Part shown: positions 1 to 64,000 of the stretch, piece after piece
How the letters are laid out: each line of letters starts with the position of its first letter
Numbering within the stretch: the stretch's first letter is position 1
DNA from: Nitrospira sp.
Lineage (GTDB): Bacteria > Nitrospirota > Nitrospiria > Nitrospirales > Nitrospiraceae
Reading direction: 5' to 3'
Assembly (NCBI GenBank): GCA_024998565.1
Contig: JACOEM010000007.1
Span: 1 to 64,000 of the forward strand
Length of the DNA stretch: 64,000 nt
Notes under the pieces: generated by a model
What the model was told of the DNA's origin: nothing
Seen by the model: the letters and a program-made list of their open reading frames with translations, nothing else
Database searches by the model: none
Program-made: the position numbers and the translations under genes

Positions 1-2
1 CG

Positions 3-1196
3 GCTCCGACCCCCATCGACGTGAATGTCGTGCGATTGTCAAAATTGTCGGCCATGTTCATCGACGAGTCGATCGAACCGGTTGTCACCACCGGAATTCA
101 AGACCTGAGCGGCACGATCAAGGGCCTGTCTTCAAAGCAGATCGCAAAGGCGGAGGTGGCGTTGACCGGGACCGTCGACGAAGTGGCACCGCTCAAGATT
201 CAGGGGCAGATCAATCCCCTCAGCGAGGATACGTATACGCACCTGACCTTCCTGTTCAAGGGCGTCGACCTGACGGCCGTGTCGCCCTACGCGGGTAAGT
301 ATGTCGGCTATCCGATCACCAAGGGCAAGCTCTCTCTCGATCTGATGTATCAGGTGTCGAAGCAGCAACTGGTAGGGGAGAATAAGGTCCTGGTCGATCA
401 GCTGACCTTCGGAGAGAAAACCGACAGTCCGGATGCCACGAGCCTGCCGGTTCGGCTGGCCGTGGGGTTGTTGAAGGACCGTCGGGGGCGGATCGATATC
501 GATATGCCGGTGCGCGGTGATTTGAACGAGCCGGATTTTCGCTATGGCCGGGTGGTGTTGAATGCGTTGGTCAATCTGATCACCAAAGTGGCGACCTCTC
601 CATTTTCGGCCCTGGGAGGCCTTGTCGGCGGCGGCGGTGAAGACTTGCAGTTCATCGACTTCATGGCCGGCAGCGAGGTGTTGGAGAGTGCAGAACAGCG
701 AAAGATCGAGTCGATTGCCAAGGCACTCCAGGAACGACCGGCGTTGCGGGTGGATGTGGCGGGTGCGGCCGATCCTGCGCGAGACCGCGAAGCCCTGGCC
801 TTGCAGAAAATTGGGGCCGAGGTGCAGCGACGGTTTACTCAGGGCGGAACCAAAAATCTGCAGGCTGTGCCCTCGCCCTCGCGGGAGTTTGAACTTCTGA
901 GCGATCTCTATGCGGAGAAGTTGGGAAAGCAACCGATGAAGCGTGAAGAGCTTCCGGGGGGCAAATTCGTCGAACGGGTCATGACGGCCGACGAACTGCG
1001 ACAGCAGCTTTCTCCGGCGATGACGGTTGAGGACTCAGAATTGCGCCAAATGGGGCAAGGACGCGCCAGGGCCATTCGTGAGCATCTGATTGAGCAGGGC
1101 GGGTTGCCCGAGGATCGCGTCTTCCTGATTGACGCGGAGCTGGCGCCTTCAGAGGGAAAACAGGTTCGGGTCAGGCTGAATTTGACGGGCGGTTGA
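3..1196 (+). CDS. DUF748/AsmA-like envelope protein, C-terminal part
   Basis: The reading frame is open to the left edge of the window, so this is the C-terminal part (about 398 residues) of a longer protein. The sequence alternates beta-type stretches such as VDLTAVSPYAGKYVGYPI and KGKLSLDLMYQVS, typical of DUF748 proteins, which are large envelope proteins related to AsmA and thought to span or act in the periplasm. The last third (around FMAGSEVLESAEQRKIESIAK) resembles the OmpA-like tail seen in that family. No internal start is needed; the GTG at 21 is only the first possible start codon in the window. Exact function is unknown. Confidence 0.75.
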   Translation, partial: APTPIDVNVVRLSKLSAMFIDESIEPVVTTGIQDLSGTIKGLSSKQIAKAEVALTGTVDEVAPLKIQGQINPLSEDTYTHLTFLFKGVDLTAVSPYAGKYVGYPITKGKLSLDLMYQVSKQQLVGENKVLVDQLTFGEKTDSPDATSLPVRLAVGLLKDRRGRIDIDMPVRGDLNEPDFRYGRVVLNALVNLITKVATSPFSALGGLVGGGGEDLQFIDFMAGSEVLESAEQRKIESIAKALQERPALRVDVAGAADPARDREALALQKIGAEVQRRFTQGGTKNLQAVPSPSREFELLSDLYAEKLGKQPMKREELPGGKFVERVMTADELRQQLSPAMTVEDSELRQMGQGRARAIREHLIEQGGLPEDRVFLIDAELAPSEGKQVRVRLNLTGG

Positions 1197-1211
1197 GCGG
1201 TCTGGAGAGGA

Positions 1212-1580
1212 TCAGAGCTTCGGCTGATAGCGCATTCGCGTCCCGTGCAGCAGTGAGAGCTCGATTTCACTCGCGCTCAATTCAATCGGGAAGTAGGCCC
1301 CGGAAATCTTGGCCGCATTGATGCTGGCTCCTTCGAGCTTCGCGTTGCGGAAATCGATACCTCGAAGATCGGCTTGCCGAAAGTAACACTCGCTGAAGTC
1401 CAATCCATCCGCCTCCAGCCCACGTAAGTCGAGGCCCCGCAAATCGCAGCGGGTCAGGTCGACCGGCTCGCCTCCCGCCCGTTTGACGTTGAACTCCTTG
1501 ATGCATCCCTCGCGAAGCAAGCGGTACATAGGATCGTTGGAGATCCGGAGTCCGGTGGCGGGTGGTGTGGTGTTCTCCAT
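1212..1580 (-). CDS. pentapeptide-repeat protein
   Basis: A protein of about 122 residues with consecutive A(D/N)LxX-type units: LTRCDLRGLDLRGLEADGL, then FRQADLRGIDFRNAKLEGAS. These form the right-handed quadrilateral helix of pentapeptide-repeat proteins. The start at 1580 was chosen because a GGAGG sequence lies just upstream; the GTG at 1598 has none. There is no signal peptide or membrane segment, so it is probably cytoplasmic. Pentapeptide proteins have varied roles and nothing here points to one. It is convergent with the DUF748 gene and divergent from the peroxiredoxin gene. Confidence 0.75.
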   Translation of the reverse strand: MENTTPPATGLRISNDPMYRLLREGCIKEFNVKRAGGEPVDLTRCDLRGLDLRGLEADGLDFSECYFRQADLRGIDFRNAKLEGASINAAKISGAYFPIELSASEIELSLLHGTRMRYQPKL

Positions 1581-1787
1581 GCGCTCCTCCTGTGGCACCT
1601 GAGGTTCTTATCGGATACGTGAGTGAAAACTTGAGGGGGCAGGCGGTTTCTCCCGGCTCCGGGGTTGCGCATGCTTCGTAAGCTTCCGCTTGCGCCGGAC
1701 TGACGAGAAACGGTACTCTAACCCTGTCTTTCTGCTCTCTTACGCAGTGCCATCACCAAGTCAGACCTGACATCGAAGGAGGGAATC

Positions 1788-2423
1788 ATGGGACTACGAT
1801 TGGGCGACGATGCCCCAAACTTTACAGCTGAGACGACGGAAGGGACGATCAACTTTCATGAATGGCTGGGCGGCGGGTGGGGGATTCTGTTTTCACACCC
1901 GAAGGATTATACCCCCGTCTGCACGACGGAATTGGGGTATATGGCGAGGATCAAAGGGGAGTTCGATAAGCGTGGCGTCAAGATTCTCGCCATCAGCGTG
2001 GACCCGTTGGATTCGCATCGCGGCTGGACCAAGGACATCAACGAAACTCAGAATTGTACGGTCAGTTACCCGATCATTGCCGACCCGGAGAAGAAGGTCG
2101 CCGATCTGTATGACATGATCCACCCGAACTCGCTGGATAGCATGACCGTGCGATCGGTCTTCGTGATCGGGCCGGATAAGAAGATCAAGTTGATGCTGAC
2201 CTACCCGGCCTCCTGCGGGAGGAATTTCGACGAATTGCTGCGCGTGGTGGATTCCCTGCAGCTGACGGCGAAATACAAGGTGGCGACCCCGGTGAACTGG
2301 AAGGACGGGCAGGATTGCATCATCACGCCGGCGGTGAACGATGCCGAAGCCAAGACGCTGTTTCCGAAGGGCTTCAAATCGATCAAGCCCTATCTTCGGC
2401 TGACTCCGCAGCCCAATAAGTAG
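1788..2423 (+). CDS. 1-Cys peroxiredoxin (Prx6 type)
   Basis: 211 residues, the usual length for Prx6-type peroxiredoxins. The peroxidatic motif PVCTTELG is present at about residues 44-51 within HPKDYTPVCTTELG, and the long C-terminal domain with PVNWKDGQDCIITP is typical of the 1-Cys group. It reduces hydrogen peroxide and organic peroxides in the cytoplasm. The start is supported by GAAGGAGGG eight bases upstream. It is monocistronic and followed by a clear hairpin terminator. In an aerobic autotroph this would be a main peroxide defence enzyme. Confidence 0.93.
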   Translation: MGLRLGDDAPNFTAETTEGTINFHEWLGGGWGILFSHPKDYTPVCTTELGYMARIKGEFDKRGVKILAISVDPLDSHRGWTKDINETQNCTVSYPIIADPEKKVADLYDMIHPNSLDSMTVRSVFVIGPDKKIKLMLTYPASCGRNFDELLRVVDSLQLTAKYKVATPVNWKDGQDCIITPAVNDAEAKTLFPKGFKSIKPYLRLTPQPNK

Positions 2424-2446
2424 CGCGAGCTTCGACGAGTAGTCAT

Positions 2447-2484
2447 GAACGGGGGAGGCGGCTATGAGCCTGCCTCCCCCGTTC
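2447..2484 (+). terminator. hairpin terminator after the peroxiredoxin gene
   Basis: A perfect 13-bp stem (GAACGGGGGAGGC paired with GCCTCCCCCGTTC) encloses a 12-base loop that can itself form a short GGCT/AGCC stem. TACTTT follows rather than a full T-run. It lies 24 bases past the peroxiredoxin stop and could also serve the convergent radical SAM gene. Confidence 0.8.
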
Positions 2485-2555
2485 TACTTTGCCGCCGATT
2501 GTGATGGGAAAGTTCGCCGATGGAGAAGCGGCGTCACAGGGCAGGAATCACGAGA

Positions 2556-4748
2556 TCAGACCAGGAGGAGGCCCGCTTGGCGGATCGACTGCCAGGCGGC
2601 GCTCCTGCTGAATCGGTCGAATCCGCGCGTGCCGGCGACCGGAAAGTGATCACGGACTTCGGCGAGACGGGGGTAGTCGTGATTCGTCCGGCGGGGCGAA
2701 GGCGTCGATGCGTGCAGGAAGCGGAGCAACCATTCGGTGTGCGGAGACGCCAGGCTGATCGTAAAATCTTCGGTGCGTGTCGGGAGGATGATCCTGGTGC
2801 GGGTACGTCCGGTTGCCGCGATCACAGGCCGGCCGCCGATCCAGACGCAACGTCGTTCGGCGGTCAGTGGCACGTCGGAGGAAGTCGCCAGCGCCTGCGT
2901 GAGCCAGGTCTTCGTCACCCGAGGCGGTTTCACCCGATGTGAGAACCAGCGTTGGGCCGGAATATCGAATCCGGCCTGTTCCATGTAGTTGAGCAAGGCG
3001 GCGCGCAGGCCTTCGCCGAGCCAGGGTGGGCAGGTGGCGTTGGGGTCGGCGTGGCGGAGATCGTTTTCGGCAAACCCTGCGAAGGTCGGGCCGAGGATCG
3101 TGAGGCCTTCCGCGGCCGGGTTGAGCCCGATGGGACTGTGGGCGGTGGCCGTAAATTTGTGCCAGAAGGCGGACTGCAGCAGATGGTTCGCGAACAGTTG
3201 CCGCACACGTTCCAGTGAATCGACCGTGTCGGCGATGGTCTCGCCGGGACACCCGTACATGAGATAGGCATGCACCAGGATGCCGGCCTGGCGAAAGGCC
3301 GCCGCCACCCGCGCCGTTTGGTCTACCGTAATCCCTTTCTTCATCCGTTCGAGCAAGCGATCCGATGCGGCTTCGAGCCCGGCGGTGAGGGCGATGCAAC
3401 CGGATGCCGCCAGCAGCCTTGCCAAATCGGGGGAGAACGCCTCTTCGAATCGAATGTTCCCCCACCAGGAAATGGTCAGGCCGGTTTCCAGCAGGCGAAG
3501 GGCCAGGGATTTGAGCGCGGCCGGCGGTGCGGCCTCATCGACGAAATGGAAGCCCCGTTGCCCGGTTTCTTGAATCAACGCCTCGATCTGGTCGATCAGG
3601 ACGTCGGTCGGCGTCATCTCATAGCGCGAGATATAGTTCAGCCCGACATCGCAAAACGTGCACTGCTTCCAATAGCAGCCGTGCGCCACGGTCAACTTGT
3701 TCCAATGGCCTTCCGACCAGAGCCGATGCATGGGGTTCAGGCTGTCGAGGATCGAGAGGTAATCGGTCAGCGGGAGTCCGGCATAGGTCGGTCGGCCGAG
3801 CTCATGCATTGGAATGTCCGGTTCCTGACTGCCGTCTCGAAATATGACGCGCCCGTCTCTGCAGAGAAACGTCCGCCGGAGCAGGGGCTCCGGCCGCCCG
3901 CCCGCCAGGTGTTCCAGGAGGCAGAGGAAGGGGCGTTCCCCGTCGTCGAGCGTCACATAATCCACGTACCGGAACAGTCGTGGGTCTTCGAGTCGTCTCA
4001 GTTCGGTGTTCACATATCCGCCGCCCAGGACAACGACGATATGTGGTGATTGTGCCTTGATCGCCTGCGCAATCCTCAACGCGCCGAACAGATTGCCGGG
4101 AAAGGGAATCGTGAGGCCCACGACATCGGGTACGGTCCGGTGGAGATGAGGCCGGAGCGCCTCGAGCAGCAATTCGTCCGTGAGGCTGAGCGGTCGAGTC
4201 AGAGCGTCCTCGATCCGGTCGAATGACGAGGTGGCCTGCATGATCTGTTCGGCGTAACGATTGAGAAACAGGTGGGGAGCCACGGTACTCTGGAGGAGGT
4301 CCGTGAGGTCCTCAATGTACAGCGTGGCGCGGTGCCGGGCGGTGTCCGTCGGCGAGGCTGCGAGCGATCCTTCTCCGGGCCGACGATCAGCGGCAAAACG
4401 GGGGCCCTCCGGAAGAAATCCCGGGCGTGCGAGGTGGGGAGCTAACATCGGGTCCTTCCCTTGGAGAAACGCGATCACGGGCTGGATAGTTTGGAGATAA
4501 GCGTCTTCAAGGGCCAGGATCTGTTGGACTTCCCCTCGCCACGGCCGATCCGTCTGCTTGATGCGGGTAAACGCCCGTTCCAGCCCTGATCGAGAGAAGA
4601 GGCGCAACACCATTTCGAGGCCGAGGTCGGCTTGCGCGGTCTCATATCCCCGTGAACGCAGGAATCCCGTTAGGTAGGCGGTCGCAGGATAGGGCGTATT
4701 CAGTTGGGTCAACGGAGGAATAACCAGGAGGACGCGTGGCTTGGCCAT
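2556..4748 (-). CDS. B12-binding radical SAM protein
   Basis: About 730 residues. The N-terminus (RVLLVIPPLTQLNTPYPATA) and the region near FPGNLFGALRIAQAIKAQSP resemble the Rossmann-like cobalamin-binding domain of B12-type radical SAM enzymes. The iron-sulfur motif reads GCYWKQCTFCD, which spaces the cysteines as CX4CX2C instead of the common CX3CX2C. Further typical segments are GFHFVDEAAPP and LTAGLEAASDRLLERMKKG. The ATG at 4748 is preferred because an earlier start would overlap the upstream HD-GYP gene; no good ribosome-binding site is seen. Substrate unknown; methylation or ring chemistry is possible. It is downstream of and co-directional with the HD-GYP gene. Confidence 0.8.
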   Translation of the reverse strand: MAKPRVLLVIPPLTQLNTPYPATAYLTGFLRSRGYETAQADLGLEMVLRLFSRSGLERAFTRIKQTDRPWRGEVQQILALEDAYLQTIQPVIAFLQGKDPMLAPHLARPGFLPEGPRFAADRRPGEGSLAASPTDTARHRATLYIEDLTDLLQSTVAPHLFLNRYAEQIMQATSSFDRIEDALTRPLSLTDELLLEALRPHLHRTVPDVVGLTIPFPGNLFGALRIAQAIKAQSPHIVVVLGGGYVNTELRRLEDPRLFRYVDYVTLDDGERPFLCLLEHLAGGRPEPLLRRTFLCRDGRVIFRDGSQEPDIPMHELGRPTYAGLPLTDYLSILDSLNPMHRLWSEGHWNKLTVAHGCYWKQCTFCDVGLNYISRYEMTPTDVLIDQIEALIQETGQRGFHFVDEAAPPAALKSLALRLLETGLTISWWGNIRFEEAFSPDLARLLAASGCIALTAGLEAASDRLLERMKKGITVDQTARVAAAFRQAGILVHAYLMYGCPGETIADTVDSLERVRQLFANHLLQSAFWHKFTATAHSPIGLNPAAEGLTILGPTFAGFAENDLRHADPNATCPPWLGEGLRAALLNYMEQAGFDIPAQRWFSHRVKPPRVTKTWLTQALATSSDVPLTAERRCVWIGGRPVIAATGRTRTRIILPTRTEDFTISLASPHTEWLLRFLHASTPSPRRTNHDYPRLAEVRDHFPVAGTRGFDRFSRSAAWQSIRQAGLLLV

Positions 4749-4816
4749 GCGAGGGAGATACCATACTGCAGGCCGGCGCTGCCAGCTGTCTGCTCGGGAC
4801 GAGGCGCCCGGTTGGG

Positions 4817-6163
4817 CTAGGCGGCGCGCATGGACGATTGGACGAAGTAGCCGGTCCATCGCTTGATGCGAAAGTACTCGACCACATTCGCCGGCAACTC
4901 GCCCCTCGGGATAGCCCGAAGAATGCTGAGTTCCGGCTCTGTTTGGAGATCGATGGTGTGGGGTTGATCGGCGGGGGCAGCCTGGTCGTGCAGCAGCACG
5001 AGGGGCTTGAGACGGTATTTGAAATTGATATTGAGCACCTGTCCGAACGAGCCGTCGGTCAGCGACACGACGGTTCCGGGCGGAAACACGCCCAGCGATT
5101 GGATCATCGCGATCAGGACTTCCGGCGAAAACAGTCGCTGTTGATGCTTGTACATCGTCGCCAACGCTTCCGACGGCGAAAGGGCGTCTTCAGGATGAAA
5201 GCTATTGACGAGCGCCTCGTAGTGGTCCACAGCGCTCACGATCCTGGTGGGGAGCGAGATTTGGTCGCCCTTGAGTTTCTCGGGGTAGCCGGACCCATCG
5301 AGCCGTTCATGGTGGCTGCGGATGACATCCAGCACTTCCTCGGGAAACCCGGGGAATCGTCTGAGCATCTCGACCCCAAGGTAGGGATGCAGCTGATATT
5401 TCACATTCTCGACTTCTGAACGACGGGCACGGTTCTGCAGGATGTGACGCGGGATGCGTTGCTCACCCACGTCGAGGAGCAGTCCGGCCATGCCGATCAG
5501 TTGGAGCGCCTCCTGGTCGATGTCGAATTGCTGCGCCACGATCATGGATAGCGTCGCCACATTGAGGGCATGCAACAGGTTGGCGTTGGCGATCTCTTCC
5601 GGGTCGAAGGCGCTTGCGACCGTGCCGGCGGCTTCCGTGTTGGTCAAGAGCGTGCTGAGCCCGCCGATCATGGACTGCGCGTGCCGCAATCCCTCCTCTG
5701 ATCCGCTGACGAGGTTTTTCATCATCTGCGAACTCTGATCCAGCATCTGCCGATAGGCGGTGGAGGCGAGTTCGACCGCCTGGTGGTAGTCGCCATGGGT
5801 GGGCTGCTCTTCTTCGGCCGGGGTCGGAGCCTCCGGTTCGGCGCCGGCCTCGGCTGCGCGGGTCTGCGCGGCCGCTTCCGAAACGCCGCTCGACGAAGGA
5901 GTCGGCTGGATTGCGTTGCCCTCTTCGTCCGTCTCCGGGTCCGATTCCCGCGGGTAGACCAATACGGTGGCCAATCCAAGGCCTTTGATTGTCGTGATCT
6001 GATGTTGGGAGGTGAGTTTGAACGACCGGCGTGGGAAGGGATGCTTGAACCAGGAGCAATTCAGGTCGACATACATGCCCAGGCGGAGATGCTCCGGACG
6101 GAGCACCAAGGTGTCGGACGTGTCGAGTTTGGATGTTTCGTCTGAGGTTCGAAGCAGCGCCAT
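4817..6163 (-). CDS. HD-GYP domain protein with DUF3391 N-terminus, degenerate HD motif
   Basis: 448 residues. The N-terminal 70 residues (LRPEHLRLGMYVDLNCSWFKHPF) match the DUF3391 domain that precedes many HD-GYP domains. A charged low-complexity linker (about 71-125) follows, then an HD-GYP domain at about 195-345 with the signature HHERLDGSGYP at 284-294. HD-GYP enzymes hydrolyse cyclic-di-GMP. Here the metal-binding HDxGK motif is LDVGE (L230, D231, E234), so the key histidine and lysine are missing and catalysis may be lost; it may act as a c-di-GMP sensor instead. The short C-terminal domain is unassigned. Likely cytoplasmic and first in a pair with the radical SAM gene. Confidence 0.88.
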   Translation of the reverse strand: MALLRTSDETSKLDTSDTLVLRPEHLRLGMYVDLNCSWFKHPFPRRSFKLTSQHQITTIKGLGLATVLVYPRESDPETDEEGNAIQPTPSSSGVSEAAAQTRAAEAGAEPEAPTPAEEEQPTHGDYHQAVELASTAYRQMLDQSSQMMKNLVSGSEEGLRHAQSMIGGLSTLLTNTEAAGTVASAFDPEEIANANLLHALNVATLSMIVAQQFDIDQEALQLIGMAGLLLDVGEQRIPRHILQNRARRSEVENVKYQLHPYLGVEMLRRFPGFPEEVLDVIRSHHERLDGSGYPEKLKGDQISLPTRIVSAVDHYEALVNSFHPEDALSPSEALATMYKHQQRLFSPEVLIAMIQSLGVFPPGTVVSLTDGSFGQVLNINFKYRLKPLVLLHDQAAPADQPHTIDLQTEPELSILRAIPRGELPANVVEYFRIKRWTGYFVQSSMRAA

Positions 6164-6418
6164 GGGTGTTTCTTTTGCACGGGACCCGTCGGTCGATACG
6201 TAAGCACTTCAGGCTATGGGCTATATCGGACCGGAGCAGAAGAAACTTGATAAACAAAGGGGCCGGCGGATGTATCGGCATATATTACGAGTGGCCCTGT
6301 GCTCGGTGCAGGTCGAATCAGGCTCCTGGATTTGCATCAGATGCCTGTTGGTGATGGTTCAGTTATATGCGTAATATCAATAGTATAGGAGGTATCTCCT
6401 TCAGTGTGCGAAGCAGTA

Positions 6419-7588
6419 TCAGGGGGATGCGCATGTCTCCGCTTCGACAAGGCGAAGAAAATCCAGACAGGCAGAGTGGATGTGTGTCGGCTCTCGTCGT
6501 AGGTCGCTGCCGAGAATAAAGACGAGGTCCGAACCGTAGAGGGTGATCATCTCGCGAATGCGCGACGCGGTCATTCTTCCTGCGGCGGTCGGGAGAATGG
6601 GGGGACAGCCACCGAGTGCTCGCCGGCATGCCGCGGCAATCTGACGACAGTCCTCTTCCGATATCGGGTAGTTCAGGCCATAGGTCGGGTAGATGGTGAT
6701 ATCGGCGCCGGCCAGCCTCGGGAGAAGACCGAACAGAACTGCGGGAGCGATGCCGCAGTCCGACGTCACATAGTGGCTTCCGAGAAAGTCCGGATGGGCG
6801 AGGAGGGGCAGCGACAATGAGGAAAGCTGAGCCAGGGACGCCATGGCGTCAAAGCCGGTCAGGCCGGGACAGAGCAGGAGCGCACCCGCGCCCGCTTGCG
6901 TTGCCTTGGCGGCCTGTTCCACGAGCGAGGGCCAGGGGCCGGAGATATGCGGCGCATAGAGACACCGTTTTCCGGTCTGGCGCGAGGCCTTGGCGATGGC
7001 TTCGGCGCAACGGGCGACCCGCTCCTCGAATCGACAAAAAGTATGATCGCGCAGACTCTGGTCGTCTTTGATCAGATCCACCTCACCCAGGGCGAACTCG
7101 TGGGCCAGCTCAGCCAGCTGCCGTGGAGAATACCCGAGCGGCTTCAATACCGCGCAGATCAGCGGACGTCGGGGGACTCGCAGCAGGTCGCGGAGGCCAC
7201 GCGAGCCGTATCGAGGCCGCGTCCACCGGGACGCGACCGCATCGGACAATGAGAGGTCCGTGACGCGGATCTGTCCCTGCAGGCCGGCCATGCCGATGAT
7301 CATGTGAAGGAGCGCGCTCATGGTCCCGTCGAGCAGTTCGACGGGGAAACTGATCACGGCGCGGTGAGATTCGGGGGTGATTGCCTCAAGCTGAATCACC
7401 CGACCCAGAAGCTGATCTCGAATGATTCCGGAGGGAATGACATGATCGGCCGCTTCGACCGTCTGGTCGATGCAGAGCAGGTCTGCCCGCCTGCGTGCAT
7501 CGGCAGCCGATCCGTGCAGACGATACTCCACAGAAAAGCGCTCTCCTGAAAATTGCAGATCGGTATTCCGACTTGAATGGTTCGGCAT
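6419..7588 (-). CDS. RuBisCO-like protein (form IV)
   Basis: 389 residues from the ATG at 7588. It is clearly related to RuBisCO large subunits: AVLKPLGYSP carries the equivalent of Lys175 (K149), and DLIKDDQ carries the equivalents of Lys201 (K174) and Asp203 (D176), but the metal-binding Glu204 is Gln177. Loop 6 has YPTYGLNYPIS instead of the lysine-bearing GKLEG motif, and the phosphate-binding GGG is ILGSD. It should therefore not fix CO2; known form IV proteins act as enolases or isomerases, for example in methionine salvage. The upstream start in the longer frame runs into the divergent gene and is rejected. The actual substrate is unknown. Confidence 0.85.
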   Translation of the reverse strand: MPNHSSRNTDLQFSGERFSVEYRLHGSAADARRRADLLCIDQTVEAADHVIPSGIIRDQLLGRVIQLEAITPESHRAVISFPVELLDGTMSALLHMIIGMAGLQGQIRVTDLSLSDAVASRWTRPRYGSRGLRDLLRVPRRPLICAVLKPLGYSPRQLAELAHEFALGEVDLIKDDQSLRDHTFCRFEERVARCAEAIAKASRQTGKRCLYAPHISGPWPSLVEQAAKATQAGAGALLLCPGLTGFDAMASLAQLSSLSLPLLAHPDFLGSHYVTSDCGIAPAVLFGLLPRLAGADITIYPTYGLNYPISEEDCRQIAAACRRALGGCPPILPTAAGRMTASRIREMITLYGSDLVFILGSDLRREPTHIHSACLDFLRLVEAETCASP

Positions 7589-7690
7589 GTCCCGTCTCTT
7601 CTTAGTTGCACTGCGCGAGGAGGAGAGGGTACCGTATTTTCGCCTGATTCGATAGGTGGGGCGTTCTGAGCAGGTTGTCGTACGAGGCCG

Positions 7691-8518
7691 GTGATGGGAG
7701 CGTGGATGATGGTTCCAAAGCAACAAGTCAGGCCGTGGATGATGCGAGTGCCGGTTGCGGGTCGATGGGTCCTGGTGATGGTGCTGAGTGGCTGGAGTGC
7801 CGCCGACGCGGCGCAACGATTCGTGGACCTGACCTACACGTTCGATGAGACCACTCAAGTCTGGCCTGCCAATCCTCCCTTTCATCGTGACTCGACCGAA
7901 CGGGGAGGTACGCCGACGGAAAAGTGGTACGCCACAGGGCAGGTGGCGCTGTCCGAGCATGCCGGAACGCACATGGATGCGCCCGTTCATTTTGCGCAGG
8001 GGCAAGCGGGAATCGATGGCATTCCGGTCGACCGCCTCATCGGCCCTGCGGTGGTCATCGATGTTCGCGCTGCGGTGGCGGCAGATCGCGACTATCGACT
8101 CTCCTTGTCGGATATCCATCGATGGGAGTCTGCGCACAATAGGATTCCGACGGGGGCCATTGTCCTGGTGCTCACGGGATGGGGTGTGTACTGGAAGGAT
8201 CGTGAACGGTATTTCGGCAGCGCCACGCCGGATGTGCCGACGTCGCTACATTTCCCGGGTTTCTCACAGGAAGTCGCGGAGTTTCTGGTGACGGAACGAC
8301 ATATCTCCGGAATCGGAATTGATACAGCCAGCATCGATTATGGTCCCTCGCAGGATTTTGTGGTGCACCGGATCGTGAACGGAGCCGGCCTCTATGGGCT
8401 GGAGAATGTGGCGCGACTGGATGAAGTCCCCGCCTCGGGTGCCACGGTTATGGCGCTCCCGATGAAAATTGCCGATGGAACAGGGGCGCCGGTTCGTATC
8501 ATCGCCATTCTTCCTTAG
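7691..8518 (+). CDS. secreted cyclase-family (kynurenine-formamidase-like) hydrolase
   Basis: 275 residues with the family motif HAGTHMDAPVHF (HxGTHxDxPxH), which binds the catalytic metal in the cyclase/formamidase superfamily, plus a conserved IGIDTASIDYG segment. The N-terminus has a hydrophobic stretch (GRWVLVMVLSGWSAADAAQ) that looks like a signal peptide, so the enzyme probably acts in the periplasm. It is transcribed divergently from the RuBisCO-like gene across about 100 bases. Its TAG stop codon is the first triplet of a repeat element. The substrate cannot be told from sequence; amides, esters or lactones are possible. Confidence 0.85.
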   Translation: MMGAWMMVPKQQVRPWMMRVPVAGRWVLVMVLSGWSAADAAQRFVDLTYTFDETTQVWPANPPFHRDSTERGGTPTEKWYATGQVALSEHAGTHMDAPVHFAQGQAGIDGIPVDRLIGPAVVIDVRAAVAADRDYRLSLSDIHRWESAHNRIPTGAIVLVLTGWGVYWKDRERYFGSATPDVPTSLHFPGFSQEVAEFLVTERHISGIGIDTASIDYGPSQDFVVHRIVNGAGLYGLENVARLDEVPASGATVMALPMKIADGTGAPVRIIAILP

Positions 8519-8693
8519 CCCGGACTATTCATGGATACCTGCTCCGTCGTCCGATCCTATTGCCCGGCGAAGCTTTTCTCGTTCGGCCTCCTCGACGGAC
8601 TGCCAGTACGCCTGCGTCGGCCTTACGTGCGAGAAGCCTCGACGGGCTTCCGTCTCGAACGCCTCGCGACGGAATTCATGAATAATCCGGTCT
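8516..8693. repeat. MITE-like palindromic repeat, family A, copy 1
   Basis: 178 bases bounded by inverted ends TAGCCCGGACTATTCATG and ATTCATGAATAATCCGG. The interior is shared with copies at 30025-30203 and 38536-38714, with scattered substitutions and the same length to within one base. The right end is decayed (GGTCT instead of GGGCTA). The left end supplies the stop codon of the cyclase gene. Reading frames over this element are open on several frames only because it is GC rich. Confidence 0.85.
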
Positions 8694-8696
8694 GAC

Positions 8697-8884
8697 AGGA
8701 TGGTGAAAAAGCCCGCCCGCTTCGTTCTCGCAAGACACTGCCGCCTCACCGTCTCGGCGGCGTTCACAAACGTGACGCGCTTTATTCAGCGCGTCGTGAA
8801 CCTCCGAGGCTCAACGTACCGCAAGGGTACGCCTCACCTCCTCGCATTGCTGCGGCCTCGCTGGACGGCCTTTTTGACCATCCT
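8697..8884. repeat. MITE-like repeat, family B
   Basis: 188 bases with imperfect terminal inverted repeats of about 22 bases: AGGATGGTGAAAAAGCCCGC at the left pairs with GCCTTTTTGACCATCCT at the right. It starts four bases after family A copy 1. It contains an internal palindrome around CGTACCGCAAGGGTACG. A fragment resembling its end (AGGCTGTTGAGAAAGACCGCC) follows the family A copy at 38714, so A and B elements may tend to sit together. No gene is contained. The 133 bases from 8885 to 9017 show no gene. Confidence 0.7.
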
Positions 8885-9017
8885 CCGGGTTTCACTTCTC
8901 ATCGTCTCAAGTTCTGCGCTCTTTCGTTTTTTGAAAGCGCTAATATGGTGTCCAGCAGTCTATTGGAAGATGTCGCTGGAGGGACTGCCACTCCAGCGGA
9001 TTTGACCTGGTAATGAA

Positions 9018-9596
9018 ATGAGCCGCATTCGGTTGTACAGCGATTTTAACTGTCCCTTTTGTTATGCGATGCATGAACGCCTCCATTCATTTGGCGTAAT
9101 GGATCGGATTTCCTGGCAGGGGGTCCAGCATGCACCGCATCTGCCGGTCCCGATGGCTGGGTGGGCAGGGCACCTGGCAGCTGAATTGAAGCAGGAGGTG
9201 CAGATGGTCCGCCGGCTCGCGCCCGAGTTGCCGATCGCTGTGCCGCCGGGAAAACCCAATACCGGGCGGGCGATTGCCGCGTCTGCGCGCGCGCTTCACA
9301 TTGACCCGCTTCGGGGCGGGGAGTTTGTGCGATCGTTGTATCGGTCGTTCTGGGTGGACGGCCAGGATCTCTCCGATGAGATGGTGCTACAGCGGGAGGC
9401 CGAACGTCAGGGGTTTGCCCCCGCGCAGATTGTCGGCACAGAGGCCACCACCGTAGATGCGATTCTTCGGGCCTGGAATGATCAGTGGGCTGAGGCGGAT
9501 CATCAAGGCGTGCCGCTCCTGCAACGCCCGGACGGAACGTTGCTCGTCGGCCTGATGCCGGCGGATGTCCTCGAAGAATTTCTCTCCGGGAAATAG
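9018..9596 (+). CDS. DsbA-family thioredoxin-fold protein
   Basis: 192 residues beginning RIRLYSDFNCPFCYAMHERL, the CPFC redox motif directly after the first strand as in DsbA/FrnE-type cytoplasmic oxidoreductases. The C-terminal part (GVPLLQRPDGTLLVGLMPADVLEEFL) matches the GVPtf-type loop and last strand of the fold, although the usual cis-proline segment is altered. There is no signal peptide, so it is likely cytoplasmic, closer to FrnE or 2-hydroxychromene-2-carboxylate isomerase relatives than to periplasmic DsbA. It stands alone; the partner is unknown. Confidence 0.8.
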   Translation: MSRIRLYSDFNCPFCYAMHERLHSFGVMDRISWQGVQHAPHLPVPMAGWAGHLAAELKQEVQMVRRLAPELPIAVPPGKPNTGRAIAASARALHIDPLRGGEFVRSLYRSFWVDGQDLSDEMVLQREAERQGFAPAQIVGTEATTVDAILRAWNDQWAEADHQGVPLLQRPDGTLLVGLMPADVLEEFLSGK

Positions 9597-9782
9597 CGCC
9601 TGGTTCGATCCGCCTTCCGCCGATCATCGAGCGTATCCCGGTACGTAACCGGTTGGCTCACGCGTTCCCACCTCACTGCAGAAACTGCCGAATCAGTTTG
9701 TCGTCAAGAGTCCCCGTGGTATGAGTGGCCTATTGCAGAGCTGAGTAGTTCTGCTAGGCCGTTTAGCCCACAGGAGTGACCC

Positions 9783-10532
9783 ATGAAATCAGCGCAATGG
9801 TTCCTCGCCGCGTTCATATTAAGCTGTTCGTTGTTCGAGACACATCATGCCGTTGCGTCGGCAGCGGAACCGGCTCCCGGCGCAGCCAAGGCTCTGGCAA
9901 CATCTCCCGAGGCCACACAGGCCGGGGAGAAAACCGAGTTCTATGTCAGTGTCTATCTCCAGGGAAGCCGGCCGCTGAATCGTCCGGTGAGGCTGCAGGA
10001 GGATCCCTTCGCGAATACCGACGTGCAGGGCGGGTTGGGAGGCGGGTTGAAAGTCGGAATATTTCCCGCGTTTGCCGGCCGGTTCGTCGGATTGGAGGCG
10101 GACCTGTCCGGACTCGATGGCAAGGTCAATGCGCCTTCGGCCACGACCGGCGGTGTGACGAGGAGCGCGAATTTCCGTCTCCAGTCCATCAACGTCATGG
10201 CGAATGTCTTGCTGCGGTACCCCGGCGAGACGGTTCAACCGTATATCGGCATCGGTGCAGGGTTGTCCGGAGGGTTTGCGCGGGATTTGAATCTCCAGCA
10301 CAGCACTATCGGCACGGTGCATGAGAATGCCGCCGACGGCGCCTTCGCCTATCAGTTTCTCGGCGGGGTGCGCGCCAACGTCACTGAACGCATGTTCCTC
10401 TTTACGGAATACAAATATTTTGTGGCGAATTATCAGTGGGAGAGTGAAGTCGCGAGCGGTGCGCGCGGTCCGTCATTCACCATGAACTATCGAGCACACA
10501 TTATCTCCGGCGGCATCGGCTTTACCTTCTAG
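9783..10532 (+). CDS. outer-membrane beta-barrel protein (OmpA/OmpW-like fold)
   Basis: 249 residues with a signal peptide (hydrophobic AAFILSCSLF, probable cleavage after VASA) followed by an eight-strand-like barrel: alternating segments such as EFYVSVYLQGSR, GGLKVGIFPAF, RFVGLEADLSG, INVMANVLLRYP, VQPYIGIGAGLS, FLFTEYKYFV and a terminal HIISGGIGFTF ending in phenylalanine, the usual C-terminal barrel signal. The start has ACAGGAGTG upstream. It probably sits in the outer membrane as a small porin-like or structural protein. No operon partner; a repeat follows its 3' end. Confidence 0.85.
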   Translation: MKSAQWFLAAFILSCSLFETHHAVASAAEPAPGAAKALATSPEATQAGEKTEFYVSVYLQGSRPLNRPVRLQEDPFANTDVQGGLGGGLKVGIFPAFAGRFVGLEADLSGLDGKVNAPSATTGGVTRSANFRLQSINVMANVLLRYPGETVQPYIGIGAGLSGGFARDLNLQHSTIGTVHENAADGAFAYQFLGGVRANVTERMFLFTEYKYFVANYQWESEVASGARGPSFTMNYRAHIISGGIGFTF

Positions 10533-10571
10533 CCGGCTGTGGACCTGGTCTGCCGACGGCATTCTCGGCAT

Positions 10572-10677
10572 CCGTGAAGCGTGCATCGTGAGGCGCATTT
10601 CAGCAGGCATCCGAGCTGATAGCTGATGGCGGGAAAGAAGAGCGTATGGCTTCTGGATGAAGGCAGAACGCCGCGGG
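10572..10677. repeat. intergenic repeat family C, copy 1
   Basis: This stretch shares most of its sequence with 44403-44495. The best segment is GATAGCTGATGGCGGGAAAG, continuing with AGCGTATGGCT and GGATGAAGG. It lies in the gap between the barrel-protein gene and the convergent secreted-protein gene. No coding potential. Confidence 0.65.
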
Positions 10678-11082
10678 CTAAATGATGTCGCCGTTCGTTT
10701 GAGGCGCCGACGGGCGCTTGAAGGATTTGAAACGGAGGGAAAACTCCTGCTGCCCGGGGTCGGGCGAAAGGCGGAACGATCCCTCGGCGCTCAGATATTC
10801 CTGCGAACGGGATTTCCCCTGAGGAAAGACTTTGAGCCGAAACTCTCCCCCTCGTGCCTGTGTCTCACCATCTTCCGGTAGGCTTCCTTCGATCTCGATG
10901 TATTCCTGTAAGGCGCCGAGAGCCTGGTCGTAAAGGCCGCGCAGCAGGCTGTCAGGAGTTGTCCCCTCGAATGATTCGACCGCTTCGAGGGGGCGTGGTA
11001 CGTCGCGGGGCGCTGCATGACCCTCCTGGGCCAGGAGCAGCGGTGCAACGCAGAGCAGCGTCGCAATGAGGAGGCGTGTCAT
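10678..11082 (-). CDS. small secreted protein, unknown function
   Basis: 134 residues with a clear signal peptide (LLIATLLCVAPLLLAQEGHAA). The mature part has a helix (LLRGLYDQALGALQEYIEIEG) and beta-type strands (GGEFRLKVFPQGKSRSQEYLSAEGSFRLS). No recognised domain. Convergent with the barrel-protein gene; the neighbouring lipoprotein gene at 11163-12329 lies upstream on the same strand but is separated by about 80 bases, so co-transcription is possible. Confidence 0.7.
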   Translation of the reverse strand: MTRLLIATLLCVAPLLLAQEGHAAPRDVPRPLEAVESFEGTTPDSLLRGLYDQALGALQEYIEIEGSLPEDGETQARGGEFRLKVFPQGKSRSQEYLSAEGSFRLSPDPGQQEFSLRFKSFKRPSAPQTNGDII

Positions 11083-11162
11083 ACAGACAGTCTAACGAGC
11101 AGAGAAAAACGCGTCAAGCCGAGGGGCGCGAGCGGGCGTCGCTGGTGAGGTCAATCGTGCGA

Positions 11163-12329
11163 TCAACAACGTGGAAGCAGTTTCTCATTCCGGTTCCATT
11201 GCGAAACCGTGCCGCTGTTGTCGGTCAGCTCCAGCTTGTCCTGCGCCAACACCCGTACAAACATGGGTGGCGTCTTGCTTTGGGGGACGATCAAGCGAAA
11301 CCGGTCCTGCTCCTTCTCGACGCGACCCGACTGCGAGGTCGCCCTGTAGAACTCCGAGACGTTCGCCGCCGTAATAGTCCAGACGAATTCTTCCTGTCGA
11401 TCGACGAACTTGGCGGAGCCTTCCCATGTGCCTACGAGGGAGGGCTCGACCGGCGGCAACCGCTTGACGGCGACCTTGCGCGGGACGGCCGCAAATGATT
11501 GCCAGAGCAGCGGGTCGAACTTGTTCGGCCCCTGATTCTTGGCGAGTTTGTCCCAGGTGACACTCAGAATGCCGGTGGTTGAGAAGCGGTCGCTCCCGGC
11601 CACTTGATAGGTTCCGTGCAGGATCTCTTGATAGGATTCCGCCTGCCAGCGTCCCCGGTCTGCGGTCACGGTGCCCGGCATCAATACGGCAGTCGTGAGG
11701 GACCAGGTGCCGCCCTCGCTCAGCGCAAGATGGCCTTTGCCATACATCAATCCGACGGGTGGGCAACCATACCAATCACCGGCCCATTGGGAAGGAGTGG
11801 CGGTCAACCCTGGCTCGGTTGACGCCGCCGGACCGGTGCGAAGGGGTCCGCCGAGTCTCGTCGCGGCGACCTTGGCGAGGTTGGTCACGGCCGCCTGCGC
11901 GTTGGGTTGTTTCGAGGACGAGAGCGACAGGGTGACCAGCGCATCGGCTTTCAGAAACGTCAGCTGAATCCCGCCGATAGGCGACCGCAGGGTGAAGGCG
12001 CCGTCGCCGACTCCTGGAACCGGTTGGTGACCGGCCTTTGAACGCTGATCGTGAAACAGAGTTTTTGTGTCCCCGTCAGGACCGGGGTTCAGTTCCACCG
12101 TCACGGTTTCCTGGGGATTACGCTTCGCCTGGTACAGGCATTGGCGATCATTCTGGCGCAGGCCCGGCGTCACGGGGGTGCCGATAGCCAATTCGACTTC
12201 GGCCTCTGTGACGATCAAGCAGGCATTGAGACTAGATGAGATCACGTCGGAGGATTGTGAACAACCGAGCACTGCAGTCCCGGCCACGAGGAGGCCCAGG
12301 AGCGGTCGTATCAAAGAGCAGTACGCCAT
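11163..12329 (-). CDS. lipoprotein, unknown function
   Basis: 388 residues with a lipoprotein signal LLVAGTAVLGC (lipobox at about residues 20-23). The mature N-terminal part has a conserved-looking segment (ACLIVTEAEVELAIGTPV ... CLYQ) like that of DUF3558-type proteins, with a paired cysteine. The C-terminal half (WAGDWYGCPPVGLMYGKGHLALSEGGTWSL; LVGTWEGSAKFVDRQEEFVWTI) contains two GxWxG-type beta motifs like lipocalin-like or extracellular solute-sensing folds. It should be anchored in the outer membrane facing the periplasm. No function can be assigned. Confidence 0.72.
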   Translation of the reverse strand: MAYCSLIRPLLGLLVAGTAVLGCSQSSDVISSSLNACLIVTEAEVELAIGTPVTPGLRQNDRQCLYQAKRNPQETVTVELNPGPDGDTKTLFHDQRSKAGHQPVPGVGDGAFTLRSPIGGIQLTFLKADALVTLSLSSSKQPNAQAAVTNLAKVAATRLGGPLRTGPAASTEPGLTATPSQWAGDWYGCPPVGLMYGKGHLALSEGGTWSLTTAVLMPGTVTADRGRWQAESYQEILHGTYQVAGSDRFSTTGILSVTWDKLAKNQGPNKFDPLLWQSFAAVPRKVAVKRLPPVEPSLVGTWEGSAKFVDRQEEFVWTITAANVSEFYRATSQSGRVEKEQDRFRLIVPQSKTPPMFVRVLAQDKLELTDNSGTVSQWNRNEKLLPRC

Positions 12330-12455
12330 GGCATGCGCAGTCTAGGAGGGTTCAGCGACAAATTGCAAGGTGCGTCGCCAGGCTACAGTGGTGAAGCGGT
12401 GGCCGTCGTAATGATCGGCCTGCGTCCTGTGCCGGGCCGACATAGGACATCGCAA

Positions 12456-12875
12456 TCAGGCCGGAACGAACTTCAGTGAAACGCCGTTGATGCAGTAGCG
12501 GAGGCCGGTAGGTCTGGGACCGTCATCGAAGACATGTCCTTGGTGGCCGCCACAGCGGGCGCAGTGAACTTCCACCCGCGTCATGAAAAATCTGGAGTCC
12601 GTACGTTTCTCCACCACCTTGGGGTCGATCGGTTGCCAGAAGCTTGGCCAGCCGGTGCCGCTATCGAACTTATGTTCCGAGGAATAGGCGGGCAGGTCAC
12701 AGCCTGCGCAATAATAGGTGCCCGTCTGGTGATTTTCGTGGAGCGGACTGGTAAAGGCCCGTTCCGTATCTTCATGCCGCAGGACCTGATAGGCCGCGGG
12801 CGAGAGCAGTTTCTTCCATTCGTCGTCGGTCTTGGTCACTTTTATGATGTCCCCGATTTCAATTTTGGGCGGCAT
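12456..12875 (-). CDS. msrB: peptide methionine-(R)-S-oxide reductase MsrB
   Basis: 139 residues, standard length for free-standing MsrB. Zinc-binding pairs are visible as CAGC (in TYYCAGCDLPAY) and CARC (in VHCARCGGHQGHVF), the substrate region is FDSGTGWPSFWQPI, and the catalytic cysteine lies in LRYCINGVSL near the C-terminus. It reduces the R-epimer of methionine sulfoxide in proteins and is cytoplasmic, since no signal peptide is present. It has AAGGAGATC upstream of the start. No msrA is adjacent. It lies downstream of lon but past a terminator, so it is probably transcribed separately. Confidence 0.95.
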   Translation of the reverse strand: MPPKIEIGDIIKVTKTDDEWKKLLSPAAYQVLRHEDTERAFTSPLHENHQTGTYYCAGCDLPAYSSEHKFDSGTGWPSFWQPIDPKVVEKRTDSRFFMTRVEVHCARCGGHQGHVFDDGPRPTGLRYCINGVSLKFVPA

Positions 12876-12992
12876 GGGCGATCTCCTTCACCTCGTGGCA
12901 GGACCTGCGCACAGGTCGAACAGACAATTAATCCTGACATAAGTGATTACGGAAGGGCAAGGCGAGTGGATGTACCGGGAGCCCGAAGTGAA

Positions 12993-13017
12993 GGGCCCCG
13001 GCTGTTCGCCGGGGCCC
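12993..13017 (-). terminator. hairpin terminator after lon
   Basis: A perfect 10-bp GC stem (GGGCCCCGGC / GCCGGGGCCC) with a 5-base loop sits just past the lon stop codon. Read on the minus strand it is followed by TTCACTTC, so the T-run is weak. Confidence 0.7.
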
Positions 13018-13023
13018 CATAGC

Positions 13024-15420
13024 TTACGAGGCGGTCGCGCTCGCCAACGGTTCGCCGCGTTCGGGTGAGGACGCCGTATCCTGATTGAACGCCGCCGGGA
13101 GCACCTCCTCGATCCGTTCCACTGGAATGACCGTGAGTTCATCGCGCACTTCCTGCGGGACTTCTTTCAGGTCCTTCTCGTTGGCCTTCGGCAGGATGAT
13201 CCGCCGGATGCCGGCACGATGCGCAGCCAGGACTTTTTCCTTGATCCCGCCGACCGGCAGCACCAACCCGGTCAGGCTGATCTCTCCGGTCATCGCCGTG
13301 TCGCTGCGTACCGGCTTGCCGACATAGGCCGAAGCCAGCGCGGTCGCCATGGTGATTCCGGCCGAGGGCCCGTCTTTGGGAATCGCACCCGACGGCACGT
13401 GGATGTGTACCCCGTTGCGTTTGAAGCGCGAGATGTCCAGCCCCATGCTCTCGGCATGCGACCAGAGGTAGCTGCGCGCCGCGCGTGCCGACTCCTGCAT
13501 GACATCGCCTAACTGTCCCGTCAGCGTCAGCTCGTGACTGCCGGGCAGGAGGGTCGTCTCGATATAGAGCACGTCGCCGCCTGTCGGAGTCCAGGCCAGA
13601 CCGGTGGCGACTCCGGCCGGCAGATTCTTTCGCGCCTCTTCCGGCTGGAATCGTTCCTGTCCGAGCCACTCGTCCAGAAGCGGCTGCGTGATGTCCACGG
13701 GGCTCGCCGGAGCATCGGCCGGCCGATCCGCGAAGGTCACGGCGACCTTTCTCGTAATGCGGCCCAACATCTGTTCCAGCTGCCGTACGCCCGATTCTCT
13801 GGTATAGCGGCCGATGATATGGTCCAGCACGGCGTCGGGAAGATTCACTTCTTCGGCTCGCAGGCCGGCCTCCTTCAACCGTCTCGGCCAGAGGTACCGC
13901 AGGGCGATTTCCCGTTTCTCCCGCTCGCTGTACCCGTTCAACCGGATGATTTCCATACGGTCGAGCAGAGGTTGCGAGAGCGTCTCCAGCGTGTTCGCCG
14001 TCGTAATGAAAAACACTTTCGACAGATCGAACGGCAGATCGAGATAGTGGTCCCGGAAAGTATGGTTCTGCGCCGGGTCCAGAATCTCCAGCAAGGCCGC
14101 CGCGGGATCCCCGCGGAAATCGCGTCCGAGTTTATCCACTTCGTCCAGCATGATGACCGGATTGTTCACGCCGGCTCGCCGCACTGCCTGAATGATCCGG
14201 CCGGGAAGAGCCCCGACATAGGTACGGCGGTGGCCGCGCAATTCGCCTTCGTCATGCAATCCGCCGAGACTGAAACGCTCGAACGTGCGCCCCATGGACT
14301 TGGCGATGGACTGCCCCAAACTGGTTTTTCCCACACCGGGAGGGCCGACGAGGCAGAGGATCGGCGCCTTGGCGGACGGGTTCAACTTCAAGACCGCCAG
14401 ATGCTCCACGATGCGTTCCTTCACTTCCTTGATGCCGTAGTGATCCTCATTCAACACCTGACGGACATGGGCGAGATCGAGTCCTTCCTCCGAGGACTTC
14501 TTCCACGGCAGCTCGAGCACCAGTTCCAAATAGCTCCGGATCACCTGATGCTCGGGCGACGCGCTCGGCGTCTTGGCGAGGCGCGCCAGCTCACGGTCCG
14601 TCTCTTTGCGGACATGTTCTGGGAGATCGGCTTCCTGAATCTTGGTTCTCAGCGCGCCGACTTCATCTTCTTCCCCGTTCCCTTCTCCCAGCTCCTGTTG
14701 AATCGTCTTGAGCTGCTCGCGGAGGAGATATTCCCTCTGTGTCTTACCTAGTTTTTCCCTGGCTTCGCTGGTGATCTTGTCGCGCAACTGGAGAATCTGG
14801 ACTTCCCGCGACAGCGCCGCATAGAGCCCGCGCAAGAGATCGACCCGGGTAGGCGCCGCCAGCAATTGCTGCTCGCCGTCCAAGGTGAGATTCAGCAAGG
14901 ATGCGATGCGATAGGCCAGGACCACGGGATCTTCTTCCGTGCCCAGGGCGGCGACCGCTTCATGCACGCCGGGAGTCTGGATCAGTTTCGGCAATTCGGT
15001 GATGATGTCCAGAATAGCCCGATGCAGGGCTTCGACTTCCGTGCTCTGCTCACTCGGCGGCGCAAGCTGTTTCACACGGGCCTGGAGATACGGATCCAGC
15101 TGGTCGAGCTTCAGCAGCACGAACCGCTCCAGCCCCTGGATTAAAATGTTGTAGTGCCCTTCCGGCGTTCGAGCCGTCTGCTTGATCACGGCCTTGGTGC
15201 CGATGGGGTAGAGGTCTTCCAGCGTAGGCTGATCGGTTTGCGCATCTCGCTGGGCCACGACCAGGAGCGTTTTGTCTTCGGTCTTCAACGCCGCCTCGAC
15301 CGCAGCGATGGAACGGTCCCGGCCGACGGTCAGGGGCATCATCGTGCCGGGGAACAACACCGTCCGCTTCAAGGGCAGCACGGGCAGATGCGTGAGTATC
15401 GGGGCATTCGATTCGTTCAT
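13024..15420 (-). CDS. lon: ATP-dependent Lon protease
   Basis: 798 residues from the ATG at 15420, chosen for its GGAGGATAAA ribosome-binding site; a longer frame upstream is not needed. Domains in order: N-terminal substrate-binding LON domain ([19 protein letters not shown]), coiled middle, AAA+ module with Walker [10 protein letters not shown] and Walker [12 protein letters not shown], and the C-terminal protease domain with the catalytic serine in [10 protein letters not shown] and catalytic lysine in [14 protein letters not shown]. It degrades misfolded and regulatory proteins in the cytoplasm. Transcribed alone from a vegetative-type promoter, with a hairpin terminator after it. No CIRCE-like heat-shock operator was seen upstream. 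Confidence 0.97.
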
Positions 15421-15505
15421 TTTATCCTCCGCTGTGCTCGGATGGTCATCGGGTAGAGCGACGTGTCGGGTACAGAAGGCACGGTCAGGCTCGTTCTTAC
15501 CGGTT

Positions 15506-15533
15506 AAGATAGCCACAAGAGAGGGGGAGTCAA
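15506..15533 (-). promoter_or_regulatory. candidate sigma-70-type promoter for lon
   Basis: On the minus strand TTGACT (-35) is separated by 16 bases from TATCTT (-10), about 85 bases upstream of the lon start codon. The -35 element matches the consensus at five of six positions and the -10 at four of six. This is a pattern match only. Confidence 0.45.
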
Positions 15534-15649
15534 GCCGGGCTTCGAGAGGAGAGCAAATGGCTAATAGCGTATAGCCAAGCGGAGGCGCGGCGACCGGAAT
15601 GAGAGAGCTATTAGCTATTCGCTATAAGCTCCTGCTCCCCACCATTCTG

Positions 15650-17782
15650 CTATCGGTCTATGAAGAGGCTGCCCGCGTTTTCAATAAACGTTTTCCCGTT
15701 AAGCCGTTCTGGACGCGTCCCTTTGGCGGGCGGGGGAACGGAGGAATAATCGTCTCTTCCCTCCAGGTCGAAAAAAGCGCCGATGCTGTATTCAGCGCCT
15801 TGTCCGAGCCCACGGCTCACAGCATATTGATCTGCGCCGCCTTCTTCGATGAACAACCCCCATCCCCCGAGGTCACCCATTCCCAAACCGGTCGAGGCGG
15901 GGAGATCGTAAAAGTCGCTGTCCGTCCCGCCATCTACGGCGAGGGCGACACTGCCGTCCCAGGCTGCGCCGCCGTTATAAAAGGGACCTTTGGAGCCGTA
16001 CCGGTCCTTGCCCTGATAATCGATGTTCAGGCCCACGCCGAAGTGCGCGGCGGTGCCATGACCATACCGTGCGGCCTGGTGTTCGTCGTCACCGCTCAGA
16101 TCCAACTTCACGCCGAGACCGAAAAAATACCCGTGTCCTTGGGAGAAGTTCGCACTCCGATAACGGTCGCGACCATCGAGATCGATGAAGAGTCCCCACC
16201 CCCCGGCGAGACTGAGCGCGCGGTGGGCCGCTTGTTTGCTGAAGACACGAAGCCCCGATCCCGTTCCAAGCCCGAAACAATCGTATTGATACGCAGGGTC
16301 CTGCGGATGCGCATTCGGCGCGTCGGTTTCATTGTACGCGCTGGCATACCGTCCGCCGCATTCGTAGGAATCGTTCCCGGATACATCGATCAACGCGCCG
16401 ACACCCAACGGCGCGCCGAAGCCCAGCGCGTAGCCGAAGCTGGAATACCGGTCGTCTCCTGCGCGATCCACCAGTAAGCCGACCCCGCCGAAGGCCGCCC
16501 CTTGGGTGAACCGGTTTCCTTCGTAGATGTCCTGTCCTTCTCCATCATACAGGATGCCGAGGCCCGCGAGGCCGACCCCGCCGGAGCCGGGTGCCAGCCG
16601 ATAGGTATCGTCGCCGCTATGATCGATCACGATGCCGATTCCTGCGCGCCCGGCGGCCAGGCCCAGTGGGGCCGACTGATAGGTATCGTTGCCGCTCAGA
16701 TCGATGACGACACTGTTGCCCAGATCGCTGTTCGGGCTCGCTCCGATCGTTCCACGATACGTGTCGTTGCCGCCCAGGTCGATGATCAGCGCGGCGCCCT
16801 TTTCGAGGTCATAGGTGTTCGGGCCGTGGCCTCCCACCACCACCAGCCCGTACGACGTCTGTTGAGCTAGGAGCAGCTCTCCGGTGATGCCGGGCACGGT
16901 CTGGCCGATCGGTTTGCGGTTGTGCAACGCGATATCGAGTTGCTGTAGGAATTTCCGGTTGCCGAGCCGCGCCAGCCGTTGCGCGGCGCTGATGAGCGAG
17001 GCGTAATCCACCTGCTGCATGAGCAGGGTCGCGTATCTGGCCGCGGCTTCGGCGTCGGAAAGTTGCGCGGGCGGGGCGACCTGAGGCATGAAATGTTCCA
17101 CCAGCGGGCGAGCCTGCGTGAACAAGAACTCCCGGTCCTGCGGCGAGAGATGGCGGAGCGCCTGTTCGCGGTCCTGATAGGCCTGCTCGAGTACGTCGGT
17201 GAGAAAAGTCAGGAGATCTTCCGTGGCGAGCGTGACCGGAAAGGTCAGCGGCGCAAAGGAGGCGCCGGTACGATCCATGCCGCCTTCGAGGATATCGATT
17301 ACGGCCGGTAGTCCTTCGACGCCCGATTCGGCCGCAGTCGCCGCCAATAGTCCGGCCTGTTCGGCGGCTGCCAGGCCGTCCCAGGGATCGGCCAGCGTCC
17401 GCAGGACCAGGTTGCGTTTGAACTTCGCAATCTTATGTGTCTGATCGGCCAGGCTCTTCCGAACCGCCGGGAGCGCCGTATTGAGATTGTCCTGGAGGTC
17501 CGGCTCGACGATGGCTTTCAGCCTGGTGACGATCGCTTGCTGTTGTCGATCCACCGGTTGGTCTGAGGGGTGGGTGACGGCAAACAGCTGCGTGAATTTG
17601 GCACAGCCGCCGACGGCCAGGCAGAGGCTCACGGTGAGGAGCAGGTTCAGCAGTCGGCCCGGGAAGCGGAAGCGGTCGCTGTCTGCCCGGTGCCGGTCCG
17701 GGCGCCGTGGGTGGCCGGGCGACGATGCGCTGACCTGTGGAACTGAGGCAGTGTCGATCACGGGCCCGCTCCACAAGCGCAT
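15650..17782 (-). CDS. lipoprotein with tandem GxDxY beta repeats
   Basis: Up to 710 residues. A lipobox LLLTVSLCLAVGGC occurs near residue 58, so the true start may be a later non-ATG codon. The first third is helical (KAIVEPDLQDNLNTALPAVRKSL). From about residue 325 there are roughly twelve repeats of 24-30 residues built on the pattern DxxGxDxYxx...GxGxxGxGxxxD: GGNDTYRG, SGNDTYQS, SGDDTYRL, EGQDIYEG, AGDDRYSS, SGNDSYEC, DGRDRYRS, SGDDEHQA, QGKDRYGS, GGADQYAV, EGRDDYSS. These suggest an elongated beta solenoid that may bind calcium, though it is not the RTX nonapeptide. Expected in the outer membrane. It follows the GT20 gene by 15 bases and is probably co-transcribed. Confidence 0.75.
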   Translation of the reverse strand: MRLWSGPVIDTASVPQVSASSPGHPRRPDRHRADSDRFRFPGRLLNLLLTVSLCLAVGGCAKFTQLFAVTHPSDQPVDRQQQAIVTRLKAIVEPDLQDNLNTALPAVRKSLADQTHKIAKFKRNLVLRTLADPWDGLAAAEQAGLLAATAAESGVEGLPAVIDILEGGMDRTGASFAPLTFPVTLATEDLLTFLTDVLEQAYQDREQALRHLSPQDREFLFTQARPLVEHFMPQVAPPAQLSDAEAAARYATLLMQQVDYASLISAAQRLARLGNRKFLQQLDIALHNRKPIGQTVPGITGELLLAQQTSYGLVVVGGHGPNTYDLEKGAALIIDLGGNDTYRGTIGASPNSDLGNSVVIDLSGNDTYQSAPLGLAAGRAGIGIVIDHSGDDTYRLAPGSGGVGLAGLGILYDGEGQDIYEGNRFTQGAAFGGVGLLVDRAGDDRYSSFGYALGFGAPLGVGALIDVSGNDSYECGGRYASAYNETDAPNAHPQDPAYQYDCFGLGTGSGLRVFSKQAAHRALSLAGGWGLFIDLDGRDRYRSANFSQGHGYFFGLGVKLDLSGDDEHQAARYGHGTAAHFGVGLNIDYQGKDRYGSKGPFYNGGAAWDGSVALAVDGGTDSDFYDLPASTGLGMGDLGGWGLFIEEGGADQYAVSRGLGQGAEYSIGAFFDLEGRDDYSSVPPPAKGTRPERLNGKTFIENAGSLFIDR

Positions 17783-17797
17783 TGGTGTCGGCGCCGG

Positions 17798-19324
17798 TTA
17801 TTCAAGCGTGGGGCGATCATCGGGTGGGAGAATTCCTGCATCGCGCAAGCAGTCGTCCGACCAGGCCCGGATGTCATGGGCTTCAAGGTAAGTCCGCATG
17901 CGATGCATACGCTCACGGCGTTCCTCCAGGGGCATTTCGATGGCCTGGCGAATGGCGTCGGCGACACCCTCAAGGTCGTAGGGATTGATGACCAGGGCAT
18001 CGGTCATTTCCTCGGCTGCGCCGGCCATGTGGCTCACCAGCAGCACGCCTTTCTCGTCGACCTGGCTGGCGACATACTCTTTGGCGACCAGGTTCATGCC
18101 GTCGTATACGGAACTCACCAGCGCCAGGTCCGCCATCCGGTAATAGGCCGCGAGGGTGTCCATGCCGATGCGGCCTTCCCGGAATTCGATCGGTCGCCAG
18201 CGCGAAGCCTGAGGACTGCCTGCGTTGGAGATGCTGCCATACCGCATATTGATGTCATTCACGGTTTCGCGGATGAGTTCCCGATAACTGCGATAGGCCT
18301 CGACATCGCCCCTGGTCGGCACGGCCACCTGCACAAAGGTGAACCGGCCCCGATACTGAGGGTACTGCTCGAAGAAGGCATCGATGGCCCAGAATCGTTT
18401 GAGAAGCCCTTTGGTGTAGTCGAGCCGGTCGACGCCGAGACCGATGCGGACCTCGGGCTGAAAGACATGCAGGTTACGCAACACGTCCATGGCGCGTGTG
18501 ACCTGCGACGTTCGGGCGCGTTCCGACCAGGCTTGGAAACTCACACTGATCGGGCGGGCCACGAGTCGCGTCGTATGGCCGTTATATTCGATGTGATGGT
18601 CATCGCTCCGGACGTCGACGCCCAGGAACTCCTTGGCGCATTCGACAAAACAATGGAGAAAGTTGTGGGTCTGGAACATCAGCAGATCGCTCGCCAGCAG
18701 GGATTCGAGCAGTTCGCGACGTTCCGGGAGAATGCGAAACGCATCAGGACCGGGCCAGGGCGTGTGCCAGAAGACTGCCACCGGCTGGGCCGGCAACGCG
18801 GCTTTGACGAGGCCGGGTACCAGGGCCAGGTGAAAGTCGTGCACCCACACGAACCCGGACTTCCCGCGTAATGCACCGAGGACAGCTGCCGCGAAGCGCG
18901 CATTCATGGCTTGGTACGCATGCCAAAAGGCTTTGCGATAGGCCACGCGATCCAGCGTGAGGTGGCACAGGGGCCAGAGCACCTGATTGGCATAGCCCTG
19001 ATAACCGCCCTTGATCTCAGTCGGATCCAGCCACACGCGGCGCAACTGGTAGGTCGGGGCGTCAGGAGGCACTTCGACGACCATGTCCTGGTCCACCACA
19101 TTCCGATCCGCTTTGCCGCTGCCCCAGGCAATCCAGGTGCCGCCGAGCCGCCGCATGACCGGATCGAGCGCCGAGATGAGGCCGCCGGACGTGCGTTCCC
19201 AGATCAGATGATTTTTAACCAGCCGGTGTTCGTATGGTTCACGATTCGAGACGACGATCAGGCGCGAAAGGGAAAGATCTTGTTCCGGCTGCAGCTGTTC
19301 AAGCGGCGCGTGGGAGGCGTTCAT
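17798..19324 (-). CDS. otsA: trehalose-6-phosphate synthase-type glycosyltransferase (GT20)
   Basis: 508 residues. Diagnostic segments of family GT20 are present: IVVSNREPYEH and TSGGLISALDPVM at the N-terminus, WVHDFHLALVPGLVK, HTPWPGPDAFRILP, VDRLDYTKGLLKRFWAIDAF and YDGMNLVAKEYVASQ. The enzyme transfers glucose from a nucleotide sugar to a phosphorylated acceptor, normally glucose-6-phosphate, making trehalose-6-phosphate for osmotic and desiccation protection. No OtsB phosphatase gene is next to it. Glucosylglycerol-phosphate synthase is a close alternative and cannot be excluded. The following lipoprotein gene probably shares its transcript. Confidence 0.85.
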   Translation of the reverse strand: MNASHAPLEQLQPEQDLSLSRLIVVSNREPYEHRLVKNHLIWERTSGGLISALDPVMRRLGGTWIAWGSGKADRNVVDQDMVVEVPPDAPTYQLRRVWLDPTEIKGGYQGYANQVLWPLCHLTLDRVAYRKAFWHAYQAMNARFAAAVLGALRGKSGFVWVHDFHLALVPGLVKAALPAQPVAVFWHTPWPGPDAFRILPERRELLESLLASDLLMFQTHNFLHCFVECAKEFLGVDVRSDDHHIEYNGHTTRLVARPISVSFQAWSERARTSQVTRAMDVLRNLHVFQPEVRIGLGVDRLDYTKGLLKRFWAIDAFFEQYPQYRGRFTFVQVAVPTRGDVEAYRSYRELIRETVNDINMRYGSISNAGSPQASRWRPIEFREGRIGMDTLAAYYRMADLALVSSVYDGMNLVAKEYVASQVDEKGVLLVSHMAGAAEEMTDALVINPYDLEGVADAIRQAIEMPLEERRERMHRMRTYLEAHDIRAWSDDCLRDAGILPPDDRPTLE

Positions 19325-19506
19325 AGGCTGAAAATAGGAGTCTTTCGCGACGCTGTCAAGCGGCGAGGAGGCAGGAGCCCACAGCGCTGACGGCGTAGTG
19401 CCTATGGCTGGGAGCAGGAATGAGACATGTGGCGGCGGACCAGGGACGCTTCACTACTTGCCCTCTTGCCCCACGCAATTGGCCATAAGCCATTCGCGCT
19501 TAGAAG

Positions 19507-20676
19507 CTAGTCACCATTCGCTTTCTTCTTCCGGAGGCTGCCGGCGACCATGCGAAACTCGAAGAGACGGCATTCGATCGCCCCGTTGAAGAGGGGGACC
19601 CGGCGGGAAGGGGCCAGCCGCAACTGGCCGGGGAGTTTCAAGTCGGCGGTGAAGATCTGCACGGTCCAGCCGCAAAAATGCTTCTTCAGGTGATCGCCGA
19701 ATTGCGGATAAAACGTGCGCAGGCTTTCCGCCTCTCCCATGCGGTGCCCGTAGGGCGGGTTCGTGACAAGGAGTCCGCTTTCAGCCGGAGCGGGGAGTTG
19801 CAGAACATCGCCCTGTTGAAGGGTGACCGCATCGCCGCTCCCGGCGATGGTCAGGTTGGCCTTGATCGATGTCATCGCGTGCGCATTGTCGTCGGCCGCG
19901 TGGATCAGGCCCGGCTTGATGGGGATTTCCATCGCCTTGAGTTCTGTGCGCAGGTCGTTCAATCGGCGGGTATCGAATGACAGCAGTTTTTCGAAGGCGA
20001 AATGCCGGCCGATTCCCGGCGCGACACGACGGGCCATTAAGGCGGCCTCGATGACGAATGTGCCGCTTCCGCACATGGGATCGTAGAGCACCGTGTCCCC
20101 GGTCCACTTCGAAAGCCGCAGGATCCCCGCTGCGAGATTTTCCCTGATCGGCGCTTCGCCCGCCGACTTCCTCCAACCCCGTTTGAATAGTGGCTCGCCC
20201 GAGGTGTCCAGATAGAAGGTGCAGGTCGAGGCATCCAAATACACTGCGATCAGGATGTCCGGCGCATGGGTATCCACCGTCGGGCGTTTGCCCCTCGCAA
20301 ATTGAAAGCGATCGCAGACGGCATCCTTCACGCGCAGGGTCACGAAATCCAGGCTCTTCAGCGGACAGTGGTGCGCGCTCACCTTTACCTTGATGCGCTG
20401 TTGCGGCGTGAACCAATCCTGCCAGCGGATGGCGTGCGCCGCGTCGTAGACATCGTGTTCGTCGCGATAGGAACCGTCGGCAATACGCAGGAGAATGCGG
20501 CTGGCGATGCGGCTCTGCAGATTTACGCGATAGCAGAGGGCAAGGGTGCCATGGAAGGCGACTCCACCGGCCGTGAGCGTGACGTCGGCGGCGCCCAGGT
20601 CGGTGAGTTCATCGGCCAGGACCGCTTCGAGTCCGCGAGGGCAGGGTGCAAAGAAGGCGTGGTTTGTGCTATCCAT
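19507..20676 (-). CDS. THUMP-domain RNA methyltransferase (RlmL/YpsC-like)
   Basis: 389 residues from the ATG at 20676. The N-terminal part (HAFFAPCPRGLEAVLADELTDLG ... IRWQDWFTPQQRIKVKVSA) is the ferredoxin-like plus THUMP RNA-binding region. The C-terminal part is a class I methyltransferase: LYDPMCGSGTFVIEAALMA binds S-adenosylmethionine and VTNPPYGHRMG is the NPPY catalytic motif for exocyclic amino groups. It corresponds to the RlmL N-terminal half or YpsC, which methylate N2 of a guanosine in 23S rRNA. The RlmK half is absent, as in most non-gamma-proteobacteria. Divergent from the Nudix gene with only 34 bases between starts. Confidence 0.88.
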   Translation of the reverse strand: MDSTNHAFFAPCPRGLEAVLADELTDLGAADVTLTAGGVAFHGTLALCYRVNLQSRIASRILLRIADGSYRDEHDVYDAAHAIRWQDWFTPQQRIKVKVSAHHCPLKSLDFVTLRVKDAVCDRFQFARGKRPTVDTHAPDILIAVYLDASTCTFYLDTSGEPLFKRGWRKSAGEAPIRENLAAGILRLSKWTGDTVLYDPMCGSGTFVIEAALMARRVAPGIGRHFAFEKLLSFDTRRLNDLRTELKAMEIPIKPGLIHAADDNAHAMTSIKANLTIAGSGDAVTLQQGDVLQLPAPAESGLLVTNPPYGHRMGEAESLRTFYPQFGDHLKKHFCGWTVQIFTADLKLPGQLRLAPSRRVPLFNGAIECRLFEFRMVAGSLRKKKANGD

Positions 20677-20710
20677 TTCTGTCTTTCTGTTGTCGTGATC
20701 GGGGGCCGTC

Positions 20711-21253
20711 ATGAAGTTCTGCAGCGAGTGCGGGGCCGGGCTGTCGAAAAAAATTCCTCCCGGCGACAACCTGCCGCGGTTTGTGTGCGATACCTGCCAG
20801 GTCGTCCATTACATCAATCCGAAAATCGTCGCGGGCTGCATTCCCGAGTGGGAAGATAAGATTCTGTTGTGTCGCCGGGCCATCGAGCCGCGCACCGGCC
20901 ATTGGACGTTTCCCGCCGGCTTCATGGAGATCGGGGAGAGCACTGAGCAGGCCGCGATCCGTGAAACCTTTGAAGAGGCGCATGCCGACGTCGAGATTAC
21001 CTCCCTGTATGCCGTGTTGAGTCTGCCCCGTATCAGCCAGGTCCACATGATCTTTCGCGGCTCCATGCGCACCCGGGACTTCAAACCCGGCACGGAGAGT
21101 CTCGATGTGCAACTGTTCTCGCTGGAGGACATTCCCTGGGATGATCTGGCCTTTCCCGTGATCACCGAAGCCCTCGAACGCTACGTCGCCGATGTGGCCC
21201 GCGGCGCCTTCTCCATGCATTTCGGCAGCGTCTTCCCCCGGATGAAATCGTAA
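20711..21253 (+). CDS. Nudix hydrolase with N-terminal zinc ribbon
   Basis: 180 residues. The N-terminus has a four-cysteine zinc ribbon ([10 protein letters not shown] ... [11 protein letters not shown]), followed by a Nudix fold with the box [25 protein letters not shown] fitting GX5EX7REUXEEXGU. This arrangement is common in small NADH- or ADP-ribose-pyrophosphatase-like enzymes (NudC relatives), but the NudC SQPWPFPxS motif is missing, so the substrate is not certain. Cytoplasmic. Divergent from the methyltransferase gene. Downstream sequence to 21384 holds only degenerate GTGAAACGT-type words and no gene. Confidence 0.88.
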
Positions 21254-21384
21254 GCGGGCGTGAAACGTGAGATGTGAAACGTAAAACGGTCACCCGGGAC
21301 CGTGACGCGGGGCTCATCACGTTCGTTGGTGATCCTGTTGCGCAGTTCGTGATCATCTCCGCACACGATACGTTTCACCGGACT

Positions 21385-21690
21385 TCAGTTGCTGCTGGGC
21401 ATAATAAGCCCTAATTCTTCCGCCGGCGGATGGACGAAGGTGAATCCCTTATCCGTCTGGAAGTCCACGGTCATTCCGTTCGTGCGGTGCACGCTCGCCC
21501 GATCCAGCGCCACGGTGAGGCCTTCAATGTGCTGCACCTCATCCTCTTCCTGCGGTGCAGGTTCCAGAGTAATCGAGAGGGACAGGCGTTGCGCATCCAC
21601 GTCGCGCAACGTAATCCGTACGACCGGATCGTCCGGATGTTCCTCGATCAGCTTGCGTAACCGTTCGATGGCGGTCCAGGTGAGATTCAT
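21385..21690 (-). CDS. cysteine-free HesB/IscA-like protein
   Basis: 101 residues with the pattern of A-type iron-sulfur carriers: the N-terminal helix MNLTWTAIERLRKLIEE, then VVRITLRDV, EEDEVQHIEGLTVALDRASV and the late GFTFVHP segment. All three cluster-binding cysteines of IscA/HesB are absent; indeed there is no cysteine at all. It therefore cannot carry iron-sulfur clusters in the normal way. It starts five bases after the stop of the toxin-like gene, so it is probably in that operon. The role is unknown; the similarity is at fold level and judged by eye. Confidence 0.6.
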   Translation of the reverse strand: MNLTWTAIERLRKLIEEHPDDPVVRITLRDVDAQRLSLSITLEPAPQEEDEVQHIEGLTVALDRASVHRTNGMTVDFQTDKGFTFVHPPAEELGLIMPSSN

Positions 21691-21695
21691 GGTAG

Positions 21696-21971
21696 TCAGG
21701 CTGGTCTGGTCCGTTGGGTCGGGGCGGCGTGGTGGATGTGGTGAATGTCCACGAGTTGTTCGGTCCGATCGATCGAATAAAAAATCCGCCAGTCGCCCAC
21801 CGCATATTTGTGGATTCCGGGCAGGTCGGCTGCGACCGGCTCATGGCGCAGATTATCGACGTTGGAGGCCAGCCACTTCGTCTTGTCGAACAGACGTTGA
21901 GCCATGGCAGGATCCGCCACGAGCAGGTCGGTAATGACATCGGGCCGGAAGGCTAAGCGAAACCAGGGCAT
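21696..21971 (-). CDS. RelE/ParE-family toxin-like protein
   Basis: About 91 residues from the ATG at 21971, one base after the stop of the preceding small gene. The C-terminal part (HEPVAADLPGIHKYAVGDWRIFYSIDRTEQLVDIHHIHHA) shows the RelE/ParE pattern of L.G..kyRvGdyRi.Y.id....v.v..i.hR. RelE-type toxins cut mRNA at the ribosome. The upstream gene has the usual position and size of an antitoxin. The final conserved Arg of the family is replaced by the HHA segment, so activity is uncertain. Confidence 0.75.
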   Translation of the reverse strand: MPWFRLAFRPDVITDLLVADPAMAQRLFDKTKWLASNVDNLRHEPVAADLPGIHKYAVGDWRIFYSIDRTEQLVDIHHIHHAAPTQRTRPA

Positions 21972-21972
21972 G

Positions 21973-22191
21973 TTACCACCGCAGGCCGAGCTTGTCGGCC
22001 ACTTCGTCACCGGTGATGCGTTCCGTCGAAGCCAGGGATTGCTTCAGGCGATCGCGAACCGACTCGCCGAGGGGCGCGCCGAGATCCGGGTCGCCCAGCA
22101 GCACGCGCAGCCGGTCGTCAACGATGCCTTCGACCAGGTTCTTGAGTTCCGCCAGCGTGAGATTGGAGAGACTTGTCGTTGTGTCGGACAT
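21973..22191 (-). CDS. probable antitoxin of the RelE-like pair
   Basis: 72 residues, highly charged and helical: SNLTLAELKNLVEGIVDDRLRVLLGDPDLGAPLGES. The start has AGAGGATTTC upstream. It precedes the RelE-like gene with a one-base gap, the normal antitoxin-first order of type II modules. It lacks a clear DNA-binding motif, though the N-terminal TLAELKNLVE segment resembles antitoxins of unclassified RelE pairs. Assignment rests on position. Confidence 0.65.
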   Translation of the reverse strand: MSDTTTSLSNLTLAELKNLVEGIVDDRLRVLLGDPDLGAPLGESVRDRLKQSLASTERITGDEVADKLGLRW

Positions 22192-22361
22192 GAAATCCTC
22201 TCAGAGTTCGAAAGCATACGGGGCTGGTCTTGGGAATTGCAAGACAGAGCCTGAGTAGAAGGGCGCGCTTAGGGCTGATAGCGTCTGGCGTCAGGAGCAG
22301 GGGGTAGAATCCCAAGGGGACTTCGCACGACGCTCAGGTTCCCTGGAATCGACTGGCTGAT

Positions 22362-22949
22362 CTATGCCCCGCACGGCTCCCCGCCGGATGACTCACAGGA
22401 ACAATCCAGACAACCATGGACGGAACAGGTGCCGCAGGCCTGTTCGATCCGGCGACGCAGCGCGGCCCTGGCTCGATGCACGCGAACCGCCGCATTTTCG
22501 GCGGTGATGCCTGACTGCTGAGCAAGATCTTTCAGTTTGCCTTCCTCCAGATCCACGATACGCAGGGCTTCGCGATATTCCGGCTTGAGCGTTTCCAACA
22601 GGCCTGAGACGCATCGGCAGATCTCCTGTCGTAGCTCCGCTTCAGGCTCCTGCACATCCGGAAATTCACGCCCCCAGGCTTCCATGGCTCGCGCGGCGGT
22701 GGACCGCTGCCGGTAGTGATCGATCACGGCGTTGCGGAGTACCCGATAGAACCAGGCGACGACCTTTTCGTCCTTCACGTCGCCCCCGCGCTCCAATCCA
22801 CGGGTAAAGGCCGCTTGCAAAATATCTTCTGCCACGGCGCGAGATTCCACGCGCCGTTCCAGGAAGGCCAGGAACTCACGGTGTCCTTTCACCAGTTGCG
22901 CGATGGCCTCCGGCGAAAGTGCTGTCGAGGGGTTGGATTCGAGGTTCAT
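22362..22949 (-). CDS. ECF sigma factor with cysteine-rich C-terminal tail (CorE-like)
   Basis: 195 residues. Sigma region 2 is seen in EDILQAAFTRGLERGGDVKDEKVVAWFYRVLRNAVIDHYRQR and region 4 in LETLKPEYREALRIVDLEEGKLKDLAQQSGITAENAAVRVHRARAALRRR. After region 4 is a tail with six cysteines (C172, C175, C180, C183, C185, C193), spacing CX2CX4CX2CX1CX7C. In the CorE group such a tail binds copper or cadmium and switches the sigma factor without an anti-sigma factor; none is encoded next to it here. It is divergent from a metallothionein-like gene 106 bases away, which suggests that gene as its target. The metal specificity is unknown. Confidence 0.85.
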   Translation of the reverse strand: MNLESNPSTALSPEAIAQLVKGHREFLAFLERRVESRAVAEDILQAAFTRGLERGGDVKDEKVVAWFYRVLRNAVIDHYRQRSTAARAMEAWGREFPDVQEPEAELRQEICRCVSGLLETLKPEYREALRIVDLEEGKLKDLAQQSGITAENAAVRVHRARAALRRRIEQACGTCSVHGCLDCSCESSGGEPCGA

Positions 22950-22974
22950 GGGAGCAGCTTACCAAACTGTGTGC

Positions 22975-23034
22975 GGAACTGTAAGGTTTCCGGGGGCCCT
23001 CCGTCAGCCTTTGTGACGACGCAATCACGCGTCG
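22975..23034. promoter_or_regulatory. divergent regulatory region between sigma factor and metallothionein-like gene
   Basis: GGAAC at 22975-22979 and GGAAA on the other strand (22987-22991) form an imperfect dyad; GGAAC is the usual ECF -35 core. CGTC at 23002-23005 could be a -10 for the plus-strand gene, but the spacer is 22 bases instead of the usual 16-17. Further down, CGACGC (23017-23022) and GCGTCG (23029-23034) make a perfect inverted repeat with a six-base spacer just before the ribosome-binding site. Confidence 0.4.
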
Positions 23035-23055
23035 GCATCTCAAAGGAGACTCACC

Positions 23056-23217
23056 ATGGCCGAAGTGAAAAAAACCACCGCGCAGAAGATTGCCAAGACA
23101 AGCTGTTGCGGAACGTGCGAATGCGCATCCTGTTCTTGCGGATGCCAGGCAAACGCCTGTCGCTGCGAGCAAACCAATTGCCAATGTGGTTGCCGCAAGC
23201 AATCCGCCGGTCGGTAG
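23056..23217 (+). CDS. metallothionein-like cysteine-rich small protein
   Basis: A 53-residue protein with 12 cysteines (23%), nearly all in CxC and CxxC patterns: SCCGTCECASCSCGC in the middle and NCQCGC near the end. The N-terminal 15 residues are lysine and threonine rich, without cysteine. There is no signal peptide or histidine. Such composition fits a cytoplasmic metal chelator like metallothionein, although the order does not match the BmtA/SmtA family that I know. AAAGGAGACTCACC before the ATG is a good ribosome-binding site, and a GC hairpin follows the stop. It faces the cysteine-tailed sigma factor gene, and the two likely form one metal-response unit. Confidence 0.75.
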   Translation: MAEVKKTTAQKIAKTSCCGTCECASCSCGCQANACRCEQTNCQCGCRKQSAGR

Positions 23218-23226
23218 GCAGTTGTG

Positions 23227-23255
23227 CCCCGCCCGCCGGATTGTGACGGGCGGGG
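23227..23255 (+). terminator. GC hairpin after the metallothionein-like gene
   Basis: A perfect 9-bp stem (CCCCGCCCG / CGGGCGGGG) with an 11-base loop, ten bases past the stop codon. There is no T-run after it, so it may act as an RNA-stabilising hairpin or a weak terminator. Confidence 0.6.
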
Positions 23256-23292
23256 TCACAGAATTCTACAGGCAGGGCCATGTGTGCAGGCG

Positions 23293-23484
23293 ATGTCTCT
23301 GGGCTTCTTGTGGATCTTGCTCGGCTGGGGCATAGTCTTCTCGAACGCGCCGGCGTTTCTGGTTCGTCGCGGCTTCGTCCTCTCTATGCATCGTTTCCAA
23401 ATCGAACCGGAGGAAAGGGCGCTCATCCGCCTATTCGGCCAGGCATTCGTGACCTATACGACTCAAGTGCGACGATGGAGATGA
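23293..23484 (+). pseudogene. C-terminal fragment of an isoprenylcysteine methyltransferase-like membrane protein
   Basis: The 63-residue frame (SLGFLWILLGWGIVFSNAPA, then MHRFQIEPEERALIRLFGQAF, then VTYTTQVRRWR) matches only the C-terminal end of ICMT/phospholipid-methyltransferase-type membrane proteins, which end in a pattern like ...EExxLxxxFGxxYxxYxxxVxRW. The N-terminal membrane segments are missing and the upstream DNA belongs to the metallothionein-like gene. It is most likely the remains of a gene truncated by rearrangement. No ribosome-binding site is seen. The rest of 23218-23580 shows no other gene. Confidence 0.6.
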
Positions 23485-23580
23485 TGTGGTATATGAGGGA
23501 TCGTCTATTGATTGGAATTGTCTTGGCCATAAGCCGTTTTGATCGTCGCTTCTCAATGAAACCTCGGGACCTGATTCCTC

Positions 23581-24840
23581 ATGCGCTTCATCCACGCCTC
23601 CGACCTTCACATCGATAGTCCCTTACGCGGCTTGGACCGGTATGACGGTGCGCCGGTTGAGCGGTTGCGTAGCGCGACTCGCAGTGCGCTGGAGCGGTTG
23701 GTAGACCGGGCGTTGGCCGAGCGGGTGGATTTCCTCCTGCTCGCAGGCGATATCTACGACCGGGACTGGCAGGATTTTCACACCGGCCTCTTTTTTCGCG
23801 CTCAGATGGTGCGATTGGAGCGCGCCGGCATCCGCTGCTTCATCGTGCAGGGAAATCACGATGCGCAGGGAGTGATTTCGCGCCAGTTGACCCTGCCGTC
23901 GAACGTGATGGTCTTTTCGAGCCGCGCAGCTCAGACGGTCAAGCTGGATGATCTCTCCGTGGCGATCCATGGCCGCAGCTTTCCTGAGCGCGAGGTAAAT
24001 GAAGACCTGGTTCCGTCTTACCCGCCGCCGGTACCCGGGTTTTTTAATATCGGTCTGCTGCACACGAGTCTGACGGGGCGTGCTGGCCACGATACCTATG
24101 CGCCCACCGACCTGCCGACGCTGGTTGCTAAGGGATACGACTACTGGGCGCTGGGCCATGTGCACGCGCGTGAGGTGCTGAACGAACGGCCGCGCATCGT
24201 GTTTTGCGGCAACCTGCAGGGCCGTCATGCGAAGGAAACGGGCGCGAAGGGGTGCGAATTGGTCACGGTGGAAGCGGGACGGGTCGAGGCCGAGTTTATC
24301 GCGCTGGATGTGGTTCGTTGGAGTCAGCTCTCCGTGCCGCTCGATGGCGTGGACCGCTTGGAATCGCTCAACGAGGCTTTCGCTCGCGCACTGGAACCGG
24401 TGCTGGCCGGGACGGCGGACCGGCTGCATGCGGTGCGCGTGACGCTGACGGGATCGACCGAGTTGCACCGGTTGGAGGCGGCACAGCCGGGCACGCTCGC
24501 GGCGGCAATGCATGCGGCGGCGCAGGACATCGGCACGGCGGAGATCTGGATCGAGCAGGTGCGGCTGGATCTTTCCACCCCGCTGGATCGAGCCCAGGCT
24601 GCGCAGCGCCAGGATGCGGTGGGAGAGTTGGTCCGTCTGGTCGATACGATTGCGGGCGACAACCAGGAACTGATGCGTCGGGCACAGGTCGAACTGGGAG
24701 ATCTCCTCGGTGCCATGCCTGCAGAAGTCACGGCCGGTGATGTGCCGCGTCTGGACGATCCTGCCGAACTGCGCAGTCTTCTGATGGATGCGGAAGCCAC
24801 GGTTCTGGCACGCCTGTCCGCCTCCGGAGAAGAGGCATGA
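23581..24840 (+). CDS. SbcD/YhaO-type DNA repair exonuclease
   Basis: 419 residues. Metallophosphoesterase motifs of the Mre11/SbcD group are in order: FIHASDLHIDSPL (DxH), LLAGDIYDRD (GDxxD), VQGNHDAQG (GNHD), and ALGHVHAREVL (GHxH). The nuclease domain covers about residues 1-270 and a helical capping region follows. It overlaps the ATPase gene by four bases (ATGA), so the two subunits are translated together as in SbcCD and YhaON. The complex processes DNA ends and hairpins. The nearest subgroup is YhaO rather than canonical SbcD, judged from the partner's features. Confidence 0.92.
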   Translation: MRFIHASDLHIDSPLRGLDRYDGAPVERLRSATRSALERLVDRALAERVDFLLLAGDIYDRDWQDFHTGLFFRAQMVRLERAGIRCFIVQGNHDAQGVISRQLTLPSNVMVFSSRAAQTVKLDDLSVAIHGRSFPEREVNEDLVPSYPPPVPGFFNIGLLHTSLTGRAGHDTYAPTDLPTLVAKGYDYWALGHVHAREVLNERPRIVFCGNLQGRHAKETGAKGCELVTVEAGRVEAEFIALDVVRWSQLSVPLDGVDRLESLNEAFARALEPVLAGTADRLHAVRVTLTGSTELHRLEAAQPGTLAAAMHAAAQDIGTAEIWIEQVRLDLSTPLDRAQAAQRQDAVGELVRLVDTIAGDNQELMRRAQVELGDLLGAMPAEVTAGDVPRLDDPAELRSLLMDAEATVLARLSASGEEA

Positions 24841-27800
24841 AACTCGCGCGCCTGTTGCTGCTCGCCTTCGGGCCTTTCACCAATAAGACGTTGGATTTTT
24901 CCGCCGGCTCAAGCAATTTGCATCTGATCTACGGACCGAACGAGGCAGGCAAGTCGTCGGCCCTACGCGCTATGACGGATCTCCGTTTCGGCATTCCACT
25001 GCGTAGCCCGGACGACTTCGTCCACCCGGCCGGCGACTTGCGGATCGGTGGTGTGTTCATCGACCAGGCGGGCCGACCGGTCGGACTCATCAGACGCAAG
25101 GGCAGGGGGACGACCCTCTCTGGACTCGATGTCCGCACGGAACAGACGGATCCTGGTTTTGCTGTGGACAGCCGGTTGGAACGGGAACTAACCGGCGGGT
25201 TAGAGCGCCAGGAATTCGAAGCCATGTTCGGGTTGAATCATGCCCGGCTTCGCGAGGGCGGGGCCGTTCTGCTGAGCGGCGAAGGCGATCTGGGCTCGGC
25301 GTTGTTCGAGGCGAGCGCCGGCACCGGCGGTATCGTAGCGTTGCTGGCGGCCCTGGATGTCGATGCCAAGAAACTCTATAGCCAGCACGGTCGGGCGCAG
25401 AATGCCGTGATCAACGAGGCGCGCCGTCAGCTCGACGAGCAGCGGAAAGCCTGGCGCGAAGCGCAGACCAAACCGGCTGAGTGGCAGGCGTTGAATCGCG
25501 CGCATGAAACCGCCAAGGCGGCTCTCGACGACCTCACCAAGGCCTTGGAAACGTTGCGTCGGCAGGAGAACGAATTGACCGAACTGCGCACGGTTGAACC
25601 GTTGTTGCGTGAGCATGATCGCCTGGCTGGCGCGCTCCAGTCCTATGCGGCGGTTCCCGATCTGTCCGAGCAGCAACGTGAGGAACGGCTGGCCGCAGAG
25701 CAGGCGTTGCAGCGCGCGCAGGTAGATCTTCGAGAAGCCGAAGAGGAGCTCGCGCGTTGCGCCGCCGCGCTGGATGGACTCGTCATCGAACCGTTGTTGC
25801 TCGACCATGCCGACGCGGTCGAGCGCCTGATCGCGGGCGTGGAAGCCGCGGCCAGAAACCGCCATGAAATCCATCAGCAAAATAGCCTCATTGCGAAGAT
25901 CGAGGGTGAGCTGGAGTTGGTCGTGGAAAGGCTGGCGCCAGGTGTGGATCGGCGGACCATTCTAGCGGCCGTGCCTTCCGCCGCCGACCGTGTGGCGTTG
26001 GAGGGGCACCTGGCCGAGGTGAGTCGATTGGGCGAGCGGCTTGACGGCTATCGTGAGCGTGCAGAAGCATTGGATGCCGCCTTGCAACCGGCCGGCGCGC
26101 TGCCCGATACAGTGCCGGATCCACTGCACAGGCAGGCGCTAACGGCGGCACTACGAGCGGGGCAGGCACAGGGTGATGTGGTCAGGCAGAAGAGCGAACT
26201 GGATCGCCGGCTTCGTGAACTGGAGGGCCAGCTCACCCTGGCGCTCTCCGAACTCGGTCTCGAATCGGAGCAGGCGTTGCGTCGCAGCCAACCGCTTTTA
26301 GAGGCTCAGATCGCGCAGGCGAAACAGGATCTGACGGATATTGAGGTACAGCTCACCAAGTGGCGTGACGAATCCGAACTGGTCGGTCGCGACCTCGACG
26401 GGCAACGGCTGCGGCAACGGCAGCTCGCTGCGGAAGGTGAGGTGGTGACGGCGGAGACGTTGCGCCAAGCCCGCGCCAAACGTTCCGAGGAATGGACGGC
26501 GATTCGTCGCATCTACATCGATAGGACCGGCGGGACGGATCAGCTGGCGCTGGGGTTCGACGCCGCGAAGGCCTTGCCGGAGACGTTTGAAGCGGCAGTG
26601 GGCGAAGCCGATCGTCAGGCGGACCTGCTTCGCGCCGACACCAAACGCGCGGCCGGATTGGAAGAGTGCTCAGTGCGCATCGAGCAGATGGAATTGCGCC
26701 GCAAGGAACTGGCCGGTGAGATGGCTGCGCTGCGCGTGAAACGTGACGGGTTGCAAGGAGCCTGGCGGCAGCGCCTGACGCAAGCCGGGTTGCCGGACCT
26801 GGATCCCGAGACGTTGCGTGAATGGCAGGGGCGCCGGCATGAGGCGCTGCAGCTGGTTGAGCGTGTGACGGCCCTGCGTGCCGACCGCGACCGGTTGCTG
26901 GCCGATGCCGCAGGCTCCGTCGGAGCGATTGCGGATGGGTTGCGTACCGTCGGCTGTTCTCTCGCCACGACTCAGGCTGGAGAGACGGAACAACTCTCCG
27001 CGCTGATCGAACAGGCCGTGCGTTGGGAACAATCGGCGACCGAAGCGGAGGCCGAGCAGCAGGCTCGTCTCAAGACGGCTCATAGCCAGCGGATCGAGCG
27101 GGAGAAGGTCGGTCGTCAGGTGAGCGAGACCGAGGCCGAACGTCGCCGCCATCTGGACGCGCTGCAGGCCTGGCATACCAGACTGTTCTTGTCGGGTGAG
27201 GCACCGCCGGAGGCGCTCAAGTCGCGGCTCGATGAACTCGATGGGCTGGCACGACAGGCGTCGGCCTTAGCGGAGGCGCAACAACGAAAGGCGCAACTAC
27301 AGGCCGTGGTCGATGACCTCATTACGCAAGGCGCACAGGTGGCCGAATTACTCGGTGAAGCTGTTCCCACGGTGCTGGATGATTTTGCGGATCGTCTGCG
27401 CAAACGGTTGGCTGTTTCTAGGCAACATCAGCAAGAAGGGCATGCGCTCATTCGCGACCGCACGAAGGCTCAGGAGAAGAAGCGACAGGCCGCGGCCGCA
27501 CAGGTCACGAAGGCCGCCGTGCTGGCCGGACTCTGCACGCGCGCGAAGGGGGCGACGATCGACCAGTTGCCGGAATTGGAAGAACAGGCGGCGAAGAAAC
27601 GTGAGGTGCGGAAATCACTCGCGCTCCTGCGCCAGCAACTGGCCCATGCTTCGCCTCAGTCGGAAGGTGAGTTGCGGGCGCGCCTTGCGGGGCTGGATGT
27701 GCCGGCCCTCGAGAGCGAGCGTGAACGTTGCCGTACCGAGATGGTGCGGCTTGAACAGGAACAGGCCTCGGCGCAGCGGACGGAGGAGCAGGCCAGGCGG

Positions 27801-28367
27801 GCGCTGGAAGTCATCGACGCGTCAGATCGCGCGGCGCTGGCGCGTGAAGCGATGGAATCTGCGGCGGCGCGATACCGTTCGGCCATCAGGCCCTGGGCCA
27901 GGCTGAAATTCGCCCGCTCGTTGCTGCAGGAGGCGTTGAACCGGTTTCGTGAACGGGCCCAGGCGCCCATGGTGTCTGCCGCCTCCGCCTATTTTTCGCT
28001 GATGACGGGCGGCGCCTACGAACGGCTGGTGACGGACGAGCGTGAGGACAAGCCGGTTCTGTGCGCGCAACGGGCCGGCGGTGTGACGATCGGCATCGAG
28101 GAGATGAGCGAAGGCACCGCCGATCAATTGTACCTGGCGCTACGGCTGGCGGCACTGGAGTTACGGCGCCCTTCCCATCCGCCGATGCCGCTGGTGCTCG
28201 ATGATACTCTCATCACATCCGATGACGCGCGTGCGGCCAATATTCTACGGGCCCTGGCGCGTTTCGCCGAGGGCAGCCAGGTCATGCTGTTCACGCACCA
28301 TCGGCATCTGCTCGATGTCGCCCGTCAGACGTTGGGTGAACAGGCTTTCGTCAATCACACCCTGTGA
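24837..28367 (+). CDS. YhaN-type SMC-like ATPase, partner of the exonuclease
   Basis: 1176 residues. The N-terminal ATPase half has Walker A GPNEAGKSSALRAM followed by the long insertion typical of YhaN (LRFGIPLRSPDDFVHPAGDL). The middle is a very long coiled coil rich in Glu, Gln, Arg and Ala (about residues 190-1020). The C-terminal half has the ABC signature MSEGTADQLYLALRLAALE and Walker B PLVLDDTLITSDDARA. No zinc-hook CxxC was seen in the coil, a difference from Rad50/SbcC. It acts with the exonuclease subunit on DNA ends. Confidence 0.92.
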   Translation: MKLARLLLLAFGPFTNKTLDFSAGSSNLHLIYGPNEAGKSSALRAMTDLRFGIPLRSPDDFVHPAGDLRIGGVFIDQAGRPVGLIRRKGRGTTLSGLDVRTEQTDPGFAVDSRLERELTGGLERQEFEAMFGLNHARLREGGAVLLSGEGDLGSALFEASAGTGGIVALLAALDVDAKKLYSQHGRAQNAVINEARRQLDEQRKAWREAQTKPAEWQALNRAHETAKAALDDLTKALETLRRQENELTELRTVEPLLREHDRLAGALQSYAAVPDLSEQQREERLAAEQALQRAQVDLREAEEELARCAAALDGLVIEPLLLDHADAVERLIAGVEAAARNRHEIHQQNSLIAKIEGELELVVERLAPGVDRRTILAAVPSAADRVALEGHLAEVSRLGERLDGYRERAEALDAALQPAGALPDTVPDPLHRQALTAALRAGQAQGDVVRQKSELDRRLRELEGQLTLALSELGLESEQALRRSQPLLEAQIAQAKQDLTDIEVQLTKWRDESELVGRDLDGQRLRQRQLAAEGEVVTAETLRQARAKRSEEWTAIRRIYIDRTGGTDQLALGFDAAKALPETFEAAVGEADRQADLLRADTKRAAGLEECSVRIEQMELRRKELAGEMAALRVKRDGLQGAWRQRLTQAGLPDLDPETLREWQGRRHEALQLVERVTALRADRDRLLADAAGSVGAIADGLRTVGCSLATTQAGETEQLSALIEQAVRWEQSATEAEAEQQARLKTAHSQRIEREKVGRQVSETEAERRRHLDALQAWHTRLFLSGEAPPEALKSRLDELDGLARQASALAEAQQRKAQLQAVVDDLITQGAQVAELLGEAVPTVLDDFADRLRKRLAVSRQHQQEGHALIRDRTKAQEKKRQAAAAQVTKAAVLAGLCTRAKGATIDQLPELEEQAAKKREVRKSLALLRQQLAHASPQSEGELRARLAGLDVPALESERERCRTEMVRLEQEQASAQRTEEQARRALEVIDASDRAALAREAMESAAARYRSAIRPWARLKFARSLLQEALNRFRERAQAPMVSAASAYFSLMTGGAYERLVTDEREDKPVLCAQRAGGVTIGIEEMSEGTADQLYLALRLAALELRRPSHPPMPLVLDDTLITSDDARAANILRALARFAEGSQVMLFTHHRHLLDVARQTLGEQAFVNHTL

Positions 28368-28447
28368 CGCCGTTGCCGATTGGCCGACGGCCAGGCGCGC
28401 CGACTGCCCAAGTCCAGCGCGCATTCGCAGCCAGGTGAAGGAGATCT

Positions 28448-29167
28448 ATGAAACGCTTGAACGACAAAATCGCGATCGTCACCGGCAGCAGCAGCGGGAT
28501 CGGCAAGGCCATCGCGCTCCGGTTCGCGCGGGAAGGGGCGACGGTCGTCGTCGCCGCCCGGCGCTTGTATAAATGCGAGGAAACCGTCGCGCAGATCGAG
28601 GCGGCCGGTGGAACCGCCGTGCCGCTTCAGACCGACGTGGCGGACGAGTCGCAGGTGGAGCGACTGATCGGTGACACGGTTCGGCGTTTCCAGCGCCTGG
28701 ATATCCTGGTGAACAACGCCGGGATCTTCGGCGGACGCCGGCTGGCCGAGACCAGTACCGGGGCCTTCGACGAAGTGATGAATACGAATGTGCGCGGGAC
28801 ATTTTTCTGCTGCCGGGCCGCATTTGCGCAGATGAAGAAGCAGGGCGGCGGCACGATTCTCAACATGTCGAGCGTGGCGGGCGTGCAGGCCTGGAGCGGC
28901 ACGGGGACTTACAGCGCGTCGAAACACGCGATCATGGCGTTGAGTAAGGCACTCGCAGACGAGGGGCGCGCGCACCGCATCAAAGTGAGTGCGATCTGTC
29001 CCGGCGGCGTGGCGGATGAGCTGGTCGATGCCTCGGCGGAAGAGCGGGCACGCAGCGAAAAAATCGATCCGTTCGATATTGCCGAGACCGCGCTCTACCT
29101 GGCCTGCCTCGGTCCCCAGTCGGCCGTGCATCAGATCGTGGTGGATCGGATCGGCGCCGACTGGTAG
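28448..29167 (+). CDS. short-chain dehydrogenase/reductase
   Basis: 239 residues with all classical SDR marks: cofactor motif VTGSSSGIGKAIAL (TGxxxGIG), NNAGIFG, catalytic serine in NMSSVAGVQ and the YxxxK pair in GTYSASKHAIMALS. The Arg in VVVAARRLYKCEE after the second strand suggests NADPH preference. The C-terminal part (ICPGGVADELVDASAEERA, then IAETALYLACL) is normal for the family. GGAGATCT lies before the start. Substrate unknown; 3-oxoacyl-ACP reductase-like or alcohol dehydrogenase activity is possible. Confidence 0.88.
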   Translation: MKRLNDKIAIVTGSSSGIGKAIALRFAREGATVVVAARRLYKCEETVAQIEAAGGTAVPLQTDVADESQVERLIGDTVRRFQRLDILVNNAGIFGGRRLAETSTGAFDEVMNTNVRGTFFCCRAAFAQMKKQGGGTILNMSSVAGVQAWSGTGTYSASKHAIMALSKALADEGRAHRIKVSAICPGGVADELVDASAEERARSEKIDPFDIAETALYLACLGPQSAVHQIVVDRIGADW

Positions 29168-29272
29168 TAGGCTGTTGAATCGTCATGCGTCAAACGTGCC
29201 TCGCGTGGCTCTTTTCTGCAGACGAGTGACGAACGACGTTTCACGAACGACGCACGACGAGGAGCGCGCCGC

Positions 29273-29304
29273 TAGCCCGGACTATTCATGAATCGTCCGG
29301 GCTA
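29273..29304. repeat. family A repeat, 32-base short form
   Basis: The two terminal inverted ends of the family A repeat joined directly: TAGCCCGGACTATTCATG followed by AATCGTCCGGGCTA, a nearly perfect palindrome with one mismatch pair. The right-hand CTA is the stop codon of the minus-strand YaaH-like gene. It could also work as a hairpin terminator between the two convergent genes. Confidence 0.8.
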
Positions 29305-29919
29305 CACCACCTTGGCGATTGAGTGCACGTGCTTGTGTGTGTGATACAGGAGCGGCGGGCCGAGGGGGAGGATGGATCTCCCGGTAAAGGCCTGAGTCAA
29401 ACTGCCGACCGCATGATAAAAGGCCATCAGACCGACAATGATGTGGCCCCATCCCGGTAATAGCTCACTGATGAAGTCCAGCCGGGCGAATACGGTGGCA
29501 AGAAACGTCATGGTAATGACGACGTGGAGGGCGCTGAGCGTGAGGTTTCGATAGGCCGTGAGAAAGACCATGACGCCGGAAAAGACTGCGTAGACCAGAT
29601 TGATGGGCGCGTAGAGTACCGCATCGAACTGAAACGTGCTGCTCGTGCTGACGAGTTTGACGGTGCAGAGCGTGATCCAAAGGAAACCGTACATGGTCAG
29701 CGCGGTTCCGCCCAGTTGCTCGTTGTAGCGAATGTCGGTGATGCCCGCCAGCAGTTGAACGATCCCGCCGAAGATCAGGGCAATCACCAGGGCTCCCACC
29801 ATGTTCTTATGCTGAATCCATCCTAGTTGTGCCACGCCCAGGGTGAGCGCGCCTACTGCCAGACCGAATAGGCCGATTGCCAGCACGTCTATGCGCCGAG
29901 TTTGATTCTCTTCGTTCAT
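29302..29919 (-). CDS. GPR1/FUN34/YaaH (SatP)-family membrane transporter
   Basis: 205 residues from the ATG at 29919 (AGAGGAACG upstream); the longer frame to 30135 runs through a repeat and is rejected. Six hydrophobic segments are visible, beginning VLAIGLFGLAVGALTLGVAQ and MVGALVIALIFGGIVQLLAGI. The family pattern GI...R.N...GTAxxxYGxFW appears as GITDIRYNEQLGGTALTMYGFLWI. The N-terminal NPAPLGL signature is replaced by IDVLAIGLFG, so the substrate may differ. Relatives move acetate and succinate across the inner membrane. Family A repeats lie on both sides. Confidence 0.82.
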   Translation of the reverse strand: MNEENQTRRIDVLAIGLFGLAVGALTLGVAQLGWIQHKNMVGALVIALIFGGIVQLLAGITDIRYNEQLGGTALTMYGFLWITLCTVKLVSTSSTFQFDAVLYAPINLVYAVFSGVMVFLTAYRNLTLSALHVVITMTFLATVFARLDFISELLPGWGHIIVGLMAFYHAVGSLTQAFTGRSILPLGPPLLYHTHKHVHSIAKVV

Positions 29920-30024
29920 GACATCGTTCCTCTTGGATAGTCGATGGGCTTCGATTGACCTAGGGGTATCTCTAGGGGCCGGCCAAGGATGCAAGAGTGG
30001 CACAAAAAAGGCAAGGGAAAATCC

Positions 30025-30203
30025 TAGCCCGGACAATTCATGAATCCCTGCTCCGGCGTCCGATCCTCTCGCCCGGCGAGGCTGTTCTCGTTCGGCCTCC
30101 TCGACGGACTGCGAGTACGCCTGCGTCGGCCTCACGTGCGAGAAGCCTCGGCGGGCTTCCGTCTCGAACGTCTCGCGACGACATTCATGAATAATCCGGG
30201 CTA
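30025..30203. repeat. MITE-like palindromic repeat, family A, copy 2
   Basis: 179 bases, the best-preserved copy: both ends complete (TAGCCCGGACAATTCATGAA at left and ATAATCCGGGCTA at right) and flanked by TA on both sides. The interior contains a hairpin around GAAGCCTCGGCGGGCTTC. Lies upstream of the YaaH-like gene and downstream of the PilZ gene. Confidence 0.85.
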
Positions 30204-30237
30204 GGGGGTACGCGAGAAGAAGAGACGCGCCGGTGAC

Positions 30238-30561
30238 TTAGCCCTTGTCGGGTGTGTTCGGTGGATTTTGCGGCGCGGCGGCGGCGAGAAAGGTTTTCAG
30301 CCGTGCGGTCTGTAACGGTTGGAGGGAGAGAAAGTGAATGCCGCAGACGGTTCCGCGGGTCCATCGCACGGCGGCCAAATCCACGAGGACCGGCATCTCC
30401 TTCGGTGAAATGATCAGTCGTAGCGAAAGGTAGGTATTGACGGGCAAATGGTGCGCACCCTCGATACGGCAGCCTTCCACCGAGAGATCCAGAAGCCGTC
30501 CCTCTCCGCTCGTGGCCGACTCCGTCGACAGAGAAACTTGATAGTGTACCTTCATGGTCAT
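30238..30561 (-). CDS. PilZ-domain protein
   Basis: 107 residues forming a single PilZ domain: EGRLLDLSVEGCRIEG matches the D/NxSxxG motif, and LSLRLIISPKEMPVLVDLAAVRWTRGTVCGIHFLSL matches the rest of the beta barrel with W...G..FGi.F. The N-terminal RxxxR c-di-GMP-binding motif is not evident, since the protein starts with VHYQVSLSTESATSGEGR, so binding is doubtful. It may act as an adaptor in c-di-GMP signalling, perhaps linked to the degenerate HD-GYP protein elsewhere. Stands alone. Confidence 0.8.
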   Translation of the reverse strand: MTMKVHYQVSLSTESATSGEGRLLDLSVEGCRIEGAHHLPVNTYLSLRLIISPKEMPVLVDLAAVRWTRGTVCGIHFLSLQPLQTARLKTFLAAAAPQNPPNTPDKG

Positions 30562-30835
30562 GTGCCGGTCTGTATCCCTACGTGAATCGAATCATCGCGC
30601 GAGCTGCCGAATTTCTACAGTCCGGCGGGAGGCGATGCATAGACCCGCGCCTCCAGTATCGGACACCGGCCTCGTGATCTCTGTAATGGGGGACGAGCAA
30701 CGAGCGCGGATAACGTGTGTCGTCATCATCACATAGCATGTCCCTCATCGTGGGCGCGATCAGGATAATGTCTCCGACCATTTGGAGTTGGGAAAAACCC
30801 TAGGGTCTGGGAGGGCCTGCTCCGAGACTTTTCCC

Positions 30836-30985
30836 GGTGTCGTGGATGTTGCTACGCGGTTGGGCGGACTTGATTGTCGGGTTCAACGAGCGCAAGCTGA
30901 ATAGCATAGTCCAAGAGGTGACCATGAAGCCGGGGTGACCTCGATCCTACGACACCTGTTCGCTCCGAGTTCTTCCATAGGTGTC
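30836..30985 (+). ncRNA. structured RNA with mutually exclusive stems (leader or small RNA)
   Basis: GGTGTCGTGGAT (30836-30847) can pair with ATCCTACGACACC (30944-30956) as a 12-bp stem with one bulge. The same GACACCT (30951-30957) can pair with AGGTGTC (30979-30985) instead. A second hairpin, GAGGTGACC with GGTGACCTC, lies at about 30915-30942. A strong terminator follows at once. The layout fits a riboswitch-like leader of the secreted-protein gene at 31055, or an independent small RNA. No known riboswitch consensus was recognised. The 270 bases before it (30562-30835) hold no gene that I can support. Confidence 0.45.
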
Positions 30986-30991
30986 TTCCTG

Positions 30992-31027
30992 CGCCCTCCT
31001 GATCGTCCGGACAGGAGGGCGTTTTTA
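30992..31027 (+). terminator. strong Rho-independent terminator
   Basis: Perfect 10-bp stem CGCCCTCCTG / CAGGAGGGCG, 10-base loop, followed directly by GTTTTTATTT-type T-run. It ends 27 bases before the start codon of the following gene and leaves that gene's ribosome-binding site outside the stem, so it would act as an attenuator on any transcript coming from upstream. Confidence 0.9.
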
Positions 31028-31054
31028 TTTCACCCGCTGAAGAGGAGGTTTGGT

Positions 31055-31420
31055 ATGAAAGCCTCATTATTCATATGTCCCCTTGCGGTGAGCGGAGTCC
31101 TGGTTGCTGCCATGGCGTTCAGCAATCCAGCCATGTTGCCGCAGCATCCCGGGTATCCGATGGGTAAGTCGGTTGATCCGATCCATGGTCAGTCCCTCGC
31201 CAACGATCCGGGTCGTGCCAATGCGGTCGGGGAGTCTGCGCTCAGCAAGGCGGCGGCTTTCGATAACGGTCATGTCTCCCAACAGCTTTCGATCAACGAC
31301 CAGAACCAACGACTCCTGGAAAAACCCGGGGCCGGAATCTTGCCGAAGGTGCAAGGCCCTCAGATTGTGATCGATCCGCCGGTGAAGGAAGGAACCAAGG
31401 TGCAGGCTTCCCCGCAGTAG
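31055..31420 (+). CDS. small exported protein, unknown function
   Basis: 121 residues. The start has an excellent AGAGGAGG. An N-terminal signal peptide (LFICPLAVSGVLVAAMAFS) is followed by a mature region with little hydrophobicity, rich in Pro, Gly and Gln (LPQHPGYPMGKSVDPIHGQS; GAGILPKVQGPQIVIDPPVKEG). No cysteine in the mature part and no domain recognised. It lies directly after the terminator of the structured RNA, so its expression may be under attenuation control. Confidence 0.7.
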   Translation: MKASLFICPLAVSGVLVAAMAFSNPAMLPQHPGYPMGKSVDPIHGQSLANDPGRANAVGESALSKAAAFDNGHVSQQLSINDQNQRLLEKPGAGILPKVQGPQIVIDPPVKEGTKVQASPQ

Positions 31421-31573
31421 CGAGCGATATCACAAGCGCTGCCGCGGACCGCAGAGCGCGACGCAAGAATTCGTGCTTGCGGATTGCGCTCTGCGGCTCC
31501 GCCCGTCGAGGGGTCGTCGTTTGATTTTCAGCCCGCCCGCCTCTTAGAATGCCGCCACTCATCACGAGCGGCT

Positions 31574-32296
31574 ATGTCTACAAAGTCTCGCGTTCAGAAA
31601 TCTCCGCGCCGTAAGAAGAAGTCACCTCAGTCCTCCGTCCCGCTCGCACGCGGGCAGAAGCAGCGTTTTCAGAACCGGTTGTTGAAGTGGTACAAGGAGC
31701 ATGGGCGTGATCTGCCCTGGCGCAAGACCTCCGATCCCTATCACATCCTGGTATCGGAGGTGATGCTCCAGCAGACCCAGGTGGATCGCGTGATTCCGAA
31801 GTACCATGAGTTCTTGGAGCGATACCCGTCGTTTGAACAGTTAGCCGATGCGCCGGTCGCCGAGGTGAAGCAGACCTGGTATCCGCTGGGGTACAACATC
31901 CGGCCGGAACGGTTGCACAGCATCGCCTGTGAAACCGTCGCCCGTTACGGCGGGCAGTTGCCGAACGATGCGGAGGAGTTGTTGTCCTTCAAAGGCATCG
32001 GACGTTACACCGCGGGGGCGATTCGGTCTTTTGCATTCAATGAAGATGCGCCGATTCTGGACACCAACGTGATCCGCGTGTTGCACCGTGTGTTCATCGC
32101 CCAGGGCGACCCGAAGGCGCAAAAGGCCGTTCTCTGGGAGTTGTCTGAAACCCTGATTCCGCGCGGTAAGGGGTATGACTTCAATCAGGCTCTCATGGAT
32201 TTCGGCGCGACGGTCTGTACGGCGCGCGACCCCTACTGCCTCCTGTGCCCGATGAAACCGTTCTGCAAGACCTATCCGTTTGATCCGGCCAGGTAG
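31574..32296 (+). CDS. mutY: A/G-specific adenine glycosylase, catalytic domain only
   Basis: 240 residues. It removes adenine mispaired with 8-oxoguanine. Helix-hairpin-helix LLSFKGIGRYTAGAI, catalytic Glu62 in VSEVMLQQTQVDRV, Asp163 in ILDTNVIRVLHR and the iron-sulfur motif CX6CX2CX5C (C215, C222, C225, C231) are present. E. coli MutY has about 350 residues; the C-terminal Nudix-like domain that recognises 8-oxoguanine is missing here. A separate Nudix gene follows after 117 bases and might supply it. A basic N-terminal tail (QKSPRRKKKS) is unusual. The start at 31574 is the ATG nearest the conserved part. Confidence 0.88.
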   Translation: MSTKSRVQKSPRRKKKSPQSSVPLARGQKQRFQNRLLKWYKEHGRDLPWRKTSDPYHILVSEVMLQQTQVDRVIPKYHEFLERYPSFEQLADAPVAEVKQTWYPLGYNIRPERLHSIACETVARYGGQLPNDAEELLSFKGIGRYTAGAIRSFAFNEDAPILDTNVIRVLHRVFIAQGDPKAQKAVLWELSETLIPRGKGYDFNQALMDFGATVCTARDPYCLLCPMKPFCKTYPFDPAR

Positions 32297-32413
32297 CGGA
32301 TCAGGGGCATGCGGCGTGTCGCTCGCGGTCCATAGGCCGGAACCGAGACGTGTCTGCTGTTCAGTGTCGAGCGACATGCCGTAGACCATACGTTCTTCTC
32401 CCGGACGCGGTGC

Positions 32414-32809
32414 ATGATGCAGGTGATCGAGGTTGCGGCAGGGATCATTGTTCACGAGGGCCGGTATCTGATCGCGCGGCGGAAGGCCGGGGTGCATCTC
32501 GGCGGGTTGTGGGAGTTTCCGGGCGGGAAACGCGAAACGGGCGAAACATTGGAGGAGTGTCTGCATCGGGAGTTATGGGAAGAGCTGAATGTGCGTATCG
32601 GCCATCCCACTCCCTTTCGGATCGTACGACATGAATATCCCGAGAAGATTGTGGAATTGCATTTCTTTTGCTGCCGGATCGAGACGGGTGTTGCGATCGC
32701 GCTGGACTGCGCGGAACTTCGATGGGTCTATCCTCATGAGATGGCCGCGTTCGAGTTTCCTTCGGCCGATCAGCCCGTTATCGCGGCGCTTCAGCAGGGG
32801 AAAGTGTAG
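32414..32809 (+). CDS. mutT: MutT-like Nudix hydrolase (8-oxo-dGTP diphosphatase)
   Basis: 131 residues, standard MutT length. The Nudix box GGKRETGETLEECLHRELWEELNV fits the consensus, preceded by GGLWEFPGG, the MutT signature. The end (FEFPSADQPVIAAL) also matches MutT. It hydrolyses oxidised nucleotides so they are not built into DNA. It sits downstream of the shortened mutY and 6 bases upstream of a 3'-5' exonuclease gene, forming a small oxidative-damage group. It could alternatively act with MutY as its detached recognition domain. Confidence 0.87.
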   Translation: MMQVIEVAAGIIVHEGRYLIARRKAGVHLGGLWEFPGGKRETGETLEECLHRELWEELNVRIGHPTPFRIVRHEYPEKIVELHFFCCRIETGVAIALDCAELRWVYPHEMAAFEFPSADQPVIAALQQGKV

Positions 32810-32815
32810 GGGCGT

Positions 32816-33532
32816 ATGAAAGTGGTCCTCGACATCGAAACGGTCCAGGCTCCCCGGGAAGAATGGGCCAGGCTGGCCGGTCGTCACCTGGCCTCGGGCG
32901 AGGCGGCCTTTTCCGAGACCGGAGGCGACCTGTTCGCGGTCGGGGAGGCGCAGGCGCAGCATCGACTCGATGAAGAACTCTATGAAAAGTCCTCCTTCGA
33001 CGGGACCTTCAGCCGCATCGTGTGCATCGGGTTGCTGGAGTTCTCCGACAACCTCGAACCGCGTGGCGCCACCTCCTGGTACGGGGCGAACGAGCAGGAA
33101 CTATTGCGTCGTTTCTGGGGTCATCTCGGGCAGCTGCGGCCCTCGTTGTTCATTACCCACAACGGTCTGAATTTCGACCTGCCCTTCATCAAAAAACGCT
33201 CGATCATTCAGCAGGTGAAGCCGACCATGGAGATCAACCTGGCCAAGTTTCGGGCGGATCCGGTGTATGACACCATGGCGATCTGGAGCAACTGGGACAA
33301 TCGTGGATGGGTCAAGCTGGACGTGTTGGCGCGGGCGTTGAACGTAGAAAGTAAATCGGGCAGCGGGTCGCAGGTGGCCCAGATGTGGGCGGACGGGCAG
33401 GGCAAGGAAATCGCTCTCTACTGCCTGCAGGATACCTATGTCACGTATGGCTGCTATTGCCGCATGAATTTCCGGCAGCCGATCTCACGGGAGATCGTGC
33501 TCCTGCGGCCGGAACTCATCGATGTGGGCTGA
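32816..33532 (+). CDS. DEDD-type 3'-5' exonuclease
   Basis: 238 residues with the three exonuclease motifs: VVLDIETV (Exo I, DxE), ITHNGLNFDLPFIKKR (Exo II, HNxxxFD) and YCLQDTYVTYGCY (Exo III, DEDDy-type). It corresponds to the family described as predicted 3'-5' exonucleases related to the PolB proofreading domain. It probably degrades single-stranded DNA or RNA in the cytoplasm. It starts six bases after the MutT stop and so is most likely co-transcribed with the oxidative-repair genes. Confidence 0.85.
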   Translation: MKVVLDIETVQAPREEWARLAGRHLASGEAAFSETGGDLFAVGEAQAQHRLDEELYEKSSFDGTFSRIVCIGLLEFSDNLEPRGATSWYGANEQELLRRFWGHLGQLRPSLFITHNGLNFDLPFIKKRSIIQQVKPTMEINLAKFRADPVYDTMAIWSNWDNRGWVKLDVLARALNVESKSGSGSQVAQMWADGQGKEIALYCLQDTYVTYGCYCRMNFRQPISREIVLLRPELIDVG

Positions 33533-33548
33533 ATGAAGGGGCAGACGG

Positions 33549-34604
33549 TCAGCGAACGGTGAGTTCGGCCTTGTTCCGGGTTTCGCGTTTGGGTTGAGTC
33601 TGCGGGGTGCTCTTCACGGCTCGAAGTTCCTTGTCCTTCGTTTCCAACTGCGTGCGCATCGATTCCAGGTCTCTTCGCAGGGCGCTGATCTTGGCGTCCT
33701 TTCGGGCCATCGCCTCCCGCGCGTCCTGCAACTCCTGAAGCGTTTCGGTCAATCGTTCATCCTCGGCGGAAGAGGCTTTCACCGCAGGGGATGCCGGGAC
33801 TGTCGGCTGCGCCGGGGGTATGTTCTTAGCCGGTGCTTCTTCCGGCACCGAAGCGACGACCATTCGGGGTGCCGCGGCTTGGATCGGCTGGGGCGCCGGC
33901 GCCGCGATCGTTGCCGCGACCGCCGGGGCCGGTTCTGGATTCTTGGCAAACAGCCTGTAGTCGATGGCGAGAGATTTGAGCGCCTGCCGGCCCTGCGCAA
34001 TCGCCGGCAATGCCTGCTCGATTTTTCCGGCTGATTCCGGCGTGATGCTCACGATGCGAGCCGGTCGCCCGCTGTTGAACAGGGAAGACTCGACTTTCGC
34101 CAGTGTGCCGTGATGCTCGGTCACGGTGAGATACAACCGTTCGTTTTGAACGTAAAGGGTGCCCGCGGTGGGTTCAGAGCCTGACCCTGCCGATGAGGAT
34201 AGACGGAAAGCGACCACATATTCGGGTTGCGCTTGAGACAACGCTTGGGCTAGCAGGGGAGCAAGATAGTGCACGTCCTCATCGCTGAACACTGTCATCG
34301 GCTTGCTGCCATCCACGGGCAGATTCGAGAGATCCATCTGTGCGTCCGAGATCATCACCCCACGCAGCAGGTTATCGAGGGTAGCAAGATCGATGGTGCT
34401 GGGGTGGCTGGCCTCAAATTCCCAATCGGCGACTTCTTCGAGCCGGATAGAACCCTGGGGTTGCGCAGCGGCCTTCTGTTGAACGGTGGCGGCGGTCGAT
34501 GAGCAACCGGCAGCCATGGCTCCCAACAGGGTCAACCCGAGGAGTCCGGAGTTCAGGGTCTTGGTGAAAGGAGTGCGGGAGCCGTGAATTCGCATGGCGG
34601 TCAT
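33549..34604 (-). CDS. lipoprotein with coiled-coil C-terminus
   Basis: 351 residues. Lipobox LLGLTLLGAMAAGC at about residue 34. A globular region follows (SIRLEEVADWEFEASHPSTIDLATLDNLLRGVMISD, SDEDVHYLAPLLAQALSQAQPEYVVAFRL), then a Pro/Ala-rich linker (about 215-275) and a charged coiled coil (RLTETLQELQDAREAMARKDAKISALRRDLESM). It looks like an outer-membrane lipoprotein reaching into the periplasm. Convergent with the exonuclease gene, 16 bases apart. Function unknown. Confidence 0.72.
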   Translation of the reverse strand: MTAMRIHGSRTPFTKTLNSGLLGLTLLGAMAAGCSSTAATVQQKAAAQPQGSIRLEEVADWEFEASHPSTIDLATLDNLLRGVMISDAQMDLSNLPVDGSKPMTVFSDEDVHYLAPLLAQALSQAQPEYVVAFRLSSSAGSGSEPTAGTLYVQNERLYLTVTEHHGTLAKVESSLFNSGRPARIVSITPESAGKIEQALPAIAQGRQALKSLAIDYRLFAKNPEPAPAVAATIAAPAPQPIQAAAPRMVVASVPEEAPAKNIPPAQPTVPASPAVKASSAEDERLTETLQELQDAREAMARKDAKISALRRDLESMRTQLETKDKELRAVKSTPQTQPKRETRNKAELTVR

Positions 34605-34680
34605 CCTTCTCGGCTGGTCGATGCGGTGCGAACGGAGGCGGCGCGGCTTCAGGACGAAGGCGCGTCGGAACGAATCGGGA

Positions 34681-34812
34681 CTACCAGATTCCCAGGCCCA
34701 TCATCACCACGCCGAGGGCCATCCACCCGAAGACTCCGACGGCGATAATGGTTTCCAGGCTCATGCCCCGCGGGGCCTCTTCTGCATGACTCTGGGCGAT
34801 GTCTTTCTTCAT
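34681..34812 (-). CDS. 43-residue single-span membrane protein
   Basis: Short protein from the ATG at 34812: a charged N-terminus (KKDIAQSHAEEAPRG) and one hydrophobic segment (LETIIAVGVFGWMALGVVMMGLGIW) ending the protein. AGAGGATTTC precedes the start. It lies upstream of the lipoprotein gene and probably inserts in the inner membrane. No family recognised. Confidence 0.5.
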   Translation of the reverse strand: MKKDIAQSHAEEAPRGMSLETIIAVGVFGWMALGVVMMGLGIW

Positions 34813-35287
34813 GATGCGAAATCCTCTGGGGCCGGGTCGGTGGTTGATGAACCTGGTTAATTGTGGACGCCAGAATGGACCAAGCAAGGGCTATGCCCTC
34901 TTTCCATGGACTTCGGGGACCCTAGTGGTAACTCCCCGGAGAGTCGATCGTTGTTGTGGATGCGGCTGATGCGATGTGATGAATCGCGGCGAAAGATGCC
35001 GTCTAAGCTATTGAAGTTTCAAGGCGGTGAAGTCGCTCCATTGAGATGGAAGTGATGGTGAGCCGGCACGCGAGCCAGACCCTGGAGACGGCGAGAGGCG
35101 CGGATGCCTGCGCTATTCGCGTCAGTCTGACGAGTGCGGGTGTCTAAAAATTGGCAACTGTTGTTCAGGACTGGGCAAGAATGTCGCCGTTCGGCGGCAA
35201 TCTTCGGTCTTTCGTAGACCTCTCGCCCGCGTCCTATCGACTGTGGTGGTCTGCCGGGTGACGAGTTGTGCGGAGTGCGGGAACAAT
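34813..35287. other. non-coding stretch between miaB and the small membrane protein
   Basis: 475 bases without a supportable gene. Long minus-strand frames here are shadows. No terminator-grade hairpin was found. The segment at 35143-35190 is AT-richer (GTGTCTAAAAATTGGCAAC), which may be a promoter, but no consensus could be fixed. Confidence 0.5.
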
Positions 35288-36646
35288 TCACGCGGGTATC
35301 GCTGAGGGCCCGCGTCGCCCCATCAAGACTGCGGCGCTTCCGTCGAGAATAGTGACCGGTTGAATGCTGCCGAGTAAGGCCGGTGCATCGCTCTTGTTCC
35401 AAATGACGTACACGCCGGTATCGGTGCGGCCCATCCATTGATCGCTGGAGCGTTTGGAGTCGCCTTCGACCATCACCGGGAGGGTCTGTCCGATCAACTC
35501 CCGATTGAGCCGCGCGGTAATGGGGCGCTGCAGGTCCACCAGGCGGCTGACCCGTTCGCCCTTCACGGCCTCCGGCACGTCGTCCGGGAACTTCCTCGCC
35601 GCGATGGTATTTTTCCGCTCCGAATACTTGAACACATAGGCCGAGTGATACTGCACCTCCTCGACGACCCGATAGGTATCCAGAAATTCCTCCTCGGTTT
35701 CCGAGCAAAAGCCACAGATGATATCGGTGGTGAGGGCGATCCCGGGATGGCGGTGCCGAATGTGCGCCGCCAGATCGAGGTACTCTTTCCGGCTGTAGGT
35801 GCGGTTCATGAGTTCCAGGATGCGGTCGTTGCCGGATTGCAGGGGCAGATGGATATGTTTGCAGATGTTCGGATGGCCGGCGACGGCATCCAGTAACGCA
35901 GGGGGAAAGTCTTTCGGGTGCGGAGAGGTAAAGCGGACCCGCGTGACTCCCGGCACCTCGGCGACCGCAAGGATGAGGCGGGCAAAGTCCCAATCCTCAT
36001 ACCGGTAACTGTTCACGTTCTGTCCGAGCAGCGTGATCTGCGTATGACCGGTGGCGACCGACGCCTCGACCTCGCGGAGGATCCCCTGAGGATCACGTGA
36101 CCGTTCGCGTCCTCGCGTGTAGGGCACCACGCAGAAGCTGCAAAAGTTGTCGCAACCGCGCATGATGGCGATCCAGGCATTGCTGCTGCCGTCGCGCTCG
36201 GGGAGGATGTCGTCGTAGGTTTCATATTCGGACAGATCCACGGCCATGCCCCGTCGCACCAGGCCCTGTTCTTCCGCATTCAGCGCATTCGTCAATAGTC
36301 CCGGCAACTGCCGGTATCCGTCCGGGCCGACGAGCACATCTACCAGCGGTTGTTTCTCCGTCAGCTCTTCCTTGAGGTTTTGCGCCATGCAGCCGAGCAC
36401 CCCGACGACCAGCGGGCGCTGTTCCTTCACCGCCTTCAACTCGGCGAGATGGCCGTAGACCTTGTTATGCGCATTCTCACGGATGGCGCAGGTGTTCATG
36501 AGCATGACATCGGCGCGCTCGCGATCCTCGGTAAACTCGAATCCTGCTTTGCGGAGCAATGAGCGAACGAGTTCCGAATCGTACTCGTTCATCTGGCAAC
36601 CGAAGGTTTCGATATGGACGGTATGGGGCTTGTTGGGTTGTGTCAT
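35288..36646 (-). CDS. miaB: tRNA-2-methylthio-N6-dimethylallyladenosine synthase MiaB
   Basis: 452 residues, typical length. Order: UPF0004 domain with ETFGCQMNEYDSE, VMLMNTCAIRENA and GVLGCMAQ (auxiliary cluster cysteines), radical SAM motif GCDNFCSFCVVPYTRGRE (CX3CX2C) and LLGQNVNSY, and a C-terminal TRAM domain (RELIGQTLPVMVEGDSKR). FCVVPYTRG, GQNVNSY and the CAIREN motif point to MiaB, which adds methylthio to i6A37 of tRNAs. It overlaps mtaB upstream by four bases, so both methylthiotransferases are translated from one transcript. Confidence 0.95.
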   Translation of the reverse strand: MTQPNKPHTVHIETFGCQMNEYDSELVRSLLRKAGFEFTEDRERADVMLMNTCAIRENAHNKVYGHLAELKAVKEQRPLVVGVLGCMAQNLKEELTEKQPLVDVLVGPDGYRQLPGLLTNALNAEEQGLVRRGMAVDLSEYETYDDILPERDGSSNAWIAIMRGCDNFCSFCVVPYTRGRERSRDPQGILREVEASVATGHTQITLLGQNVNSYRYEDWDFARLILAVAEVPGVTRVRFTSPHPKDFPPALLDAVAGHPNICKHIHLPLQSGNDRILELMNRTYSRKEYLDLAAHIRHRHPGIALTTDIICGFCSETEEEFLDTYRVVEEVQYHSAYVFKYSERKNTIAARKFPDDVPEAVKGERVSRLVDLQRPITARLNRELIGQTLPVMVEGDSKRSSDQWMGRTDTGVYVIWNKSDAPALLGSIQPVTILDGSAAVLMGRRGPSAIPA

Positions 36647-37986
36647 AAAAGTGGCCTATGCGAGGGCGCTAAGACTGTGGCGACCGGCCGGCCATAGGCC
36701 AGCCCGTCCATGATGCCGGTGATGGTGACCTGGTGGATCGAGCCGGCCTCGACGGCATCGGCCGCGACCGCCACCCGGGTGAAGTTGGCTGTGGTGCCCG
36801 TGCGAAATCCATCGCGTTCCCCCTGTTCGAAGAGGACGGGGAGGGTGCGGCCGATCTGTTGCTGATAAAAAGCCAGCGCTTTCGTCCGTGACAGTTCCGC
36901 CAGGGCCTTGCTGCGTTGCCGGATGACGGCAGGCGGAATCTGGTCCTCCAGTCGCGCAGCTGCCGTACCCGGCCGCGCCGAATAACTGAAGACATGGAAA
37001 TAGGAGAAGGGGAGTCGCTCGACTGTCCGGACCGTATTCGCGAACGCCAGTTCGTCTTCGCCGGGAAATCCGACCATGAGATCGGTTCCCAACCCGAGGT
37101 CAGGCATCAGCCCCAAGGCCTGCTCGACCAGCTCCTCATATTCGCGAACGGCATAACGCCGGTTCATCGCCTGCAGGATTTCATCGTCGCCGCTTTGCAG
37201 GGGAAGGTGCAGGTAATGACACAGTTTCGTGGAGCCGGCCATGTGCTCCAGCAAGGCAGCAGGGACGGTCGTGGGTTCGATCGAGGAAATCCTGATCCTG
37301 GTAACCTCATGAATCGCTTCAAGTTCTTGTAAGAGATCAACCAGCTCGAGACCCTGATACGAGTATCGGCCGATGTTGACGCCGGTGAGCACGAGTTCCC
37401 GGTAGCCATGGGCGGCGAGTTCCCGGGCTTCCCGCAAGACATCCTCGGCGGTCCGGCTGCGCTCACGCCCGCGCGCGAACGGGATCAGGCAAAAGCTGCA
37501 CATGAAATCGCAGCCGTCCTGAATCTTCAGCAGGGCGCGGGTTGAGTCGGAATAGGCGGTGCCGGGCAGGACGAAGTCTTCGCGATCGATCGTACGGCTG
37601 TGGCGGAGTTCCGGTTCCGGCTGTTTCCGGAGTTTGGCCGGCGCCGGGAGATAATCGGGGAGATTCATTTTGAACTGGGTGCCGACGATCAGGTCGATGC
37701 CGGGTACCTTCTGGAGCTGCGCGGCGCCGGTCTGGGCATAACAGCCCGTGACCGCGACGAAGGCATGCGGCGAGTGGCGCAAGGTTTTGCGAACGGCATA
37801 GCGGCAATCTTTTTCGGCATTCTCCGTCACCGAGCAGGTGTTCAAGACGAGCAGGTCCGTCTCCTTGCCGAACTCTACCAGCTGATACCCCCGGCGTGCC
37901 AGGGTATCGGCTAACATGGAGGTCTCGGATTGGCTGAGGCGGCAACCCAATGTATGGAGTGATGCGCGTGGCATGCCGGTGGACAT
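36643..37986 (-). CDS. mtaB: tRNA t6A37 methylthiotransferase MtaB
   Basis: 447 residues. UPF0004 part: LHTLGCRLSQSETSM, LVLNTCSVTENAEKDCR and VTGCYAQTG; radical SAM motif QDGCDFMCSFCLIPFARGRERS; TRAM-like C-terminus. The sequences TLGCR(L/K)(S/N)Q.E, NTCSVT and GVNIGRYS are typical of the MtaB group, which makes ms2t6A at position 37. The gene precedes miaB with ATGA overlap. The cluster covers both A37 modification types. Confidence 0.92.
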   Translation of the reverse strand: MSTGMPRASLHTLGCRLSQSETSMLADTLARRGYQLVEFGKETDLLVLNTCSVTENAEKDCRYAVRKTLRHSPHAFVAVTGCYAQTGAAQLQKVPGIDLIVGTQFKMNLPDYLPAPAKLRKQPEPELRHSRTIDREDFVLPGTAYSDSTRALLKIQDGCDFMCSFCLIPFARGRERSRTAEDVLREARELAAHGYRELVLTGVNIGRYSYQGLELVDLLQELEAIHEVTRIRISSIEPTTVPAALLEHMAGSTKLCHYLHLPLQSGDDEILQAMNRRYAVREYEELVEQALGLMPDLGLGTDLMVGFPGEDELAFANTVRTVERLPFSYFHVFSYSARPGTAAARLEDQIPPAVIRQRSKALAELSRTKALAFYQQQIGRTLPVLFEQGERDGFRTGTTANFTRVAVAADAVEAGSIHQVTITGIMDGLAYGRPVATVLAPSHRPLL

Positions 37987-38130
37987 CGTGTGCGATTATA
38001 AGAGCGCGCACCTTCGATCGGCAAGGTGACGAGGCCCCGAAAAAGTCGGTGGAGCGCTTGAACGGGGTATAGCTGGGTGGTAGCATGAACCACATTCGCT
38101 GTATCATGGCCTCGATCTGCTTTCTGAACC

Positions 38131-38538
38131 ATGACGAACCTTCGTGTTGCCGCCAGTCTTCTGCTCATTGTGCTGCTCTTGCTTCCGGCTACCTCCGCCT
38201 GGTCACAGGATCCGCTTCCTATCGAGCCTGACCTGAATAGCCGCCTCGATGAACTGTACGACCATGAGTCGCGACTGTTCATCATGCTCTATTCGCTGCA
38301 TGGCGATGGAAAGGTCGACTATATTACGGGTCGTTCCGTGCAGGAGTATACGAGGAGCAATTACGGGAATCCGGTCTATTACACCGAGCAGTACCCGCTG
38401 TTTTATTGGTGGGACCACACGATGTTCAACGATCCGGATCAGGACGGGGTGAACGGAAACGAGCGCGTTTACCAGGAGAACATCGAGTTCGATATCGCCC
38501 GGTATAAGCCCTGCCTCTTCAACGGACAGCCCTGCTAG
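38131..38538 (+). CDS. small secreted protein with EF-hand-like loop
   Basis: 135 residues. Signal peptide AASLLLIVLLLLPATSAWS. The mature part has two acidic loops: HGDGKVDYITGR and NDPDQDGVNGNERVYQE; the second fits the DxDxDGxxxxxE calcium-binding pattern. Several aromatic residues (YYTEQYPLFYWWDHTMF) and a C-terminal CLFNGQPC pair that could form a disulfide. It may bind calcium in the periplasm or outside the cell. Its TAG stop is the first triplet of a family A repeat. No homologous family known to me. Confidence 0.68.
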   Translation: MTNLRVAASLLLIVLLLLPATSAWSQDPLPIEPDLNSRLDELYDHESRLFIMLYSLHGDGKVDYITGRSVQEYTRSNYGNPVYYTEQYPLFYWWDHTMFNDPDQDGVNGNERVYQENIEFDIARYKPCLFNGQPC

Positions 38539-38714
38539 CCCGGACAATTCACGAATACCTGCTGCGTCGTCCGATCCTCTCGCCCGCCGAGGCTGTTCTC
38601 GTTCGGCCTCCTCGACCGACTGCCAGTACGCCTGCGTCGGCCTTACGTGCGAGCAGCCTCGGCGGGCTTCCGTCTCGAACGCCTCGCGACGGCATTCATG
38701 AATAGTCCGGGCTA
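38536..38714. repeat. MITE-like palindromic repeat, family A, copy 3
   Basis: 179 bases, ends TAGCCCGGACAATTCACGAA and TAGTCCGGGCTA, interior close to copies 1 and 2. It is directly followed by CCAGGCTGTTGAGAAAGACCGCC, which resembles an end of repeat family B. The left TAG serves as the stop of the preceding gene. The remaining 120 bases up to 38835 show no gene. Confidence 0.85.
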
Positions 38715-38835
38715 GGCCAGGCTGTTGAGAAAGACCGCCAGATGAAAACGTTCGAGCGATACATTAATCTTTCGTGAAGCCTCTCTCGTTTCTTCTGACT
38801 GGATTCAGCCATCCTCTGCGCGTGTTACCTTGCAC

Positions 38836-39699
38836 TCATTCGAACACCAAGACCTGACAGGGGGCGCGATGCAGCACTGCATGGGAGACGCTGCCCAGGA
38901 CGAATCGGGTGAGGCCCTGCCTGGCGCGCGACCCCACCATGATCAGGTCTACTCCCAACTTTTCCGCCTCATGGAGAATCATCGTCACCGGGGTTCCCAG
39001 GACGCTTGCGCTCCGGGTGGTATATCCGAGTGTCCGAAGCTCGTTACCCACTCCATCCACGAAGTCACGGGCATGTCTAAGGGCCTGCGCCTCCAGTTTT
39101 TCCGCTGCCGAGTCGTCAACGGGCCAGGGCGGACGGGTGGGGGGGAGCACTGCCAGGAGATGGATGTTGACCGGCTCATGGAAGGGTTGCTTCCGGAGAA
39201 ATCGCAGCGCCGCCTCGGCGTCCGATTGTCCTTCCAGCGGCAGCAAGATCTGTTTCAAGTCGCGGAGCGAGCCCTGCAGGATCAGTTTGGCGCAGGGAGC
39301 GAGGCTCAACACACGATGGGAGACGCTTCCCAATAGACGTTCCTTCACCGGTCCCAGTCCCCTGGCTCCCATGACAATGAGCTCCAGCTGGCGTGATTCA
39401 GCCGTCGCGACGATCATTTCCGCCGGGGATCCCAAGGCCAGTTGTTTAGTGACCGGGCCGCTGTGGGGCGGGAGCAATGAATGGATCCTGGTCAACAACT
39501 GCTCGCCATCCTCCTTCATGCTGCGTTCCAGTTGCGAATACAGTTCCTGGGCGACTTCCGGGACCATCATCGGGTAAGCGGGTCGGGGAGCATCGACGAC
39601 ATGGAGCAGGGTCAGCTCATCCGGCCGGCGCAGGTATTTCAGCGCCCGCACGGCTTCATAGGAGTGATCGGATCCATCGACGGCCAAGAGCACTTTCAT
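38836..39699 (-). CDS. tandem universal stress protein (UspA)
   Basis: 287 residues, two Usp domains. Domain 1: MKVLLAVDGSDHSYEAVRAL ... IVMGARGLGPVKERLLGSVSHRVLSLAPC; domain 2: IMVGSRARQGLTRFVLGSVSHAVLHRAPCQVLVF. Both keep the ATP-binding G-2X-G-9X-GS motif in near-standard form. Usp proteins respond to starvation, oxidative or energy stress; their biochemical action is often unclear. The start overlaps the stop of the alpha/beta hydrolase gene by four bases, so the two form an operon. Confidence 0.92.
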   Translation of the reverse strand: MKVLLAVDGSDHSYEAVRALKYLRRPDELTLLHVVDAPRPAYPMMVPEVAQELYSQLERSMKEDGEQLLTRIHSLLPPHSGPVTKQLALGSPAEMIVATAESRQLELIVMGARGLGPVKERLLGSVSHRVLSLAPCAKLILQGSLRDLKQILLPLEGQSDAEAALRFLRKQPFHEPVNIHLLAVLPPTRPPWPVDDSAAEKLEAQALRHARDFVDGVGNELRTLGYTTRSASVLGTPVTMILHEAEKLGVDLIMVGSRARQGLTRFVLGSVSHAVLHRAPCQVLVFE

Positions 39700-40370
39700 G
39701 ATCGAGACTCCTTTGTTGCGTGCGCGTCCGGTTGGAGATATCGCTGGAACCAGCGGAGCGCTTCCCGGGCGACCTGCTCCAGCGTGCCCGGTTCCTCGAA
39801 TAAATGACTGGCTCCCGGGACAATCACCAGCTCTTTCCGGCAGGTCAGTTGCGTGAGCGCGTCCTGATTCATCTCGATCACGGGACCGTCGTCTCCGCCG
39901 ACAAGCAAAAGCGTCGGGGCGGTGACCCGACTCAGATAGGGGCCGGCCAGGTCGGGCCGTCCGCCGCGCGACACGATGGCGCCGACCACCCGGGGTTCAC
40001 GAGCAGCTGCCTGGAGTGCCGCACCGGCGCCCGTGCTGGCGCCGAAATACCCGACCTGGAGGCCGGCTGTCTGGCGGTGCGCCTGTAACCAACGTTCTGC
40101 CAGCAGCAGCCGGTCGGCGAGGAGGTCGATGTCGAAGACTTTGCGGCGATCGTCGGCCTCATCCGGGGTGAGGAGGTCCATCAGCAACGTCGCAAAGCCT
40201 CCCGTTTCCAGATGGCGGGCGACGAACTGATTGCGAGGACTGAAACGTCCGCTGCCGCTGCCGTGGGCAAAGGCGATGACGCCCTTCGGGTGCGCAGGGA
40301 GACCCAGGATTCCATCGAGCGTGATGCCGTCATGACTGATGCTGACCTGGAAGATGCTCTCCGATTCCAT
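39696..40370 (-). CDS. alpha/beta hydrolase (dienelactone-hydrolase-like)
   Basis: 224 residues. Early strand VIAFAHGSGSGRFSPRN carries the oxyanion HGSGSG motif, the nucleophile elbow is GYFGASTGAGAAL (GxSxG type with Ser in GAST), the acid lies in LLVGGDDGPV and the histidine in PGASHLFEEPGTLE. No signal peptide, so cytoplasmic. Such enzymes often sit beside universal stress genes and phosphoribosyltransferases. Here it is first in an operon with the tandem Usp gene. Substrate unknown. Confidence 0.85.
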   Translation of the reverse strand: MESESIFQVSISHDGITLDGILGLPAHPKGVIAFAHGSGSGRFSPRNQFVARHLETGGFATLLMDLLTPDEADDRRKVFDIDLLADRLLLAERWLQAHRQTAGLQVGYFGASTGAGAALQAAAREPRVVGAIVSRGGRPDLAGPYLSRVTAPTLLLVGGDDGPVIEMNQDALTQLTCRKELVIVPGASHLFEEPGTLEQVAREALRWFQRYLQPDAHATKESRS

Positions 40371-40433
40371 GGATGGCTGTGGATCCTATCGGTTCATGCC
40401 CTTAGGGTCGCGGAACGTGAACCTTAGCGACCG

Positions 40434-40529
40434 TTAGTGACAATCGGTCGGACAGAAGAAGATCAAATACAGGGCGACTGCTGCTCCCACCAGGACAGCT
40501 CCGAACAACAGCCATTGCGCTTTCGACAT
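40434..40529 (-). CDS. 31-residue single-span membrane protein
   Basis: Very short frame with a good ribosome-binding site (AAGAGGACTGAACC before the ATG). The protein is MSKAQWLLFGAVLVGAA followed by more hydrophobic residues and a tail ending CPTDCH. Nearly the whole chain is one membrane segment; the tail has two cysteines and one histidine that could bind metal. It is just upstream of and on the same strand as the hydrolase-Usp operon, 63 bases away. Function unknown. Confidence 0.5.
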   Translation of the reverse strand: MSKAQWLLFGAVLVGAAVALYLIFFCPTDCH

Positions 40530-40906
40530 GGTTCAGTCCTCTTGAATGCTGATGGAGCAAGAGGAATGCCATCCGAGCATCGGCACAGGGGTGGACGGCA
40601 AAGGGAGGTCTACGCGCCTGTAGCTGATGGCACGATAGGAGAAATCTCCGTCATCATGTGCTATTTGCTACAAGCCATAAGCTCGTTGTTGCTCTGTGGC
40701 GTTCCGCTACAGAACTTGAGGGATGGCTGTAGCAGGACACCCCCCCAAATAACCTATAAGAGCATGGGGCGCATGACCGATGGCCATTATGTCGGCGAAA
40801 TCCTCTGTTCCGTGAGCCATGAGCCATATGCCACCCGCTCCCTTCTGCATGGCATCGGCCTTGCTGATGATCGGTGGTGGATGCAGGAGTATTGCGCGGA
40901 GGTGTA
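40530..40906. other. promoter-containing gap between divergent stress genes
   Basis: 377 bases without a convincing gene. It separates the minus-strand small-protein/hydrolase/Usp group from the plus-strand Usp/cupredoxin group, so promoters of both should be here. Words like TACAAGCCATAAGC and GAGCCATGAGCCATATGCC recall the degenerate intergenic words elsewhere in the window. No operator was identified. Confidence 0.5.
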
Positions 40907-41407
40907 ATGGCCGATCGTCTGTTTACGAAAATCCTCGTGCCGGTGGATTTTTCTCCCTGCTCCGAAGAAGCTTTCCGGCTTGCGCTTTCGTTTGCAAAAT
41001 CGTATCAAGCGGAAGTGCTCCTGCTGCATGTCGTCGATACCAAGAGTTTGGACGCGCTGAATCGCCTCGGGCTGGCCCCTGCCACTGAAGCCGCGAAACA
41101 GAAAAAGCAGTTGCATCATTTCGCCCGTCTCAATGCCCGGCAACTGCTGGCCCGAGACGACGCGAAGGGGGTGACCATCCGCCGGGTGCTTGCGGACGGC
41201 TCCCCCTTCGAGGAAATTGCGCGTACGGCTCGGGTGGAGGGGGTCGATTTGGTGGTCATGGGAAGTTACGGGGGCGCGATCGGCGGGGTCGATAAGATTT
41301 TCTTCGGCAGCACGGCGGAGAAGGTTGTCCGGACGGCCGGTTGTCCGGTGCTGACCGTGCCGCTTCCCACGAAACGGGCCAAAGTGAAAACGGGCAAGAG
41401 TCTATAA
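40907..41407 (+). CDS. universal stress protein (UspA)
   Basis: 166 residues, one Usp domain from the ATG at 40907 (GCGGAGGTGTA just upstream). ILVPVDFSPCSEEAFRLALSFAK begins the domain, and VVMGSYGGAIGGVDKIFFGSTAEKVVRTAGCPVLTVP holds the nucleotide-binding motif. The C-terminal tail is basic (PTKRAKVKTGKSL). Followed by the cupredoxin gene at 12 bases and by a tandem Usp, so it is the first gene of a stress operon. Confidence 0.9.
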   Translation: MADRLFTKILVPVDFSPCSEEAFRLALSFAKSYQAEVLLLHVVDTKSLDALNRLGLAPATEAAKQKKQLHHFARLNARQLLARDDAKGVTIRRVLADGSPFEEIARTARVEGVDLVVMGSYGGAIGGVDKIFFGSTAEKVVRTAGCPVLTVPLPTKRAKVKTGKSL

Positions 41408-41419
41408 AGGAGGTCATTT

Positions 41420-41848
41420 ATGGGTGTGAGGAAGGTGTCGGGCTTGTTGAGCGGAGGACGGGTCTGGCTGGCGGCTTGTTTTGTCCTGGCCCTCTGTTCG
41501 CAGGGTGGCGCGCAGGCGGAGCAGCGGATCGAAGTGACGATCAAGGACTCCGTGTTTGTCACCAAACAGGTGCCGCTCCGGCTGGGGGTGGCGACGGTCA
41601 TTGCCATCGTCAATCAGGATCAGGTGCGCCACGATTTTGGGTCGACCATGTTCGACGGCATTCCGACGCGCGTCGAGTCCGGCGGGATCGTGTCGTATGG
41701 CAAGCAGATCGGCGGATTGTTTTTGGATGCGAAGAAAGAAGCCGTCGTTCGCTTCACCATGGAGCGGCCGGGCCGGCATGAGTTCCGCTGTTCCATTCAT
41801 CCGAACATGAAGGGCGAACTGCTCCTGTTGAACGTGGAGGCGGTCTAA
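41420..41848 (+). CDS. cupredoxin-like exported copper protein
   Basis: 142 residues with signal peptide (VWLAACFVLALCSQGGAQA). The mature domain has type 1 copper ligand candidates: His in QVRHDFG and the C-terminal loop FRCSIHPNMKGEL, giving Cys-X3-His-X2-Met. That matches plastocyanin/nitrosocyanin-like cupredoxins, which transfer electrons in the periplasm. AAAGGAGGTC precedes the start. It lies between two universal stress protein genes, which suggests expression under stress rather than a role in the main respiratory chain. Confidence 0.82.
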   Translation: MGVRKVSGLLSGGRVWLAACFVLALCSQGGAQAEQRIEVTIKDSVFVTKQVPLRLGVATVIAIVNQDQVRHDFGSTMFDGIPTRVESGGIVSYGKQIGGLFLDAKKEAVVRFTMERPGRHEFRCSIHPNMKGELLLLNVEAV

Positions 41849-41851
41849 GTT

Positions 41852-42787
41852 ATGACCCTGATCAAGCGAGTGCTCTTTGCCACGGATTTTTCGGCCTGTG
41901 CGGATCGGGCTATGGGGTATGCCTTGGCGATGGCGTCGGCCTGGAAGGCGGAGCTCTGTGTGATGACGGTCCTGGAGCTCTATCCGGGGATGGATCCGGA
42001 CTATACCGTCAACAAGATGTACCTGGATCACTTGCGCGCCGAGGCCAGCCGTCAGCTGGCGGGGGTGGAGGCACGCGCCAAGGTGGCCGGACAGCCGGTG
42101 ACGGTGCGCATTGAAACCGGCATTCCGAGCCAGGCGGTCCAGACGGTCGCCCACACTATTGGCGCGGACCTGCTGGTGGTCGGTACGCATGGGCGCACCG
42201 GGTTGGACCATGTCCTGATCGGCAGCACGGCGGAGCGGGTCGTCCGTATGGCGCCTTGCCCGGTCCTGGCGGTGAAGGCCGACAAGGGCGGTGTGGCTGT
42301 CCCCGCGATGGCGAATATCAAACGAATCGTGGTGCCCATCGATCTCTCGGCCTGTTCGCTGGATGCGTTGGAATATGCCGTCCAGTTTGCCAAACCGTTC
42401 GGAGCGTCGATCACGATTTTACATGCCATGGAGCCGGTGGCGTATGGATTGGATTTCAGTCTGAGTCATGCCAAGGAGTGGAAGGAGCAGCGGACTTATC
42501 TGGAGAAACGCCTTACCGTGCTGGTCGCCTGTGTGCAGGCGCAGGGGCTTCAAGTCGATCATGTCTTGAAACCGGGACTGCCCGCAGATTCGATCGCATC
42601 CTATGTCACCCAGCAAGGGTACGATTTGATGATCATGGGGACGCATGGACGGCGTGGCATCTCCCATGTCCTCGTCGGCAGCATTGCCGGCGCGATGCTG
42701 CGCCACGCGCCCTGTCCTGTGCTCACGGTGCGTCAGTTCAATTTCGGCGCGGACTACCACCGTGTCGTGCCTCTCGGGGAAGCATAA
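41852..42787 (+). CDS. tandem universal stress protein (UspA)
   Basis: 311 residues with two Usp domains. Domain 1: RVLFATDFSACADRAMGYALAMA and VVGTHGRTGLDHVLIGSTAERVV; domain 2: RIVVPIDLSACSLDALEYAVQFAK and IMGTHGRRGISHVLVGSIAGAMLRHAPCPVL. Both domains keep the G-2X-G-9X-GS nucleotide motif. Its start is three bases after the cupredoxin stop, so the genes are co-transcribed. Confidence 0.92.
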   Translation: MTLIKRVLFATDFSACADRAMGYALAMASAWKAELCVMTVLELYPGMDPDYTVNKMYLDHLRAEASRQLAGVEARAKVAGQPVTVRIETGIPSQAVQTVAHTIGADLLVVGTHGRTGLDHVLIGSTAERVVRMAPCPVLAVKADKGGVAVPAMANIKRIVVPIDLSACSLDALEYAVQFAKPFGASITILHAMEPVAYGLDFSLSHAKEWKEQRTYLEKRLTVLVACVQAQGLQVDHVLKPGLPADSIASYVTQQGYDLMIMGTHGRRGISHVLVGSIAGAMLRHAPCPVLTVRQFNFGADYHRVVPLGEA

Positions 42788-42817
42788 TCAGTCGGGATGT
42801 CGTAAAGGAGTCTCCCC

Positions 42818-43042
42818 ATGAAGCCCAAAGTGAAAAAGCCGTCCGCTCCGCAATCGAAGGCTCGGGTAGTCCGGCCCTCCGTGACGAATCCGATCGAGCT
42901 GCCGGAAGGCATGTGGGAACGGATCAATCAGAAAGCCTTTGAGTTGTGGCGAGATCGGGGATGCCGGGAAGGGCACGCGCTTCAGGATTGGCTGGATGCG
43001 GAAGCGGCCGTCATGGAGGAGATTCATGAAGCTCGCGAATGA
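42818..43042 (+). CDS. DUF2934 small protein
   Basis: 74 residues. The core IELPEGMWERINQKAFELWRDRGCREGHALQDWLDAEAAV has the DUF2934 pattern (I...AY.lw..RG...GhalqDWl.AE). The N-terminal third is basic (MKPKVKKPSAPQSKARVVRP). The function of the family is unknown; it is often coded near stress genes. The start has AAAGGAGTC. The end overlaps the next gene by 17 bases. Confidence 0.8.
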   Translation: MKPKVKKPSAPQSKARVVRPSVTNPIELPEGMWERINQKAFELWRDRGCREGHALQDWLDAEAAVMEEIHEARE

Positions 43043-44396
43043 ACGGGTCCTCGGGCGATCGGTGCCGGTGACGAAGGAACTGGACATCATACTGATGCGG
43101 CTGGATCGGTTGTCCATGACGCCGGGGTTTGCCCAGCAGCGGCGGATTGCCTTCACGCGCGCGTTGCAAGTGTATGTTGAGCTGGGTAACCAGGCTCCCC
43201 TGTCCCCGTTGCCGGAAGAAGTCGGGCTGGCCGATTTGCTGCTCTATGCAGACTTCTACCCGGAAGACGGCCAGCTGACCCTGATCGAGCAGCTGCGTGA
43301 TGTCATCACTGAACACATTCCCGAGGAGGAGCGGGTGTGGCTGGATCCGCTCAAACATTCCTACATGGATCTCGTCGAATTGCTGCCGCAGGAGATCGGA
43401 AAGATACGGCGGAGTCTACGGTCGATCGGAAACGGGCGCGTATACGAGGTGCCGGCCGACAGCCTCGGACCGGACGCAGAAAGCGGACAGGTGTTGTTCA
43501 CGAGGCTCGTTCGGGAGCCGGGTGATCCTGAAAGTGCTTTGGCTGTGCCGGCTGGGCCGGTCTTGATGTTGTCGGCGGAGGATGCCAAGGCCCTCTACGA
43601 GACGACCGGTGAAGAACGTCGAGAGATGGAGGTCGTCGGTGGCTCATTCGAGCTGGGCGACTGGCCGGAATTCGCCAAACGGTTCGGGCATCTGCTGTTG
43701 CGGAATTTCGCGCGCATGCGCTTAGCGGCGCTGGTCGAGGCGGTGAGCGAGATTCGGTATCGGACCACTGCGGGCGCCCCCTACTTCTACGTCATGGCCC
43801 TGTACGAACATCACGAGTTCACGTTTATCGCCGGAGGGATGGCTGAGCTGGAGGGGTGGAAAGAGGAGGCTCCGGTTCGTTCCGCCGGTGCGACGGGTTC
43901 AGGAAAGCTTCGGCGCTTCGTTCAGGGGAACAATGAGGCAGAGGCGGGAGCAAGCCCGACGGCTAGGGTGACCGTGACGGCGACGGAACTGTTTCTCGAA
44001 TGTGACTCACGGGAGCGGCTCGATACGGTCAAACATAGTCTGGCGGCCGCCTTCGGGTTTTCGTTGCACTTCCGCGGTGAAGCGGTTCAACCGCCGATGC
44101 GCCAGGTGACGCAGGCGGAGTTGTCCGCCGCAGAGCCGTTGACGGTGGTGGTCACGGATGAAGAAGATCGCACCTTGATGAATGCCTTTCTGGAAACCGT
44201 CTATCTCGAGTGGGCCGACCGTGAGTCTCCCGCAGTCGGCGGTGAAACTCCTCGCCATGTGATGACGACCCAGACCGGGCGCACTCAGGTGGCGGCGCTG
44301 ATCGACGAGATGGAACGGAATGATTTCGGGCTCCTTCGGAGCGGTATCCCGGCCTTCGATTACAACAAGCTCCGCGCACATGTGGGGCTCTGCTGA
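43026..44396 (+). CDS. 456-residue protein of unknown function
   Basis: Start at 43026 chosen for TGGAGGAG upstream and short overlap with DUF2934; the frame remains open to 42939 but that would overlap the whole core of the preceding gene. Soluble, acidic, no signal peptide or membrane segment. Contains LADLLLYADFYPEDGQLTLIEQLRDVITEHIPEEERVWLDPL, YFYVMALYEHHEFTFIAGGM and a repetitive Ala/Gly/Glu stretch near residue 300. No domain recognised. Its place at the end of the Usp/cupredoxin/DUF2934 run suggests a stress-linked role. Confidence 0.65.
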   Translation: MKLANERVLGRSVPVTKELDIILMRLDRLSMTPGFAQQRRIAFTRALQVYVELGNQAPLSPLPEEVGLADLLLYADFYPEDGQLTLIEQLRDVITEHIPEEERVWLDPLKHSYMDLVELLPQEIGKIRRSLRSIGNGRVYEVPADSLGPDAESGQVLFTRLVREPGDPESALAVPAGPVLMLSAEDAKALYETTGEERREMEVVGGSFELGDWPEFAKRFGHLLLRNFARMRLAALVEAVSEIRYRTTAGAPYFYVMALYEHHEFTFIAGGMAELEGWKEEAPVRSAGATGSGKLRRFVQGNNEAEAGASPTARVTVTATELFLECDSRERLDTVKHSLAAAFGFSLHFRGEAVQPPMRQVTQAELSAAEPLTVVVTDEEDRTLMNAFLETVYLEWADRESPAVGGETPRHVMTTQTGRTQVAALIDEMERNDFGLLRSGIPAFDYNKLRAHVGLC

Positions 44397-44402
44397 CGTT
44401 GA

Positions 44403-44495
44403 TTCGTGAAGCGTATCTCGGCAGGCAGCCGAGCGGATAGCTGATGGCGGGAAAGTACAGCGTATGGCTCATGGATGAAGGTAGAGCGCCGCGCG
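44403..44495. repeat. intergenic repeat family C, copy 2
   Basis: Matches 10572-10677 with one gap of about 12 bases: GATAGCTGATGGCGGGAAAG, CAGCGTATGGCT and GGATGAAGG are in the same order. It lies directly after a stop codon, as in copy 1. The following bases to 44578 consist of degenerate words (CGCCATAAGC, ATACGAGCGACGAGATACG) seen in other gaps. Confidence 0.65.
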
Positions 44496-44578
44496 TTACC
44501 ATCGGTCCCAACTATTCGCCATAAGCAATACGCTATTGGCTCCCGTTCCGCATTGAGATACGAGCGACGAGATACGAA

Positions 44579-45049
44579 ATGCGTGGACCGAGCGCACCTA
44601 TGTATGAGCAGGTGAAGTCCATTCTCGCGAAGGTTCGCAGTGAGCCGCCCAATGTTCTCAAGGCATTGCTGGCCCTGCAGGAGCAACTCGGGCATGTGCC
44701 GACAGAAGCGGTGTCGGAGATCGCCCATGCGTTGGGCGCTACCACCGCGCAAGTCGCCGGGGTGCTTTCCTATTATCCCGATTTACGCCTGACGCATCCG
44801 GGCCGGCACCTGATCCGTGTCTGCATGGGGGAATCGTGCTACGCCAACGGCTGCGGACGGCTGCTGCGGGAATTGCAGGATCGTCTCCGTGTGGACGTGG
44901 GCGAAACTGCCGCGGGCGGAAAGTTTACCCTCGATACCATGTCTTGTGCCGGCAACTGCGCGGTGTCCCCGACGATCATGATCGATCGCGACCTCTATGG
45001 CCGCCTGCTGCCCTCGCAGCTTGATACGTTGCTGGAGCGGTACAAGTAA
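44579..45049 (+). CDS. fdsG: formate dehydrogenase gamma subunit / NuoE-like 2Fe-2S protein
   Basis: About 156 residues (149 if started at the ATG at 44600). Thioredoxin-like 2Fe-2S ferredoxin of the NuoE type: helical N-terminus with LLALQEQLGHVPTEAVSEIAHALG and GVLSYYPDLRL, then the ligand cysteines in RVCMGESCYANG and DTMSCAGNCAVSPT (four ligands as CX4C ... CX3C). In soluble NAD-dependent formate dehydrogenases this small subunit pairs with the flavin subunit. The diaphorase subunit gene starts one base after its stop. No clear ribosome-binding site at either possible start. Confidence 0.87.
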   Translation: MRGPSAPMYEQVKSILAKVRSEPPNVLKALLALQEQLGHVPTEAVSEIAHALGATTAQVAGVLSYYPDLRLTHPGRHLIRVCMGESCYANGCGRLLRELQDRLRVDVGETAAGGKFTLDTMSCAGNCAVSPTIMIDRDLYGRLLPSQLDTLLERYK

Positions 45050-45050
45050 C

Positions 45051-46547
45051 ATGCGTACGGTCACCAGACTCTACCTGTCCAACGATACGTCGGCGAGGGC
45101 CGCGGGAGCGGGTGTGCTGGCCGATGCCTGGTCGGAACATCCCGAGGTCCAACTCATTCGCATCTCCTCGCGCGGCGCGTTCTTTCTGGAACCGATGGTG
45201 GAACGCGATAGCCCCGCCGGCCGCGTCGCCTGGTTCAATGTCACAGCCCAGGATCTACCGCTCATTCTCTCCGGCACAGACGGCACTCCGGTGCGATCCC
45301 TTCCTTTTCTTGCCCAGCAAACCAGGTTCACATTTGCCAACTTCGGCGAGACGGAGCCCTTGGCGCTCGATGAATATCAGGCGCGCGGCGGCCTGTCCGG
45401 CCTGGAGACGGCCTTACGGATCGGTCCGGATGCGATCATCGAAGAACTGCGGGTGTCGCAGTTGCGTGGCCGTGGCGGCGCGGCCTTTCCGGTCTGGAAC
45501 AAGTGGAAGGTGGCGCAACAGGCCAGGGCCGACCAAAAGTATGTGGTCGCCAACGCCGACGAAGGCGACGCGGGAACCTACTGCGACCGGATGATTCTGG
45601 AAGGCGATCCGTTCCGGTTGCTCGAGGGCATGTTGATCTGCGCCAGGGCCATCGGGGCCGGCCGCGGATACGTGTACTGCCGGCAGGAGTATCCGGCGGC
45701 TGCAAAGACGTTGCGGGCGGCCATCCAGAAGGCGGATGAAGCGGAGTTGTTGGAGTTGGACGGCGAACCGTTTCCGATCGAAGTGGTGGAAGGTGCCGGG
45801 TCCTATGTCTGTGGAGAGGAAACGGCGCTCCTGGAATCGCTGGAAGGGAAGCGGGGTGTGGTACGGGCGAGACCTCCCTATCCGGCGCAGTCCGGCTTGT
45901 ATGGGCGACCGACCATCGTCAGCAACGTGCTGACCTTTGCGACGATCCCGAACATCCTTTCGCGCGGCGGCGCCTGGCATGCGGCGCTCGGCACGGAGCA
46001 GTCCCGCGGCACCATGGCATTACAACTCGGCGGGCGGGTGAAACATCCCGGGTTGGTCGAGGTGCCGTTCGGATTGAGTCTGCATCAGGTTTTGGAGCAA
46101 TTCGGCGGCGGCATGGCGCCCGGATCGCGCTTCAAGGCCGTGCAGGTGGGGGGACCGCTCGGAAGTCTCTTTCCGGCCTCCCAGATGGACATTCCCATTT
46201 GTTACGACGCCTTTGCGAAGGCCGGCGCGGTGTTGGGGCACGGCGGCATCGTCGTCTACGATCATGAGACCGACATGGTCGATCTGGCGCGGCATTTTAT
46301 GGCGTTTACCGCCGACGAATCCTGCGGGAAATGTACGCCCTGCCGCATCGGATCGGTGCGGGGTCGTGAAATTCTCGAACGGATTCAGGCCGGGAGCGGC
46401 ACCATCGAGGACCTGTCGCTGCTTCACGATCTGGGCGACACGATGAAGGTCGCCAGTCTCTGTGCCCTCGGTGGGCGGGCACCCTATCCGGTGCTGACGG
46501 CAATCGAACATTTTCCGGCTGAGTTTCGAGCGAAGCTAAGGACGTGA
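45051..46547 (+). CDS. fdsB: formate dehydrogenase beta subunit / NuoF-like diaphorase
   Basis: 498 residues. N-terminal thioredoxin-like region, then the NuoF core: LRGRGGAAFPVWNKW (NADH-binding glycine-rich loop), VVANADEGDAGTYCDRMILEGDP (FMN-binding) and GAGSYVCGEETALLESLEGKRG. The iron-sulfur motif is ESCGKCTPCRIGS (CX2CX2C) with the fourth ligand in SLCALGG. The subunit passes electrons from formate oxidation to NAD+. Encoded between fdsG and the large subunit, same order as in soluble FDH operons of Cupriavidus and Rhodobacter. Confidence 0.92.
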   Translation: MRTVTRLYLSNDTSARAAGAGVLADAWSEHPEVQLIRISSRGAFFLEPMVERDSPAGRVAWFNVTAQDLPLILSGTDGTPVRSLPFLAQQTRFTFANFGETEPLALDEYQARGGLSGLETALRIGPDAIIEELRVSQLRGRGGAAFPVWNKWKVAQQARADQKYVVANADEGDAGTYCDRMILEGDPFRLLEGMLICARAIGAGRGYVYCRQEYPAAAKTLRAAIQKADEAELLELDGEPFPIEVVEGAGSYVCGEETALLESLEGKRGVVRARPPYPAQSGLYGRPTIVSNVLTFATIPNILSRGGAWHAALGTEQSRGTMALQLGGRVKHPGLVEVPFGLSLHQVLEQFGGGMAPGSRFKAVQVGGPLGSLFPASQMDIPICYDAFAKAGAVLGHGGIVVYDHETDMVDLARHFMAFTADESCGKCTPCRIGSVRGREILERIQAGSGTIEDLSLLHDLGDTMKVASLCALGGRAPYPVLTAIEHFPAEFRAKLRT

Positions 46548-46624
46548 AACGTCAGGCGTGAAACGTCAAATGCGAAAGATGAAACGCCTCTCGTGAAGCG
46601 CTGTTCACGAGCTACGAGAGACGA

Positions 46625-49372
46625 ATGACGAGATACGGAGCTAGCCAGGTGAAGTTGGAAATTAATGGGCGTCTGGTGCTGGCGTCTTCGGGAGACACGA
46701 TTTACGGCGCGGCGAAAAAGGCCGGGATTGCCATTCCCGGGCTCTGCTCGTCGGACCATTTGGCTCCGTTCGGCTCCTGTCGCCTCTGCCTCTGCGAGGT
46801 TGAGGGCCAGAACGGCTTGCCTGCCGCCTGCACGACTCCGGTGCGCGAGGGCATGGTGGTCCACACGGAGAGCGAGCGGCTGAACCGGCTCCGACGGAAC
46901 ATCGTCGAACTCTATTTGTCCGAGCAACCGGCCGGGGAGCGGGCTCCGGAATCCCTGCAATGGTTGGCCAAGTCGCTGGGACTCCGGCAGGTCCGGTATC
47001 CGCAGCCTTCCCACCGGGAGGATGTGGTCGATCGATCCAATCCCTTTTTCACCTTTGACAATGCGGCCTGTATTTCCTGCGCCCGCTGCGTGCGCGCCTG
47101 CGACGAAATTCAAGGGACTCATGCGCTGACCATGCTCGATCGCGGCTTCGCGAGCCGGCCGGTCGCGGGGGCTGCGGCGTTAGTCGGGGAGGCAGCCGGG
47201 TTTGCGTCCTCGAACTGCGTCTCCTGCGGTGCCTGCGTGAAAGAATGTCCCACCGGGGCCCTGATGGAAAAAACCGTCGTCGAGCAGGGGCCGCCCGAGC
47301 GGACTGTGCGTACTACATGCGCCTATTGCGGTGTCGGCTGCGCGTTCGACGCCGGAGTGCGCGACGGCAACGTCGTGAGCATGGTGCCTGCCGATGACGG
47401 CCCGTCCAATCAGGGGCATGCCTGCATGAAGGGGCGATTCGGCTGGACGTACAACTATGCGCCGGACCGCTTGCGCGTGCCGTTGCTCCGGCAGGGCAAC
47501 AAGTGGGTGGAGATTTCCTGGCCGGATGCGTTGGACCGCATCGCACACGAGTGGGGTCGTCTGAAAGACACCTATGGGCCCGATGCGCTGGCGACGATTT
47601 CATCGAGCCGCGGCACGAATGAAGAAAATTATCTGTTCGGGAAATTCATGCGCTGCGTAGTCGGCAGCAACCATATCGACAACTGCGCGCGAGTCTGCCA
47701 CAGCGCCACCGTGACCGGCATGATGGACACGATCGGCGCGTCGGCGGCGACCAATTCCATTGAGGATCTGGATCTGGCGAAGTTGATCCTCGTGGTCGGG
47801 GCCAACCCCACGGAATCGCATCCGGTGGTCGGCGCGCGTATCAAACAGGCCGTACGGCGCGGCGCCGCACTGATCGTGATCGATCCCCGGCGCACCGAAC
47901 TGGCCCGCCTCGCGGATCTCCACCTGCAAATGCATCCCGGCACGAACGTGGCGCTCTTGAACGGACTTGGGCATATCATCGTAAAGGAAGGCCTGATCGA
48001 TCAGGGGTTTGTGGGCGACCGTACGCAGGGCGTTGAAGAGTGGGTGAGGGGGGTAGAGTCCTGCACGCCGGAGGTCACATCGAAGGTCACCGGGGTTCCG
48101 GCTCATCTGATTGCCGAAGCGGCGCGCCGGTATGCCACGAGCGGCGGATCGATGGCGGTGCATGGTCTGGGCATGACCGAACATCGCTGGGGAAGCCATG
48201 GCGTGATGGCGCTCGTGAATCTGGCGCTCGCCACCGGCAATATCGGCAAGCCGGGCACCGGCATCAACCCGTTACGGGGGCAGAACAATGTGCAGGGTGC
48301 CTGCGATGTCGGATCGTTGCCGACCTACTTTGCCGGTTATCAACCGTTCGACAATCCCGAACTGGCGGCTGCGCATCTGGCTATCACGGGGCGACCTTTG
48401 CCGACGATGCGTGGGATGAAGACGCCGGCCATGTGGGATGCGGCGCTGGCCGGCACACTCAAGAGCCTCTGGATCATCGGGTATGACGTGGCCCAGACAG
48501 ACCCCAATTTGAAAAAGGTACATGCGGCGCTCAAGAATCTGGAGTTCCTCATCGTGCAGGACCTGTTTCTCAGCGAAACGGCGAAGCTGGCCCATCTGGT
48601 GATTCCGGGCGCCTCCTTCCTGGAGAAAGACGGGACGTTCACTAATCTGGAGCGGCGTATCCAGCGCATCAGAAAAGCGGTAGAACCACCGGACGGCGTC
48701 CTGCCCGATTGGCAGGTGGTTTGTGAAGTCTCCGCGCGGATGGGCTATCCCATGTGGTACGGACATCCGTCCGCCATCATGGATGAGATTGCGCAGCTGG
48801 CACCGATGTTTGCCGGCGTTTCGTATGACCGTTTGGAGGCGGCGGAAGGGCTGCAGTGGCCGGTGCCGTCAAAGGAGCATCCCGGCACCTCGTTGATGCA
48901 CGAGCGATCGTTTCCAAAAGGGAAGGCGCAGTTTGTGGCGGTCGATTATCTGCCGCCGGGGGAGTCGCCGACGGAGACCTATCCGCTGGTGCTTATCACC
49001 GGGCGTATTCTGCAGCATTACAATTGCGGCGCCCAGACCAGACGGACGGGAATCATGCAGGTGGTCGATACTGATGTGTTGGAAATACACGCCTCCGACG
49101 CGGCGCGGTTGGATCTGCACGATGGCGACATCGTCCGGCTCGTGAGCGCACGCGGCGAAGCCAAACTGCCCGTCATGGTCAGCGACCGGGTGCAATCGGG
49201 GGAACTGTTCACGAGTTTTCACTTCCCCGACACGGATCTGAACGTCTTGCTCTCCTCCAGTGCCGATGAGACTTCGAAATGCCCGGAGTACAAAGTCTCG
49301 ACGGTGCGAATCGAGAAAGTGCTGACGGCTGGAGCTTCCTCCACCCCTATGCATGTGATGTTGATCACATGA
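46625..49372 (+). CDS. fdsA: NAD-dependent formate dehydrogenase alpha subunit, molybdopterin type
   Basis: 915 residues. N-terminal plant-type 2Fe-2S domain (GLCSSDHLAPFGSCRLCLCEVEG), 4Fe-4S ferredoxin pairs (CISCARCVRACDE; CVSCGACVKECPTG), another 4Fe-4S site (TTCAYCGVGCAFD ... GHACMKGRFG), then the molybdopterin domain. The active-site motif is DNCARVCHSATVTGM: Cys358 is the molybdenum ligand (a cysteine where some enzymes have selenocysteine) and is followed by the catalytic His. QGACDVGSLPTYFAGYQP and the C-terminal ARLDLHDGDIVRLVS dinucleotide-binding region agree. A GTG at 46649 with GGAG upstream is an alternative start. Makes NADH from formate. Confidence 0.95.
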   Translation: MTRYGASQVKLEINGRLVLASSGDTIYGAAKKAGIAIPGLCSSDHLAPFGSCRLCLCEVEGQNGLPAACTTPVREGMVVHTESERLNRLRRNIVELYLSEQPAGERAPESLQWLAKSLGLRQVRYPQPSHREDVVDRSNPFFTFDNAACISCARCVRACDEIQGTHALTMLDRGFASRPVAGAAALVGEAAGFASSNCVSCGACVKECPTGALMEKTVVEQGPPERTVRTTCAYCGVGCAFDAGVRDGNVVSMVPADDGPSNQGHACMKGRFGWTYNYAPDRLRVPLLRQGNKWVEISWPDALDRIAHEWGRLKDTYGPDALATISSSRGTNEENYLFGKFMRCVVGSNHIDNCARVCHSATVTGMMDTIGASAATNSIEDLDLAKLILVVGANPTESHPVVGARIKQAVRRGAALIVIDPRRTELARLADLHLQMHPGTNVALLNGLGHIIVKEGLIDQGFVGDRTQGVEEWVRGVESCTPEVTSKVTGVPAHLIAEAARRYATSGGSMAVHGLGMTEHRWGSHGVMALVNLALATGNIGKPGTGINPLRGQNNVQGACDVGSLPTYFAGYQPFDNPELAAAHLAITGRPLPTMRGMKTPAMWDAALAGTLKSLWIIGYDVAQTDPNLKKVHAALKNLEFLIVQDLFLSETAKLAHLVIPGASFLEKDGTFTNLERRIQRIRKAVEPPDGVLPDWQVVCEVSARMGYPMWYGHPSAIMDEIAQLAPMFAGVSYDRLEAAEGLQWPVPSKEHPGTSLMHERSFPKGKAQFVAVDYLPPGESPTETYPLVLITGRILQHYNCGAQTRRTGIMQVVDTDVLEIHASDAARLDLHDGDIVRLVSARGEAKLPVMVSDRVQSGELFTSFHFPDTDLNVLLSSSADETSKCPEYKVSTVRIEKVLTAGASSTPMHVMLIT

Positions 49373-50211
49373 CCACAGAGCCCACTCCTGCCGCCGCCAA
49401 TCCTGTTGCCGACGCCTATCCTCCTCCTGAGATTGCGGCGCGTGTCTGCAAGGTGGGGCTCGCCAAGGTCACCACCTCTGTGCCGACCATGATCGCGTTA
49501 GCCGTGCTGGCAGGCGCGTTTATTTCGTTGGGTGCGCTCTTCTATACCGTGACGATGACGTCCGGGAAAAGCGGTCCGGCGCTGCCGTTCGGACTGTTGC
49601 GTGTGGCGGGAGGGGTGACATTTAGTCTGGGACTCGTGCTGGTGGTCGTGGGAGGTGCGGAACTCTTCACTGGGAATAACCTTATCGCCATGGCTTGGGC
49701 CGTTGGTTGTGTGCAGACGCGGCAGGTGGTGAGGAATTGGGTATGGGTGTATCTGGGGAACCTGCTCGGCGCCGGCGGGACGGCGATGCTGGTCCTGCTC
49801 GCGGGCGTGCAGACATTGGCAGACGGGGCTGTCGGGGAAACCATGGTTCAGATCGCGCGCAGCAAAATCGCGCTGGATCCGGTTTCGGCCTTTGCCCGCG
49901 GGATCCTGTGCAACGTGCTGGTCTGTCTCGCGGTCTGGTTGTGTATGGGAGCGCGGAGCGTGGCGGATAAAATCCTCGCCATTGTGTTCCCGATCACGGC
50001 CTTTGTGGCCTGTGGCTTTGAACATTCCGTGGCCAACATGTTTTTTCTGCCGCTGGGCATCGCACTGGCCGCCGGTGGGGTCGCACCCTTGTCCGTCATG
50101 GATGCCGTGACCAACCTATTGTTGGTGACCATCGGCAACATCATCGGCGGAACGGTCCTGGTCGCGCTGGTCTATTGGTTTGTGTACCTCCGGGCGGAGC
50201 CTGCCTCATAA
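49369..50211 (+). CDS. focA: formate/nitrite transporter family channel
   Basis: 280 residues, starting in ATGA overlap with the formate dehydrogenase stop. FNT family: six to seven hydrophobic segments, with the motifs GGAELFTGNNLIAMAW, VYLGNLLGA and the later FARGILCNVLVCLAVWLCMGARS and ACGFEHSVANMFFLPLG. Because it is coupled to fdsGBA, formate uptake is the likely role, though FNT channels also move nitrite. The inner membrane is the location. Both processes would matter for a nitrite oxidiser. Confidence 0.93.
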   Translation: MTTEPTPAAANPVADAYPPPEIAARVCKVGLAKVTTSVPTMIALAVLAGAFISLGALFYTVTMTSGKSGPALPFGLLRVAGGVTFSLGLVLVVVGGAELFTGNNLIAMAWAVGCVQTRQVVRNWVWVYLGNLLGAGGTAMLVLLAGVQTLADGAVGETMVQIARSKIALDPVSAFARGILCNVLVCLAVWLCMGARSVADKILAIVFPITAFVACGFEHSVANMFFLPLGIALAAGGVAPLSVMDAVTNLLLVTIGNIIGGTVLVALVYWFVYLRAEPAS

Positions 50212-50303
50212 CGTACTTCGCTTAAAATTCTCGATTCTGATGCGCAGGAGATGCGTGGCGGTGGTATGCTGCACCTCGTGATCTCCCGGTCTCCTTCAAT
50301 CTC

Positions 50304-51569
50304 ATGAACAGAGCGACCCTGCGCGCCGTTCTCACTCCACGTCTCGGCATCATGCTGCCCCTGGGGTTTGCCTCCGGGTTGCCGCTGGCCCTCACGGGTG
50401 GAACGCTGCAAGCCTGGCTCACCGAGGCTGGCCTGGATCTGACCACGATCGGCCTGTTCGCCTACGTCGGCCTTCCCTATACGTTGAAATTTCTCTGGGC
50501 CCCGGTGATGGATCGCATCGTGCCGCCCTGGCTCGGGCACCGCCGTGGTTGGATGATCGTCACGCAGACGGGTCTTGCACTGGCACTGACGCTAATGGCC
50601 TTCATCGGTCCAGGCTCGGGCGCCCAGATCTTTGCCGCATTAGCACTGGGTGTCGCCTTTCTCTCTGCTTCACAAGATATCGTCTTCGATGCCTATCGCA
50701 CTGACTTGTTGAAACCGGATGAGCGAGGGTTGGGCGCGGCCACCTGGGTGATGGGGTATCGCGTCGCGATGATGGCGTCCGGTTCACTGGCATTGATCGT
50801 TGCGGCGCGTCTGGGATGGTCCTCAGCCTATCTCTGCATGGCCGGGTTGATGGCGCTCGGAATTGTCACGATCTTAATGATCCCGGAACCGGAGGCGGCG
50901 AGGGCGGCCCCGCAGTCGATGTCGGAGGCGGTCTGGGGACCACTGTCTGAATTTTTGTCTCGCCCCATGGCGCTGGCGTTGCTGGGGTTGATCGTCCTCT
51001 ACAAACTGGGCGACGCCTTTGCCGGCGCATTGACGACTTCGTTCCTGCTGCGCGGGATGGCATTTTCGTCGGAAGACATCGGCCTGGTTCGGGCATTCGG
51101 TATCGGTGCGACGATTCTGGGCGCGTTCATCGGCGGCGGCCTGATGCCGCAGTTAGGCCTCTTTCGTTCGCTGATGGTCTTCGGGCTGTTACAGGCGCTG
51201 TCGAACCTGTCGTTCTTGTGGCTGGCCTGGGTGGGGAAGAGCTACGCCGTGATGGCGTTCGCAGTCGGATTTGAGAACCTCACCGGCGGCATGGGCACGG
51301 CGGCCTTCGTGGCGCTGGTTATGTCGCTCTGCAATCACCGCTATACGGCGACTCAGTTCGCGCTACTGTCTTCGGTTGAAGCCCTCGGACGGGTTTTTCT
51401 CGGCTGGCCCGCTGCGAAGCTGGTAGGGCTCGCCGGGTGGGGACCCTTCTTCTTCGTGACCTTTCTCGCCGCGCTGCCAGGCTTATGGGTGCTGTGGGTG
51501 CTCCGCAAGCCGGTGACGCAGCATGCGGAGTTGAATGCAGGGAGAGAGGGAACTGAGGTTCCCGGCTGA
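50304..51569 (+). CDS. ampG: AmpG-like muropeptide permease (MFS)
   Basis: 421 residues and about twelve hydrophobic segments. The start LPLGFASGLPLALTGGTLQAWLTEAGLDLTTIGLFAYVGLPYTLKFLWAPVMDR is a very close match to AmpG proteins, and SASQDIVFDAYRTDLLKPDERGLGAATWVMGYR is the second AmpG landmark. It imports GlcNAc-anhydromuramyl peptides for cell-wall recycling across the inner membrane. Not coupled to the formate genes; 92 bases separate it from focA. Confidence 0.92.
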   Translation: MNRATLRAVLTPRLGIMLPLGFASGLPLALTGGTLQAWLTEAGLDLTTIGLFAYVGLPYTLKFLWAPVMDRIVPPWLGHRRGWMIVTQTGLALALTLMAFIGPGSGAQIFAALALGVAFLSASQDIVFDAYRTDLLKPDERGLGAATWVMGYRVAMMASGSLALIVAARLGWSSAYLCMAGLMALGIVTILMIPEPEAARAAPQSMSEAVWGPLSEFLSRPMALALLGLIVLYKLGDAFAGALTTSFLLRGMAFSSEDIGLVRAFGIGATILGAFIGGGLMPQLGLFRSLMVFGLLQALSNLSFLWLAWVGKSYAVMAFAVGFENLTGGMGTAAFVALVMSLCNHRYTATQFALLSSVEALGRVFLGWPAAKLVGLAGWGPFFFVTFLAALPGLWVLWVLRKPVTQHAELNAGREGTEVPG

Positions 51570-51622
51570 CAGCTCGACACTGCGATCAGCATAGGGATCG
51601 GCAGGTTATTACGGTGCCCCCT

Positions 51623-51843
51623 CCTACTTCACCTTCCTCTGTAAAAACAACATAAACAGCATCAGGGTCGGGAGGGGTGCCAGCGCGAACGGCAGCAGCC
51701 AGAGCAACACGTTCTTCCCCCGCATGCGGGCCTGATCGAACATCCAGATAAAGATCCACACGAGCAGGCCGATGTAATTCATGGCCATCCAGCGGGTGGT
51801 GTGAATCTTCAACCCGCTGGCTGATTCCGGCTCTCCCTGAATG
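51623..51843. repeat. 221-bp direct repeat, left copy, flanking the toxin-antitoxin module
   Basis: Aligns without gaps to 52611-52831; ten differences in 221 positions, 95.5% identity by eye. The offset between copies is 988 bases. Confidence 0.9.
51624..51842 (-). pseudogene. 3' fragment of the small membrane-protein gene
   Basis: Encodes only the last 60-70 residues (KIHTTRWMAMNYIGLLVWIF ... FLQRKVK) of the protein complete at 52612-52902. The first membrane segment and start are missing; the frame would need a TTG start at 51812. It lies on the direct-repeat copy left of the BrnT/BrnA module and is probably not functional. Confidence 0.75.
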
Positions 51844-51922
51844 CTCAGGTTCCTTAGCTGTTAGCTGACGGATCATTGAGGCACGGATTGAACCATGCAC
51901 TGAATATATGTACACTGTACGC

Positions 51923-52207
51923 ATGGGTGATATCCGTTTTGAATGGGATGAGAAGAAGAACCGACAGAATATTCGAAAGCACGGTGTCTCGTTCGAGGAG
52001 GCACAGTCTGTGTTCCTCGACGACCATGCGCTGCGATTCTACGACCCGGATCACTCGAAAGACGAAGATCGATTTCTCATGCTGGGCCTGAGTTTCACGC
52101 TACGCATCCTGGTCGTCTGCCACTGCTATCGAGAACGTGACGCTGTCATCCGGATTATTTCAGCTAGAAAAGCGACAAGACAGGAGGGCGAGCATTATGA
52201 GAGGTGA
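51923..52207 (+). CDS. brnT: BrnT-family ribonuclease toxin
   Basis: 94 residues (99 if started at 51908). RFEWDEKKNRQNIRKHGVSFEEAQSVFLD is the BrnT signature (F.WD..K...N..KH.V.F.EA..VF.D), and the C-terminal RDAVIRIISARKATRQEGEHYE is equally typical (IRIISAR.A...E...Y). BrnT folds like RelE and cuts RNA; BrnA neutralises it and represses the operon. The toxin-first gene order is normal for this family. The promoter is probably at about 51870-51905. Confidence 0.92.
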   Translation: MGDIRFEWDEKKNRQNIRKHGVSFEEAQSVFLDDHALRFYDPDHSKDEDRFLMLGLSFTLRILVVCHCYRERDAVIRIISARKATRQEGEHYER

Positions 52208-52210
52208 CGT

Positions 52211-52429
52211 ATGAGGGCGGAATATGATTTTTCAAAGATGAAGGGGCAGCGCAATCCGTACCGCGGGCAACTGAAGCAACCCATCACCATTCGGTTGGAT
52301 AAATCGACTGTGGCCTATTTCAAGGGGTTGGCCGACGAAATCGGCATCCCATACCAGAATCTCATCAATTTGTATCTGCGAGATTGCGCGCTGAATCAGA
52401 AGAAACTTGATCTGAGGTGGGCATCGTAA
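52211..52429 (+). CDS. brnA: BrnA-family antitoxin
   Basis: 72 residues. The C-terminal ribbon-helix-helix domain (QPITIRLDKSTVAYFKGLADEIGIPYQNLINLYLRDCAL) matches BrnA. It begins three bases after the BrnT stop. It should bind toxin and the operator upstream of brnT. The following 180 bases (52430-52610) hold no gene. Confidence 0.9.
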   Translation: MRAEYDFSKMKGQRNPYRGQLKQPITIRLDKSTVAYFKGLADEIGIPYQNLINLYLRDCALNQKKLDLRWAS

Positions 52430-52610
52430 ATCAGAATGACCTTGGGCACGTGCGAACCGAGCTCACGGTCAAGGAGCAGTTGTCCCTCACCGACTGTGTA
52501 CGTAGCGAGCCCTTCCATACTGTAGCGGGATGCTGGAAACCGTATTGGTGTTGAAATGGGGAAGGGAGGTTCCCTCTGGGTTCAGACCAGCACAATTTCA
52601 GCATCCTGTT

Positions 52611-52831
52611 CCTACTTCACCTTCCTCTGTAAAAACAAAATGAACAGCATCAGGGTCGGGAGGGGTGCCAGCGCGAACGGCAGCAGCCAGAGCAACACGT
52701 TTTTCCCCCGCACGCGGGCTTGATCGAACATCCAGATAAAGACCCACACCAGCAGGCCGATGTAGTTCACGGCCATCCAGCGGGTGGTGTGAATCTTCAA
52801 GCCGCTGGCTGATTCCGGCTCTCCCTGAATG
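52611..52831. repeat. 221-bp direct repeat, right copy, flanking the toxin-antitoxin module
   Basis: Right partner of 51623-51843. It is the 3' part of a complete gene, whereas the left copy is cut off. The mostly synonymous or conservative differences suggest the copies came from diverged relatives rather than from a recent duplication. Confidence 0.9.
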
Positions 52832-52902
52832 AGAAAGACTCCGATCAGCAGGACGAACCCTGCCAGGAGGGCTGTCACCAGGCGTTTACTCCACACGAAC
52901 AT
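52612..52902 (-). CDS. small membrane protein, complete copy
   Basis: 96 residues. Two to three hydrophobic segments: LVTALLAGFVLLIGVFLIQ at the N-terminus, WMAVNYIGLLVWVFIWMF and NVLLWLLPFALAPLPTLMLFILFL, with a basic C-terminus (QRKVK). The pattern is that of a small inner-membrane protein; no family recognised. Its 3' portion is duplicated at 51623-51843 with brnTA in between. Confidence 0.7.
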   Translation of the reverse strand: MFVWSKRLVTALLAGFVLLIGVFLIQGEPESASGLKIHTTRWMAVNYIGLLVWVFIWMFDQARVRGKNVLLWLLPFALAPLPTLMLFILFLQRKVK

Positions 52903-52943
52903 AGGGGCTCCTTCCGTTACCGTCGAACCAGTGCGATCGAATC

Positions 52944-53010
52944 AGCCGGTCCGGATCATTCATGCATGCCGCCGCGAGGCGTTAAGACCGAAGCCTGCCG
53001 AGGCTGCTCT
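52944..53010. repeat. truncated, decayed family A repeat in reverse orientation
   Basis: CCGGATCATTCATG, GCCGCGAGGCGTT and GAAGCCTGCCGAGGCTGCTC match the reverse complement of the right half of copies at 30025 and 38536, with substitutions. The rest of the element is lost. It lies between the small membrane-protein gene and the DUF4359 gene. Confidence 0.65.
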
Positions 53011-53140
53011 CAAGTCCGGGTGAGGGTTCCATTCCTCAGAAATCGGGCGTAAGCTAAACGGATGGGGTCCAGTCTGTCAAACCGCGGGGCTGTGGGTCCG
53101 ACGGAGATGTAGCCTGCGCGTACTGCTCCCGACAAGGGAC

Positions 53141-53515
53141 ATGATGAGTAACCTGAAATTGGCCGGGTTGGTGGCAGGCCTTCTGATCGCCGTCGGGCTG
53201 GCGGCGACCAATCCGACGATGGATGCCTATGTGCATTTTGTCGAAGCCCGCCTGTTGGCTGAAATCGAAAAGATGGACCAATCGGGGCCGCGCCACGATC
53301 GCGACCTTATTCAGGCCGTCTTTCGCGCGCAAGGCCCCAAACTGGTGGAGGGCGTCGTTCGGCCGAACACCACGAGAAACAACTGGGGCTTGCTCAGTCT
53401 GTTCGAGACCAATGTGCTGGATCAACCGGTGTTGGTGCTGGGTGTGGCCGGTCGATTTGTGCCCTTGCGAGGGGTCGAGGAGGCGACGTTGAAGGTCGGT
53501 CGGTTGGCTTTTTAA
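53141..53515 (+). CDS. DUF4359-like exported or membrane-anchored protein
   Basis: 124 residues. N-terminal hydrophobic segment LKLAGLVAGLLIAVGLAATNP, then NPTMDAYVHFVEARLLAEIEK, which fits the tNPs.dAY..Fa...l pattern of DUF4359. The end (NNWGLLSLFETNVLDQPVLVLGVAGRFVPLR) resembles the ...N...FSiy.t......v.tlGi.g.F.p pattern of that domain. Probably anchored in the inner membrane with the domain outside. Function unknown. Confidence 0.65.
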   Translation: MMSNLKLAGLVAGLLIAVGLAATNPTMDAYVHFVEARLLAEIEKMDQSGPRHDRDLIQAVFRAQGPKLVEGVVRPNTTRNNWGLLSLFETNVLDQPVLVLGVAGRFVPLRGVEEATLKVGRLAF

Positions 53516-53576
53516 GCTGTGCCAGAAATTTTCTCGCCTCCCTGTAGAAAACCTCCTTCCACAGCCTCCGGATCGC

Positions 53577-53659
53577 TGTGGATAACTCTGTGAAAAATGA
53601 CTAAAAGCAGCATCAAATCTAGCGGAGACGCTATCACCAGCTTATCCCCATTAATCACA
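53577..53659. promoter_or_regulatory. cluster of DnaA-box-like sites upstream of the class II ribonucleotide reductase
   Basis: TGTGGATAA at 53577-53585 is the exact complement of TTATCCACA, the DnaA box. TTATCCCCA at 53642-53650 has one mismatch and TTAATCACA at 53651-53659 is close. This arrangement resembles DnaA control of nrd promoters in E. coli. Confidence 0.5.
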
Positions 53660-53665
53660 GGTGTG

Positions 53666-53712
53666 CCACAACATTTTGTTTGACAAAAAAATGGGATCAC
53701 TATATCTAGTAT
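53666..53712 (+). promoter_or_regulatory. tandem NrdR boxes upstream of nrdJ
   Basis: TCACTATATCTAGTAT at 53697-53712 matches the NrdR consensus ACACTATATATAGTGT at 13 of 16 positions. CCACAACATTTTGTTT at 53666-53681 matches at 10 of 16 and starts exactly 31 bases upstream, the usual helical spacing of NrdR box pairs. NrdR represses ribonucleotide reductase genes when ATP or dATP is abundant. No nrdR gene is in the window. Confidence 0.6.
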
Positions 53713-53833
53713 GCAATGCGGTTATGGAAGAGATTGACCCCCATGGGAAACCATCTTTTCCAGTCACACCCCCACACATCATCGCCGACCGTTCTCTGCA
53801 CCGAACGTTTCGCATCTGCCGAAGGAGGAGCCA

Positions 53834-56800
53834 GTGAGGATTGAACGAAGATTCACCAAGCGTGGGCAGAGCCCCTATGAGGGTCTTGCGTTCGTAAAAC
53901 GTTCCTCGGAGATCCGGAATCCAGACGGATCGACCGTGTTTAAATTGGACCATATCGACATCCCCGAACATTGGACGCAACTGGCGATCGATATTCTGGC
54001 GCAAAAATATTTCCGGAAGGCCGGCGTCCCGCAAGTCCATGAGGACGGCACGCCGGTGGTGGATGCCGCAGGCAAGCCCGTACTCGGCGGGGAGCGCGAC
54101 TCCCGCCAGGTGTTCAACCGGCTGGCCGGTTGCTGGACCTTCTGGGGCAAAAATTACGGCTATTTCAAAACGCCGGAAGATGCGACTGCCTTCTACGATG
54201 AGATGTGCTACATGCTGGCCCACCAAATGGCGGCACCCAATAGCCCCCAGTGGTTCAATACGGGCCTACATTACGCATACGGACTGTCGGGACCGGCGCA
54301 GGGCCACTTCTATGTCGATCCGAAGTCAGGCGAGGTCGTCCGGGCGACCAATGCCTTCGAGCATCCGCAGCCGCACGCCTGCTTTATCCAATCGATTGAA
54401 GACGACCTGGTGAACGAGAACGGCATCATGGACCTCTGGGTTCGTGAGGCCAGGCTGTTCAAGTACGGGTCCGGCACCGGCACCAACTTCTCGCGCTTGC
54501 GCGGTGACGGTGAATCCTTGTCGGGCGGCGGCCGCTCATCCGGTCTCATGTCGTTCCTGAAGATCGGCGATCGCGCAGCCGGAGCGATTAAGTCCGGCGG
54601 GACGACCAGGCGCGCAGCCAAGATGGTCTGCTTGGATCTCGACCACCCGGATATCGAAGAGTTCATCGACTGGAAAGTCGTCGAAGAGCAGAAGGTGGCC
54701 GCCATGGTCACCGGCTCCAAGATTTGTGCGCAACGGCTGAACGCCGTGCTCAAGGCCTGCCTGTTGGTGGATGCGCAGGGTTTGGGGCAAGTCGAACTGG
54801 ATATGAAGAAGAACCAGGTGTTGCGTGATGCCGTGACGGCGGCCCGGCGCGATATGGTGCCGGAGGCCTATATCCATCGCATGTTCGACTACGCGAAACA
54901 GGGCTACACGCATTTTGTTTTCCATGAGTACGACACCAACTGGGACGGCAAGGCCTACCAGACGGTCTCGGGGCAAAACTCCAATAACAGCGTGCGCATT
55001 CCGAACGGGTTCTTCGACGCATTGGAGCGGGATGGCGACTGGGAATTGCGCCGCCGGATCGACGGCAAGATCAGCAAGACGGTCAAGGCCCGGGACCTCT
55101 GGGACAAGATCGCCTGGGCGGCCTGGATCTGCGCCGATCCCGGAACTCAGTACGATACGACCATCAACGAGTGGCACACCTGCCCCGAAGACGGGCGGAT
55201 CAACGCCTCCAATCCCTGTTCCGAATACATGTTCCTGGACGACACGGCGTGCAACCTGGCTTCGTTGAACCTGTCCAAGTTTTTTAATGTGGAAGGGGAG
55301 TTCGACCTGGATTCGTTCCGCCATGCGGTGCGTTTGTGGACCGTGGCGCTGGAAATCAGTGTGTTGATGGCCTCGTTCCCCAGCCGCGCGATTGCGCAGA
55401 AGAGTTATGAGTACCGGACGCTGGGATTAGGATATGCCAACCTCGGCACCATCCTCATGAAGCAGAGCATTCCCTACGATTCACCGAAGGCGACGGCGAT
55501 CTGCGGTGCGATCACGGCGATCATGACCGGCGAGTCGTACGCGACCTCGGCGGAAATGGCGGCGGAAATCGGCCCGTTCCCGGGTTACAACCGGAACCGC
55601 GAAGCGATGTTGCGTGTCATCCGGAACCACCGGCGCGCGGCATACAGCGCACCGCATGAAGAGTATGAAGGCCTCACGATTCTGCCGACCTCAATTCAGC
55701 CGGAGCATTGTCCGCCGGCCATGTTGCTGGCGGCGCGACGCGCCTGGGATCGCGCCTTGGAATTGGGCGCGGCCTATGGATTCCGCAACGCGCAGGTGAC
55801 CGTCATCGCGCCGACCGGCACGATCGGACTGGTCATGGATTGCGATACGACCGGCATCGAACCGGATTTCGCCTTGGTCAAGTTCAAGAAACTGGCGGGC
55901 GGCGGGTACTTCAAGATCATCAACCAGAGTCTGCCGCCGGCCTTGCAGGCGCTCGGGTACACCGATGCCCAGATCAGGGACATCGGGGCCTATTGCGCGG
56001 GACATCAAACCTTAAAAGGCGCGCCCTTCATCAATCACGAAGTGTTGCGTCAAAAGGGCTTCGACGAGGCGGTGCTGGAGCGGCTGGAAGGGTCGTTGGC
56101 GCAGGCGTTCGAAATCCAGTTCGTCTTTAATAAGTATACGTTGGGAGAAGACTTCTGCCGGCAGAAACTGGGCATCAGCGATGCGCAGCTGGCGGACCCG
56201 ACCTTCAACATGCTCAAGCACCTGGGCTTTACCCAGGAAGATGTGGCGGCCGCGAACGATTATTGCTGCGGCACCATGACGGTCGAGGGCGCGCCCCACC
56301 TCAAGCTCGAGCACCTGCCGATCTTCGATTGCGCCAATCGTTGCGGACGGATCGGTCAGCGATATATCGCCGTCGATGCGCATATCCGCATGATGGCGGC
56401 GGCGCAACCGTTCATCAGCGGCGCGATCAGCAAGACCATCAACATGCCGGCCGATGCCACGTTGGAAGATGTGAAGGCGGCGTATCTGTTCGCGTGGAAG
56501 AGCATGGTCAAGGCCGTGGCGCTGTATCGTGACGGGTCGAAGCTGAGCCAACCGCTGAACGCCTCGTCCGACAGCGGCAAGGGCGCGGAGACGTCGCCCA
56601 GCGTCATGACCGTGGCTGAGAAAGTGGCCGAGCGCGTGCTGGTTCGCTACCTCCATAAACGCCGGTCGCTCCCCGCGCGACGCAGCGGGTACACGCAGAA
56701 GGCCATCATCGGCGGCCACAAACTCTATCTTCGCACCGGCGAATATGAGGACGGGACGCTCGGCGAAATCTTCCTCGATATGCACAAGGAAGGCGCCGCC

Positions 56801-57376
56801 TTCCGTAGTTTGATGAATAACTTCGCCATCGCCATTTCTCTTGGCCTGCAGCACGGCGTGCCGCTGGAAGAGTTCGTCGAAGCGTTCGTGTTCACCCGCT
56901 TCGAGCCGAACGGGCCGGTGAAACTGAACGATCGCATCAAGATGGCGACGTCGATCATCGACTACATCTTCCGCGAACTCGCGATCACGTATCTTGAGCG
57001 GACCGATCTGTCGCAGGTGCGTGAAGAGGACCTGCGCATGGATTCGATGAAGAAGGATGAGCAGGATCCGGAATGCGTGGATGAAGAGGCGGACATGACC
57101 GCGCTCGCCAAGTCGTCGATCCTCACCGAACATCTGCCCGTGCGGCGGAACGGCATGAACGGCGGCAACGGCCATAGCCACCGACCGGGAACCGGCAGCG
57201 TCGCGCACAAGGTAGAACTCAAACGCGAGACAGTCACCGTCACCTCGGTACGCCAGGAAGCCAAAGAAAAGGGGTACGAAGGCGATCCTTGCCAGAATTG
57301 CAAACAGTTCACGCTGGTGCGGAACGGAACCTGCCTCAAGTGCATGAGCTGCGGAGAGACCAGCGGGTGTTCGTAG
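53834..57376 (+). CDS. nrdJ: class II (B12-dependent) ribonucleoside-diphosphate reductase
   Basis: 1180 residues; the start is GTG with a strong AAGGAGGAG. It reduces ribonucleotides to deoxyribonucleotides with an adenosylcobalamin radical. Active-site marks: Cys183 in [18 protein letters not shown] with Asn460, Cys462 and Glu464, and [21 protein letters not shown]. The C-terminal zinc-ribbon-like tail CQNCKQFTL ... [14 protein letters not shown] may re-reduce the active site. Length fits the long NrdJ type; no intein was noticed. Upstream DnaA and NrdR boxes and a downstream terminator make it an independent unit. The need for B12 fits with the B12-type radical SAM gene. Confidence 0.96.
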
Positions 57377-57449
57377 TGTGGAGAAAGATTCATCTGGTGG
57401 TATGGTGACAGCCAGATCGTAGAAACACTCATCGCCGTATCTGAAAGAG

Positions 57450-57493
57450 CCGTTCCTGCCTTATGACTAAGCTAAGGCAGGAACGGTTTTTTT
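57450..57493 (+). terminator. strong Rho-independent terminator after nrdJ
   Basis: Perfect 14-bp stem CCGTTCCTGCCTTA / TAAGGCAGGAACGG with a 9-base loop, followed by TTTTTTTA. Located 74 bases past the stop codon. Confidence 0.93.
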
Positions 57494-58305
57494 AGGTACG
57501 TTTTCGCTGAGACCGGGTGCTCGAAGAGCGTTGATAGCCGCGAAAGATTTGGTTGCATTTTCATGTCTTAATGGTGTGCGAGCATACTGTGGGTTCAGCA
57601 GTGCACTCCATCCCCCATCCCAGAGACGATTCCGGCTTGAATACATGGTTCCATGGAGGAGGAAGCTAAAGTCGGCTTCTGATCGATTAGTTATGACTTC
57701 TCAGTAAGTTGTGTAATGGTTGTATTTCTTGTCAGATTTTTCCTCACCATCCCGCCTCGCCTGAAATATGACAACGCACGAAAATAATTATCGAATAAAT
57801 GTGTTGCGGCTGGCTCCGAGGCCTTGAGTTCTCAGGGTTCCCAGCGTATTATCCCGCCCGTCTTTTGGATACTACTTAGGTCTAAAATTGTAATTGATTG
57901 ATTGATGGACTGCCTGTTCTTCCCCTTTCTTATCGCCGATCGCGTCACACGCCTATTTGATTCAGTCATTCGCCCGTTGCCGGGAACGTTTCTCTGCCGA
58001 TCACTTCTGCATAGGCTGATTGCGTCGCCTCCAAGAGGCATGTGGGGATTTTCCCCGCATGCTGCGGGGCGTGAACTGCCAGACTCCACACGGGACGCTG
58101 GGCGATGGGCCATATATATGTACAAAAAGTTCAATTTTCATGCACCGGTCGCTAGGGAATAGACCTTGCTGTCTGTTCTAGAGGTGTATCGAAATACGTG
58201 TTTGGGCGTTTCCGCAGATTTTCGAAATTAGATCGAATTCGGAGTAGTACATCCGATGTTATGCCAGCGACGGGAGGCCAGTCTGGTCTGCCGGGAAGGG
58301 CTGAA
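57494..58305. other. long AT-richer gap before the lipoprotein cluster
   Basis: About 810 bases without a gene I can support; the frame at 57902-58162 has no ribosome-binding site or recognisable protein. The region is visibly richer in A/T than the rest (for example TTGATTGATTGATGG and ATATATATGTACAAAAAG). It holds a hairpin near 58042-58068 (TTCCCCGCATGCTGCGGGG). It should contain the promoter of the following lipoprotein genes. Confidence 0.5.
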
Positions 58306-58713
58306 ATGCGGGTAATGGTAGTGACGATCTTCCTTTGGCTCGCGGGCTGCGCTGTTGACCAGAAAGTGCCGGGATGGCTGAGTACCATGCCCGCCTCAAC
58401 CCAAGAGGTCTGTGCAATCGGTATAAGTGGGCCCACATATTATCCCGAAGATGCGCGCTCACGGAGCCATGCGTCTGCCATGGCAGAGCTGGCGCGAGCG
58501 GTCGAGGTTCGGGTGAAGACGGATCTTCTGATCAGAAGTGAGGGGGATGCCCGAGGGGTAGATGTTCGACTGAACGAAACATCTGACTTCGGCAGCGACG
58601 TACTGCTGAAACAAGCTCAGGTTCGTGAACAATGGGTGCAGAGCGGGAAGGACATTCGTCACGGGGAACCTGGAACTGTTTACACACTTGTTTGTATGCC
58701 GGCGATGCAGTGA
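58306..58713 (+). CDS. LPP20-like lipoprotein 1
   Basis: 135 residues from the ATG at 58306 (or 132 from 58315); the frame extends further upstream but the signal sequence VVTIFLWLAGCAV fixes the start. The lipobox is WLAGC. The mature part (VCAIGISGPTYYPEDARSRSHASAMAELARAVEVRVKTDLL) fits the LPP20/FlgP-type pattern of conserved glycine followed by an ..A...A...LA..i...V helix. Expected to be an outer-membrane lipoprotein. First of several exported proteins in a row, 32 bases before the next. Confidence 0.7.
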   Translation: MRVMVVTIFLWLAGCAVDQKVPGWLSTMPASTQEVCAIGISGPTYYPEDARSRSHASAMAELARAVEVRVKTDLLIRSEGDARGVDVRLNETSDFGSDVLLKQAQVREQWVQSGKDIRHGEPGTVYTLVCMPAMQ

Positions 58714-58745
58714 GCGTTGGCAGGATGATCGGAAAGGAGGAAGAG

Positions 58746-59588
58746 ATGCTCGCAGGGTCGACACCAGCACAGGCGTGGAGGCGCAGGGCGGCTTGCGTCA
58801 CCAAGGCTCTGTCCACAGTCTTGGGGGCGAGTGGAGTGCTCGTTTTTCTCACGGCCTGCACTGTGAAGAAGCAAGTGTTGGTCGAAGTCATGCATCCGCC
58901 AAAAATTGCGATCCCAGCGAAGGTGAAGGAGGTAGACATCGAAGAATTCCAAGGTCCGGTGGAGTGTGCGAAGTCACTCAAGCCGAAACTGATCACGAAG
59001 GTAACAGAGTCGGGAGTCTATACGGTCGCCGTTCCAGGTCTCTCTGACCCGGAGGACACACTAATGATCAAGGGAACCGTGACAACCTGCGCGCTCAGTC
59101 AGGGCTCCGGTACGCTCAATACGGTCTTTTCAGCTTGGTACATGGGAGATCAGGTCCATCAAGGGGTGGTAGACGAGCACACGAATCGGCCGGGTGCTCC
59201 GCCGAACGAAGTCCGCGACGCATTGATCGATCGCGTCATGAGTCGCACGGCGAAGGCGATCTTTCCGATGAAAAAGAAAGAAATCCGTACGTTTCTGCCC
59301 GTTGACGGAGACAACGATACTGGAGTGACGGCAGCAGCGGCGGGCAACTGGCCATTGGCTGTCGAGAGCTTCGGCAAACAGGTGAAAGAGAAACCCACTG
59401 AACATCGAGTTTGGTACAACCGGGGGATTGCGTATGAAGTAACCGGCCAGTTCAAGCTGGCGCTGAATGATCTTCGGAAAGCCATCGATCTTAAGCGGTC
59501 TGACCTATATGTCGAGGCCCTAGCGCGTGTGGATAGGGGGATGCAAAACCAGAAGAGCATTGAGGATCTCAAGAAGAATCCGGAGTAA
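58746..59588 (+). CDS. TPR-containing lipoprotein
   Basis: 280 residues from the ATG at 58746, chosen for AAAGGAGGAAGAG. Signal GASGVLVFLTAC with lipobox FLTAC. Middle: IAIPAKVKEVDIEEFQGPVECA and LMIKGTVTTCALSQGSG, a beta-type region reminiscent of CsgG-like lipoproteins. C-terminal part has one to two TPR units (WPLAVESFGKQVKEKPTEHRVWYNRGIAYEVTGQFKLALNDLRKAID). It may act as an assembly or scaffold lipoprotein. Followed by the next gene after three bases. Confidence 0.7.
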   Translation: MLAGSTPAQAWRRRAACVTKALSTVLGASGVLVFLTACTVKKQVLVEVMHPPKIAIPAKVKEVDIEEFQGPVECAKSLKPKLITKVTESGVYTVAVPGLSDPEDTLMIKGTVTTCALSQGSGTLNTVFSAWYMGDQVHQGVVDEHTNRPGAPPNEVRDALIDRVMSRTAKAIFPMKKKEIRTFLPVDGDNDTGVTAAAAGNWPLAVESFGKQVKEKPTEHRVWYNRGIAYEVTGQFKLALNDLRKAIDLKRSDLYVEALARVDRGMQNQKSIEDLKKNPE

Positions 59589-59591
59589 GCC

Positions 59592-60560
59592 ATGATATCT
59601 ATTCCTCGAACATTATACAGGCGAATGAAATGGTTTCTGAGCATGAGTTGTTCTGCCTCGACGCTACTTACCTCCGTGATGGTTGTGCTCTGCGGCGTGC
59701 TGGCTGGATGCCAGACCACTGCCGGTGGGACTAAGACCGAGCTTGCTGCAGGTCGGCCTTCGGTCGACTCAAATAGGTGTGATTTTCTCCCTGAGAGTGA
59801 GCGACCAACCTGGGTAATTGGCCGTCCCCATACGGACGACTACGTCGGGGTAGGGCAGGCCGGGCTGAGCGAGAGTCCTGAGCAGCAGATTCGTGCGTCG
59901 GAAGATAGGGCGCGGGGCAACCTTGCCGCTGAAATCAGTGTGAAGGTGCGAGAACAGTTAATCCAGAATCTCTGTGAAGGACAGTGTGGAGAAGAGGAAC
60001 AAAATAAAATTTCCCTCAAGGCTGAATCTAAAACGAAACAAACCCTAAAAGGGGCCAAGATCCAACACCGATGGCTCGACCGCGGCAGCTGCATGCTCTG
60101 GACGCTGGTGACGTTGTCGAAAGACCAAGTCGAGATGCGGCGAGTCATGATGTTCAATCTATCGCCTCCCACCGTTGAGATGGCGGGCCTGCTGGTAGGA
60201 CATCTTGAGAAGGTATTACGGGAAGATCTTGCTGTCGTGCCGGCCGATGCGCAGGTGGAAGGGTGCGCGACTGACAGTACCAAGGCTGAGTGTCAAGCTC
60301 GCGGCAACATGATCTTCGGAGCGATGACGGTGTCACTGGAAAAGGACCAGACATCGGTGGATCGGCAATTTCGTCAGCGAAACTTTCGTGTGACAGGAAG
60401 ACTGCGGTTTCAGGATCGGGAGGTGTCTTCCTTCGATGTCCGATGCAAAGCCAGGGCTGAGGCCAGGGTGGACGTGCAAACGATCGATCGTGCTGCGGCG
60501 GAAGACTGTCGAAACAAGGTGCAAACGTCCATGAAAAAGGACTTAGAGATGATGGATTAA
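59592..60560 (+). CDS. LPP20-like lipoprotein 2
   Basis: 322 residues with a long signal sequence (TLLTSVMVVLCGVLAGC, lipobox VLAGC). An LPP20-like region: DDYVGVGQAGLSESPEQQIRASEDRARGNLAAEISVKVREQL, then GAKIQHRWLDRGSCMLWTLVTLSKDQVEM. A second C-terminal domain (CQARGNMIFGAMTVSLEKDQTSVDRQFRQRNFRVTGRLRFQDREVSSFDVRCKARAEA) is not recognised. Paired cysteines suggest disulfides in the periplasm. Directly after the TPR lipoprotein, so co-transcribed. Confidence 0.7.
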   Translation: MISIPRTLYRRMKWFLSMSCSASTLLTSVMVVLCGVLAGCQTTAGGTKTELAAGRPSVDSNRCDFLPESERPTWVIGRPHTDDYVGVGQAGLSESPEQQIRASEDRARGNLAAEISVKVREQLIQNLCEGQCGEEEQNKISLKAESKTKQTLKGAKIQHRWLDRGSCMLWTLVTLSKDQVEMRRVMMFNLSPPTVEMAGLLVGHLEKVLREDLAVVPADAQVEGCATDSTKAECQARGNMIFGAMTVSLEKDQTSVDRQFRQRNFRVTGRLRFQDREVSSFDVRCKARAEARVDVQTIDRAAAEDCRNKVQTSMKKDLEMMD

Positions 60561-60608
60561 AGGGGGCCGCAGCATCTGGCTGCTCCCGAATAGAACGGAG
60601 GAATGACG

Positions 60609-61943
60609 ATGCGAGCCAAATGGGGACGAATCAGAAAAATTGGGGCATCAGGAGTGCTGGCACTTGCCTTAATGAGTACTGTGGTGGGTTGTGAAAGCAC
60701 CAGGATGTTTTTGGATATGAAGCCTTGGCAGGTGCACAAATGCGGAATGCCCTGCTGGCAGGAGGCCTGGACTGCGAGTCAAGAGATTCCTACTGTGGAA
60801 GCCTCACTGGAGAGAGTCAATACGGCAGCACGATTGATCGAGTTGGGGGAACTCATGCTTCAAGGGCTGCCCTTATCTGCCGGATCGTTGTGGCCCCAGG
60901 AGATGAAGGGAACGCTCACCTTGAACGCGGAAAATCTCAATCGCGCCCTCCAAGAAACCTATCAGCAGCGAGTCGTGTATGCGTCGGCCCGGGGTTTCCG
61001 GCCATCTCCCTGGACAGGCCGTGCCCTGGAGTTGCAACGACGGCTTTTTACCTCACCACCAGACCTGTATTACGAGCGAAGTTATCGTTCGAAGGCACCT
61101 GCCGCGGACGATGTGCATGCGATCGGAGAGAAGGTGCTAGGGAAGGGGTACGACCCCATATTCGACAAGAATTTCTTTCGCCTGCTTCACTATCATCCTG
61201 GCTTCATCCCGAAACGGGAGATTTTCAGCGCCCAGTTCGACGGAAAGGCAGCGGAGTTCCACCCGAATGTGATGGAAGCGGTCTTGGCTCTGGCGGAGAA
61301 CCGCGAGGATCTTCAGCAATTTCGAGAGGCAGTCCTGCAGGGAGAAGAAACTTGTGAAAAAGCCTACCGAGATGTGGAGGAGTCTGCACAACGAATTCGC
61401 CAGCTCAAAGCCCAAACGTTTGGAAATCCGGCGACGGCGGAAGAAGCCGCGCAAAAAGGAGACGATGGTGCATTAGGCAAGGACCTTCAGGAGTTGGAAA
61501 TGCAGTTCGAGGCGGAGAAAAAAGAATATGACGAAGCCGTCAGCGCGTACCAGGTGTCATTGCAACAATTGAGTGTCGCCTTGGGGCAAATCAAAAATCA
61601 GTCCGGCGCCTTTACCATCGAGCAACGGGCATTAGCCATCAATGTTCAAGCCGTGGTCGACACTGCACAGGGATTGCTTGGGGGAACGCGCTTTCTCGTT
61701 GGCATCACGGCATTGCACCTACCGAAGGCGATACCGAGAGTCGGGCAAGAATTGAGGCAGATTGCCAGTATGGGCGGAGACCCTGCGGTTGCGCGTATGA
61801 AGCGCATTGTGGTGAACCTCTCGCTTCTGAAACCGAATCTTGCCCTGCTCGCAAGTGAATCGAATGTGCTGGACAAGGAGAGCCAACCCTATGATGACCT
61901 GTTCGTGAATCGGATCAGCGCGCCGACCATCGCCGCGCCCTAG
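60609..61943 (+). CDS. lipoprotein with coiled-coil, unknown function
   Basis: 444 residues from the ATG at 60609 (GGAGG eight bases upstream; 60603 is also possible). Signal ASGVLALALMSTVVGC. The mature protein is mostly helical: SLERVNTAARLIELGELMLQGLPL, ENREDLQQFREAVLQGEETCEKAYRDVEESAQRIRQL and a charged coiled coil DLQELEMQFEAEKKEYDEAVSAYQVSLQQLSVAL. No domain recognised. It could be a structural lipoprotein of the envelope. 48 bases after LPP20-like lipoprotein 2. Confidence 0.68.
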   Translation: MRAKWGRIRKIGASGVLALALMSTVVGCESTRMFLDMKPWQVHKCGMPCWQEAWTASQEIPTVEASLERVNTAARLIELGELMLQGLPLSAGSLWPQEMKGTLTLNAENLNRALQETYQQRVVYASARGFRPSPWTGRALELQRRLFTSPPDLYYERSYRSKAPAADDVHAIGEKVLGKGYDPIFDKNFFRLLHYHPGFIPKREIFSAQFDGKAAEFHPNVMEAVLALAENREDLQQFREAVLQGEETCEKAYRDVEESAQRIRQLKAQTFGNPATAEEAAQKGDDGALGKDLQELEMQFEAEKKEYDEAVSAYQVSLQQLSVALGQIKNQSGAFTIEQRALAINVQAVVDTAQGLLGGTRFLVGITALHLPKAIPRVGQELRQIASMGGDPAVARMKRIVVNLSLLKPNLALLASESNVLDKESQPYDDLFVNRISAPTIAAP

Positions 61944-62207
61944 AGCAGATCGAAGGAGACGTTGGCGGAGCGAACGAACATTGCTCACGCAGCGTGGGAA
62001 TAATCCCCGAGTCGTGCGGGGAAATAAGGTTGTGCCGATCCGGGTCTTAAGCCGATGAATATAGGAAATCATCGATTAGTCAGACAGTTAGTGTGATGAA
62101 TTGCGCAGGAACGAACGTTGCTCTGAAGTTCCTGTATCGCGGTCTGGGGCGATTAAATACCAGGAAGTCGGGAACCGGACAATCATTCTTACAGGAGGAG
62201 GCGAGAC

Positions 62208-62840
62208 ATGAGGCGATTACAGACGGTAGTGATCACAGGGACACTGGCGGTGGCGACTTTGGTTGTGGGATGTGCGGGACAAAAGCCGCAGCAAGGTGGC
62301 CCTCTGGCCAGAACAGATACGCCGATTCAGGAGGTCAAGGATCTGCCGAAGTGGGTTACCGAGAAGGGGGCGGCGTTCAGCGGCGAGCGTCGGGTGTTGT
62401 ATGGGGTCGGCAACAGTGCGGGCATCTATAACCCTGCGTTGCGTCGGAAGGCGGCGGAGGGTCAATCCAGAAACGACCTTGCGGCCACCTTGCAGGTCTA
62501 CGTCGCTGGGCTCCAGAAACAATACATGGCCGAAACGACAGCGGGCAGTATGGATAAGTCGAGTGTGGAGCAGCATATTCAAGACACGTTCAAACAGGTG
62601 ACCGAAGCGACCTTGGTCGGTGCGCAGGTTGTGCAATATTGGGAAAATCCTCTGCGAAACGAAGCCTATGCCTTGGCACGGCTCGACATCGAACAATTTA
62701 TGGACATCATGAAAAGCTATGCTGCGGCCAGCGGACAGTTCAAAGAATTGGATGCCAACCTGCGGGAGTTTGTGAGGAAGAATGCCGACAAGGCGCACGA
62801 CGAGCTGAACCAGGAACTCGATCGGAAGAAGCGCAGCTAA
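62208..62840 (+). CDS. LPP20-like lipoprotein 3
   Basis: 210 residues. Signal TGTLAVATLVVGC with lipobox LVVGC; ACAGGAGGAGGCG before the start. LPP20-like core: ERRVLYGVGNSAGIYNPALRRKAAEGQSRNDLAATLQVYVAGLQKQ and YWENPLRNEAYALARLDIEQF. C-terminal helix is highly charged (REFVRKNADKAHDELNQELDRKKRS). Separated by 264 bases from the gene before, so it probably has its own promoter. It is the clearest LPP20-type protein of the three. Confidence 0.75.
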   Translation: MRRLQTVVITGTLAVATLVVGCAGQKPQQGGPLARTDTPIQEVKDLPKWVTEKGAAFSGERRVLYGVGNSAGIYNPALRRKAAEGQSRNDLAATLQVYVAGLQKQYMAETTAGSMDKSSVEQHIQDTFKQVTEATLVGAQVVQYWENPLRNEAYALARLDIEQFMDIMKSYAAASGQFKELDANLREFVRKNADKAHDELNQELDRKKRS

Positions 62841-63052
62841 TGTGTTTCGGCCAGTACTGAGTAACGTGACATGTCGAAATTTGCCGGACTGCTGTCAAAC
62901 AGCGATATGTGCATGTGACGAGCCGGTCGGCTAGCCATACTGTAAAGGGGAGTAAGGAAGAAGGGACATGTAATCGGATAGAGGGCGCAGGAACCGGCGT
63001 CTCTATCCGCTTGCATAGAGATATCTCCAGTACAAGTCGAGTGGAGAACAAC

Positions 63053-63556
63053 ATGATACAGATGAAACGAGGCGTGACTTTCAGCATACGAACGAGAGTG
63101 GCTGGAGCCGTACTGTCCGTCGGGCTGTTCTGTGTCGGAATAGTAGGTGCGATGTCATCGCCAGACGGGTGGCTCATAACACCACAGGAAGCTGCGTTGG
63201 CGCCGCGAGCTGAGGCGCCAGGGGGCGCACCATTGGATGTGGGCCGACAGGAAAGCAACCTTGGGCCGACCATCGAAATCCTGAAACCCAACGCTGGCGG
63301 GAAAGCGTCTGGCCCGGTCGAAATTCAGATCAATTTTGTGCCGAAAACGGGGCCGGTGGATGTGACCAGCCTCAAAGTCACTGTGGTGAAGTTCATTCCG
63401 TTCGATATCACCGACCGGCTTCGCGACTACGCAACAGCGGACGGGATTCAAATCAAAGAAGCTAAGATCCCAGCGGGTAAGCACATCGTGCGCATCAGCG
63501 TGGCCGATGCACAGGGAACGCGAAGCGTAAAGGAAATCGAGTTTGAGGTGTTGTGA
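63053..63556 (+). CDS. exported protein with Ig-like fold, unknown function
   Basis: 167 residues from the ATG at 63053 (GTGGAGAAC upstream). The N-terminus RVAGAVLSVGLFCVGIVGAMSS is a signal peptide or anchor. A linker precedes a beta domain: LGPTIEILKPNAGG, GPVEIQINFVPKTGPVDVTSLKVTVVKF, IPAGKHIVRISVADAQGTRSVKEIEFEVL, the order of strands typical of an Ig-like or bacterial Ig fold. Likely periplasmic. The serine protease gene follows 52 bases on and may be co-transcribed. Confidence 0.65.
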   Translation: MIQMKRGVTFSIRTRVAGAVLSVGLFCVGIVGAMSSPDGWLITPQEAALAPRAEAPGGAPLDVGRQESNLGPTIEILKPNAGGKASGPVEIQINFVPKTGPVDVTSLKVTVVKFIPFDITDRLRDYATADGIQIKEAKIPAGKHIVRISVADAQGTRSVKEIEFEVL

Positions 63557-63608
63557 GGAATGGGGTGGCCTCTGAGGTTGATGAGGCTACCCAGCAATGG
63601 AGAAGAAC

Positions 63609-64000
63609 ATGATGGACGAGTGCAGCACGAAACGCTACAAGGGCGCAGCTCTCCTGGCCCATTCCGGTGTCCTGTGGGTCATAGTCGGACTCATTCTTTG
63701 TATTGCCGCTCCGGTCGGGGCCTCGACGCCGGCTCAAATTTATGCCACTGCCGCTCCGGCGGTGGTCTTGGTCGTAGGGAGTTCGGAGGACGGTGCGATG
63801 TCCGGAACCGGGTCCATCATCGATCCGTCGGGTCTTGTCCTGACGAACTCGCATGTGATTTTCGACAGAGAGGCAAAGGCTCCCTATCGGAAGCTGTGGG
63901 TCTTCTTGCGACCTGATCGGGTTACAGGGAACGACAAGACCGACCTTACCCGTCGATTGCCGGCGACCTTGGTTGCCCATGATCCGGAGTTGGATCTCGC
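63609..64000 (+). CDS. trypsin-like serine protease (S1C/HtrA type), N-terminal part
   Basis: The frame runs past the right edge; 130 complete residues are visible. ATGGAGAAGAAC precedes the start. A hydrophobic signal or anchor (SGVLWVIVGLILCIAAPVGAS) is followed by PAQIYATAAPAVVLVVGS, GTGSIIDPSGLVLTNSHVI with the catalytic His in TNSHVI, and VAHDPELDL, where the catalytic Asp lies. This matches HtrA/DegP-type or related trypsin-like proteases working in the periplasm on misfolded proteins. The serine and any PDZ domain lie outside the window. Confidence 0.83.
   Translation, partial: MMDECSTKRYKGAALLAHSGVLWVIVGLILCIAAPVGASTPAQIYATAAPAVVLVVGSSEDGAMSGTGSIIDPSGLVLTNSHVIFDREAKAPYRKLWVFLRPDRVTGNDKTDLTRRLPATLVAHDPELDL

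Follow-up and report, generated by a model that had tools for sequence, protein, structure and literature searches.

A CorE-like sigma factor gene and a divergent metallothionein-like gene in Nitrospira: a probable two-gene metal-buffering switch

Can an ECF sigma factor with a cysteine-rich tail and a short divergent gene for a protein of 12 cysteines form a metal response between them? The locus that raises this question lies in the window, that is, the whole 64,000-nucleotide stretch of Nitrospira sp. DNA that was analysed (contig JACOEM010000007.1, positions 1 to 64,000). A preliminary description had proposed that the sigma factor is a sensor that drives its own Cys-rich sink; comparative evidence (linkage, promoter, and CorE hallmarks) speaks for this proposal, but not for the promoter motif that it named. 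The two genes and their linkage can be read from the sequences themselves, as can the promoter, the hairpins, and the CorE hallmarks (Table 1), and we consider it probable that the pair constitutes a two-gene metal-buffering switch, in which the sensor would drive its own sink.

Table 1 Features of the two-gene unit (positions in the window)
Feature	Position	Strand	Evidence
CorE-like ECF sigma factor, 195 aa (sigma2, sigma4, Cys tail)	22362..22949	-	Pfam Sigma70_r2 + Sigma70_r4_2
C-terminal Cys tail	22371..22436	-	conserved core CGTCxxHGCxDCSC at 22395-22436; sixth Cys (22371-22373) variable
CXC motif C111-R-C113, linker just before sigma4	22611..22619	-	family and 28-row alignments
Putative housekeeping extended -10 of sigma gene, TGGTAAGCT	22956..22964	-	near-invariant in 20 genomes; inference
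ECF promoter of small gene, TGTAAGG-N15-CGTC	22980..23005	+	20/20 genus genomes, fixed spacing
5'-UTR hairpin	23014..23037	+	pairing and covariation
Shine-Dalgarno AAAGGAG of small gene	23042..23048	+	kept in genus alignment
Metallothionein-like gene, 53 aa, 12 Cys	23056..23217	+	dN/dS 0.21; Cys invariant in 19 genomes
3' GC-rich hairpin	23226..23256	+	covariation; weak T tract

The 53-residue, 12-Cys frame was confirmed, divergent from the sigma gene across a gap of 106 bp. Its shortness and the lack of a family match would suit a chance open frame within a conserved regulatory region. However, purifying selection acts on the frame (dN/dS = 0.21, with internal stops in 0 of 19 genomes), whereas of the other five frames four have dN/dS values of 1.1–1.6; the fifth, which is antisense and in register with the codons, gave 0.35, a value expected from third-position change. 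All 12 cysteines are invariant in the 19 genomes and encoded by mixed TGC/TGT codons, and homologues exist in another phylum. Selection, invariant cysteines, and cross-phylum homologues together refute the chance-frame reading, to which we assign a negligible probability.

The small protein contains CC, CxC, and CxxC clusters and no F, W, Y, or H. It thereby resembles the bacterial metallothioneins SmtA/BmtA, PmtA, and MymT, which are likewise small and Cys-rich, have no aromatic residues or histidine, and carry the same types of cluster; MymT, a copper-linked protein, is also of about its size. It differs from them in a Cys pattern dominated by CxC and in matching no Pfam or NCBIfam model. 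A comparison with the PDB returned no metallothionein, and matches to bovine antibody loops only, which were set aside. The protein is therefore metallothionein-like by composition, not by membership.

The sigma factor possesses both hallmarks of CorE and CorE2, namely a CXC motif between sigma2 and sigma4 and a Cys tail (review PMC8999054), which bears out its proposed likeness to the CorE group; the linker motif had been overlooked in the earlier account. CXC before region 4 was found in 41 of 41 aligned family members, all of which also have the Cys tail, and C111-C113 is unchanged across a 28-row sigma alignment. The tail of the window protein (CGTCSVHGCLDCSCESSGGEPC) contains a conserved core, CGxCxxHGCxxCxC, and has five invariant cysteines and a variable sixth. 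Six tail cysteines after region 4 had been described: the Cys tail stands, whereas the importance of the sixth residue does not, since it is absent in L031 and L033. On these features we class the protein as CorE-like. An AlphaFold2 model consists of two helical domains and a tail with pLDDT under 50 from residue 174 onward, which is predicted to be disordered when no metal is bound; the model added nothing more. The top NCBIfam match was SigZ (TIGR02959, residues 24-173), and membership was rejected at 100.2 bits, far under the curated cut-off of 168.65.

CorE and CorE2 of Myxococcus xanthus (former ECF44, now near ECF238) share with this protein the CXC motif, the Cys-rich tail, and the lack of an anti-sigma factor (PMC3107203, PMC8999054). 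In agreement with the claim that no anti-sigma factor is present, a Pfam search of six flanking genes returned no anti-sigma domain; a distant one is possible. The tail here is about 25 residues long, with five conserved cysteines in its CGxCxxHGCxxCxC core, compared with a 38-residue domain in CorE. On the other side of the sigma gene lies a gene for a ParE-like toxin (PF05016; window 21696-22191, minus strand), kept in most genus loci and overlapped from upstream by a 72-aa partner frame.

We investigated whether the two genes stand side by side in other genomes. The pair is adjacent in 20 of 29 Nitrospira genomes, including the close relative Candidatus Nitrospira defluvii, and the remaining nine have neither gene. 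Sigma orthologues in the 20 genomes are 84–97% identical, and the small gene adjoins every one of them (the G012 copy is cut by a contig end). This co-occurrence gave a Fisher p of 1e-7, computed without phylogenetic correction. The unit adjoins sbcD in most genus loci, and descent from one insertion may therefore explain much of the co-occurrence within the genus. The stronger evidence for linkage is provided by loci outside it.

Relatives of the small gene with 9–13 cysteines were found in 8 of 399 sampled genomes of Terriglobia (Acidobacteriota), a count that leaves out the misbinned G423; G422, added from a separate scan, brings the set to nine loci. Seven of the nine have a 65–80% identical sigma gene directly beside the small gene, divergent in six and co-directional in L178. 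In G422 the two genes share a contig but lie about 4.8 kb apart, and in G743 the contig ends too soon for its position to be read. An even sample of the Acidobacteriota phylum returned G421 as the sole genome and no other class. Metagenome-assembled genomes are among the Terriglobia genomes with the unit, and the divergence of their sequences argues against contamination. L121 (JADZCI010000367.1), labelled 'Bryobacterales', was rejected as a third lineage, as it has Nitrospira gene content with sbcD and sbcC as neighbours and is likely a binning error; the L022 and L114 matches are low-complexity and not homologues. We also observed a different short frame, of 15 cysteines, beside a paralogous CorE-like sigma gene in G421 (L152:8910-9116, minus strand), possibly a second, independent sigma-metallothionein pairing.

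The promoter was located by aligning the 20 intergenic regions of the genus. A GGAAC dyad had been put forward as the promoter; it is not kept across these genomes and was rejected as a -35, whereas TGTAAGG (22980-22986) and CGTC (23002-23005) are invariant around a variable 15-base spacer, with TGTAATG in one genome. All nine Terriglobia loci carry TGTAA[GT][GA]-N15-CGTC ahead of the small gene, so that the promoter precedes it in 29 of 29 readable loci in two phyla. L178 and G422 keep it at the small gene, though the sigma gene is not divergent there. The exact TGTAAGG-N15-CGTC pattern has one match in the 4.13 Mb genome of the window. Allowing one mismatch gave 45 matches, compared with 98 for a reversed-pattern control; a wide regulon was thus rejected, matches being at background, and a single target is the conservative reading. 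In L152 (position 7198) and L151 (position 6527), TGTAAGG-N15-CGTCAGCC stands ahead of a gene for a predicted secreted protein (L152:7276-7755). In L151 a homologue of this gene comes immediately after the small gene; a Pfam search gave no match.

The same geometry, in the general form TGTAA-N17-CGTC, occurs by 20 of 20 paralogous sigma genes of Nitrospirota. In nineteen cases the match lies on the strand of the sigma gene, at positions that range from 4 bases ahead of the gene end to 562 bases beyond it, and in one case it is divergent; across all 23 loci scanned, 29 matches were obtained against 2.1 expected. Its place beside paralogous sigma genes ties the promoter to the sigma family, and it is probably the promoter of that family; which sigma factor uses it cannot be proved by neighbourhood alone. 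At L154-L171 the motif comes right after nearly every CorE-like paralogue gene, upstream of copA or DUF4396 genes. TGTAA-N17-CGTC is likely the regulon code of the CorE-like family in Nitrospirota, and the promoter position hints that DUF4396 is metal-related.

For the sigma gene itself, TGGTAAGCT sits seven bases ahead of the start codon and points tentatively to an extended -10 of the housekeeping type and to a near-leaderless mRNA. CTTACA was rejected as a fixed -35: it is TGTAAG read on the opposite strand, and when the Terriglobia upstream sequences were read its distance from the -10 seemed to vary. For these two reasons we retained only the extended -10. Autoregulation via the ECF promoter was not evident.

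The mRNA of the small gene is predicted to be bracketed by hairpins. The inverted repeat CGACGC/GCGTCG of the preliminary description is real, and we place it in the predicted 5'-UTR, 9 to 32 bases past CGTC and near the predicted 5' end. There it would act as an RNA hairpin with compensatory pairs: 98.1% of cells are paired, nine cells changed on both sides, and 0 of 500 shuffles scored as high, with pairs exchanging among A-U, G-C, and G-U. With its G-U pairs and its site just past the predicted start of transcription, the repeat is better read as an RNA hairpin than as a repressor operator, and the latter was discarded. The 3' hairpin, which like the extended -10 had gone unmentioned in the preliminary description, begins 9 bases past the stop codon and covaries more: pairing holds in 95.6% of cells, both sides have changed in 16 cells, and 0 of 500 shuffles scored as high. 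It is likely a terminator or mRNA end. By eye, a hairpin around GCGC...GCGC lies in the same place in Terriglobia. An Rfam search of the window returned nothing. After the 3' hairpin, most genus loci (e.g. L005, L011, L018) share a conserved block, GGCATTGTGAGGACCTCGCCACTCGCG, that the window does not have.

Phylogenetic analysis of the sigma factors grouped the metallothionein-linked units with two Terriglobia paralogues (support 100/99, 15 rows) and kept the copA-linked sigma factors of Nitrospirota separate (96/96); the metallothionein-linked set itself is one side of a weakly supported branch (66/67). The Nitrospira sequences nest within those of Terriglobia, which suggests that the unit was transferred between phyla, a reading weakened by long branches and an arbitrary root. 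In Terriglobia, among them some soil Acidobacteriota, the unit has diverged in sequence and has the same promoter.

Which metal would such a unit sense? At least 10 of 18 Nitrospirota loci have a copA-type ATPase gene (HMA and E1-E2 domains) near the paralogous sigma gene, and the place of half of the 20 promoter-flanked sigma genes beside copper P-type ATPase genes makes copper the likeliest metal and our best guess. The CorE-type feature of metal-handling targets appears in relatives as the family promoter beside copA, and in the window as a metallothionein-like gene. A plasmid relative is found in a copper cluster of Dinoroseobacter shibae, and another, in Manganitrophus, near a copper ATPase gene; the genes around other plasmid relatives are unrelated. 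A multicopper oxidase gene occurs near the small gene of G422. The only copA over the cut-off in the window's genome has no TGTAAGG-N15-CGTC promoter and was rejected as a sigma target, and copper is accordingly argued from relatives. The same architecture might instead answer zinc or cadmium: CorE2, which belongs to the same group, responds to Cd and Zn, and metal specificity is set by the arrangement of the cysteines (PMC8999054). This alternative would also fit a copA that lacks the TGTAAGG-N15-CGTC promoter and the separation of the metallothionein clade from the copA-linked clade in the tree. We regard it as possible but unlikely, as paralogues with the same CXC and tail adjoin copper ATPases, an Acidobacterial sister (L153) adjoins the gene for a CopA-type ATPase and has same-type promoters in its vicinity, and L131 has a multicopper oxidase gene close by.

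In the switch that we propose, a basal amount of sigma factor would be made from the housekeeping-type extended -10 and would be inactive at rest without an anti-sigma factor. A thiophilic metal, most likely copper, would be bound by the linker CXC and the CGxCxxHGCxxCxC tail and would render the protein competent for DNA binding. The active sigma factor would then recognise TGTAAGG-N15-CGTC and transcribe the divergent small gene, yielding a short mRNA with a hairpin at its 5' and 3' ends and a burst of the 12-Cys metallothionein-like protein, which would bind metal. By taking metal from the sigma factor, this protein would turn the response off as free metal falls. CorE requires copper but no anti-sigma factor (PMC3107203); it is from CorE that we infer the metal steps, namely metal identity, activation, binding, and feedback. 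A narrower version, in which the single dedicated target is a new metallothionein family, the unit has spread between phyla with its promoter and hairpins, and the metallothionein strips the sigma factor of metal, has in our view an even chance of being correct.

The small protein could alternatively be an off-switch or ligand donor acting on the sigma factor (a soluble, metal-stripping anti-sigma factor) and not a sink, a role that perfect co-occurrence and the single recognisable target in the genome would suit. However, an abundant product is suggested by the strength of the ECF promoter, by the Shine-Dalgarno sequence, and by the protective hairpins, and a Cys count varying from 9 to 13 in Terriglobia fits a sink more than a specific binding partner; we hold this role to be improbable. 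Nitrospira lives with nitrite and reactive nitrogen, and Cys-rich modules can serve as redox sensors. The pair might accordingly answer thiol, oxidative, or nitrosative stress; its cysteines would then work as redox switches, and the small protein would be a reservoir of thiol or of Fe-S/persulfide. The copper-gene neighbourhoods of relatives argue against this, as does the CXC with a Cys tail, a metal-sensing signature in characterised members (PMC8999054), and we consider a redox role very improbable.

The metal-buffering switch, if correct, would combine elements that are known separately. CorE and CorE2 are tied to metal handling (PMC3107203, PMC8999054), as this unit probably is. The targets of CorE are efflux and oxidase genes (cuoB, copB), whereas the adjacent and only recognisable target here is the metallothionein-like gene. 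The copper ATPase-linked CorE-like sigma factors of Nitrospirota, 37–47% identical to the window protein, have the same CXC, tail, and TGTAA-N17-CGTC; they differ in their targets (copA, DUF4396, and other genes) and in a tail that ends ...CxCE with no extra residues. SmtB, which controls a bacterial metallothionein, is a DNA-binding repressor. The DNA-binding repressor RicR controls MymT (PMC10141476). Known bacterial metallothioneins are under repressors and not, as proposed here, under a sigma factor. In the open-licence papers searched, a pairing of a CorE-like sigma factor with a metallothionein is not described, each being known separately, and no paper was found that joins metallothionein, Nitrospira, and sigma factor. 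A sensor of the CorE-like type has precedent, whereas its private single target and the metallothionein family both look new.

If true, this would be the first metallothionein, in the literature searched, driven by a metal-sensing sigma factor and not by a repressor, in a very small circuit. It would add to nitrifiers, organisms whose sensitivity to copper is of concern in wastewater treatment, a bacterial metallothionein family invisible to family searches, and it provides a promoter consensus, open to testing, for an ECF sigma group that is poorly mapped. Should the reading of a buffer with its own private sigma factor hold, TGTAA-N17-CGTC would predict targets in other genomes, and the conserved linkage would offer a ready two-gene part for metal biosensors.
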